DNA of 37,509 bases, from positions 1 to 37,509 of the forward strand of contig JAYELL010000056.1 of the NCBI GenBank assembly GCA_034717495.1, read 5' to 3'. The notes under the pieces are model-generated. The model saw only the letters and a program-made list of their open reading frames with translations, was not told the origin of the DNA and ran no database searches. Below are positions 1 to 37,509 of the stretch, piece after piece. Position 1 is the first letter of the stretch. Each line of letters opens with the position of its first letter. Source of the stretch: Chloroflexota bacterium (GTDB lineage Bacteria; Chloroflexota; Anaerolineae; JAAEKA01). The translations under genes and the position numbers were made by a program.

Positions 1-247
1 AATTAACTCGAAGGAAGTGTTGTCCATTTTTAAGCTCAAACTTCGACCCTGACTGGGTCAGAGTGCTCAATTTGGCCGCATAGAGTGGACAGGATTTTGT
101 TCGATCTAATTAGCTCTCGCACCGCTTGCTAGTCTGCTAGCGTGGCGGGCTGGCGGCACTCATCGTCGCCCGAAAGGGCCGCCTGTCGGCGTGCGACTCT
201 GCGACATTCTGACATTCCGCCACGCCGCTCCGGGACTTCGGTGCCAT
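1..247. repeat. Intergenic region with small hairpins and a dispersed short repeat
   Basis: No gene is seen here. The first 120 bases show nothing recognisable. From about 128 the sequence becomes structured. GCTAG (128-132) and CTAGC (137-141) form a perfect 5-bp stem. GCCC-GAAA-GGGC (168-179) is a perfect 4-bp stem with a GAAA loop. Positions 203-219 carry, on the opposite strand, the ATGTCAGAATGTC word that is also found at 16293-16305. This looks like decayed intergenic repeat material, not a regulatory RNA, though a structured RNA cannot be excluded. Confidence 0.4.
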
Positions 248-994
248 TTAGTTGGCTGAAACAATGAGAAGCCCGAGGCCACCGATTCCGAACAGTGCTG
301 CCAACCCAATCACGATCAGAACGGGCAGGAAGGTCGCCAGGGCTGCCTTGCCAAAGCTAAACCGCTGGCTTACCTCCACCCCTTTGATGTAGATCGCAAT
401 CGCCCAGACCCAGCCGACCAGGGCCAGGAGGGTGCCGGCGCATTGAATGGGACCCAGGATTGCCAGGACGTGGGGGATCGACGACAGGGCTGTCACGCCC
501 AGGAAGCGGTCGATGCCGCCGTTGCCTCCCAGTAATTTGGCAAACAAAAGAACCCAAATGCCGTAGAACATCCACATCGCCAGGCGGCTGAATGGTCTGC
601 TCAGCCAGGCGCCAAAGGACTGGAAGAAGCGAGCGATTGGTCTGGGCAACGGGGTCTCAAGGCTGTCGATCTCGCTACCGATTGTCAACCCGGCGTCCAG
701 GTTGTCCATCATCATGTCGAGGGCGAATTGGCCTTCCTCATCGGGCGGTGCGAACTGCTGCATCATCGTCATCTGTTGCTCGATCTGCGCTTTGATCTCA
801 TTGGCCTCTTCCGGGCCGAATGGCTGAAGATTGTCCACGAAGCTTACGACGAACTGCAGACTGCCGGCGATCAAAAACGCTATCACGAAGATGTAGATGC
901 CTTTCTTCATGGCATCGCTGGAATCGCGCATTCGTTCGTAGGTAGCCGTATCCAGCGTCAGGATGCCTTTGAGATACGTAGTCAGGTTATCCAT
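248..994 (-). CDS. YIP1-family integral membrane protein (second of a tandem pair)
   Basis: This 248-residue protein is mostly hydrophobic. The first membrane segment starts near residue 33. A polar, acidic, probably extramembrane stretch (about 60-110) follows, then four or so further segments in the C-terminal half. This is the layout of YIP1-domain proteins, a membrane family without a defined bacterial enzyme activity. The ATG at 994 is preceded by AGGAGGG with 7-base spacing. The gene starts one base after the stop codon of the upstream YIP1 paralogue, so the two are probably translationally coupled. The C-terminus ends in glycine-rich hydrophobic sequence. Substrate and partners are unknown; a role in membrane organisation or transport is only inferred from the family. 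Confidence 0.7.
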   Translation of the reverse strand: MDNLTTYLKGILTLDTATYERMRDSSDAMKKGIYIFVIAFLIAGSLQFVVSFVDNLQPFGPEEANEIKAQIEQQMTMMQQFAPPDEEGQFALDMMMDNLDAGLTIGSEIDSLETPLPRPIARFFQSFGAWLSRPFSRLAMWMFYGIWVLLFAKLLGGNGGIDRFLGVTALSSIPHVLAILGPIQCAGTLLALVGWVWAIAIYIKGVEVSQRFSFGKAALATFLPVLIVIGLAALFGIGGLGLLIVSAN

Positions 995-995
995 C

Positions 996-1727
996 TCACA
1001 GCCCTCCTGTAAACGACATAGCCATCGTGGCGCCGAAGAGAGCGACTCCCGTGCCGAACAGGATAGCGATCAGCAGTCCGACGATCAGAGGGGGCAGGAG
1101 CGCCGCCCACATGGCCCGCGGCCAGGTCAACTCATGGGCTACCCGCAGGCCCATGTAGCGACAAAGCAGGGTCCAGACCGTGATTCCGGCTACCGTGACG
1201 AAGGGGATGGCGGTTAGGAGCAATAGAAGTTGGGGAGCTTCTGCCAGGGCGGTGACCCCCAATGTCTGGCTCAAGCTGGCGACGCCGCCGAAGAGGCGGG
1301 CCAGAAGGTGTGCCAGTACGCCGATCACCAGCCAACCGACGATCAGGCCAAGGGGGGTCAGGATGAGTCCCGCCGCGGCTGTTCCTGGATGTGGCATGAA
1401 GAACTCCACAATTCGCCAGTTCATATCCCAGACTTGCTGGAACATGGCCAGGGCTTCTTCTCCGCCCTCCTGGGCCATCATATCCCACCCGGGCATGGCT
1501 TGAAGGTTTGGCAGGATGATCTCCCGTATTTCACCCAGGTCCGGGGAACTGGCCCACTCCAGTGTCGTGCCGATGATGCCAGCCAGAGCCGCGGCCACGC
1601 CCAGCATCACGAGGATGAACAGGCCATCGACAAAGGGGTTGTCGTCGTCTCTCATCGTTGCATAGGCTCGCTTCTGCAGGAACAGGGCGTCCCAAAGCAG
1701 GCCGGAACTTCGTTTGATTGTCTGCAC
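996..1727 (-). CDS. YIP1-family integral membrane protein (first of a tandem pair)
   Basis: This 243-residue membrane protein is paralogous in layout to its downstream neighbour. It has a hydrophobic segment around residues 33-53, an acidic loop of about 60 residues containing several Trp and Met, and then four hydrophobic segments rich in Gly, Ala and Leu. The start is GTG at 1727, supported by an excellent GAGGAGGT Shine-Dalgarno sequence 5 to 6 bases upstream. A TATAC word lies just upstream of that site, but a convincing -35 element was not found. The overall fold fits the YIP1 domain. The duplication suggests the two proteins may work as a heteromer, which is an inference only. Confidence 0.68.
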   Translation of the reverse strand: MQTIKRSSGLLWDALFLQKRAYATMRDDDNPFVDGLFILVMLGVAAALAGIIGTTLEWASSPDLGEIREIILPNLQAMPGWDMMAQEGGEEALAMFQQVWDMNWRIVEFFMPHPGTAAAGLILTPLGLIVGWLVIGVLAHLLARLFGGVASLSQTLGVTALAEAPQLLLLLTAIPFVTVAGITVWTLLCRYMGLRVAHELTWPRAMWAALLPPLIVGLLIAILFGTGVALFGATMAMSFTGGL

Positions 1728-1786
1728 GGTTAACCTCCTCGTATACTAATTCGATTCGGGTGCGTTTCAAATGGGTTGACGATTGT

Positions 1787-1829
1787 GGGCAGGGAAACCC
1801 TGTAGGCGGAGGGCAGGGTCTCCCTGCCC
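1787..1829. repeat. Paired GGGCAGGG hairpin repeats
   Basis: GGGCAGGG (1811-1818) and CCCTGCCC (1822-1829) form a perfect 8-bp stem with a 3-base loop, ending one base before the stop codon of the DHH-CBS-nucleotidyltransferase gene. A partial second copy, CAGGG-AAA-CCCTG, lies at 1790-1802. There is no T-tract, so it is not a standard intrinsic terminator, although a 3'-end hairpin here could stabilise or help end the transcript. The duplicated form suggests a dispersed palindromic repeat family. Confidence 0.55.
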
Positions 1830-4508
1830 CTACTGAGATTCTGCCAGCGCCTTGACCAATGCCCGCTCTTCAGCTTCGGAGGTCACTGAACCATCCAGCC
1901 AGGCATCACGGGCGGTATCAAGAATCTTCTTGAAGGCGGGACCGGGACGCAGACCGAGGGCCATCAGGTCCTCTCCGCCGAGATAGGGTTTGACCTTCAT
2001 CAATTCCCCTTCGTAGAGATCGATCCACCATCGGACGACTTGAGAATCGCTGATGATTCTCATCAGGAAGCGGCTGGCCGCGAGTGTCGGCTTCAGGAGG
2101 CGATATGCCTGGCTGCGCGATAGATTCTCGTTTTCGAGGGCTTGCACCTGCGCCTTGAAGTCATGGAGATTCTCGAGAAGTGCCATCGAGCTTCGCATCA
2201 GGGTCAGGCGCTTATCAAGGGCGGTCAACTCTTCCCGCGGCAAGCGGTAGGTCCAGATGGCGAAATAGAGCTGATCGGTCTCGGCATCCAGGTCGGAAGA
2301 ACGCCGGCTTTCACGAAATCTGCGAAAGCGGTCGACCACCCAGCTGTCGGTTGTCAATGCAGGATGGATGTGGCTGATAACGCCCAGTTCCTCCAGTCGG
2401 GCGAGGGATTGCTCTGGCAAGGCCTCGGCGAGAATAAGTTCCAACTCGTGGCGCACTCGGGCCGGGCTGATACGATCCAGAAGATCCAGAGAGTCCTGGA
2501 TCAGCTCGCCTGTGCGTTGTTCGATCTGAAATCCGAAACGTTGCTCAAAACGCACAGCGCGCAGGATGCGCGTCGGATCGTCCACAAAACTGTGGGTATG
2601 CAGGACGCGGATCAGCCCGTCGTTCAAGTCGCGTTCGCCGCCGTAGAAGTCCAATAGTTCTCCCCACCGGTCCGGGTTCAGCGAGACTGCCAGGGTATTG
2701 ATGGTGAAGTCACGCCGGTGAAGATCCAGTTTGATGGAACCATGTTCAACCGCAGGCAGCACAGTGGGCTCGGCGTAGAATTCGGTTCGTGCCGTTACGA
2801 AATCAAGGGCGGCAGGGGGTGCCAGGATATGGTTCAGGGCGACAATCAGGGCATCCGGATCATCCGCGCTGCCGGACTCGTCGCCAGACTCGGGCAGAAT
2901 CCACTTGGCTGTGCCGAAACGCTTGTGGCTGCGCACGCGCCCGCCGTGACGGCGGGCCAGGCGCCGGGCAAGCGCGATGGCATCTCCCTCGACGACCAGA
3001 TCAACATCGAAGTTGGGCCGATCCAGCAATAGATCCCTGGCGAAACCACCCACGGCGTACAGGGGAAACCCCAATTCATTGGCTGACTGGCCTGCCAGGC
3101 GCAGAAGGGCCAGTAGGGCATCGGGCAGGGCGGTTTCCATGCGCAGCGCGATTTCCTCGCGCCGGGAGGATTTGTCAGGTTCCCCCCACAGTTTGATGAG
3201 GTCGGTACGGGTAACGATGCCAATGATCATCTCGCTGGTGGGGTCGATCACCGGAATCTGGCCCCAGCCTGATTCGATCATCAGTTTCTGCAGTTCGTTG
3301 ATGCCCGCCTCGGGAGTGACGGTCACACGGCCCGTACGCATGTAGCGATTGACGGTATGGGTTGCCAGGCCATGCTGCACGGCGCGATCAACCTGGCGGC
3401 GAGTAATGTTTCCCAGGAGCCCGTTGACGTGGGCGGATCGTTTGCCATTTTCGTCGCTGCTCGTTTCTTCGACCACCGGATAGCCCTCAAACCCATAGCG
3501 CTGAAGGATGCCGACCATCTCTTCGATGGTTGTGGAGGGGGGAACTGTCGCTGGATAGCCGTGGGTCATGATCTTTTCGACCGTCACCAGCGGCTTGACC
3601 GACTCCTGAAGCAGGCTGAGCAGTGTGACTTCTACCTCGGTCAGACTCTTGCCACGGACCAGGGCGGCGGCGGCTCGGGGATGCCCACCGCCACCCATCT
3701 TGAGAGCGATCGAACCAACATCGACGGCATCGGTCGCGCTGCGGGCTACAACCTGGATGCGGTCGCCCAAATCGACGATCAGGAACAATCCCGATGGTTC
3801 ATAGACATCGCGAATTTTGTGGGCGAGGGTGCTGATCTCGTCGCCAAACCCGGGCGCGCTGGCACTGGCAACTACGACGGAATGCCCGGCAATATCGTAG
3901 ACGCGATTGCTCTCTGTCAGAGCGGTATACAAGTCAAGTTGTTCCGGGGTCAACGGGTGATGCAGGAAACGCCCTACGACCTGCAGGTTGGCACCTTGTT
4001 CAATGAGCCATGCAGCTGCCTGCAGGTCTCGTGCCGTGGTGGCAATGTATACGAGGGAACCGGTGTCCTCGTAGATTCCCAGAAGCAGCAGTGTGGCCTC
4101 GACCGGTGAGACCTCAATCTGGCGCCGGGCAATTTTCTCCACGAGCAAGGTGGTTGTAGCTCCAACCTCCTCGCCATCGAAGGTCCATCCCTGGTCCGGG
4201 GTGCGCTGTTGTACATGGTGATCGACGATCTGGCCCGGCGTATCAGGTTTCATCCCCTTGACGGTGGAATAGGTCTGCGTATCGACAACGATGGCGTAGT
4301 CTACCTGGCGACGCGGCAGGTCCTCCTGCCGGCGGAAGGGGAGAGCAGAGCGGTAGAGGGCCAGGAACTCCTGCAAGTTGCGGTTGAGGCAGCGCGGCAA
4401 AACAGGGATGGCGTGAGGATGCAGTTTGTGTGCTGCAAGCATGGAGGCCAGCCCATCGAAGTCGGTATGTTCGTGCGTCAGGATGACTGTGAATTTTTTG
4501 CCAGCCAT
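1830..4508 (-). CDS. DHH phosphoesterase - CBS pair - tRNA nucleotidyltransferase (CCA/A-adding) fusion
   Basis: This 892-residue three-part enzyme probably adds or repairs the tRNA 3' CCA end. Residues 1-310 are a DHH/DHHA1 phosphoesterase: TDFDG (15-19), VVDTQ (74-78), VDHH (95-98), EDTGS (147-151) and the DHHA1 motif GGGGHPRA (272-279) supply the metal-binding Asp and His residues. Residues 311-440 hold two CBS domains, which usually bind adenine nucleotides. Residues 455 to the end are a class II poly(A)-polymerase/CCA head, with GGFARD (487-492), the catalytic DVD (501-503), RRDFTINTLA, and DDPTRILRAVRF in the tRNA-binding part. The same fused architecture is known in other bacteria. Starting at the ATG at 4508 is supported by GGAG 8 bases upstream. 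It cannot be told by eye whether it adds A only or all of CCA. Confidence 0.9.
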   Translation of the reverse strand: MAGKKFTVILTHEHTDFDGLASMLAAHKLHPHAIPVLPRCLNRNLQEFLALYRSALPFRRQEDLPRRQVDYAIVVDTQTYSTVKGMKPDTPGQIVDHHVQQRTPDQGWTFDGEEVGATTTLLVEKIARRQIEVSPVEATLLLLGIYEDTGSLVYIATTARDLQAAAWLIEQGANLQVVGRFLHHPLTPEQLDLYTALTESNRVYDIAGHSVVVASASAPGFGDEISTLAHKIRDVYEPSGLFLIVDLGDRIQVVARSATDAVDVGSIALKMGGGGHPRAAAALVRGKSLTEVEVTLLSLLQESVKPLVTVEKIMTHGYPATVPPSTTIEEMVGILQRYGFEGYPVVEETSSDENGKRSAHVNGLLGNITRRQVDRAVQHGLATHTVNRYMRTGRVTVTPEAGINELQKLMIESGWGQIPVIDPTSEMIIGIVTRTDLIKLWGEPDKSSRREEIALRMETALPDALLALLRLAGQSANELGFPLYAVGGFARDLLLDRPNFDVDLVVEGDAIALARRLARRHGGRVRSHKRFGTAKWILPESGDESGSADDPDALIVALNHILAPPAALDFVTARTEFYAEPTVLPAVEHGSIKLDLHRRDFTINTLAVSLNPDRWGELLDFYGGERDLNDGLIRVLHTHSFVDDPTRILRAVRFEQRFGFQIEQRTGELIQDSLDLLDRISPARVRHELELILAEALPEQSLARLEELGVISHIHPALTTDSWVVDRFRRFRESRRSSDLDAETDQLYFAIWTYRLPREELTALDKRLTLMRSSMALLENLHDFKAQVQALENENLSRSQAYRLLKPTLAASRFLMRIISDSQVVRWWIDLYEGELMKVKPYLGGEDLMALGLRPGPAFKKILDTARDAWLDGSVTSEAEERALVKALAESQ

Positions 4509-4526
4509 TGAGGATCTCCACCGATG

Positions 4527-4557
4527 ATTATACCACAGGGAGATTGTGAATTGTCAA
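4527..4557 (-). promoter_or_regulatory. Sigma-70-type promoter of the DHH-CBS-nucleotidyltransferase gene
   Basis: Read on the minus strand, TTGACA (4557-4552) and TATAAT (4532-4527) are both exact consensus hexamers, separated by 19 bases, slightly more than ideal. The -10 element lies about 19 bases upstream of the ATG, which leaves room for the GGAG ribosome site. Confidence 0.6.
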
Positions 4558-4565
4558 TAGCCGCC

Positions 4566-4612
4566 CGAAGACCGCGGACCGAAGACCGCGGTCCGCGGTC
4601 CGAAGATCGAAG
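4566..4612. repeat. GAAGACCGCGG inverted and direct repeat
   Basis: The unit GAAGACCGCGG occurs twice (from 4567 and 4581), followed by a degenerate GAAGATCGAAGACC. Positions 4571-4580 and 4590-4599 are a perfect 10-bp inverted repeat around a 9-base loop. It lies between the end of the acidic-protein gene and the promoter of the next gene. It could end transcription of the upstream gene, but no T-run follows. Confidence 0.5.
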
Positions 4613-4629
4613 ACCATCGATCACTGATA

Positions 4630-5064
4630 CTAATCGGTTGTGGATTCCTGAGCAGCGTCCTCGGCAGGTTCTTCCTCGGATGGGTTCAGCAAGCGGTTGA
4701 GTTCTTCGTTCAGCTTGTGTAAGCCCAGCAGCAGGCCTTTGCGAACCTCCTGCGTTACCTGGCTTTCCTCGACGGTACCAACCATCCGGGAAGCCTGGGT
4801 TTTCAGGTCTTGTGCAACCTCGCTGGCATGCAGATCCTCGGAGATGCCATCAAGCTGGGTGCCCGCGGTTTTCAGGGCCTCTCGAATCTCCACCTCGGCT
4901 TTTCTACGCTCGTCGCTCTCCCAGGCGCTGCGGATAGCACCGGCTACCTTGTCACCCAGATTGCCAATCTCAACCCAGACCTCTTCCGACGTAGCGTCGG
5001 CGGCAGTTTCCTCCACCACCGGTTCCTCGGATGCCGGGCCTGTTGTTTTTTTCTCTTCGCTCAT
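4630..5064 (-). CDS. Small acidic helical protein of unknown function
   Basis: This 144-residue protein was not recognised. Both ends are low-complexity and Glu/Ala/Thr-rich; the last 20 residues are almost entirely acidic or small. The centre (about 27-130) is predicted by eye to be amphipathic helix with regularly spaced Lys, Glu and Leu, and it contains the WESDERRKAEVE stretch. There is no signal peptide, membrane segment or cysteine, so it is probably cytosolic and soluble. The ATG at 5064 is preceded by AAGGAG with good spacing. It lies between a GT39 gene and the tRNA nucleotidyltransferase gene, both on the same strand. It could be a stress or chaperone-like helical protein, but nothing seen proves that. 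Confidence 0.6.
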   Translation of the reverse strand: MSEEKKTTGPASEEPVVEETAADATSEEVWVEIGNLGDKVAGAIRSAWESDERRKAEVEIREALKTAGTQLDGISEDLHASEVAQDLKTQASRMVGTVEESQVTQEVRKGLLLGLHKLNEELNRLLNPSEEEPAEDAAQESTTD

Positions 5065-5186
5065 TGGGGTCTCCTTTGCTTGTGTCAGTAAGAAGCGAGC
5101 AGAACGGTCGCTTCAAATCGTCTGCGGAACCGCATGCGCGTGAAACGAATGTGGTCACTACTCTGTTATACGTTTCTGAGGGGTCG

Positions 5187-8108
5187 TTAGTCGCGCCGAA
5201 TCCCGACGGGTGTCGGAAGATCCAGGGAGTCTGCGACCGGCTGGCCATCAGCATCGACCCACAAGAGGCGGGTGCCACTGGTCGGGTCGTAGATACCAAC
5301 GACTATTCTCGCTTGTTCAGGACAGCCCGCGCGGTTGCCGCAGTCCGGCGGGATGGGCAAGAGGTGACGATCGCTCAGATATTCTCCGGGTACCCAACTT
5401 GAGGTCGGGAGGTTGCCCTCTCCCGGCTCACCGTCCGATTGAGCAATGAAGTTGCCCGAATCGTCCAGAAGGTGGACGAAAACAGAAAGACGCTCTCCAG
5501 TCGTCTCTGTCGCCTGCCAGATCAGATCGACTTCCAGGGATTCACCGGGAGAGAATGTGTCGCTCGATAAACCATAGCCGACCAGGCGGCCCAGCTGCTG
5601 GAGGTCGGCAGCAAACGGATAATCAAGTTGCGGTGAAGTCATGACATGATCGCGGTCCACGGCCTCGAATTCTGCGAGATGAATGAAGTCCTGGCCCGAT
5701 CCCAAAACCTGCCCACTTTTCGGCAGCCTCTGGCCGGTTTGCGGGTCGAACAGGCCAGTGATGAGGGCGTACTTGCCATCCATCGCCCCAGCCGGAAGTC
5801 GTAACAGGTGTTGGCTGCGCACCAGTTCCCCCGCCTGCCAGTCTCCAGTTGGATACCAGGATACTGGTGGTCCCTGCCATGCGGCCGCCACTCTTTCATC
5901 GCCGTCGACCAGTTGCAGGAACAGATGGAGATCGTTCTGGATCTGTCCGAGGTCAGGTAACGCTTGCCAGAAGAGGTTGACCTGTAAATCATGCCCGGGT
6001 GTCAAGGGGCCTCGGGAAACACTGTAGCCCAGCAGGTCGACGGCATCACCGAGCGGCTGATTGACAGGGATATCGAAAGCAAGGGTTTCTATCGACTGCG
6101 GATCATCGGGTCGCTCTATCCGGACCTGCCCCAGAATTGTCTCTGTCCCCTGGGTTCGTCCATCGGGACCGATGAAATCGAAGGCTGGTCCGCCCGGTTT
6201 CTCGCTGAGACCTAACCGCAGCTCGTATTCGCCCGGTGGGGTGCCGGCGGGCACAAGCATTGCCAGTCGATCGGGCCCTGCCGTTTCATGGGCGGTCAGG
6301 TCTTGTTGGGCCCAGGTGTGTCCTGCGTCGTCTGCCAGGCGCAGGCTGACCGCCCGCGTGCTCAACGCTCCTTTATTCTCCCACGCCAGGTCAACCAGGA
6401 GAGTCTGATTGGCAGCGGGGAGAGGGGAAGGCCCAAAGTGAGAGTCAGCCAGCTGTACACCATTGGCGAAAGCCGCATCGCCGGCATCGACGAATTCAAA
6501 GATGCGATCGGGACTTGCCCAGCCGGTGAGTCTGGTGCTGGGGCTGTACCAACGGTTGGCCAGATTATAGCTATTCGACCAAAGATAGTCCTCGATTTGG
6601 CTTTCGAGTAAGCCACCGAGGGAGAGGTGTTCCGGGAACCACACGTTGCCATTTTCCAGGGCATCGTCAACCAGTTGCACGGCTTCGTCATTCCAATAGT
6701 GAGGAGGTAACAAAATGGGCTGCGCGCCCTCCTGCCTCCCGTAGCTCCAGAAGTAGCCCACTTGCCAGGGAAAAACGGAGATCACCCTGTCCTCTGCCTT
6801 TCCCCATTGATTGACTTGCCCAATCAACGGGCGATAATCTTCTTCGGCATAGCGGGGCACGGTGAAGAAAGCCAGCAGGGAGAGCAGCGAAAGGCCGGCG
6901 AACAGGATGAGGGTCAACACCAGGGGAAGACGATTCCTGTCTGAACCATCCAGCTGTCTTCGGGTGACACTGTTCCAAGCGCAGACCAGGGCGGTGCTGA
7001 TGAGCAACAGGAAAAGGGGCAAAGCCAATAGCAGTAAGCGCTCTGCCCGATCGGGGAAAAAGGGAAAGGTCAGATTGACCAGCCAGCCCAACATCAGTAC
7101 CACCAGCAGTGCAAGCAGGAGGAATCCGACGGTTTCCCAGGCCGGTTGTCTGCGCGAATCGCCGGCGACCGGATCGAGGCTTTTTCCGGCACTGTTTCGC
7201 TCTGACCACCAGACCAGCAGTGCCCAGAACAGTGGCAACAATCCCAGGAGGCCGAGGACCCACCACCGTGTCAATAAACCTTCGAGGTGGCCGGTCGAAA
7301 AGGCAGACAGGTGCCGGGCCAGATACTCGATGGCTCCCAGGGGACGGTCTGAGTCGGCAACCACCTTCTGCGACACGTAGGCCACGAGTCGGGGTGTGGC
7401 GAAGAGCAGCCAGGGCAGGTAGAGCAGCAGGGCAACGGCCTGGGCAGCCAACCAGAGAACGGCTCGCTTGCCCGGCTCTTTGCGCCGCCAAAGGAGCCAG
7501 AGTCCGGCGACAGTCAGACCGGCAGCCAGGAATCCGGCATAGTACTGGGTGTAGAGAGCAAGAACGATAAAAAGCAGGTAGCCCAACAACCAGGCCCAGT
7601 CAGTGCGTTCGATGTAGCCTGAGCTATCGAGTTGACCCGCTGCGTTCGACCTGAAACGCACTCCCAGCCAGCGGGCGGCTGAACCGGTCGCCATCAGGCT
7701 GTAGAGGGTCACCAGGGCATACATTCGGACTTCCTGTGAATAGAAGATGTGGAAAGGATTAATGGCGAGAAGGAATGCAGCCAGAACACCGGTGATCGGC
7801 CCGCCAAGCCAGCGCCCAACCAGGTAGATCAGCGGGATGGCGAGGACGCCGGCAGCGACGGAAAAGAGACGCAGGGCAACCGGGGATAGTCCAAACAAGG
7901 AACTCCAGCCGCCCAACATGGTGTAGTACAGGGGGGGATGGATGTCTTCGGCTGTCAGCAGGAGCATCTGGATCAGTGGCTGATTGGCAAACCAGACACT
8001 GTATCCCTCATCCCACCAAAGGGGTTGGAAGTCGAGTCGTGCTACCCGTAACGCCAGGGCCAGCAGCGTCAAGAGTGCTACGGCGCGGCCGGCAGTCCTG
8101 GAGCGCAT
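5187..8108 (-). CDS. GT39/PMT-type membrane glycosyltransferase with two C-terminal beta-sandwich modules
   Basis: This 973-residue protein starts with a hydrophobic segment followed by WWDEGYS (31-37). The acidic pair after the first membrane segment is typical of GT-C enzymes that move sugars from polyprenyl-phosphate donors to acceptors on the outer face of the membrane. About ten to twelve hydrophobic segments follow up to roughly residue 420. The rest is extracytoplasmic. It includes a beta-rich region and two copies (about 701-806 and 841-950) of a module with the pattern GY-PG-WQA-HL-W-G-P-G-YDP-RL. The same module occurs twice in the other GT39 of this window. The ATG at 8108 has no clear ribosome site and follows the SH3 lipoprotein stop by 16 bases, suggesting translation after the upstream gene. 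The acceptor is unknown. Confidence 0.82.
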   Translation of the reverse strand: MRSRTAGRAVALLTLLALALRVARLDFQPLWWDEGYSVWFANQPLIQMLLLTAEDIHPPLYYTMLGGWSSLFGLSPVALRLFSVAAGVLAIPLIYLVGRWLGGPITGVLAAFLLAINPFHIFYSQEVRMYALVTLYSLMATGSAARWLGVRFRSNAAGQLDSSGYIERTDWAWLLGYLLFIVLALYTQYYAGFLAAGLTVAGLWLLWRRKEPGKRAVLWLAAQAVALLLYLPWLLFATPRLVAYVSQKVVADSDRPLGAIEYLARHLSAFSTGHLEGLLTRWWVLGLLGLLPLFWALLVWWSERNSAGKSLDPVAGDSRRQPAWETVGFLLLALLVVLMLGWLVNLTFPFFPDRAERLLLLALPLFLLLISTALVCAWNSVTRRQLDGSDRNRLPLVLTLILFAGLSLLSLLAFFTVPRYAEEDYRPLIGQVNQWGKAEDRVISVFPWQVGYFWSYGRQEGAQPILLPPHYWNDEAVQLVDDALENGNVWFPEHLSLGGLLESQIEDYLWSNSYNLANRWYSPSTRLTGWASPDRIFEFVDAGDAAFANGVQLADSHFGPSPLPAANQTLLVDLAWENKGALSTRAVSLRLADDAGHTWAQQDLTAHETAGPDRLAMLVPAGTPPGEYELRLGLSEKPGGPAFDFIGPDGRTQGTETILGQVRIERPDDPQSIETLAFDIPVNQPLGDAVDLLGYSVSRGPLTPGHDLQVNLFWQALPDLGQIQNDLHLFLQLVDGDERVAAAWQGPPVSWYPTGDWQAGELVRSQHLLRLPAGAMDGKYALITGLFDPQTGQRLPKSGQVLGSGQDFIHLAEFEAVDRDHVMTSPQLDYPFAADLQQLGRLVGYGLSSDTFSPGESLEVDLIWQATETTGERLSVFVHLLDDSGNFIAQSDGEPGEGNLPTSSWVPGEYLSDRHLLPIPPDCGNRAGCPEQARIVVGIYDPTSGTRLLWVDADGQPVADSLDLPTPVGIRRD

Positions 8109-8124
8109 TGGGCAGGTGGATCAA

Positions 8125-9483
8125 CTACTGCGCGGAAAAGGCCAGATACAGCCATTGTGTATCATCCCCCTCGTGGCCGAAGGTTACCTGAGATGTTACC
8201 TGGCTACCGCTGCCATCTACCAACCAGATGATGAAACTGTGGCCGATCAGGGGTGATTTTCCGATCGTATTGAAATCGATGTTTATCTCGCGAAAGTCAT
8301 CGAAATCGTCGCTGGGCGCCGAATATTGCCAGGCCAGACCGCCGCTGGGGCGTGATACCCAGATCTGTCCTGTGGTCTCGTTCTGAACGCGGAGGTAGTA
8401 GTCACCCAGGGGATTGTTCTCATCGTCGCTGACCTTTACCCCAACCCGAAGATAGTCCCGGTCATTGAATGGGAAGGTTTCCGATTGCGACAAGGACAGT
8501 TCGAGTGCGGATGCATCGGGTGTGGGTGGTGGCAATGGTGTACCTGCCGCGGCAACCGCGACGGCGGTAGGCGACGGTGCCGGTGTTGCTGTGGGCAGAT
8601 TGACGGCGACCTTTTCGACCGGTCCCTCTACCCGGACGAGATCGGCCGTGACCCAGCCTTGCTGCCCATCGACGCAGCATATCTGGAACCATTGGCTGTC
8701 AGGATTTCGCCCCGTAATATCCAGCCGGTTGCCCTGGCTGATTTGCCCGATTTTTTCAAAGCTGGTTCCCGGACCTGAGCGCACATTGACACGTGCACTT
8801 TGCACGACAACCTGGGGGACCGGCTGCCGTGTAGCCGTCGGCACCGGCGTTGCTGTCGGTGGTTCAGGGATACCGGTTGCCATCGCGATAGCCTCCAGCC
8901 CACCCCGGCCGGTTACCTGATCGCGCTGGACCCAGACGGTCTGATCATTGTGGCAGCAGACCTGCCACCAATCCCAGGCTTCACTGCGGCCTACGATCGC
9001 GAGCTGAGTGCCGGTTGGCAGGTCGCCCATTTTTTCATAGGCTGTTCCCGGTCCGAACCACACGGCTACAGACTCTGCTTCGACTTCAATGAAGGGGGTA
9101 GGGGTTGCTATCGGCTCGGGCGCCTCGGCGGCGGCCGGCTGTTCTTCGCTGGGATTCGGTTCAGACGGGGCCGGCGCGGGTTCGATGGCGCCGATCACCG
9201 GGAAAGTTGCCGTTGGGGAAGGATGCGGTTGGGCAGCCTGCTCAGCTGCTGCGCCTTGTGGGGCAGCAGCTACCTCGGCAACCTCAAGGGGAGGCGGCTC
9301 TGGCGGCGCCTGCAATTCGGCAAGGTTCTCGGGCAGTGGTGTCGGGGTGAAGGTCGGGCGCAAGGCGCGCTGTACCACCGGCGTGGGCGTTGGGTAGTCA
9401 ACAAAAGCGTTGACCAGGGCGCATCCCGGTGTAATAATCAGCAGCGCCATCGCTGCAAGGAAAATCAGCTTGGACGATCGCAA
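8125..9483 (-). CDS. Secreted SH3-repeat lipoprotein with Thr/Pro-rich linkers
   Basis: A TTG at 9483 is chosen as the start because AGGAGGT lies 7 bases upstream; a GTG ten codons earlier would place that site inside the gene. The resulting 452-residue protein has a hydrophobic signal ending in TPGC (Cys21), a plausible lipobox. A long Pro/Ala/Thr linker follows, then two bacterial SH3 repeats joined by TPVPTATRQP-like linkers, then a beta-rich C-terminal domain of about 125 residues. Each SH3 repeat contains adjacent cysteines after an aromatic pair (WWQVCC and WFQICC). SH3b domains usually bind peptidoglycan or other envelope ligands. It lies just before the GT39 gene, as an envelope protein might. 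Confidence 0.75.
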   Translation of the reverse strand: MRSSKLIFLAAMALLIITPGCALVNAFVDYPTPTPVVQRALRPTFTPTPLPENLAELQAPPEPPPLEVAEVAAAPQGAAAEQAAQPHPSPTATFPVIGAIEPAPAPSEPNPSEEQPAAAEAPEPIATPTPFIEVEAESVAVWFGPGTAYEKMGDLPTGTQLAIVGRSEAWDWWQVCCHNDQTVWVQRDQVTGRGGLEAIAMATGIPEPPTATPVPTATRQPVPQVVVQSARVNVRSGPGTSFEKIGQISQGNRLDITGRNPDSQWFQICCVDGQQGWVTADLVRVEGPVEKVAVNLPTATPAPSPTAVAVAAAGTPLPPPTPDASALELSLSQSETFPFNDRDYLRVGVKVSDDENNPLGDYYLRVQNETTGQIWVSRPSGGLAWQYSAPSDDFDDFREINIDFNTIGKSPLIGHSFIIWLVDGSGSQVTSQVTFGHEGDDTQWLYLAFSAQ

Positions 9484-9582
9484 AGAATCGACCTCCTGGC
9501 AAGCAAATTCCACACAAACAGGGTCACCATTCAGGCTGACCGGTCGCGTAGTATATCACAAGAGATCGAGGGCGTCCAGATA

Positions 9583-10608
9583 TCAACGTAAATCGAAAAA
9601 GCCGACGTAGACCTCCCGGACGCCGCCAGTTGCATGGGTATCAAAGGTAACTTCGGGCGACAACTGTGCTCCCGACCCATCGGTCATGTATATGGTCCAA
9701 CTGGCCTCGCCGGCGTCGGGGAAAAACTCGTACTTCAAATTGTATTCACGACGGCTGCCAAAGGCATCGGGGTCATCTTCGAGGAAGGGTGCAGAGAGCT
9801 CGAACACGCCGCGGGTGACATCGGATTCGCTGACGTCTACGCCGTTGCGAAGCACCCGCAGGCGATAGCCTGGCACAGGCAGGAAGATGGGTGGAAGGCC
9901 GGTGAATGCCTTGACAAAGATTGTGAGCCAGGGGTTATTGGATTCGAAAAAATGGGGGCCGTCGCCGACATCGAAGGGATAGGCAGGCCGCGGCGTATTT
10001 GTTGGCAGCGGGGTACTGGTTGGAAACGCCGTCGGTGGTGGCGGCGGGGCCGAGGCAACAGGGACCGAGTTCAGGGACCCGCCTGGCGTGGTTAACTGGG
10101 CGGTGATCCAGACCTCCCTGCCGCTGAAACAACAGATCTTCCACCATGTTGAGGCGTCGTTTCTGCCGATCAGGGTGTATTGCTCTCCCTGGTTCACCTG
10201 GCCCACGATCGGATAGGCGATACTGGGACCCTCACGCACGTTGACAATGGGTGCCTTGATGACCACATAGGCCTCGGGCGTGGGAGTCGGCATTGGTGTT
10301 GGCGGCAGCGCGGGCGTGAAAGTTGGGGTTTGTGTCGGTGGAATCGCCGGCGTAAAGGTGGGCGTCAGAGTTGGCCAGGATATCCCAGCCACCACGGTCA
10401 TCGTTGCGATTTCGGCGGGAGAGAGTTGGCCCTCCGGGGAAGGGGTCCAGGTGGGCAGCGGCGTGGGCGCTTCGAGCGTTGGGACTGGCGTTGGGTCACC
10501 GAGCAGGATTCGACCCAGGGAGCATCCCACGCTGGTCATCAGGACCAGACATACCAGTGTGGCCAGCCAAAGTCTGGAGGCCGAAGTTTCGCGAGAAGGT
10601 TGGCTCAT
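9583..10608 (-). CDS. Secreted SH3-repeat lipoprotein, paralogue of the neighbouring gene
   Basis: This protein has 341 residues from the ATG at 10608; a TTG seven codons upstream is a possible alternative, and neither has a strong ribosome site. A hydrophobic signal ends in SVGC (Cys29), followed by Pro/Thr-rich repeats of the type TLTPTFTPAIPPTQTPTFTP, one SH3 repeat with the WWKICC motif, another Pro/Thr linker, and a C-terminal beta domain similar in layout to that of the downstream lipoprotein. The shared order (lipobox, linker, SH3, linker, beta domain) indicates a duplication, with one SH3 repeat here and two there. The gap to the next gene is about 100 bases and contains TATACT (minus strand, 9555-9550), a possible separate -10 element. 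Confidence 0.74.
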   Translation of the reverse strand: MSQPSRETSASRLWLATLVCLVLMTSVGCSLGRILLGDPTPVPTLEAPTPLPTWTPSPEGQLSPAEIATMTVVAGISWPTLTPTFTPAIPPTQTPTFTPALPPTPMPTPTPEAYVVIKAPIVNVREGPSIAYPIVGQVNQGEQYTLIGRNDASTWWKICCFSGREVWITAQLTTPGGSLNSVPVASAPPPPPTAFPTSTPLPTNTPRPAYPFDVGDGPHFFESNNPWLTIFVKAFTGLPPIFLPVPGYRLRVLRNGVDVSESDVTRGVFELSAPFLEDDPDAFGSRREYNLKYEFFPDAGEASWTIYMTDGSGAQLSPEVTFDTHATGGVREVYVGFFDLR

Positions 10609-10725
10609 GGCGGTTGAAAATGGCCCCAAAGCGGGTGCCGCCGGTTCTGGACGACGAATTCGGATAACTGCCGTTGCTGACGGTTGGACGTCGGTGGCAG
10701 AGAACAGGTTCCAATCGGGTAGTGC

Positions 10726-12558
10726 TCAGTCAAAACGTCTGGGTGGCGGGCAGAGAGGTTTGACCTCGGCCACCTCGGCGAGCATCTCTGTCACCGACTC
10801 CCGGCCGGCATCGGTGCTGCTGCCAAGCATGGCGGCAAGCTCCTGGACCCGCTCGTCACCACTCAGCTTGACCACGTCGGTGCGAGTGTGCTGATCTACG
10901 ACTAGCTTGCGGATGGTGAAATGGGTGTCGCCGTAGGCAGCCAGCTGGGGCAGATGTGTGATGCAGAGCACCTGATGGTTGGCCGCATGGGAGTCTTTTC
11001 CCTGCAACTGAGCGGTGCTGCGGTCGCTCTGCAAGTGCGTCAGCCCCCAGAGTTTCTGGCCAACGGTGGCGCCTACCCGTCCCCCGATGCCTACGTCGAT
11101 CTCGTCGAAGATCAGCGTGGGGGTTTCGTCGGCTCGGCCAAGCACCGTCTTCAATGCCAGCATCAGGCGTGACGTCTCGCCGCCTGATGCTACTTTCACC
11201 AGGGGTTTGAGAGGTTCGCCAGGGTTGGCCGTGACCAGGAACTCCACCCGATCCAGGCCGTTGCTGTCGAAGGCATAACAACCAGGGGGCAGGTTCTGGG
11301 GGGTGTCGTCTTCGGTTACCACTGCCCCCTCGGAATCCTCGCTCCATTGAAATTCTACGGAAAACCGGGCCCTGGCCATACGCAGATCGTGCAACTCCCG
11401 TTCGACGGCGGCGGCCATGGCTTCAGCCACCTGGCGGCGGGTTCTGGACAGTGTTGCACCCAGCTGTCCGATGCGAATCCGCAGGCGATTCTCTTCTTCC
11501 TCCAACTCAGCGGTTCGCACCTCGGCGTTGTTTAACGCCAGCAACTCGCTGTGAGCGCGCTCACCGAAGGCGATAATCTCCTCGATCGTGTCGCCGTATT
11601 TTCGTTTGAGATTGAAAATCAAGTTGAGCCGCTCTTCAACCTCGACCAGCCGCTCCGGGTTGAACTCCACCTGGCTGGCGTATACTTCCAGGGAACGGGC
11701 GAGATCGTCAAGTTGATCGTTGAGGCTCTCGGCGTTCTGCAGCAAGGACTCGGTATCGGGATCGATGCTGGCCAGCCGGGCCAACTCTCCCGAGGCGTTG
11801 CTGACCAGATCGAGGGCCGCGGCCTGCTCGTCGTTGCCCTCTACCAGGAAACGCCGGGAGGAATCGGTCAGGCGGATGAGCTGCTCGGCGTTGGCAAGCC
11901 GCCGTCTCTCAGCTTCCAACGCCTTTCCCTCGCCTGGCTCGAGGGCGGCGGTCTGGATTTCCTCCACCTGGAAGTTGAGGAGGTCCAGGCGACGGGCAAG
12001 TTCCCGTTGGTCATGGCGCAAGGTAGCCAACTCCTTGCGCACGGCGATCAGTTTTCGCACCGCAGCCGATACCTCCGCTCTTGGTATCGCGAGGTCCGCA
12101 TAACGGTCCAGCAGGTTGATGTGCTCGCGCTGGCGCATCAGGGAGAGGTGATCGGTCTGCCCGTGGATGTCCACCAGATGGTTACCGATCTCTCGCAACA
12201 CGGCCAGGGACACGGATCGCCCGTTGACGCGGGCTACTGAACGCCCCCCTCGTCGCAGTTCCCGGGAAAGAGTCAGCAGGTGCTCGTCGTCACCTTCCAG
12301 GCCTTCACGTTCCAGCAGAGCCTCTACGGCCGTTGCCGAGGGTGAGTCCAGCAAAAAAAACCCTTCAACCTGGGTTCGCGATGCGTCAGCCCGGATAACC
12401 TCCTGGCCGACCCGGCAACCTAAAAGCATGTCCACGGCATCGATGATAATCGACTTGCCTGCGCCAGTTTCGCCTGTCAATACATTCAGGCCGGCGCCGA
12501 AACTTACTCGCAGGTCATCGATGATGGCAAAGTTGCTGATGTGAAGTTCAGAGAGCAT
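10726..12558 (-). CDS. recN: DNA repair ATPase RecN
   Basis: This 610-residue SMC-like protein works in double-strand break repair. The Walker A motif GETGAGKS is at 29-36, inside the typical RecN opening (LHISNFAIIDDL). The middle is coiled-coil rich (about 155-390). The C-terminal head carries the signature ASGGETSRLMLALK and the Walker B motif TLIFDEIDVGIGG. The length is close to the family norm of about 550-570, slightly extended by an insertion near the hinge-distal part and a tail ending in PPPRRFD. The ATG at 12558 gives the standard N-terminus. It lies 82 bases downstream of the TPR/B-box membrane protein gene, and a CATAAT word is in that gap. Confidence 0.95.
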   Translation of the reverse strand: MLSELHISNFAIIDDLRVSFGAGLNVLTGETGAGKSIIIDAVDMLLGCRVGQEVIRADASRTQVEGFFLLDSPSATAVEALLEREGLEGDDEHLLTLSRELRRGGRSVARVNGRSVSLAVLREIGNHLVDIHGQTDHLSLMRQREHINLLDRYADLAIPRAEVSAAVRKLIAVRKELATLRHDQRELARRLDLLNFQVEEIQTAALEPGEGKALEAERRRLANAEQLIRLTDSSRRFLVEGNDEQAAALDLVSNASGELARLASIDPDTESLLQNAESLNDQLDDLARSLEVYASQVEFNPERLVEVEERLNLIFNLKRKYGDTIEEIIAFGERAHSELLALNNAEVRTAELEEEENRLRIRIGQLGATLSRTRRQVAEAMAAAVERELHDLRMARARFSVEFQWSEDSEGAVVTEDDTPQNLPPGCYAFDSNGLDRVEFLVTANPGEPLKPLVKVASGGETSRLMLALKTVLGRADETPTLIFDEIDVGIGGRVGATVGQKLWGLTHLQSDRSTAQLQGKDSHAANHQVLCITHLPQLAAYGDTHFTIRKLVVDQHTRTDVVKLSGDERVQELAAMLGSSTDAGRESVTEMLAEVAEVKPLCPPPRRFD

Positions 12559-12640
12559 GGTGACAATCGATCGTGATTATGCAGCTTGTACAGGGTAGCT
12601 TTTTCGGTTTGAACCCCCAACCTGGTATGGTACAGTATCG

Positions 12641-13495
12641 CTAACGCAGCGCAGCGTAGATGGTACTCAAGGCCAGGAAAAGGAAAAGGCCAAGCGGAAG
12701 CAAATTGATGCCTATGCCAAAGGGCACGGCAAGCAACGTGCCAACCACCATGCCCAGAATTATGCCGACCACGGCGACGGCGCCCAGATGTCGACCGCGC
12801 CTGCGGCTGACCGAGCGGCGAATCAACGTTGCTGCGGCGCCGCCAACGGCTGGTCCCAGGAAAAAGGCGATGATCAAGCCGAAGAACAGGCCAAACATGC
12901 CAAACAACAGGCCGATAATGGGCGCGGCGATGGCTGCCAGTAAGAAGCTGACGATAGCCACGATCACGTAGTCGCCGTTCACGGCATTGAAGAAGACATT
13001 CTGTTGCTCTCGAATGCAGGTCTTGCAGCGATAGCCAACCTCGGTCAGTTCCACGCATTGGGTGCATACCGGTTTACCGCATCTGTTGCAGCGCAATGTG
13101 GTTTCCACAGTTGGATGATTGGCGCAAAAGAGCACTTCATCGCTTTCGACCGGGATGTGATCGTGGTCGTCATGCTCCTGCGTGATCGCCGAGGGTGTGC
13201 CGTTGCCGGCCGCCTCCGGTGGTGGTGGCGGAACCGTGGTTCCCAGGCGTTCCAGGGCGGCGCGAGCTTCACCGTTGTGCGGATGGATCTCCAGCACCGT
13301 TTCCAGACAGGCTTGTTTTTCTTCTGGATCCTGGACTGCACTGGCCAGGCCGAGCCAGGCTCTGGAGTTGGCTGGCGAGCGTTCCGTTGCGCGGCGATAG
13401 AGCCGCTCCGCCTCTTCCTGGTCGCCAACGCTCGCTGCGGCTGCGGCCTGGTCCAGTAATTCTGAAAGGGTTAAGGTTATCTCATCTGGATTCAT
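12641..13495 (-). CDS. TPR - B-box zinc finger - membrane protein
   Basis: The ATG at 13495 gives 284 residues and a natural N-terminus; a GTG 14 codons upstream is less likely. Residues 10-85 form one or two TPR-like helical repeats. A Pro-rich linker follows, then a zinc-finger stretch with Cys124, His127, Cys136, Cys139, Cys144, Cys147, Cys157 and Cys160, a B-box-like double zinc site. The rest (about 175-280) is four hydrophobic segments broken by a basic SRRRGRH loop. The soluble part is probably cytosolic. TPR and B-box modules both mediate protein contacts, so a membrane-tethered adaptor is a reasonable guess. No catalytic motif is seen. It precedes recN on the same strand, but the functional link is unproven. 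Confidence 0.72.
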   Translation of the reverse strand: MNPDEITLTLSELLDQAAAAASVGDQEEAERLYRRATERSPANSRAWLGLASAVQDPEEKQACLETVLEIHPHNGEARAALERLGTTVPPPPPEAAGNGTPSAITQEHDDHDHIPVESDEVLFCANHPTVETTLRCNRCGKPVCTQCVELTEVGYRCKTCIREQQNVFFNAVNGDYVIVAIVSFLLAAIAAPIIGLLFGMFGLFFGLIIAFFLGPAVGGAAATLIRRSVSRRRGRHLGAVAVVGIILGMVVGTLLAVPFGIGINLLPLGLFLFLALSTIYAALR

Positions 13496-13543
13496 AAATT
13501 CTCTTTTGAGCCAAGGATAAATTCTTTTCAATACCACAAGATG

Positions 13544-13561
13544 CCTGGCGCTTGCGCCAGG
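13544..13561. repeat. Perfect palindromic hairpin upstream of the TPR/B-box gene
   Basis: CCTGGCGC (13544-13551) and GCGCCAGG (13554-13561) pair perfectly over 8 bp around a TT loop. It would lie in the leader of the transcript if the TATACT element at 13574-13569 is the -10 box. Confidence 0.5.
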
Positions 13562-13568
13562 CTGTCGC

Positions 13569-13597
13569 AGTATACACTACATTCTATCCGCATACAA
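13569..13597 (-). promoter_or_regulatory. Possible promoter of the TPR/B-box gene
   Basis: On the minus strand TATACT (13574-13569) is a good -10 element. TTGTAT (13597-13592) lies 17 bases upstream and matches only three of six consensus -35 bases. Spacing is ideal, but the -35 element is weak. Confidence 0.35.
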
Positions 13598-13963
13598 TTT
13601 TTCCGTCATTGGTACCTCACGAGTCAGATTCTTGCCCAGTGTGCAAGACAATTAGCTATGAACCAAACAAGGATGTACCGCAGCGCTGTCCTGCCCACTC
13701 CGGGGCACCTGATGGTGAGCGTAGCCGAAGGATCAACGCAGATGGACGCTGATCAATCCAAAAAGATCAGAGAGATCAGCGTGAATCTGCGCCGGAGGTC
13801 TGCGTAAATCAGCGGTGAAATCAGAGAAAAATCATAACCGCTGATAACCGCCGATAAACGCTGATCAGATATCAGAAAAGATCAGCGAGAATCTGCACCG
13901 AAGGTCTGCGCAATCAGGGTTCCTCTGGCTTGTCCAGGTCGGGGGGATGGCGTTCGCGTGTTT

Positions 13964-14878
13964 TCAAAAGTGCCACTTGAGGCGCTCCATCAGGCTGCGG
14001 TAAAAGTAGGCAGGCGAGCGCAATCGGACGAAATAGGCGGAATCGGTGCTGGTACAGATGTTTACGACGTCGCCGTCCTGCACCTCAACCTTGAACTGTC
14101 CGTCCACGGTCAGGATCACATCATGATCGGAGTCTACCGTCAGAGAGACTGTAGCACCCTCAGAGAGCACGACCGCGCGGTCGAGACTCAGATGGGCAGC
14201 GATCGGTATCAGGAGGATATTGCGAAGTTCGGGCGGCAGAATGGGACCCCCGGCTGCCAGGGCATATCCGGTGGAACCGGTAGGTGTGGCAACGATGACT
14301 CCATCGGCGGCATAGGTGGTCAAATAATCGCCGTCGATGGAGGTGGCAACCCGAACCAGCCGGGCCAGGCCGCCACGGCTGACAACCACATCATTGAGCG
14401 CCTGAAAATGCAAATCCTGGTCCTGTTCGTCCTGGACCGGTCCATTTCGCTGCATACGCACATCCAGCATCAACCGGCGTTCCAGCCAATAATGGCCTGT
14501 CAATACCTCTTCCATGGGATCACGCCAATCATCGGGCTGGACCTCGGCCAGAAACCCCAGCCGGCCCATCTTCACGCCCAGAATTGGAATGGCGTAGCTG
14601 GCGCCCAGGCGAGCAGCCCGCAAGATCGTACCATCGCCCCCCAGGGTTATCAACATATCGAGATCAGGGAGCTGATCCTCGATCGCCTCGTCGTCCCAGG
14701 CGGAACCTATCCAGAAGGCACAGGCCTGCTCTTCCAGCATGGCCGCCATTTCCAGCGCAAGCTCTTTCGACTCTGGCTTGTGCGGATGGAAAAGGATGCC
14801 GATGCGACTGGGTGGGGTCTGATGCCACTCGGCGTCATCGGGCGATATATTGGTCGACTGCATCTCGTCCGTGTTCAT
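13964..14878 (-). CDS. nadK: NAD kinase
   Basis: This 304-residue cytosolic enzyme phosphorylates NAD to NADP. It has the GGDGT motif at 80-84 (in ITLGGDGTILRA) and the second signature PTGSTGYALAAGGP near 185, both diagnostic of the family. The length is typical. The N-terminal 25 residues before RIGILFHPHKPES are a weakly conserved extension. The ATG at 14878 lies 61 bases after the hisS stop on the same strand, so the two probably share a transcript. The gene ends next to the repeat-filled gap. Confidence 0.94.
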   Translation of the reverse strand: MNTDEMQSTNISPDDAEWHQTPPSRIGILFHPHKPESKELALEMAAMLEEQACAFWIGSAWDDEAIEDQLPDLDMLITLGGDGTILRAARLGASYAIPILGVKMGRLGFLAEVQPDDWRDPMEEVLTGHYWLERRLMLDVRMQRNGPVQDEQDQDLHFQALNDVVVSRGGLARLVRVATSIDGDYLTTYAADGVIVATPTGSTGYALAAGGPILPPELRNILLIPIAAHLSLDRAVVLSEGATVSLTVDSDHDVILTVDGQFKVEVQDGDVVNICTSTDSAYFVRLRSPAYFYRSLMERLKWHF

Positions 14879-14939
14879 TGGCTGGGTCCGTGGCGCGTTG
14901 ATCGAGTTGGCAGAAACCTGGTCGTTATCGAGAGGCCTG

Positions 14940-16217
14940 TTACGCGAGTTGCTGTGTCAACCAGGACGCGACAGCTGTCAACGCGATGGACTGCTGGTTG
15001 CCGTCGGAGAGATTTCGCACCGTTGCCTGTCCGCTTTCCAGCTCGTCCTCACCGACAATCACGACGAAGGCGACTCCCGCCCGGTTGGCTGATTTCAGTT
15101 GGCTTTTCAGGCTGCGGTCGCCGAAAGGCAGCAACGCGCCAATGCCGAGCTGACGCAGTTCCCGCACCAGCCCCACTGCCGCATTCTTTGTCCGACGACC
15201 TACGTCGCCTTTGCCGATATAGGACACCTGCACGACCGGCGCGTCCAGGGGTGGTGGTGTGATTCCCTGGGCCTTAAGGGCAAGGATCTGACGCTCGATT
15301 CCGCTACCGAAGCCGATTCCTGGTGTTGATGGACCTCCCAGCAGTTCAATCAAGCCGTCATAGCGTCCACCGCCACACACAGCAGCCTGGGCGCCGATTC
15401 CTTCGGCCCATACCTCAAATACCGTTTTCGTGTAGTAGTCAAACCCGCGAACCAGCCGGTCGTTTACGGTGTAGGGAAGATCGGCTTCATCCAGATAGAC
15501 CAGCAGCGTATCGAAGTGATCCCGGCACTCATCGCAGAGGAAGTCAATGCTGCGCGGGGCCGAGGCAAGCAGCGGTTGGGCCGATTTTTCCTTGGAATCG
15601 AGCAGACGCAGCGGGTTGACGGCCAGCCGCCGTTTGTCCACATCACTTAGAGTTGTCTCGTATTGGGAAAAGTAGGCCACCAGGGCATCGATGTGTGCGG
15701 GCCGGCAAACTGGACAACCAATGGAATTGAGCTGGAACTCCAGCCCCTGGAAACCAATGGCCTCGAAGAGTTGCCAGGCGATGGACATCACCTCGAAATC
15801 GACTGCGGGATCGATCTCTCCCAATACCTCGATGTTCCATTGGGTATGCTGGCGATAACGTCCTGCCTGGGGGCGCTCCTGGCGAAAAATGGGGCCAACG
15901 GAGTAGAGTTTCACCGGTGACGGCAAGACCTTCATGCCGTGTTCCAGGTAGGCGCGCATGACCCCTGCCGTAAATTCCGGTCGAAGGGTCAGGCTTGTGC
16001 CACCCTTATCCTCGAAGGTGTACATCTCCTTCTGCACGACCAGATCGGCGCCTTCGCCAGCCCCCCGTTCGAACAGATCAGTGACCTCAAAGATGGGTGG
16101 CTCGATTTGCCGAAAGCCATAAAGGCTCGCAAGTCGGTCGATGTTGGAGAGCAGATAGCGCCAGTAGGGCCAATCCTCTGGCAGGATGTCGTTGGTGCCG
16201 CGCGATGCTTGATACAC
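14940..16217 (-). CDS. hisS: Histidyl-tRNA synthetase
   Basis: This class II aminoacyl-tRNA synthetase charges tRNA-His. It shows the RGTNDILPEDWPYW opening, motif 2 in FRQERPQAGRYRQHTQW, the histidine-binding FDYYTKTVFEVW, and the motif 3 region GIGFGSGIERQ. The C-terminal anticodon-binding domain runs to the end. The start is taken as the GTG at 16217 because TGAGGG precedes it by 5 bases and the family begins just before RGTNDIL. A GTG at 16229, four codons earlier, is the alternative. It has its own strong promoter and leads the hisS-nadK pair. Confidence 0.95.
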   Translation of the reverse strand: MYQASRGTNDILPEDWPYWRYLLSNIDRLASLYGFRQIEPPIFEVTDLFERGAGEGADLVVQKEMYTFEDKGGTSLTLRPEFTAGVMRAYLEHGMKVLPSPVKLYSVGPIFRQERPQAGRYRQHTQWNIEVLGEIDPAVDFEVMSIAWQLFEAIGFQGLEFQLNSIGCPVCRPAHIDALVAYFSQYETTLSDVDKRRLAVNPLRLLDSKEKSAQPLLASAPRSIDFLCDECRDHFDTLLVYLDEADLPYTVNDRLVRGFDYYTKTVFEVWAEGIGAQAAVCGGGRYDGLIELLGGPSTPGIGFGSGIERQILALKAQGITPPPLDAPVVQVSYIGKGDVGRRTKNAAVGLVRELRQLGIGALLPFGDRSLKSQLKSANRAGVAFVVIVGEDELESGQATVRNLSDGNQQSIALTAVASWLTQQLA

Positions 16218-16253
16218 AGAATCCCTCACATTGTTTGGATTTTTACAGGCGTC

Positions 16254-16282
16254 ATTATAGCTGATTCGGAACGGGATGTCTA
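16254..16282 (-). promoter_or_regulatory. Sigma-70-type promoter of hisS-nadK
   Basis: On the minus strand TAGACA (16282-16277, five of six consensus bases) and TATAAT (16259-16254, exact) are separated by the ideal 17 bases. The -10 element lies 37 bases upstream of the preferred GTG start. Confidence 0.65.
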
Positions 16283-16290
16283 GCGGTTTT

Positions 16291-16347
16291 CATGTCAGAA
16301 TGTCGGAATGTCAGCATACCGGAATGTCAGCATGTCAGCATGTCATG
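16291..16347. repeat. GAATGTCAGCAT degenerate tandem repeat
   Basis: Short units based on (G)GAATGTCAGCAT run several times, alternating with CATGTCAG and CATACC variants. The 13-base word ATGTCAGAATGTC at 16293-16305 recurs on the other strand near position 210, so this is a dispersed family within the window. It lies between the hisS promoter and the end of the M16 gene. Confidence 0.55.
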
Positions 16348-16425
16348 ATTCCGCATCATGAAAAATAATGTCATTGCGCCCGGCTGACCCAAAACCGGGG
16401 GCTGCGCACAGCCTCGACTCCCAAG

Positions 16426-19311
16426 CTAACGCGGGGCTGTTTCCTCAAGCGCCTCAGGGTATAGAACCACCTGGATGAAACTGTCCTCGCTCAGATAGGC
16501 GTTGGCGGCCGCCTGGATATCCTCGATGGTCAGCGCCTCAAGGGCATCTTCGAAGGCCAGAATGTCCAGCGGATCGGCCTCGGGATCGGTGAAGGCATCC
16601 TCGAGTTGGCTCAGCCAGAAGGCGTTGGTCTGCACGGCTTCTTCCCGATCCCGGCGTTGCTGTTCCTTGACCTTATTCAGAGCTTCTTGTGACGGCCCAT
16701 TTTCCTGAATGTCCCTGATCAGGTCGAACAGGGCATCCACTAACTCGTCGACCCGATCGGGATCGGTGCTGAACCACGCGCCAACCTGGTAGGTTTCATC
16801 GGGCTCGTCGGACACTGTCGACCAGATATCGACGGCGTACACAGCGCTGCGTTCCTCCCGTAGCTCGTCGATGGCCAGGATATTCAGGAGGTCCGCCAGG
16901 ACATCCAGTTTCAAGGCGTTCTCCCTGGTCGCTTCGATGGTGCCGGTGAAAAAAAGTTGCGCTATGGACTGATCCTCCTGGCCTCGAAAGACCTTCTTTT
17001 CGACGATTCCCCCGGGCAGGTCTGGCGCCAAATCACGCCAGGTTTCTTCCCTACCTTGCGACGGCAAGGTCGCCAGGTAGGTCCGGGCAAGCTCTTTCAC
17101 CCGGTCCTCGTCTATATTGCCCACAATGGTGAAAGTGAAGTCCCCCATGTCGGCGAAACGCTCCTGATAGAGCTCAAGCGCGCGTTCCCGGTCAAGCGTG
17201 TCGATTTCCTCCAGCGTGGGCACACGGTAACGGATGTCATCGGTACCGTACAGGGCTTGCCGGATCGCGTCGGAAAAGGCATCGTAGGGAGAGAGTGACC
17301 GGTTTTCGAGCCACTCGCGCTGGTTGGTCCTGAAGACCTCAAAGGCGTTCTCGTCGATGCGAGCTTCGGTGGCGTACAGGGTGATTAGCTGAAACAGGGT
17401 CTCAAGGTCGTTGGGCGAGGATGCGCCGGACAAGCCCTCGTACAGGTCGAAAACCCGCGGGGAAACGCCGACGAGCTTGTCGCTCAACAGCTTCTGCAGG
17501 GCGGTCTGGTCGAAGTCCCCGACTCCGCTCTGCGAGACGAGAAGGCTGCTGTAGCTTGCCGCGAGATAGTCCTCGTCAGCCACGAGCGAAGTGCCGCCCG
17601 GGCTGATTGCTGAGACCAGTACCTGGTCCTCGCGGAAGTCAGTTGGCTTGATGATGACCTGTATGCCGTTTGCCAACTGGAATTCTGTGACACCCAGTTC
17701 TGGTATGGAATGCCCGGCCACGATCTTGCCTGGGGCGGGTATGCGGGCCATCAAGGGGTCAGTCACCACTTCGTCTATGTAGGGCGCTATTGCCGCCGCC
17801 TGGACTGTCTCAAACAGCAGGGACAGCTCGGTCTCAGCTGGCAGGATCAATCCCTCTTTTTCCGGGGCTGTCACGATAACGACCTGGTTGCTGTCAGAAA
17901 CCAGGTCCGATGCCTTTTTATTGATCTCAGCCAGCGTGATGCCAGGCATGAGTTGGGTCAGCAACTGATACCAGGCATCGGCATTGATCACCGGCGATCC
18001 TGTCAGAAAATGATCGAGAAGCTCGGATGCATGGGAGGCGTTGTCATAGTTCTCCCGCTCATTGTAGATGGTCTCGATGATACGGGAGAAGGAAGTCCTG
18101 GCTCGTTCAAGCTCCGTGTCTGCGAAACCATGGCGACGTATCCGCTCGATTTCGGTGAGCAGTGCTTCCAGTCCCTCAACCACGCCATCGTCTTCCACAC
18201 CAGCCTCCAGCGTGTAACTGTCCACGGGGCGCACCACGTTGCCGGAACTGCCAAAGGCATAGAGGAACGGGGCATCAGCCTGTCGAGCGATCTCCGCCAA
18301 ACGCAAATTGAGCAACTCGCTGAAGAGGGCTTCCACCAGCGACTCTTGAAAATCACCGGTAGTCCGGTCGACCCTGGCCGGGTGCATGTTTTCGATCGAT
18401 ACAGATGTGGTGGTGTTTTCCGGGTCGCTGATGACCAGGAATCGAGTACGGTCCATGGCGGGAACCTGGTAGTACCGTCGGGGCTCTCCGGCCGGCGCAG
18501 GTGGGAGTTGGGAAAAGCGATCCTGAATACGCGCTTCCATCAGATCGGCATCGAAATCGCCGACCGCGATGATTGCCATCAGGTCTGGCCGATACCAGGT
18601 TTCGAAAAAACGACGGGTCGCTTCGGGCGGCGACTCCCGGATGATATCCATATCCCCGATGGGTAAACGCTCGGCGTAGAGGGAGTCTTCGAGCAGCACT
18701 GGCCAAATCTGCTCCAGAATGCGGCCGCTGGCATTTTGGTCCCTCAGCCGCCATTCCTCGACAACAACACCGCGTTCCTTGTCGATCTCCTCTGCGTCGA
18801 GCAGCGCATAAGCGGCCCAATCCTCCAACACGTCAAGCGCTGATTGAACGATCAAGGCATCATCGGTGGGAATGTGCAGCATGTAGACAGTCTCGTCGAA
18901 TGAGGTGTATGCGTTGACATCGGGCCCGAACTCGATTCCCAGGCTTTGCAGAAAGCCGACCAATTGGGTCTTTGGGAAGCGCCGCGTGCCGTTGAACAGC
19001 ATATGTTCCAGGAGGTGAGCCAGACCCTTTTGATCTTCATTCTCGAGGATCGATCCCGCATCAATGGCGAGCCAGAGTTCGGCGCGTTCTTTGGGTTCCT
19101 CATTGTGGCGAATGAAGTAGGCAAGGCCATTGTCCAGCTGTCCGGTGCGAACCTGCGGGTCGAAGGGCAAGAGGTTCGCCTCGAGCGGCTGGCTGGAAGG
19201 CGGTTCATCGGAAGTGGCCACAAGGAGCGGCGGGAATGAAGGCTGAAGAACCGGCACACAGCCGGCCAAGAGCATGAGCAGAATCAACGCTGCAGGAACA
19301 AAATGTTTCAT
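16426..19311 (-). CDS. M16-family zinc metalloprotease, lipoprotein
   Basis: This protein has 961 residues from the ATG at 19311, which has GGAGGT about 10 bases upstream; an ATG six codons earlier overlaps that site and is rejected. A signal peptide ends in the lipobox LLAGC (Cys18), so it is exported and lipidated. The N-terminal M16 domain has the inverted zinc motif HLLEH (99-103), and Glu179 and Glu186 follow at the family spacing (HxxEH, 75 residues, E, 6 residues, E). The second half is the usual M16 domain pair without an active site. Length and two-lobed layout resemble PqqL-type M16B peptidases. It is divergent from the PerR-like regulator across 201 bases. A role in peptide clearance or iron-protein degradation is possible but not shown. 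Confidence 0.88.
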   Translation of the reverse strand: MKHFVPAALILLMLLAGCVPVLQPSFPPLLVATSDEPPSSQPLEANLLPFDPQVRTGQLDNGLAYFIRHNEEPKERAELWLAIDAGSILENEDQKGLAHLLEHMLFNGTRRFPKTQLVGFLQSLGIEFGPDVNAYTSFDETVYMLHIPTDDALIVQSALDVLEDWAAYALLDAEEIDKERGVVVEEWRLRDQNASGRILEQIWPVLLEDSLYAERLPIGDMDIIRESPPEATRRFFETWYRPDLMAIIAVGDFDADLMEARIQDRFSQLPPAPAGEPRRYYQVPAMDRTRFLVISDPENTTTSVSIENMHPARVDRTTGDFQESLVEALFSELLNLRLAEIARQADAPFLYAFGSSGNVVRPVDSYTLEAGVEDDGVVEGLEALLTEIERIRRHGFADTELERARTSFSRIIETIYNERENYDNASHASELLDHFLTGSPVINADAWYQLLTQLMPGITLAEINKKASDLVSDSNQVVIVTAPEKEGLILPAETELSLLFETVQAAAIAPYIDEVVTDPLMARIPAPGKIVAGHSIPELGVTEFQLANGIQVIIKPTDFREDQVLVSAISPGGTSLVADEDYLAASYSSLLVSQSGVGDFDQTALQKLLSDKLVGVSPRVFDLYEGLSGASSPNDLETLFQLITLYATEARIDENAFEVFRTNQREWLENRSLSPYDAFSDAIRQALYGTDDIRYRVPTLEEIDTLDRERALELYQERFADMGDFTFTIVGNIDEDRVKELARTYLATLPSQGREETWRDLAPDLPGGIVEKKVFRGQEDQSIAQLFFTGTIEATRENALKLDVLADLLNILAIDELREERSAVYAVDIWSTVSDEPDETYQVGAWFSTDPDRVDELVDALFDLIRDIQENGPSQEALNKVKEQQRRDREEAVQTNAFWLSQLEDAFTDPEADPLDILAFEDALEALTIEDIQAAANAYLSEDSFIQVVLYPEALEETAPR

Positions 19312-19384
19312 CGGGAAAGCTACCTCCATCGTCGGGCGACATCATTTCCGGCACCGGTCCGGAACCGCCGGCCCGGTTGTGCCC

Positions 19385-19413
19385 AGTCTATTGAGGGTAC
19401 CCATGTCTGTCAA
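19385..19413 (-). promoter_or_regulatory. Sigma-70-type promoter of the M16 protease gene
   Basis: On the minus strand TTGACA (19413-19408, exact) and TAGACT (19390-19385, four of six) are separated by exactly 17 bases. It runs opposite to the regulator promoter in the same 201-base gap. The nearest edge of the PerR-box-like operator is about 51 bases upstream of this -35 element. Confidence 0.55.
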
Positions 19414-19436
19414 ATTGGAGTCAATCGGTGTCTTTC

Positions 19437-19464
19437 TTGACACGGGGGCCCATCGTGGTATACT
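19437..19464 (+). promoter_or_regulatory. Sigma-70-type promoter of the PerR-like regulator and P1B-4 ATPase genes
   Basis: TTGACA (19437-19442, exact) and TATACT (19459-19464, five of six) are separated by 16 bases. The predicted transcription start, around 19471, falls inside the operator that begins directly after the -10 element, an arrangement that favours repression. Confidence 0.7.
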
Positions 19465-19479
19465 TTAGAACGATTCTAA
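19465..19479. promoter_or_regulatory. PerR/Fur-box-like operator
   Basis: TTAGAACGATTCTAA is a 7-1-7 inverted repeat with one mismatched pair. It is close to the PerR box consensus (TTATAATNATTATAA) known from Bacillus. It starts immediately after the -10 element and covers the expected transcription start. An AT-rich stretch just downstream (about 19481-19497) may be a weaker second half-site set. Autoregulation by the adjacent regulator is the natural reading. Confidence 0.65.
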
Positions 19480-19512
19480 CATAAGAATGATTATCGATTT
19501 GTCAGGAGTTCT

Positions 19513-19947
19513 ATGAATCACACCACTTTGCGTTCCCAGCAGATGGAAGAGGCCCTTCGCCAGGCAGGCTACCGAATGACACCGCAGCGCCTGGCTATCT
19601 GTGAGGTATTGGCCGGCAGCGCCGACCATCCAACGCCCTATTCTGTCTTCGATCAGGTGCGGGAGCGTTTTCCCACGGTCAGTCGCGCGACTGTCTATAA
19701 CACGCTCAACGCCCTGCGTGACCTGGGCGAGATTGTCGAAATCGGCCTTGGCCGCAGCGAGACCCACTATGAGCCCAACCTGGCGCCCCATGCCAACCTG
19801 ATCTGTCTTCGCTGCGGCCGGATTGTCGACTACGATGGGTTGCCTTTGCAGGAATTGGGCAGCGAGGTTGCTGCTGACACCGGGTTCGATGTAAAAAACA
19901 CCCGCCTGGAGGTGTTTGGAATCTGCGACAAATGCCAGAGGGCATGA
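19513..19947 (+). CDS. Fur-family regulator, PerR-like
   Basis: This 144-residue metal-dependent repressor has AGGAG 4 bases before its ATG. The winged helix contains TVSRATVYNTLNAL (55-68). A structural zinc site is formed by Cys98/Cys101 and Cys138/Cys141. Aligned by eye to Bacillus PerR, the regulatory metal ligands H37, D85, H91, H93 and D104 correspond to His39, Glu87, His93, Asn95 and Asp106 here. Three are kept, including the Asp that separates PerR from Fur (which has Glu), but two are changed. It leads a two-gene unit with a P1B-4 metal ATPase behind a PerR-box-like operator. In Bacillus, PerR controls the P1B-4 iron-efflux pump PfeT, so iron/peroxide sensing is the best inference; zinc or cobalt sensing cannot be excluded. 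Confidence 0.88.
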   Translation: MNHTTLRSQQMEEALRQAGYRMTPQRLAICEVLAGSADHPTPYSVFDQVRERFPTVSRATVYNTLNALRDLGEIVEIGLGRSETHYEPNLAPHANLICLRCGRIVDYDGLPLQELGSEVAADTGFDVKNTRLEVFGICDKCQRA

Positions 19948-19981
19948 ATTTCCATTATCAAAGAAAGATGATTGACAGCGA

Positions 19982-22345
19982 ATGAGCCAATCACAAACCG
20001 TTCCGTTTGGGTTTCGAAGTACTGGCAAAACCGGTAGATCGGGCGACAACGATGAGATCGAGCGCTGCGCCGATGTATTGCGGCAAGCTGTGGAAACGCG
20101 CCCCGGCCTTGTCAGTGCCGAGTTAAATGTCAGGAAGGGTGAACTTACCCTTGAGTATGATCCAACGGTGTTGCCTGCGCCCGAGGCTGACCAGTTGATT
20201 TCCCAGGTAAGCGCTGCAATGGATCACCGTTACGATATCTGTGCTTCCATGCTGGCTGGCTTTGACTGCGATACCTGCGCCGATTCCCGGGATCCAGGCT
20301 TGTGGGACGAAAGTGCCGGCAACAGCGCGGCTATCGTGACCCTGCGTCCTGGCCTGGTCACCGTGGCGACAGGTGGCATGCCCGCCGTGCGCGCCCAGGT
20401 AAAACGAAAAATCCACCCAAGTGACCTTGCCGGGGATGAAGGCCTGCGATGGCCCTGGCAGCGCTGGGATTTATCGCAATGGGAGATCCTGCTGACCACT
20501 ATCACGGGAATCTGCATTGCGGCAGCCTGGATTGGAAGCGCATTTGGATTGCCGCAAACCTGGCAGACCGCGCTCTACGTAGTGGCATATCTGACGGGAG
20601 GCTATTTTGGGGTCCGGGAAGGATTGTCCGAACTAAGGCGGGGCGTCATCAACGTGGATCTGTTGATGGTACTCGCTGCCATCGGTGCAGCAATCATTGG
20701 CGATTGGCGGGAGGGCGCTATCCTGCTTTTCCTCTTCTCGTTGAGCAATACCCTTCAGAGCTACGCGATGGGTCGCAGCCGGCGGGCAATCGAAGCGCTG
20801 ATGACGTTACGCCCCGAAGAGGCGCTGGTGAGACGAGATCGTACTGAAGTCTGGGTGCGGGTGGAGGATCTGAAGCTTGGGGATGTGGTTCTCGTACGGC
20901 CCGGCGAGCGATTGCCGGTCGATGGCACTATCCTGCGCGGGACTTCAAGTATCGATCAATCTACCATCACAGGAGAGTCGGTCCCCGTCGATGTCGAGAG
21001 TGGCGGCCAGGTGTTCGCTGGCACCCTGAATAAACAGGGCGCGCTGGAAGTAGAAGTGAATCACCTGGCGGGCGAGAGCACGTTGGCTCGTATTATCGAA
21101 CTGGTGGAGAATGCGCAGGAGGAAAAGGCACCCACGCAGCGATTTCTGGATGACTTCGAACAGAAGTATGCGATTGGGGTGATCGTCGCCACGATGCTGG
21201 CAATCATTGTGCCGTTCGTTTTCCTGGACCAGCCCTTCGATGATGTCTTTTATCGGGCGATGACCTTCCTGGTGGTTGCCAGTCCCTGCGCGCTGGTGAT
21301 CTCGGTGCCGGCAGCGATTCTGAGTGGCATCGCCAACGCAGCCCGCAAGGGAATCCTGTTCAAGGGTGGCGCCTATCTGGAGAGTCTGGCGACTGTGAAG
21401 GCCATGGCTTTTGACAAGACGGGCACTCTGACCGAGGGCAAGCCGGTGGTCACTGACCTGATTCCACTGGGCTGCTGCGCCGAGCAGGATGACCTGCTGG
21501 CCCTGGCTGCGTCGGTTGAGTCCCGATCGGAACATCCCCTGGCTCTGGCGATCGTGGCTGAAGCCCGCCATCGTGGCCTGGAATTCGAGCCCTGCGACGA
21601 ACTGGAAGCAGTCACCGGCCGCGGCGCCCGCGCTGTCGCCGGGGATGGCCGGGTCTTTCTGATCGGCAATCTTGACCTCTTCCAGGACAGAATTGCCTTT
21701 TCGAATGAGCTATGCGGCGCGATGGGCGAGCTCGAATCGCAGGGCAAAACGGCCATGCTGTTGGGAGAGGAGCAGGAAGAGGGAGTTGTCCTTCACGGCC
21801 TGATTGCCGTGGCCGACCAGATTCGCCCGGAGGCACGACAGGCGCTGGACGATCTGCGGGGTCAGGGGATCGAACATATCATCATGCTCACGGGGGACAA
21901 CGAGCGGGTTGCTCGCTCGGTTGCCCAACAGACTGGTGTGGATGAGTATCGTGCCGGCCTATTGCCAGGCGAGAAGGTGGATGCCGTCCAGGAGCTCCAG
22001 GGTGAATTTGGTTCGGTTGCCATGGTAGGCGATGGTGTCAACGATGCCCCTGCGTTGGCGGCTGCGAGCCTGGGCATTGCCATGGGCGCTGCCGGCACCG
22101 ACGTTGCTTTGGAGACAGCGGATGTGGTGCTGATGTCGGATGAGCTGGAAAATATCTCCTATGTGGTCGATCTCAGCCACCGGGCCCGTCGCATTATACT
22201 GCAGAACATTGCTTTTGCCCTGGGGGTGATGGTGATTCTGGTCGTTGCCAATTTCGTGGTAGGCGTGCCGCTGCCGCTGGGCGTCGTGGCCCACGAGGGC
22301 AGCACGTTGATCGTGGTTGCCAATGGGTTGAGGTTGTTGCGGTAG
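19982..22345 (+). CDS. P1B-4-type heavy-metal efflux ATPase (Fe/Co/Zn)
   Basis: This 787-residue P-type ATPase of the inner membrane exports transition metal ions. It has TGES (330-333), the phosphorylated Asp478 in DKTGTLTEG, GDGVNDAPALAAA, and the membrane metal motif SPC (434-436) where copper and zinc pumps have CPC. The last membrane segment has HEGST (771-775). SPC plus HEG(G/S)T marks subgroup P1B-4, which includes CtpD, CoaT and the iron exporter PfeT. Residues 24-82 resemble a heavy-metal-associated domain that has lost its CxxC; a separate CDTC (96-99) lies just after it. The gene starts 34 bases after the PerR-like regulator and is probably co-transcribed with it. Confidence 0.9.
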   Translation: MSQSQTVPFGFRSTGKTGRSGDNDEIERCADVLRQAVETRPGLVSAELNVRKGELTLEYDPTVLPAPEADQLISQVSAAMDHRYDICASMLAGFDCDTCADSRDPGLWDESAGNSAAIVTLRPGLVTVATGGMPAVRAQVKRKIHPSDLAGDEGLRWPWQRWDLSQWEILLTTITGICIAAAWIGSAFGLPQTWQTALYVVAYLTGGYFGVREGLSELRRGVINVDLLMVLAAIGAAIIGDWREGAILLFLFSLSNTLQSYAMGRSRRAIEALMTLRPEEALVRRDRTEVWVRVEDLKLGDVVLVRPGERLPVDGTILRGTSSIDQSTITGESVPVDVESGGQVFAGTLNKQGALEVEVNHLAGESTLARIIELVENAQEEKAPTQRFLDDFEQKYAIGVIVATMLAIIVPFVFLDQPFDDVFYRAMTFLVVASPCALVISVPAAILSGIANAARKGILFKGGAYLESLATVKAMAFDKTGTLTEGKPVVTDLIPLGCCAEQDDLLALAASVESRSEHPLALAIVAEARHRGLEFEPCDELEAVTGRGARAVAGDGRVFLIGNLDLFQDRIAFSNELCGAMGELESQGKTAMLLGEEQEEGVVLHGLIAVADQIRPEARQALDDLRGQGIEHIIMLTGDNERVARSVAQQTGVDEYRAGLLPGEKVDAVQELQGEFGSVAMVGDGVNDAPALAAASLGIAMGAAGTDVALETADVVLMSDELENISYVVDLSHRARRIILQNIAFALGVMVILVVANFVVGVPLPLGVVAHEGSTLIVVANGLRLLR

Positions 22346-22350
22346 GGGGA

Positions 22351-22401
22351 GGGTCGGAGGGTCAGAGTCTCAGAGGGTCAGATTGTCAGAGTCGCAGGGA
22401 C
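22351..22401. repeat. GGGTCAGA-type degenerate repeat
   Basis: Variants of GGGTCAGAG and TCTCAGAGGGTCAG repeat over about 50 bases between the ATPase stop codon and the convergent Cas4-like gene. No hairpin with a T-run is seen, so it does not look like a standard terminator. Confidence 0.4.
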
Positions 22402-22427
22402 ACCGTTGACCACTGCCCGCTATGGCA

Positions 22428-22958
22428 TCAACCGGCCTCGTCCCCACAGGCGTGGCGGACGCCGCAGGCCCGGCAGCGGGCGACCTGCTCGTGGTTGCGC
22501 GGCACGTTACGGCGGCTGCCCTCCTTTCTCATTTCCTTCATGAGATCGATAAGCTGGCGGCGAAGGGCGGTGGTGAAATCGATCTGTATGGTGGCGTTAT
22601 TGTAGTGGATCAGTCCGAAGGGGGGCGTCTCTTCATGTTCCTGCTCGATCAGCAGGCAATAGGCGGCCAGCTGCATGATGTGTGAGTCATAGGCGGTGCC
22701 ATTCCCGGGTGCTGATGTTCGTTTGACTTCCACCGGCACCAGGCCCGTGCGGGTCTCGACAAGGTAATCAGGTTTTCCTGTCAGTTGGTATTGGCGCGAG
22801 AAGTAGGGGCGAGAAACGACCGACCATTTTCCTGTGTCGGCATAGACCAGGCGGCCTTTCGGCAGGCCGCTGCGGCGGCGACCACGGCTGGCACGGATTG
22901 CGAGCCACAGGGCCAGACCGACGCACAACAGGCTAACGACTAGCAGTGATTTCCACAT
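22428..22958 (-). CDS. Membrane-anchored Cas4-like PD-(D/E)XK nuclease, C-terminal half
   Basis: This 176-residue protein starts with a hydrophobic segment (4-20) and a basic RASRGRRR stretch, then a RecB/Cas4-type nuclease core: GKPDYL (Asp64), PVEVKR (Glu77, Lys79) and QLAAY (Gln96, Tyr100). The end has Cys162, Cys165 and Cys171 (C-x2-C-x5-C), matching the three C-terminal cysteines that hold the Fe-S cluster in Cas4. The fourth cysteine, which Cas4 has near its N-terminus, is missing, as is the upstream part of the Cas4 fold. A matching N-terminal piece is encoded at 28414-28677. The ATG at 22958 has no clear ribosome site. It follows the GT39 gene by 182 bases on the same strand. Nuclease activity is inferred from motifs only; no CRISPR array is present. 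Confidence 0.75.
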   Translation of the reverse strand: MWKSLLVVSLLCVGLALWLAIRASRGRRRSGLPKGRLVYADTGKWSVVSRPYFSRQYQLTGKPDYLVETRTGLVPVEVKRTSAPGNGTAYDSHIMQLAAYCLLIEQEHEETPPFGLIHYNNATIQIDFTTALRRQLIDLMKEMRKEGSRRNVPRNHEQVARCRACGVRHACGDEAG

Positions 22959-23140
22959 AATTGAACCGCATTTGAAATCAAGATGGGAACTTTTTGGTTA
23001 CAAGAACAGGTTACTGATGATTTTCAACCGGCATTTACCATAAGCGAGTCCTCTTTAGTGCTGTCGCCGGGCACATTTGAGAATGCGTCCTCCGCCATTA
23101 ACTACTGCCAATTGCCCGTCGATGAGTTACCATCAGACGT
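22959..23140. other. 182-base gap inside the minus-strand gene cluster
   Basis: No gene, strong hairpin or convincing promoter was recognised here. It separates the GT39 gene from the Cas4-like C-half gene, and it is the only long gap in the eight-gene minus-strand run. Confidence 0.35.
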
Positions 23141-25594
23141 TTATGGTTGCGGTTTCTCAACCTTGACCTGTCCCAAAATGATGCCCTTGTCGCTGAAATC
23201 AACCTGCAGCCGGTCGTTGGTAGCCGGGTCATAGATGCCGATTTCGACAAAGTAGACTCCGGGCGGCGCGTCTGGCGGCAGGGTCAGGGTGTAATGGTCC
23301 TCGATCTGCTGGCCTGGCTGCCAGCCGGAGGTCGGCGCAGCTCCCAACTGCGGCATCTCGTCCGACTGGGCCCATACAGATGAAGGTGGCAGGACCAGAT
23401 GGGTGAAGACCACGTAATCCTGGGCTGGAACCGCCAATGCCTGCCACCAGAGGGTTAATGCAAGAGACTCGCCGGGCGCCATGACGCGCCGGTCGAAATC
23501 AAAGCCGAGCAGGGCAATCTGATCATCAAAGTTGATAGAGACCTGGTTGGGGAATTTGCCCGCTTCGCTGCGGGGCAACAATGCAACCTGGCCGACCGTC
23601 CAATGGTCATAATCGCCCACAGTGAGTCGTTCGTTTGAGTCGTAATCGTAAAGGCCGACGTTCACTTTTAATCGATGGGGTGCAGGGGCGGTTTCGGGGA
23701 TTCGCACGACATGTTGATCGGGGATCAGGACGCCCAGGGGCCAGTCGCTGGTGGCAAGGGCACCTTCGCCAGGATAGCTATCCTGCTGGGCCTGCAGGAT
23801 ACCATTTTCATCCACCAGGTGCACGAATACGCTATAGTCAGCGGGCAGTGATTGCATTGCCTGCCAGTAGAGGGTCAAATGCAACTCCTCGCCCGGGCGC
23901 GCCTCCTGGTTTTCGAGGTGATACCCAGCCAGCCTGATCTGGTCGCCGAAGGTGGCGTCGACCGCGGTAATACCTGCTGGTTTGGATCGCATCATGGGGG
24001 GCGCAGCATAGGCGGGAGCGATCCATCGGAAGGGAGCCAACGCAGCAAAAAGGAACATCAGGAGGGTCAGGACGGCGACAAGACCGGTCTGCCAGCTGCG
24101 CGGGACCCAGCCTGCCAGCCCGTAGGCGATGAGAACAGCTGCGGCGCTGATCGCCGGGAACAACAACCGGCCCTGGGGATAGCGCATCTGGGCCCAATTG
24201 AGCAGGGCCAGCAGGATCACGACACACCAAACCACCAGGAGGAATAGCTGGAGCCATGTGTGGCGGGGTAACCTGAGGGTATACCTATCAGCGGAAGGTC
24301 GACTGGAAGTGCGACGCCGCGAGCCCTGGTTGCCCGGCGTCGCGGGGGATCGTCCGCCAAACCTGGGTGTTCGTTGTTTGGGTCCACGCCTGCGGCCAGC
24401 TATGAAACGCAGGGGCCACACTACCAGCAAACCGATGGCACCAAAGAGGGCAATCGCTGTGTAGAATGAGTAGATCCATTTATCGGCCGGTACGTTGAAC
24501 CAGCCGAAAACAGCCCAGGCCGATTGCCAGACACCGGGGGCCCGCGAGAGCAGCTCATCAACTGTAGGGGGTTCAGCCCGGCGCGGCAAGATATCAAACA
24601 TGGCCTTGAGGCCCAGGGGGTCACCGTAAAGCTGCCAGTTGCGCAAGTACCACCAGCCGGCAACCGCCAGCACTACCACACCGACGATCAAGGCCCATCG
24701 CAGTAATTCACGCAGGGATTCCCGGCGGATCGAGATAATCAGCAGGGTCAGCCCCGCCAATCCCACCAGAGCCAGACCGCTGAGCTTTGCCAGGGCAGCG
24801 ATCCCCACCAGCAGGCCGAGAAGGGCCAGTTGGGCGGTGGTCGGCGCTGCCTGGCGCGGGGTCACGCGCAGTGCGTTATCCTGGCTTCTCACAGAGGTAT
24901 CTTCGACCGCAACCGTGCCACTTCTGAGGGCAGGGGTAACGGGGATGGTGCTGCCAGGGGGTGCCGGTTCCTGACGGCCCAACATGATGATTATCAGCCA
25001 GATTGCCGAAGCGCTGGCGGCAATGACGAGACTGTCGTTGTTGACGGCCGCGCTCAGGAAAAGGAACTGGGGGTTGAAGGCGACCAATGCGGCTGCCAGG
25101 CTGGCAAGGGCCTGGCGGTTGGGGAAAATGGCCAGGGAGGTGCCGTAGGCTGCCAGCACCGTCACCGCTCCAAGCAGGAGTGAAAAAAAGCGAGTCAGGT
25201 GGGCTGCCAGTGCTACTCCCTGCCAGGGCCAGGAATCTGCGGGTCCGTGCACGATAACATTCTTGTTGCCCGATGACCCGGGTTGCCCGATGGCTGCGTG
25301 GGGATTGTAGCGAATGATCTCATCTGCATTGTCGGTTGGGATTCTGCCGGTCAGCAGTGCCGCTGTCAAATAATAAAGAGGCGGCTGACTGCCTTCCTGG
25401 TGCCAGGGGGCTTCCCCTACCTGTTCCGGCCTTGGTAACCCCCTGTCCTCGACCAGCCAACGCACGTATTCATAGTGCCAGACCTCGTCCGGCGATTCAA
25501 ATAGGGGATTGATCACACTGTAAATGATACCCAGAGCCAGGAACACAGCGAGGATCAATACTATGGGCCAATGGCCGCGAATAGCGGACTTCAT
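23141..25594 (-). CDS. GT39-type membrane glycosyltransferase with two C-terminal beta-sandwich modules
   Basis: This protein has 817 residues from the ATG at 25594. That start overlaps the upstream stop codon as ATGA and has GAGGTGG just before it; a start 13 codons earlier is rejected. A first membrane segment is followed by SPDEVWHYEYV, the acidic GT-C motif. About ten hydrophobic segments follow, with a low-complexity basic loop (RRRGPKQRTP) in the middle. After the last membrane segment two copies of the GY-PG-WQA-HL-W-P-G-YDP-RL module lie at about 554-662 and 694-797. The enzyme probably moves a sugar from a polyprenyl-phosphate donor outside the membrane. The GT2 and UPF0104 genes directly upstream would supply and handle that lipid-linked sugar. 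Confidence 0.84.
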   Translation of the reverse strand: MKSAIRGHWPIVLILAVFLALGIIYSVINPLFESPDEVWHYEYVRWLVEDRGLPRPEQVGEAPWHQEGSQPPLYYLTAALLTGRIPTDNADEIIRYNPHAAIGQPGSSGNKNVIVHGPADSWPWQGVALAAHLTRFFSLLLGAVTVLAAYGTSLAIFPNRQALASLAAALVAFNPQFLFLSAAVNNDSLVIAASASAIWLIIIMLGRQEPAPPGSTIPVTPALRSGTVAVEDTSVRSQDNALRVTPRQAAPTTAQLALLGLLVGIAALAKLSGLALVGLAGLTLLIISIRRESLRELLRWALIVGVVVLAVAGWWYLRNWQLYGDPLGLKAMFDILPRRAEPPTVDELLSRAPGVWQSAWAVFGWFNVPADKWIYSFYTAIALFGAIGLLVVWPLRFIAGRRRGPKQRTPRFGGRSPATPGNQGSRRRTSSRPSADRYTLRLPRHTWLQLFLLVVWCVVILLALLNWAQMRYPQGRLLFPAISAAAVLIAYGLAGWVPRSWQTGLVAVLTLLMFLFAALAPFRWIAPAYAAPPMMRSKPAGITAVDATFGDQIRLAGYHLENQEARPGEELHLTLYWQAMQSLPADYSVFVHLVDENGILQAQQDSYPGEGALATSDWPLGVLIPDQHVVRIPETAPAPHRLKVNVGLYDYDSNERLTVGDYDHWTVGQVALLPRSEAGKFPNQVSINFDDQIALLGFDFDRRVMAPGESLALTLWWQALAVPAQDYVVFTHLVLPPSSVWAQSDEMPQLGAAPTSGWQPGQQIEDHYTLTLPPDAPPGVYFVEIGIYDPATNDRLQVDFSDKGIILGQVKVEKPQP

Positions 25595-26691
25595 GCATCC
25601 ACCTCGCTGCTCATAGCGGGTTCCCTGAGGCACATCTTTTTCTGTGATGATTCAGAGGCTCGTCTGTCGTGGAAGCGCATCCACAGCAGGGATGCGCCAC
25701 CAAAAACCAGCGATGCGAGCAGGGTAAGGATATTGACGGCAAAGCCACTGGCGATCGCCAGCGCGGTCTCCATGCCCACCAGGCTGAAGCCAAGGGCCCA
25801 ACCTGCCTCATGGGCGCCGAAGCCACCGACCGTGACGAAGGGTATGGCTTTGGCCAACATGGCAAAGGTGCCGCCCACGATGACGAGGGGATATGCCTGA
25901 GGCAGGCCGATAGCTTGCATGAAGGCGGCAAACCAGGCAAAGGTGGCAAGCCATGTCAGCAAAGACCAGCCGAATGTCAAGCCGTAGGTGCGAAAGGAGC
26001 GCATCTCCTCGAATGCCTCGACCGCCCGCCAGCCGGCACGCAACAAGTACTTCACCCAGCGGAGCTTTTCGACCCCGAGTTTCTGCATCAGTCCCTGGGC
26101 AAAGCGCATGATTTGCCGTCCCAACCAGGGCATCGCGGCCAGGATCACCAGCGAGACCAAAAGCAGCGCTGCCACGATCGAAACGACCGATTCAGCGCGT
26201 TCGCTCAGCTTATTAAGATTCAGCAGGGCAAAACCGACAAAGAGCACTGCTACAGCCAGATAGTCAAAGACTCGGGCCACGATAAGGGCAGCGCTGCTTT
26301 CGCCGACCGGCACAGCATGGCGGCGCACCATAAAATAGGGGAAAGAGAGCTCGCCACTGCGAGAAGGCAGCACATTGTTGAACAGACTCAGGGCAAACAT
26401 CTCGGGCAATATGCGCAGAGGTGAGTACCAGGATTGGCTGGCATGTTCTTTCTGGCTCTCGCTCAAGGGCGAACCTGTTCCGTCGTCGTAACCATCCAGA
26501 TCCATGAGGACGCTGAATCGAAAGGCGCGGAGGATGTTGGTCAGCACATAAAAGCCGAAACCGATCAGTAGCCAGTATGGATCGATGTTTGACAAAAGAC
26601 GCCATACGGTCGTCGGGTCGATCTGCCAGAGAAGCAGAACCACCAGAAGCAACGCCAACAGATAGGGTACCAGACGCCTGGCTTTAGCCAT
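25591..26691 (-). CDS. UPF0104 / lysylphosphatidylglycerol-synthase-type membrane protein
   Basis: This 366-residue integral membrane protein has about eight hydrophobic segments. It has the family pattern of RAFRFSVL after the second segment, LPSRSGELSFPYF (as in the flippase-like LPG synthase TM region), and GGFGAHEAGWALGF near the C-terminus. This family occurs next to polyprenyl-phosphate glycosyltransferases and is thought to be involved in lipid or lipid-sugar translocation. The start overlaps the end of the GT2 gene by 8 bases, and the stop overlaps the GT39 start by 4, so all three are translationally coupled. There is no aminoacyl-transferase domain, so it is not a full MprF. Confidence 0.85.
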   Translation of the reverse strand: MAKARRLVPYLLALLLVVLLLWQIDPTTVWRLLSNIDPYWLLIGFGFYVLTNILRAFRFSVLMDLDGYDDGTGSPLSESQKEHASQSWYSPLRILPEMFALSLFNNVLPSRSGELSFPYFMVRRHAVPVGESSAALIVARVFDYLAVAVLFVGFALLNLNKLSERAESVVSIVAALLLVSLVILAAMPWLGRQIMRFAQGLMQKLGVEKLRWVKYLLRAGWRAVEAFEEMRSFRTYGLTFGWSLLTWLATFAWFAAFMQAIGLPQAYPLVIVGGTFAMLAKAIPFVTVGGFGAHEAGWALGFSLVGMETALAIASGFAVNILTLLASLVFGGASLLWMRFHDRRASESSQKKMCLREPAMSSEVDA

Positions 26692-27625
26692 CGTGCCTCA
26701 ACCGTTTGACTCGCAGCAAGATATCCTCGCTCAGACGGCGGTTGACGGCGATCAGATCGGCAAGCAGCCCGATCAGAATGACCTGGAATCCAGCAATCAG
26801 CAGCACGGCCGCAATAATTACCGACTGCACGTGGCCCGTGCCTTCGCCTTGGGTAACAAAATAGACGTAGCGCAGGGAGAGCAGAAAGCCGCCGAAAAGC
26901 AGAATCAACCCGGCGATCACGAAAACACGCAACGGCTGATACATGGTGTAGATGCGAACGATGGTCTCGCCAGATCGCCGCAGGTAGCCAGGCAGGCTGC
27001 TAAACAGCCTGCTCTCCCGGGTGACCGGATTGGTGCCGACCGGCACATGGGTCAGTGCCAGCCGCTGTTTGCCTGCCTGAATGATCGTTTCCAGGGTATA
27101 GGAATAATCGGAGACAACGTTCAGGCGCATGGCTGCCTCCCGGCTGTAGGCCCGAAAGCCGCTGGTGGTATCGGGTATATCGGTGTCCGACGCCTGGCGC
27201 ACTACCCAGCTGCCCAGGCGCTGGAGGCGTTTTTTGGTGGTCGAAAAGTGGGGAATCGTGTCGATTTGTCGATCACCGATGACGATGTCGGCCTGTTCAG
27301 AGAGGATCGGTGCCACCAATTTGCTGATATCGCTACCGGCATACTGATTGTCGCCATCGGTGTTGACGATGATGTCAGCGTCCAGGCGAAGGCTGGCGTC
27401 CAGGCCAGCCGAGAACGCCGCCGCCAGCCCACGATTTTGTCGAAACCGTACGATGTGTTCCACGCCAAGCTCGCGGGCGACCGCGACTGTCCGATCGGAA
27501 CTTCCGTCATCGATGACAAGAATCTCTACGTTGTCAATGCCATCGATGGAACGGGGAATGTCCCGAACGGTGGCAGGCAACGTGGCCTCTTCGTTCAGAC
27601 ATGGTATCTGGACGATGAGCTTCAT
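26684..27625 (-). CDS. GT2 polyprenyl-phosphate glycosyltransferase (DPM/DPG synthase-like)
   Basis: This 313-residue enzyme has a GT-A domain with PCLNEEATLPATV at the start, VIDDGSSDRT (Asp pair), and NTDGDNQY as the DxD-type metal motif. After residue 230 two hydrophobic segments anchor it in the membrane, as in GtrB and DPM1-like enzymes that make polyprenyl-phosphate hexoses. It lies 21 bases after the L,D-transpeptidase stop and is coupled to the UPF0104 gene. The likely job is to make the lipid-linked sugar donor used by the downstream GT39 enzyme. The sugar itself cannot be told. Confidence 0.87.
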   Translation of the reverse strand: MKLIVQIPCLNEEATLPATVRDIPRSIDGIDNVEILVIDDGSSDRTVAVARELGVEHIVRFRQNRGLAAAFSAGLDASLRLDADIIVNTDGDNQYAGSDISKLVAPILSEQADIVIGDRQIDTIPHFSTTKKRLQRLGSWVVRQASDTDIPDTTSGFRAYSREAAMRLNVVSDYSYTLETIIQAGKQRLALTHVPVGTNPVTRESRLFSSLPGYLRRSGETIVRIYTMYQPLRVFVIAGLILLFGGFLLSLRYVYFVTQGEGTGHVQSVIIAAVLLIAGFQVILIGLLADLIAVNRRLSEDILLRVKRLRHDG

Positions 27626-27646
27626 GATTCTGAGCCGGAGGTGGGG

Positions 27647-28414
27647 TTAGCCTTCACGTCCGGTGCCACCGTCCCATGGCAATACGACGATGGCTACACC
27701 TGCCGGTCCCCAATTGGAAAACCAACTTGCTTGCTCGGGCGCGAGCCGAATACAGCCTCGGGATGCCGGAAAGGTCCCCAGATCGGGCATTCCCTGATAA
27801 AGTTTCTCACCGCTGTTGGTGAGGGTATAGGGTAAACTATGGATCAGGATGGAGCCACTTGCCTTGAAAAGGAACCAGGCATCGTCGGCCATGACTCCGT
27901 TTGCGGCGAAGGTACCCCAGAAATCTCCGATCTCGCCACTCCAGGCTGGTGTGAACCAGCCCCGATCAGGGTCGCCGGTGCTTATATTCAGTTCCTGCAG
28001 CAGATAGCCATCCTGCACAATACTCATGCGCTGGGAGTTCTGGTTGATAATCACGAAGGAGCCGGCGGGGTCAATGCCGTGGTCTTCGGCAACCTCGATC
28101 AGGAACGGTTCCGGGGTAGGAAGCACCGGGGAAGGGGTGGCCAGTGGTGGGGCATGGCTGTCTTCATCGAGGGGCGCCGATGTAGGCTGGGGAGTCCAGG
28201 TTGCCAGGGATGTCGCGGTTGGCGTGGGAAAAGGCCGAGCGGTGGGTGTGGACATCCAATTCTCACCGACGTAAAACTGCCCCACGACGGGGGCCAATGC
28301 CTGCCCCTCCCGTGAAAACAGGCTGATGGCTTGCCAACTGACCGCAAGGGCGAATCCGAAGAAAACCAGCAGAATGGCAGCTCGGCGCAAATACCGCAAC
28401 AGGCGATCCGACAT
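27647..28414 (-). CDS. L,D-transpeptidase (YkuD domain), membrane-anchored
   Basis: This 255-residue envelope enzyme has a basic N-terminus and a membrane segment (12-30). A Pro/Thr-rich linker (55-103) follows, and the YkuD domain runs from about 118 to the end. His192 (in ILIHSLPY) and Cys221 in ASRGCIRL form the catalytic signature. The family cross-links peptidoglycan or attaches proteins to it, acting outside the membrane. Its ATG overlaps the stop of the preceding small gene (TGATG), so translation is coupled. It separates the Cas4-N-like gene from the glycosyltransferase block. Confidence 0.88.
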   Translation of the reverse strand: MSDRLLRYLRRAAILLVFFGFALAVSWQAISLFSREGQALAPVVGQFYVGENWMSTPTARPFPTPTATSLATWTPQPTSAPLDEDSHAPPLATPSPVLPTPEPFLIEVAEDHGIDPAGSFVIINQNSQRMSIVQDGYLLQELNISTGDPDRGWFTPAWSGEIGDFWGTFAANGVMADDAWFLFKASGSILIHSLPYTLTNSGEKLYQGMPDLGTFPASRGCIRLAPEQASWFSNWGPAGVAIVVLPWDGGTGREG

Positions 28415-28677
28415 CAGGATGCGCCTCCCAGGGCCATCAGCAGAGCAACCACAGCGGTGAGAAGGGCAAGAGTTCCCAGGAGGAAAGCCAGACGGCGCTG
28501 GCGATGATAGCCTGCCACGGAACGAGCATGCCGGTCATGTTCATCCTGGCCAGCCTGGAGGGAAGCCACGTTATCAGATGGCACATTTCGGACCCGACGG
28601 AGCCACCAGGCCCGCGAGCAATACAGGTATTCGCCAATCTCGCTGGCCCGTAAAATGCTGTCGTTATCCCTGCTCAT
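28414..28677 (-). CDS. Small membrane protein resembling the N-terminal half of Cas4
   Basis: This protein has 87 residues from the ATG at 28677; a GTG at 28692 would add five, and neither has a clear ribosome site. The opening ASEIGEYLYCSRAWWLRRV matches the first Cas4 element, where a lone cysteine (in YCSRAWW) binds the Fe-S cluster. A Gly and the His of GQDEH fit the first nuclease motif (G-x-x-x-H) of the Cas4/RecB family. A hydrophobic segment (about 64-84) ends the protein. The rest of a nuclease is absent. The complementary part, with a membrane segment at its own N-terminus, is encoded at 22428-22958. It overlaps the translin-like gene upstream and the L,D-transpeptidase downstream. 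Confidence 0.62.
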   Translation of the reverse strand: MSRDNDSILRASEIGEYLYCSRAWWLRRVRNVPSDNVASLQAGQDEHDRHARSVAGYHRQRRLAFLLGTLALLTAVVALLMALGGAS

Positions 28678-29320
28678 TGGAGGGTTGATCACTCATAACC
28701 CGGGCTTCAAAGGCCAGGAGGGCCTCTCGCATCTGTTCCTGCCGGAGGGCCATTGTCAGATCACCGCGGGTGCGTTCCAGCGTAGCCCGGAGCACGTCGG
28801 TTTGGCGCCGCAGTCCGCCGGTGATGGCATCGGGAAAATCGATGGTGATATGCAGGCTGTAGATGTCGTCCATGATTGCCAGGTAGGGCTCGGCATCTTC
28901 GACGCGGCCCCGGCGAATCAGATCCAACACGAAACGCCGCATCTCAGTGGCTGCCTCCGACGTCCCTTTGAGATAACTGCCCGACGGCACGCCCAACTCC
29001 TGGGGGGTCGGCAATGGATTGCCCGCGACGAGCGCGTATACCACGTGGGCCTCGGTCAGCTCCTTGAGAGCATCCTGCGTATAACCGGTATAAAACAGGT
29101 CCGGCATTGCCTCCAGGTCGGCGACCATCAGAGCAGCGGCCTCGCGTGCCTCGGCCAGCAGCTCGCTGGCCGTCTCCAGGTCGTGGCGATGAACGGCGCG
29201 GATGCTGTGCGCGCAAAGGCGAATCAGCTCGCGGGAACGCCGCAAGGTTCTATCACGCACATCGTTGCGTTCGGTGAGATCGGAACGTATCGATTCAATG
29301 ATGTCGGCAAGTTGATCCAA
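28664..29320 (-). CDS. Translin-family protein
   Basis: This 218-residue all-helical protein carries the translin/TRAX signature DFPDAITGGLRRQTDVLR (161-178) followed by TLERTRGDLT. In TRAX the RNase site uses an Glu-x-x-Glu pair and a later Asp. Here LKELTEAHV supplies Glu87 and Glu90, and Asp161 or Asp164 is a candidate for the Asp, so the nuclease ligands may be kept. Translin-family proteins form octameric shells that bind single-stranded RNA or DNA. No signal or membrane segment is seen, so it is cytosolic. It lies 14 bases after the DUF3467 gene, and its 3' end overlaps the Cas4-N-like gene. The family is common in eukaryotes and patchy in archaea and bacteria. Confidence 0.8.
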   Translation of the reverse strand: MDQLADIIESIRSDLTERNDVRDRTLRRSRELIRLCAHSIRAVHRHDLETASELLAEAREAAALMVADLEAMPDLFYTGYTQDALKELTEAHVVYALVAGNPLPTPQELGVPSGSYLKGTSEAATEMRRFVLDLIRRGRVEDAEPYLAIMDDIYSLHITIDFPDAITGGLRRQTDVLRATLERTRGDLTMALRQEQMREALLAFEARVMSDQPSNEQG

Positions 29321-29334
29321 GATCGTTCCCTATC

Positions 29335-29721
29335 CTATTCACCCGACTCTGGCGGGGCTGAGTTCTCTTCGGGTTCGTCGTCGTCTTCGGAGCCAACGCT
29401 CCATTGCATACCGCCCAGGGAGCCTGATCCAGAATCGAAGGTGTTGCTCTGGCGATCGGGACCCGGTATTTTGCCGAAACGGCCTTCGAACTTTTCGAGA
29501 TTCTGTCTCAGGGCTTGCTGGACCATTTTGGCGGATGTGGGGGTGAGAACCACGCGGGCTTTGACCCGTCCTTTGGGCATACCAGGCAGCAATTGGGCGA
29601 AATCGATCACCACTTCATTGGGGGTGTGACTGATTACTGCAAAGTTGGCGTAGGTGGGGTCCAACTCCTGCGGCAGTTCCAGGTTGACTCGACGGGGCTT
29701 TCGTTTTTTTTCTTCCGCCAC
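29335..29721 (-). CDS. DUF3467-family protein
   Basis: The start is taken as the GTG at 29721, giving 128 residues, because GGAAGGA lies 7 bases upstream; a start 12 codons earlier has less support. The N-terminus is basic (EEKKRKPRRVNLELP). The DUF3467 core follows, with YANFAVISHTPNEVVIDFAQ and the KARVVLTPTSAKMVQQAL region (a conserved helix in the family). The C-terminal 35 residues are acidic and low-complexity. The function of the family is not established. It is the first gene of the minus-strand run and sits directly before the translin-family gene. Confidence 0.82.
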   Translation of the reverse strand: MAEEKKRKPRRVNLELPQELDPTYANFAVISHTPNEVVIDFAQLLPGMPKGRVKARVVLTPTSAKMVQQALRQNLEKFEGRFGKIPGPDRQSNTFDSGSGSLGGMQWSVGSEDDDEPEENSAPPESGE

Positions 29722-29756
29722 AGCTGTTTCCTTCCACAAGATCAAAGAAAAAGACA

Positions 29757-29779
29757 CGGCGCTTTGTGGTTAGGCGCCG
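29757..29779. repeat. 5'-leader hairpin of the DUF3467-led gene run
   Basis: CGGCGC (29757-29762) and GCGCCG (29774-29779) form a 6-bp stem with an 11-base loop. GAC/GTC flanks extend it to nine pairs with one mismatch. It lies between the predicted -10 element and the GTG start, so it would be in the leader RNA. No T-run follows. Confidence 0.35.
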
Positions 29780-29784
29780 CGTCT

Positions 29785-29793
29785 ATTCTAACA
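29785..29793 (-). promoter_or_regulatory. Extended -10 promoter of the DUF3467-led gene run
   Basis: On the minus strand the sequence TGTTAGAAT is an extended -10 element (TG, one base, TAGAAT, five of six consensus bases). No good -35 box was found at the matching distance, as is usual for extended -10 promoters. Confidence 0.45.
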
Positions 29794-29863
29794 TAGAAGA
29801 GAGCGATTTGGCGAATGTTACCTCTACTTGGCAGTTAGCCATGTCAGACAGTACAATGGGAAA

Positions 29864-30160
29864 ATGGCCAAGCTAATGCCGGGCGCAGAGCCCTTTTTCT
29901 ACCCAGGAAACGATGTGGGTTGCCTGTTGATCCACGGTTTTACCGCAAGCGCCCAGGAAGTGCATGGCCTGGGGCGTTATCTTGCCAGCCAGGGCCTCAC
30001 CGTTCGAGGGTTACTATTGCCCGGCCACGGTACGCATCCTGACGACATGCTGAACGCCGATTGGCGGATGTGGTATGCGGCCGTGCGAATAGGGTACGAA
30101 GATCTCAGGCGGCGCTGTGATCAGGTCTTTGCCATGGGTTTGTCTGAGCGTCCTCTCTAA
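29864..30160 (+). pseudogene. Truncated alpha/beta hydrolase (carboxylesterase/monoacylglycerol-lipase type)
   Basis: Only the first 98 residues remain from the ATG at 29864; an upstream start at 29828 is possible. The piece holds FYPGNDVGCLLIHGFTASAQE, with the oxyanion-hole HGF, and GLLLPGHGTHPDDM, typical of CarEW/monoacylglycerol-lipase-type serine esterases. It ends in FAMGLSERPL: the nucleophile elbow GLSMGG is reached but broken right after GLS, and the stop overlaps the convergent P-type ATPase gene by four bases. The catalytic Ser would be the last usable residue, and Asp, His and most of the fold are missing. The rest cannot lie further on because the ATPase gene occupies that DNA. 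A deletion, or an assembly join, is likely. Confidence 0.75.
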
Positions 30161-32874
30161 ACTTCGCTCTCTTGCGATTCTCCCATCACCAGTCTGATGA
30201 TCCACTTGCCGATCTCGCCCAGGAAGAGCATGGATACTGCGACGGCGATGCAGATTACCCACTGTTGGCCTGTCAACGAGGTCGTGTCGAAGATGTTTTG
30301 GAAGAGGGGTAGTTCGGTTACCAACACAGCCATGAGGATCACGAAACCGTAGGTGAGAAGCAGTCGTTTGTTGGAGAAGGTCTCGTCACGGAAGACGGTT
30401 TCTGTGGGATGTCGCAGATTGAGCGCCACAGACAGATGGGAGAGGGAGAAGGTAATCAACGCCATGGTCTGAGCAATCATTGCAGAGGCGAAGCGGGTTT
30501 CGGCCCATGTGTATGTGGCCAGAGTAATCGCGGCCATGAAGAAGCCGACCAGAATCAGGCGGGCTCCCATGCGCTTGCCGACAAGCGGGTCGCTGGCCGG
30601 TCGCGGTTTTCGGTCCATCAATCCTGGCGAGGGGGTATCGAAGCCCAGGGCCATGCCGATGGGGGCGTCCACGAGAAAGTTCACCCAAAGGATCTGCAAG
30701 GGGGCAAAAAACGCCGTTCCGGCCACGTCGAAAAGCGAGGATCCCAGAAAGGTCAGGATGAAGCCCATCAGGGTTGCCATCTGGAAGCGAATATACTTCA
30801 AGAGGTTGTCGTAGATGCCGCGGCCTTGCTCCACCGCCACCACAATTGTGGCGAAATTGTCGTCGGTGAGGATCATTGCGGCCGAATCCTTGGAAACGTC
30901 GGTTCCGGTGATTCCCATGGCGACACCGATGTCGGCGTTCTTCAGCGCCGGCGCGTCGTTTACACCGTCGCCTGTCATGGCGACGATGTTGCCTTTTTCC
31001 TGCAGAATTTTGACCAGGCGAACTTTGTGTTCGGGAGCGACCCGGGCGATGACGCCGATTCCGTCGATCTCCTGTTTGGCCTCCTGGTCGCTCATGTGCT
31101 CGAATTCGGCGCCGGTGATGGCCCGTCCCTCGATACCCAACTGACTGCCAATGGCGGCTGCCGTGGTGGCATGGTCGCCGGTAATCATGCGCACCTGGAT
31201 CCCGGCGCTCTTGCATTCAGCGATGGCATCTCTTGCTTCGGGGCGAGGTGGATCGACGATGCCCGCCATGCCCAGCAAGGAAAGGCCTTCGATTTTCGAT
31301 AGCAGGTCATCGCTGTTGGCGTCGAAGGTCCGGGGATCGAAATCCTTTTGGGCGACCATCATGACCCGCATACCTTCACTGGCCAGGAGGTCGTTGCCTT
31401 CCATTACCCTGGCTTTCCGTTCATCGTCCAGGTCAACGAGTTGGCCGTTTCTGTCGAGGCTGTGGGAGGAAAGAGCCGTCAATACGTCCGGAGCGCCCTT
31501 GACGTAACAGCGGACCACCTCTTTTCCGTTATCGGTCATGTTGTGGAAGGTGGCCATCAGCTTATAGGCGGAGTCAAAGGGTACCTCGGCAATGCGGGGA
31601 TACGCCTGGCGGGTGCCTTCCACGTCGAGACCACCTTTGGAAGCAAGAACAACCAGCGCGCCCTCGGTCGGATCGCCAATCAGTTCCCCGTCCTTAACCA
31701 CGGCATCCGAAGCCAGGGCCATGGGCATGAGCACTGGCCCCAAATCATCTATTTCCTGACCACCGATTTGCTGGATCTGGCCGGTGGTGTCGTAACCCTC
31801 CCCGGTCACGTTCAGTCTGAAATCTGCGGTAAACAGAGTTTGCGCCGTCATCTGATTGAGGGTGAGGGTGCCTGTCTTGTCTGAACAGATGGCCGAGGTT
31901 GATCCCAGCGTCTCGACGGCCGGCAGGCGTTTGACAATGGCGTTGCGTTGGGCCAACTCGGAGGTGCCAATCGAAAGCATGGTGGTGATTACGACCGGCA
32001 TACCGGTGGGGATGGCAGCGATAGCCAGAGAAATGCCAACGACAAACAGCTCATCGATGGTCTCGCCTCGAGCAAGGCCGATGACCACAATGGCAACCAG
32101 GGCCAGTGCAGCGAGCCCGGCAATCATCAGGGTCAAGCGGTCGATCTGCTTGGTGAGAGGAGTCTTTTCCACCTCCGTCTTCTGAAGCATGCCGGCAATG
32201 TTGCCCACCTCGGTGTTCATGCCGGTTCCGGTCACCAGCATTTCACCGCGTCCTCTGGTGACGCTGGACTGCATGTAGGCCATGTCGATGCGGTCCCCCA
32301 ACGGTACATCGTCGCCGGTGACTGGGTCTATGCTCTTGGCCACCGGTGTGCTTTCGCCGGTCAGGGCCGACTCCTCGATCTCCAGGGCAGCGGCTATACT
32401 GAGACGACCATCAGCTGGAATTCGATCTCCGGCCTCGAAGAGCACGACATCCCCGGGCACCAGTTCTTCGGCCGGAATCTCAGTGATCTGTCCCTCCCGA
32501 CGTACTCTTGCATCGATCTGCAACATCTCCTTCAAGGAAGCGAGACTGGCCTCGGCCTTGGCTTCCTGGCGCATGCCCATGATGGCGTTGAAGATCGTGA
32601 GTAACACAAGGAGGGTCGCCGTGGCGATGTCCTGGATCGCCAGCAGACTGACCAGGGCCGCGCCCAGCAATACGATTTGCATGTAATCCCGGTATTGGCG
32701 CAGGAATGCTCGCCAGCGAGGTTCTGTTTCTTCCTCGGCCAACTGGTTGGGTCCGTAGGTCTGTAACCGCTCGGATGCCTCTGCCCCACTAAGGCCGATG
32801 GCTGGATCGACTCCCAGGGTTTTGGCCGTCTCATCGATGGTCAGCTCATGCCAGACCAGTGATTCGTCATGCAT
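30157..32874 (-). CDS. P2-like cation-transporting P-type ATPase with altered M4 site
   Basis: This 905-residue membrane pump has an N-terminal cation-ATPase region (WHELTIDETAKTLGVD), TGES (172-175), the phosphorylated Asp332 in CSDKTGTLTLNQ, and MTGDGVNDAPALKNADIGVAMG. It resembles calcium-type P2 ATPases overall. However, M4 reads IPTGMP (288-293), where SERCA and PMCA pumps have IPEGLP with the ion-binding Glu. In M6, WVNFLVD keeps Asn732 and Asp736 but replaces the Thr between them with Val. The M5 Asn and Glu of SERCA are not evident. The transported ion is therefore uncertain. The ATG at 32874 has AAGGA 8 bases upstream. The gene starts 39 bases after kbl and may be its operon partner. 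Confidence 0.88.
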   Translation of the reverse strand: MHDESLVWHELTIDETAKTLGVDPAIGLSGAEASERLQTYGPNQLAEEETEPRWRAFLRQYRDYMQIVLLGAALVSLLAIQDIATATLLVLLTIFNAIMGMRQEAKAEASLASLKEMLQIDARVRREGQITEIPAEELVPGDVVLFEAGDRIPADGRLSIAAALEIEESALTGESTPVAKSIDPVTGDDVPLGDRIDMAYMQSSVTRGRGEMLVTGTGMNTEVGNIAGMLQKTEVEKTPLTKQIDRLTLMIAGLAALALVAIVVIGLARGETIDELFVVGISLAIAAIPTGMPVVITTMLSIGTSELAQRNAIVKRLPAVETLGSTSAICSDKTGTLTLNQMTAQTLFTADFRLNVTGEGYDTTGQIQQIGGQEIDDLGPVLMPMALASDAVVKDGELIGDPTEGALVVLASKGGLDVEGTRQAYPRIAEVPFDSAYKLMATFHNMTDNGKEVVRCYVKGAPDVLTALSSHSLDRNGQLVDLDDERKARVMEGNDLLASEGMRVMMVAQKDFDPRTFDANSDDLLSKIEGLSLLGMAGIVDPPRPEARDAIAECKSAGIQVRMITGDHATTAAAIGSQLGIEGRAITGAEFEHMSDQEAKQEIDGIGVIARVAPEHKVRLVKILQEKGNIVAMTGDGVNDAPALKNADIGVAMGITGTDVSKDSAAMILTDDNFATIVVAVEQGRGIYDNLLKYIRFQMATLMGFILTFLGSSLFDVAGTAFFAPLQILWVNFLVDAPIGMALGFDTPSPGLMDRKPRPASDPLVGKRMGARLILVGFFMAAITLATYTWAETRFASAMIAQTMALITFSLSHLSVALNLRHPTETVFRDETFSNKRLLLTYGFVILMAVLVTELPLFQNIFDTTSLTGQQWVICIAVAVSMLFLGEIGKWIIRLVMGESQESEV

Positions 32875-32913
32875 ATGCTCGTTCCTTTCCTTTTCCCTGG
32901 TCGGACAATTCGA

Positions 32914-34087
<1,174 letters not shown>

Positions 34088-34107
<20 letters not shown>

Positions 34108-35164
34108 TGCTACTTTCCTCCTGATTCAGGAACATCACCACCTTGCCGCTGGCACCGCTGCCCATGACGGTGATGGCGTCTTCCCACTGCTCCAGGGTAA
34201 ACCGGTGGGTTACCAGCGGGCCAAGATCGACGGCGTTGGCGTCGATCAAGCCACTCATGCGAAACCAGGTGTCCCACAGCTTTCGACCGGTGATGCCGTA
34301 TACGGTGGCGCCCTTGAAGATAATGTGATTGTTGATGTCGAAGCCGATGGGAGCTGCGGTGAGGCCCAGCAGCGCTGCTTCACCGCCATCCCGAAGCACG
34401 GTAAATCCCTGGTCGATGGCCGACGAAGCACCACTCATTTCCAGGAGAACGTCGACTCCTTCTCCAGCGGTATCATCCAGAATAAATTCGACCACATCGA
34501 CCTCCGCGACGTTGAGGGTGTGGGTGGCACCCATCTGGCGGGCCAATCGTAGCCGGTAGGGGCTGATGTCGGTGGCGTAAACGGCCCGGGCGCCCGCGGC
34601 TTTGGCAACGGCAACGGTCATCAGGCCCACGGGGCCGCAACCGGTGATGAGAACCTTTCTGGCGGTCAGGTCGGTGGCGAAAGCAGTATGGACCGCGTTG
34701 CCGAAATTCTCCAGCATGCACGCGATTTCCGGAGGCATGTCGGGGGGATTGGGCCAGAGGTTATATTCGGGCATGACAATATACTCAGCCCAACAGCCAT
34801 CGCGGTCGACGCCGATGATCTGGTGGTTCTGGCAGATGTGTCCATTGCCGGTACGGCATTGCGGACAATGGCCGCAGATGATATGGCTTTCGGCCGAGAT
34901 GAAATCGCCTTCCTTGACCTCATGAACGTCGCGCCCTGTGGCAACTACGGTGCCACAGAACTCATGGCCGACAACCAGTGGCGGGCGGATCCGTTTGCGT
35001 GCCCAAGGATCCCACTTGTAGATGTGCAGGTCGGTACCACAGATCGAGGCTGCCTGGACCTTGATCAGCGCATCGGTGGGTCCAATCTCGGGAATCGGCA
35101 CCTCAGCTAAACGCATGCCGGGGGCTTGTTCAGGTTTGATCACAGCTTTCATCGTCTTCGACAT
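34088..35164 (-). CDS. tdh: L-threonine 3-dehydrogenase
   Basis: This zinc-dependent medium-chain dehydrogenase (358 residues from the ATG at 35164) oxidises threonine to 2-amino-3-ketobutyrate with NAD. The ATG has GGAGTG about 6 bases before it; a GTG three codons earlier is the alternative. Cys42 (ICGTDLH) and His67-Glu68 (VGHEF) form the catalytic zinc site. Cys97, Cys100, Cys103 and Cys111 form the structural zinc site. GCGPVGLM is the Rossmann dinucleotide motif. [10 protein letters not shown] is typical of Tdh rather than generic alcohol dehydrogenases. It leads the tdh-kbl pair and has a promoter in the divergent gap shared with the rmlD-like gene. Confidence 0.93.
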
Positions 35165-35283
35165 AGCGATCACTCCGGTTTGACGTGGTAGGCCGACTGG
35201 GTCTGTCTGGGGTAAAGTTCAGGAACCGTGAGGTCGACCAACTCCGGCGACACTGGCGGCCAGTCTCCTGCTCCTCATGCTAT

Positions 35284-35311
35284 AGTATAGCCGCTAATGG
35301 GTCTTTCGCAA
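35284..35311 (-). promoter_or_regulatory. Promoter of tdh-kbl
   Basis: On the minus strand TTGCGA (35311-35306, four of six) and TATACT (35289-35284, five of six) are separated by 16 bases. This gives a leader of about 115 bases before the tdh ATG. Confidence 0.45.
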
Positions 35312-35334
35312 AGGTCGAGATTGGACACACCTCC

Positions 35335-35363
35335 TTGCCGGACGGTGGCGAAGATGATACAAT
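35335..35363 (+). promoter_or_regulatory. Extended -10 promoter of the rmlD-like gene
   Basis: TTGCCG (35335-35340) and TACAAT (35358-35363) are separated by 17 bases, and TG at 35355-35356 makes an extended -10 element. It is divergent from the tdh promoter within the same gap, with the two -35 boxes only about 23 bases apart. Confidence 0.5.
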
Positions 35364-35457
35364 AATCGGGCAATCGAAAGATGCAACTCAACCGTCTGTT
35401 GACGAAAGTTGTTTTCAGCATTCGTCGTTCATCCAACAGGAGAATCGGCCCTATTCC

Positions 35458-36336
35458 ATGGTAGCGAACATGCCCCCACCGCAGCGAATTGTAGTCATCG
35501 GATATCGAGGCCAGCTGGGCCGTGCGCTGACGGCAGCCCTTTCCGACCGTCAACTGCTGGCGCTGGACTATCCCGAAATCGACATGACTCAACCCGGGAT
35601 CATCGAGCAGGTCTGCGATCACAGGCCCGAGGTGGTGATCAACGCTGCTGCCTGGACCGACGTCGACAGTGCTGAGGAGAGGCCCGACGCTTGCTATGCA
35701 GTCAACGTTACAGGTGTGCAGAATCTGGCATTGGCGTGCCAACGGAGCGGGGCTGCCCTGCTGCACGTCAGCACGAACGAGGTATTTCCGGGAGAATCAG
35801 GTCGTTTCTACCGGGAATGGGACAGGCCCGGAGCGGTCAGTGGCAGCTATTCACGTAGCAAGGAAGCCGCCGAAGCTGTGGTGCGCAATCTTCTTCCGGG
35901 GCGCTTCTATATTACACGCACCGCATGGCTCTACAACAACGGTGGCAACAACTTCATCACGAAGATACAGGCGGCCGCCGACAAACATGGCGCGCTGCGA
36001 GTGGTGGCCGACGAGTTTGGCAGCCCCACCTACGCTGTGGACCTGGCGGAAGCCATCGTTCAATTGATCGATTCCGGGCACTACGGAATCTACCATCTCA
36101 TCAACAGCGGCTACTGCTCACGCTATCAGTGGGCTGTCGAGTTGCTGGGCCAATCGGGCCGTTCCGATGTGCCGGTAACACCCATTTCATCGGGTGAGTG
36201 GCCCCGGCGAACTGTGCCGCCGCCTCACGCAATCATACTCAACAGCATTGGTCCAGCCCTGGGAATCACGCTGCGTCCCTGGGAGAAGGCTCTGGCGGCC
36301 TATTTCGAGCGCGAAGCCAACGGGACGGGTGGCTGA
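35458..36336 (+). CDS. dTDP-4-dehydrorhamnose reductase-like protein (RmlD family)
   Basis: This protein has 292 residues from the ATG at 35458, the usual RmlD length; upstream in-frame sequence has no conserved content and overlaps the promoter. The NAD(P)-binding motif is GYRGQLG (15-21). INAAAWTDVDSAE (61-73) matches the RmlD loop, and YSRSK (131-135) gives the catalytic Tyr and Lys. The usual STDYVFDG is STNEVFPG here, a small departure. The enzyme should reduce dTDP-4-keto-rhamnose, the last step to dTDP-rhamnose. The following GT2 gene would use such a sugar. rmlA, rmlB and rmlC are not in the window. A related sugar-nucleotide reductase is possible. Confidence 0.85.
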   Translation: MVANMPPPQRIVVIGYRGQLGRALTAALSDRQLLALDYPEIDMTQPGIIEQVCDHRPEVVINAAAWTDVDSAEERPDACYAVNVTGVQNLALACQRSGAALLHVSTNEVFPGESGRFYREWDRPGAVSGSYSRSKEAAEAVVRNLLPGRFYITRTAWLYNNGGNNFITKIQAAADKHGALRVVADEFGSPTYAVDLAEAIVQLIDSGHYGIYHLINSGYCSRYQWAVELLGQSGRSDVPVTPISSGEWPRRTVPPPHAIILNSIGPALGITLRPWEKALAAYFEREANGTGG

Positions 36337-36405
36337 GATGGCCCTGTCCGGCCGGCCCGATTTGGTTATTGCGACTATCTGTTTGACAGGCTTTCCGATA
36401 TTCTT

Positions 36406-37359
36406 ATGTCCGAGTTGCCTTTCGCGTCGGTGATCATACCGAATTACAACGGCAGGGAACTGCTGGCGACCTGTCTGGAGGCGCTGCGGCAGCAATCATT
36501 TCCTCCGGAAGGTTTCGAAGTCATCGTTGTGGATGATGCTTCCAGCGATGATTCGGTCGAATTCCTGGCCGAGCGATTTCCGGAAGTCCAGGTGGTGGCA
36601 TTGACGCAGAACAGCGGTTTCGTGTCGGCTTGCAACGCGGGCGTGGCTGAGGCCAGAGGCGATGTGCTGGTGCTGCTGAACAATGATACGGAGGTTGAGC
36701 CTGGGTGGCTGGAGGCACTGGTGGGCGCTTTGATGGCTCACCCTGAAGCAGGTTCGGCCTCCAGCAAGATGCTTCTGTTCGACCGCCGGGATGTTCTGCA
36801 CACCACCGGAGACCTGATGGGCGCCGATGGGATTGCCCGCAATCGGGGTGTATGGGAGAAGGACGAGGGGCAGTACGATGAGGATATCTGGGTCTTCGGA
36901 GCCAACGGGGGCGGCGCGGCTTACCGGCGAGAGGCCTGGGAAGAAGCCGGTGGCTTCGATGAGGGGCTGTTCATGTACCTGGAGGATGTTGATCTGGCCT
37001 GGCGATTGCAACTACTGGGTTGGAAGTGTCTGTTCGTGCCCGAGGCCCGTGTTTATCACATGGTCAGCGCCACAGGCGGCGGTTCCCTGGCCAGCTACTA
37101 CGTCGGCCGCAATACGATCTGGGTGATCGCACGCAATTGGCCGGCTGCCCTGTTGCGAAAGCACTGGCGCGCGATTACAGGTGCGCAACTGCGAATCGCC
37201 TGGGAGGCACTGGGGGCGTGGCGTGGCGTGGCGGCCCGGGCACGATTGAGAGGGCAATGGGACGGGCTTCGGGGATTGGCCAGAGCCAGGGCGCAGCGAA
37301 AGGTGGTGCAAGGCAATGTCGGTGTGCCGGCAGCGCGGTTGGAGAAGCTGCTGGTGTGA
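36406..37359 (+). CDS. GT2-family glycosyltransferase (rhamnosyltransferase WbbL-like)
   Basis: This 317-residue cytosolic-face GT-A enzyme has SVIIPNYNGRELL at the start, VVDDASSDDS, the metal motif in LLNNDTEVEPGW, FGANGGGAAYRREAW and GLFMYLEDVDLAWRL, the ED-x-D-x-x-x-R signature of WbbL/RfbF-like rhamnosyltransferases. The C-terminal 90 residues are basic and helical (RARLRGQWDGLRGLARARAQRK) and may lie on the membrane. No clear ribosome site is seen before the ATG. It starts 70 bases after the rmlD-like gene and is probably co-transcribed, using the sugar nucleotide made there for surface polysaccharide. Confidence 0.85.
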   Translation: MSELPFASVIIPNYNGRELLATCLEALRQQSFPPEGFEVIVVDDASSDDSVEFLAERFPEVQVVALTQNSGFVSACNAGVAEARGDVLVLLNNDTEVEPGWLEALVGALMAHPEAGSASSKMLLFDRRDVLHTTGDLMGADGIARNRGVWEKDEGQYDEDIWVFGANGGGAAYRREAWEEAGGFDEGLFMYLEDVDLAWRLQLLGWKCLFVPEARVYHMVSATGGGSLASYYVGRNTIWVIARNWPAALLRKHWRAITGAQLRIAWEALGAWRGVAARARLRGQWDGLRGLARARAQRKVVQGNVGVPAARLEKLLV

Positions 37360-37509
37360 GGCGGGGGTTTGGACCATGAAGGGCGCGGAGGTTTGGACCA
37401 CGAAGGCGCGGAGGGACGCGAAGGGCGCGAAGGTTTGGACCACGAAGGCACGGAGGTGCGCGAAGGTCACGAAGCGCGAAGGGCGCGAAGGTTTGGACCA
37501 CGAAGGCAC
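37360..37509. repeat. GTTTGGACCACGAAGGC degenerate tandem repeat, running off the window
   Basis: The core GTTTGGACCA occurs at 37367, 37391, 37433 and 37491, each followed by a (C/T)GAAGG(G/C) variant. Between cores run short units such as GCGCGAAGG, CACGGAGG and GTCACGAAG. Spacings are 24, 42 and 58 bases, so this is not a CRISPR array. The repeat continues beyond the last base. Confidence 0.65.

Follow-up and report, generated by a model that had tools for sequence, protein, structure and literature searches.

The window analysed here, a stretch of 37,509 nucleotides from a Chloroflexota bacterium of the class Anaerolineae (contig JAYELL010000056.1), contains a series of genes on its minus strand coding for a DUF3467 protein, a TRAX/C3PO-type protein, two separate pieces of a Cas4-like nuclease (C4N and C4C) and, between these pieces, several envelope or membrane proteins (Table 1). 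One of the latter, of 830 aa, was judged by eye and is presumably a polytopic protein of the sugar-transferase type. The DUF3467 gene and the TRAX gene are separated by exactly 14 bases, and the TRAX and C4N genes overlap by 29 nt from the GTG start of C4N (28692) or by 14 nt from an ATG five codons later; both the gap and the overlap had been noticed in the initial annotation of this DNA. C4C lies on the same strand, five genes downstream, and is separated from the other genes by the 830-aa gene, which is absent between the two pieces in the closest relatives. The genes of the locus are probably co-transcribed as one apparent unit; scans for promoters and terminators gave scores hardly above those of shuffled sequences. 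The plus strand (29828–30160) codes for part of a carboxylesterase-like hydrolase, namely 110 aa of its N-terminus, and this frame ends shortly ahead of the expected nucleophile motif. The stop of this remnant, which is a truncated gene or a rearrangement junction, coincides exactly with the C-terminal end of a P-type ATPase gene (30157–32874, minus strand).

Table 1. Genes of the locus, in order of transcription, with the matches on which each assignment is based.
Feature	Position	Strand	Evidence
DUF3467 protein, 128 aa	29335–29721	−	PF11950, E 2.5e-20, 72.8 of 25 bits (over cut-off)
TRAX/C3PO-type protein, 218 aa, TTG start	28664–29320	−	NF011160 and AfTRAX matches, AlphaFold2 and Foldseek
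C4N, N-terminal piece of split Cas4, 92 aa	28414–28692	−	TIGR00372, positions 3–45
L,D-transpeptidase (YkuD domain), between C4N and C4C	27647–28414	−	PF03734, E 1.8e-12
Family 2 glycosyltransferase	26684–27625	−	PF00535, E 5e-25
Flippase-like protein (LPG synthase TM region)	25591–26691	−	PF03706, E 1.5e-32
Membrane protein, 830 aa	23141–25633	−	Open reading frame only
C4C, C-terminal piece of split Cas4, 176 aa	22428–22958	−	TIGR00372 and PF01930, both over cut-off

The TRAX-type protein and its DUF3467 neighbour

The product of the TRAX gene matched NF011160 (NCBIfam PRK14562) over its full length with an E value of 5e-78, a score below the curated cut-off of that family, and it matched archaeal AfTRAX in the PDB with E 2e-17 in a sequence search and E 1e-35 when a profile from 57 relatives was used. 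The Pfam Translin model (PF01997) stayed under its cut-off (E 0.064; 13.7 of 25.9 bits); since the fold and the PDB profile match are decisive, this shortfall was attributed to the sensitivity limit of the model and not to a structural difference. The AlphaFold2 model (pLDDT 97) displayed the all-helical translin fold, and its top PDB matches in Foldseek were AfC3PO (3zc1; TM 0.78/0.90), NeC3PO and human C3PO (TM 0.77). These results bore out the initial assignment to the translin/TRAX fold, which had been based on the signature DFPDAITGGLRRQTDVLR (residues 161–178), and refined it to TRAX-type, not translin: the best match is the archaeal RNase AfC3PO and the catalytic acids are intact. The name under which NF011160 is listed at NCBI, "haloacid dehalogenase superfamily protein," is also unfitting, since the fold found by Foldseek is that of TRAX and not of HAD.

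The Glu-x-x-Glu pair pointed out in the initial annotation corresponds to E87 and E90 (codons 29060–29062 and 29051–29053), and a second catalytic pair, unmentioned there, is formed by E122 and E126 (codons 28955–28957 and 28943–28945). Both motifs, E87xxE90 and E122xxxE126, align with the acids of archaeal TRAX, the predicted active site keeps all four (with Glu for Asp at 122), and the four residues are invariant among 138 relatives. Glu at position 122, where archaeal TRAX has its catalytic Asp, was found in 118 of 118 sequences from the class and in 20 of 20 from other classes of Chloroflexota; at the same position the AfC3PO–RNA entry 3zc0 has Ala, as read from the sequence of the entry. 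An Asp-to-Glu change fixed in each Chloroflexota TRAX tested poses a direct question for C3PO enzymology. The TRAX gene was present, nearly always in single copy, in 135 of 150 relatives from the class. Named relatives belong to Caldilineales and other Anaerolineae, and no TRAX was found on plasmids. Eubacterial proteins of the translin superfamily were reportedly covered by Gupta et al. in 2012.

As for the DUF3467 protein, its AlphaFold2 model (pLDDT 70) has a core of three strands and a helix. A fold search with this model gave nothing under E 0.001 and no PDB match, and its profile gave no meaningful match against the PDB.

Two complementary pieces of Cas4

The gene that follows TRAX had been taken for that of a Cas4-like nuclease. 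C4N is indeed a Cas4-N-like piece, but it was rejected as a stand-alone nuclease because the nuclease core is absent from it and resides in a separate membrane protein, C4C. C4N matched only the first part of the 180-position TIGR00372 model (E 1.7e-4, sub-threshold), and its profile matched residues 3–59 of the Cas4 crystal chain 8d3l. It carries the motifs YxxCxRxWW (Cys25, codon 28618–28620) and GxxxH (His52, codon 28537–28539), these residues being conserved in 110 and 107 of 111 relatives, respectively, and after them a membrane helix at about residues 68–88, as deduced from hydropathy. No relatives of C4N were confirmed in IMG/VR.

C4C, which was absent from the initial annotation, was first spotted by clustering the neighbours of 60 relatives. 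It exceeded the curated cut-off of TIGR00372 (positions 60–178; E 8e-19; 68.1 of 65 bits) and that of PF01930 (positions 53–158; 37.2 of 22.7 bits), and its profile matched 8d3l starting at residue 103; a search of this genome at a threshold as loose as E 10 brought up no PF01930 pieces besides C4C and C4N. The protein starts with a membrane helix (about residues 3–23), which is followed by GxPD (D64), ExK (E77, K79), QxxxY (Q96, Y100) and the cysteines C162, C165 and C171.

The two pieces cover complementary parts of TIGR00372 (positions 3–45 and 60–178) and match the same Cas4 chain. Across the pair, the four Fe-S cysteines are complete (C25 on C4N and the three on C4C), as are motifs I–IV of the PD-(D/E)xK nucleases (GxxxH, GxPD, ExK and QxxxY), and these cysteines and catalytic residues are near-invariant in 111 C4N and 128 C4C sequences. 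There is strong indication that one active site is common to both chains. Since it consists of two genes and not of a single polypeptide, the pair is a variant of Cas4 and no plain member of the family. The flanking charges (+2.3 for the N-flank of C4N and +2.9 for the C-flank of C4C) indicate, by the positive-inside rule, that the soluble parts of both proteins are probably cytoplasmic.

Among 150 genomes of the class, C4N was found in 107, C4C in 106 and both in 105, so that they co-occur in 105 of the 108 genomes having either. They lie on the same strand and at most 2.5 kb apart in 76 genomes from 32 families, and on different contigs in 27 further genomes; in the closed genome G015 both are retained about 0.5 Mb from each other. 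Class genomes with both pieces do not have them as a single polypeptide, except G109, which codes for a distant single-chain relative without a membrane insert. A further 80 named loci yielded no single-chain version. A natural C4N-TM-TM-C4C fusion of 339 aa, with a two-helix membrane hairpin in the middle of the frame, was detected in genome G169 (L207:3895–4914); in this single case the catalytic Asp is lost and ExK has become DIK, and in a sister genome (L208) the pieces are separate and similarly degenerate. Some copies of the pair may be non-catalytic, since a few lineages keep the cysteines and lose the catalytic residues. The C4C homologues of loci L205 and L206 retain the three Fe-S cysteines and have lost ExK and QxxxY, which suggests a non-catalytic role for a cluster-bearing C4C in lineages of this type. 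Mirror-tree correlations over 71 loci were alike for C4N-C4C (0.53), C4N-TRAX (0.49) and C4C-TRAX (0.56), and thus did not single out the pair.

A Cas4 of CRISPR adaptation was rejected, because no cas1 or cas2 adjoins the pair and its presence is independent of cas1 (59/46/19/26 over 150 genomes; Fisher p 0.15). This genome contains no cas1. CRISPR-type, single-chain copies of Cas4 appeared as separate and weaker matches, several of them adjoining cas1.

Gene neighbourhood within and beyond the class

A gene-neighbourhood survey, which had been suggested in the initial annotation, was run over related genomes. C4N follows TRAX directly (≤300 nt) in 61 genomes from 27 families, DUF3467 directly precedes TRAX (≤300 nt) in 38 genomes from 17 families, and the order DUF3467-TRAX-C4N with C4C near was found in 11 genomes. 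Direct TRAX-C4N adjacency is expected by chance in about 5e-5 per genome, and the presence of both genes is associated across class genomes (p 2e-5); since the genomes counted are related, the adjacency is partly inheritance. TRAX occurs without C4N in 31 class genomes. The neighbourhood of TRAX, DUF3467 and Cas4 pieces is therefore conserved within the class, with the adjacency spread over many families and the predicted structure inside the translin/TRAX fold. This upholds the neighbourhood part of the nucleic-acid-processing unit originally proposed; its other part, a functional unit of TRAX and Cas4, went beyond these data, the genes being unlinked outside the class.

The proposed coupling to envelope genes is mostly local. 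The L,D-transpeptidase recurs downstream of TRAX, in 23 of 60 relatives, the order in the closest ones being TRAX-C4N-LDT-C4C. The flippase appeared in 1 of 61 loci and the glycosyltransferase, in this position, in the window only. Insertion of these two genes and the 830-aa gene between the transpeptidase gene and C4C is peculiar to the window among the loci compared, and the glycosyltransferase and flippase were rejected as parts of the system because neither is a recurrent close neighbour at this place. An SSB-like open reading frame was present in 11 of 61 loci, in some directly upstream, and one was confirmed as SSB. Loci L079, L080, L083 and L086 contain DUF3467, TRAX and then a protein of about 205 aa with predicted membrane helices, with a histidine kinase gene on the opposite strand; L083 has SSB upstream.

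In other classes of Chloroflexota, C4N and C4C are adjacent and TRAX is found elsewhere in the genome. The pair was also detected in an Acidobacteria genome without a convincing TRAX (1 of 199 genomes, perhaps by transfer or mis-binning), and on plasmids of Bacillus subtilis and Paludisphaera. The pieces from the Bacillus plasmid match TIGR00372 positions 1–44 and 61–179, with the same split boundary; no Bacillus C4C was found in phages. Since the pair occurs in other classes, phyla and plasmids without linkage to TRAX, the two-piece form extends further than the association with TRAX and probably predates it. On the B. subtilis plasmid NRS6116_2 (L236:336–3657) the pair is flanked by a helicase gene, accompanied by a small gene, on one side and by an Hfq gene on the other, after which come thermonuclease and toprim genes; this cluster is possibly a Dna2-like unit. 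Marinobacter plasmids carry a divergent split version (L237:2481–2915 and L239:2019–2447), in which the upstream partner has a CFI-box-CTERM domain and not a plain membrane helix.

Proposed function and comparison with known systems

We consider it probable that the locus codes for a TRAX/C3PO-type endoribonuclease and a two-chain membrane Cas4-type nuclease, in one apparent transcription unit and with a likely housekeeping function. According to this model, the TRAX-type protein would be an octameric endoribonuclease. C4N, ending in its membrane helix, would contribute the motif-I histidine together with the first of the Fe-S cysteines, and C4C, beginning with a membrane helix, would supply the Asp, the Glu-x-Lys, the Gln/Tyr and the remaining three cysteines. 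With both soluble parts in the cytoplasm, as the positive-inside rule indicates, the helices would pair as a hairpin of two chains, with the Cas4 fold closing on the inner face of the membrane, where a [4Fe-4S] cluster and a PD-(D/E)xK active site would be built from both chains. The most likely job would be chromosomal housekeeping, in which nucleic acid (ssDNA, R-loop or RNA-DNA products) would be trimmed or cleared at the membrane, DNA being handled by Cas4 and RNA by TRAX. Cooperation of the Cas4 pair with TRAX is plausible; joint action of the pair with TRAX is speculative, and so is the proposed substrate. A broader and rather doubtful proposal is that an old, cross-phylum class of two-chain membrane Cas4 might, in Anaerolineae, join the TRAX-type RNase in a membrane-bound complex that processes DNA and RNA.

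The two-piece Cas4 could be real and its neighbourhood with TRAX and DUF3467 a case of operon hitch-hiking in one class, with no shared pathway. Nearly an even chance is given to this explanation, which accounts for TRAX, DUF3467 and the pair being present yet unlinked outside the class, where looked for, for about 30 class genomes with TRAX and no pair, for the Acidobacteria genome, and for archaeal TRAX, which has SepRS and endonuclease V as its neighbours (PMC8762117). It accounts less well for an adjacency so far above chance and for the associated presence of TRAX and C4N, although both are partly due to shared descent. A defence module that attacks foreign nucleic acid at the membrane, during phage DNA entry or conjugation, would suit the location of the nuclease and the relatives of the pair on plasmids of several phyla, some of them conjugative. 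It is improbable, since in Chloroflexota the pair is widespread, apparently lies outside defence islands, is independent of cas1 and has housekeeping neighbours (by eye, SSB, HisRS-like, NAD-kinase-like and RecN-like genes; RseP-like in another class).

The weak scores of C4N alone against Cas4 models (E 1e-4) and the location of most catalytic residues on C4C would also agree with C4N being a small membrane regulator or anchor outside the nuclease and C4C acting alone as a truncated Cas4. However, the invariant residues of C4N are exactly the first cysteine and the GxxxH of Cas4, its profile aligns with the N-terminal part of 8d3l, it co-occurs with C4C almost without exception, both are fused in G169, and the pairing is repeated in other phyla, all of which makes such a role very unlikely. 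An assembly error, a frameshift or a decaying pseudogene, for which only the division of the gene speaks, can practically be dismissed: the split is at the same place in more than 100 genomes with membrane helices at both new ends, the motifs are near-invariant, other genes are inserted between the pieces, and the pseudogene reading was rejected because C4N and C4C are conserved as separate open frames.

The preferred model, a TRAX-type RNase encoded beside a two-chain Cas4, has known counterparts for each component. AfC3PO from Archaeoglobus (3zc1) and NeC3PO from Nanoarchaeum (5jr9) share with the protein described here the fold, the ExxE and D/E-xxx-E acids and a TRAX-type chain of about 200 aa; they differ in the third catalytic acid, which is Asp in archaeal C3PO and Glu in all 138 relatives tested here. 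The association of archaeal TRAX with SepRS was already known (PMC5424206, PMC8762117); there the neighbours are SepRS and endonuclease V (PMC8762117), whereas here they are DUF3467 and the Cas4 pieces.

A two-chain, membrane-tethered Cas4, present across much of the phylum and on plasmids of other phyla, offers an object for testing the role of solo-Cas4. In addition, some short Cas4 or PD-(D/E)xK annotations miss the N-terminal piece, since it is encoded by an adjoining small "hypothetical" gene. To our knowledge, work on Cas4 has dealt almost entirely with its part in CRISPR adaptation as a nuclease, and no role has been established for solo-Cas4; we also know of no membrane helices in the Cas4g/Cas1 fusion. 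That fusion (NF049935, PDB 7mi4) is homologous to the pair in the Cas4 core and differs from it in being CRISPR-linked and a single chain with Cas1. Solo-Cas4 is monophyletic in many Chloroflexi and lies outside CRISPR loci (PMC5704561); the main text of that work contains neither the word "split" nor the word "truncated", and no description of a two-piece or transmembrane solo-Cas4 was found in the literature searched, which is not proof of novelty. All Cas4 motifs and the four Fe-S cysteines are common to the pair and the Cas4 family (TIGR00372, PF01930 and the solo-Cas4 of PMC5704561), and what distinguishes the pair is its division into two genes, with a membrane helix on each chain at the cut.
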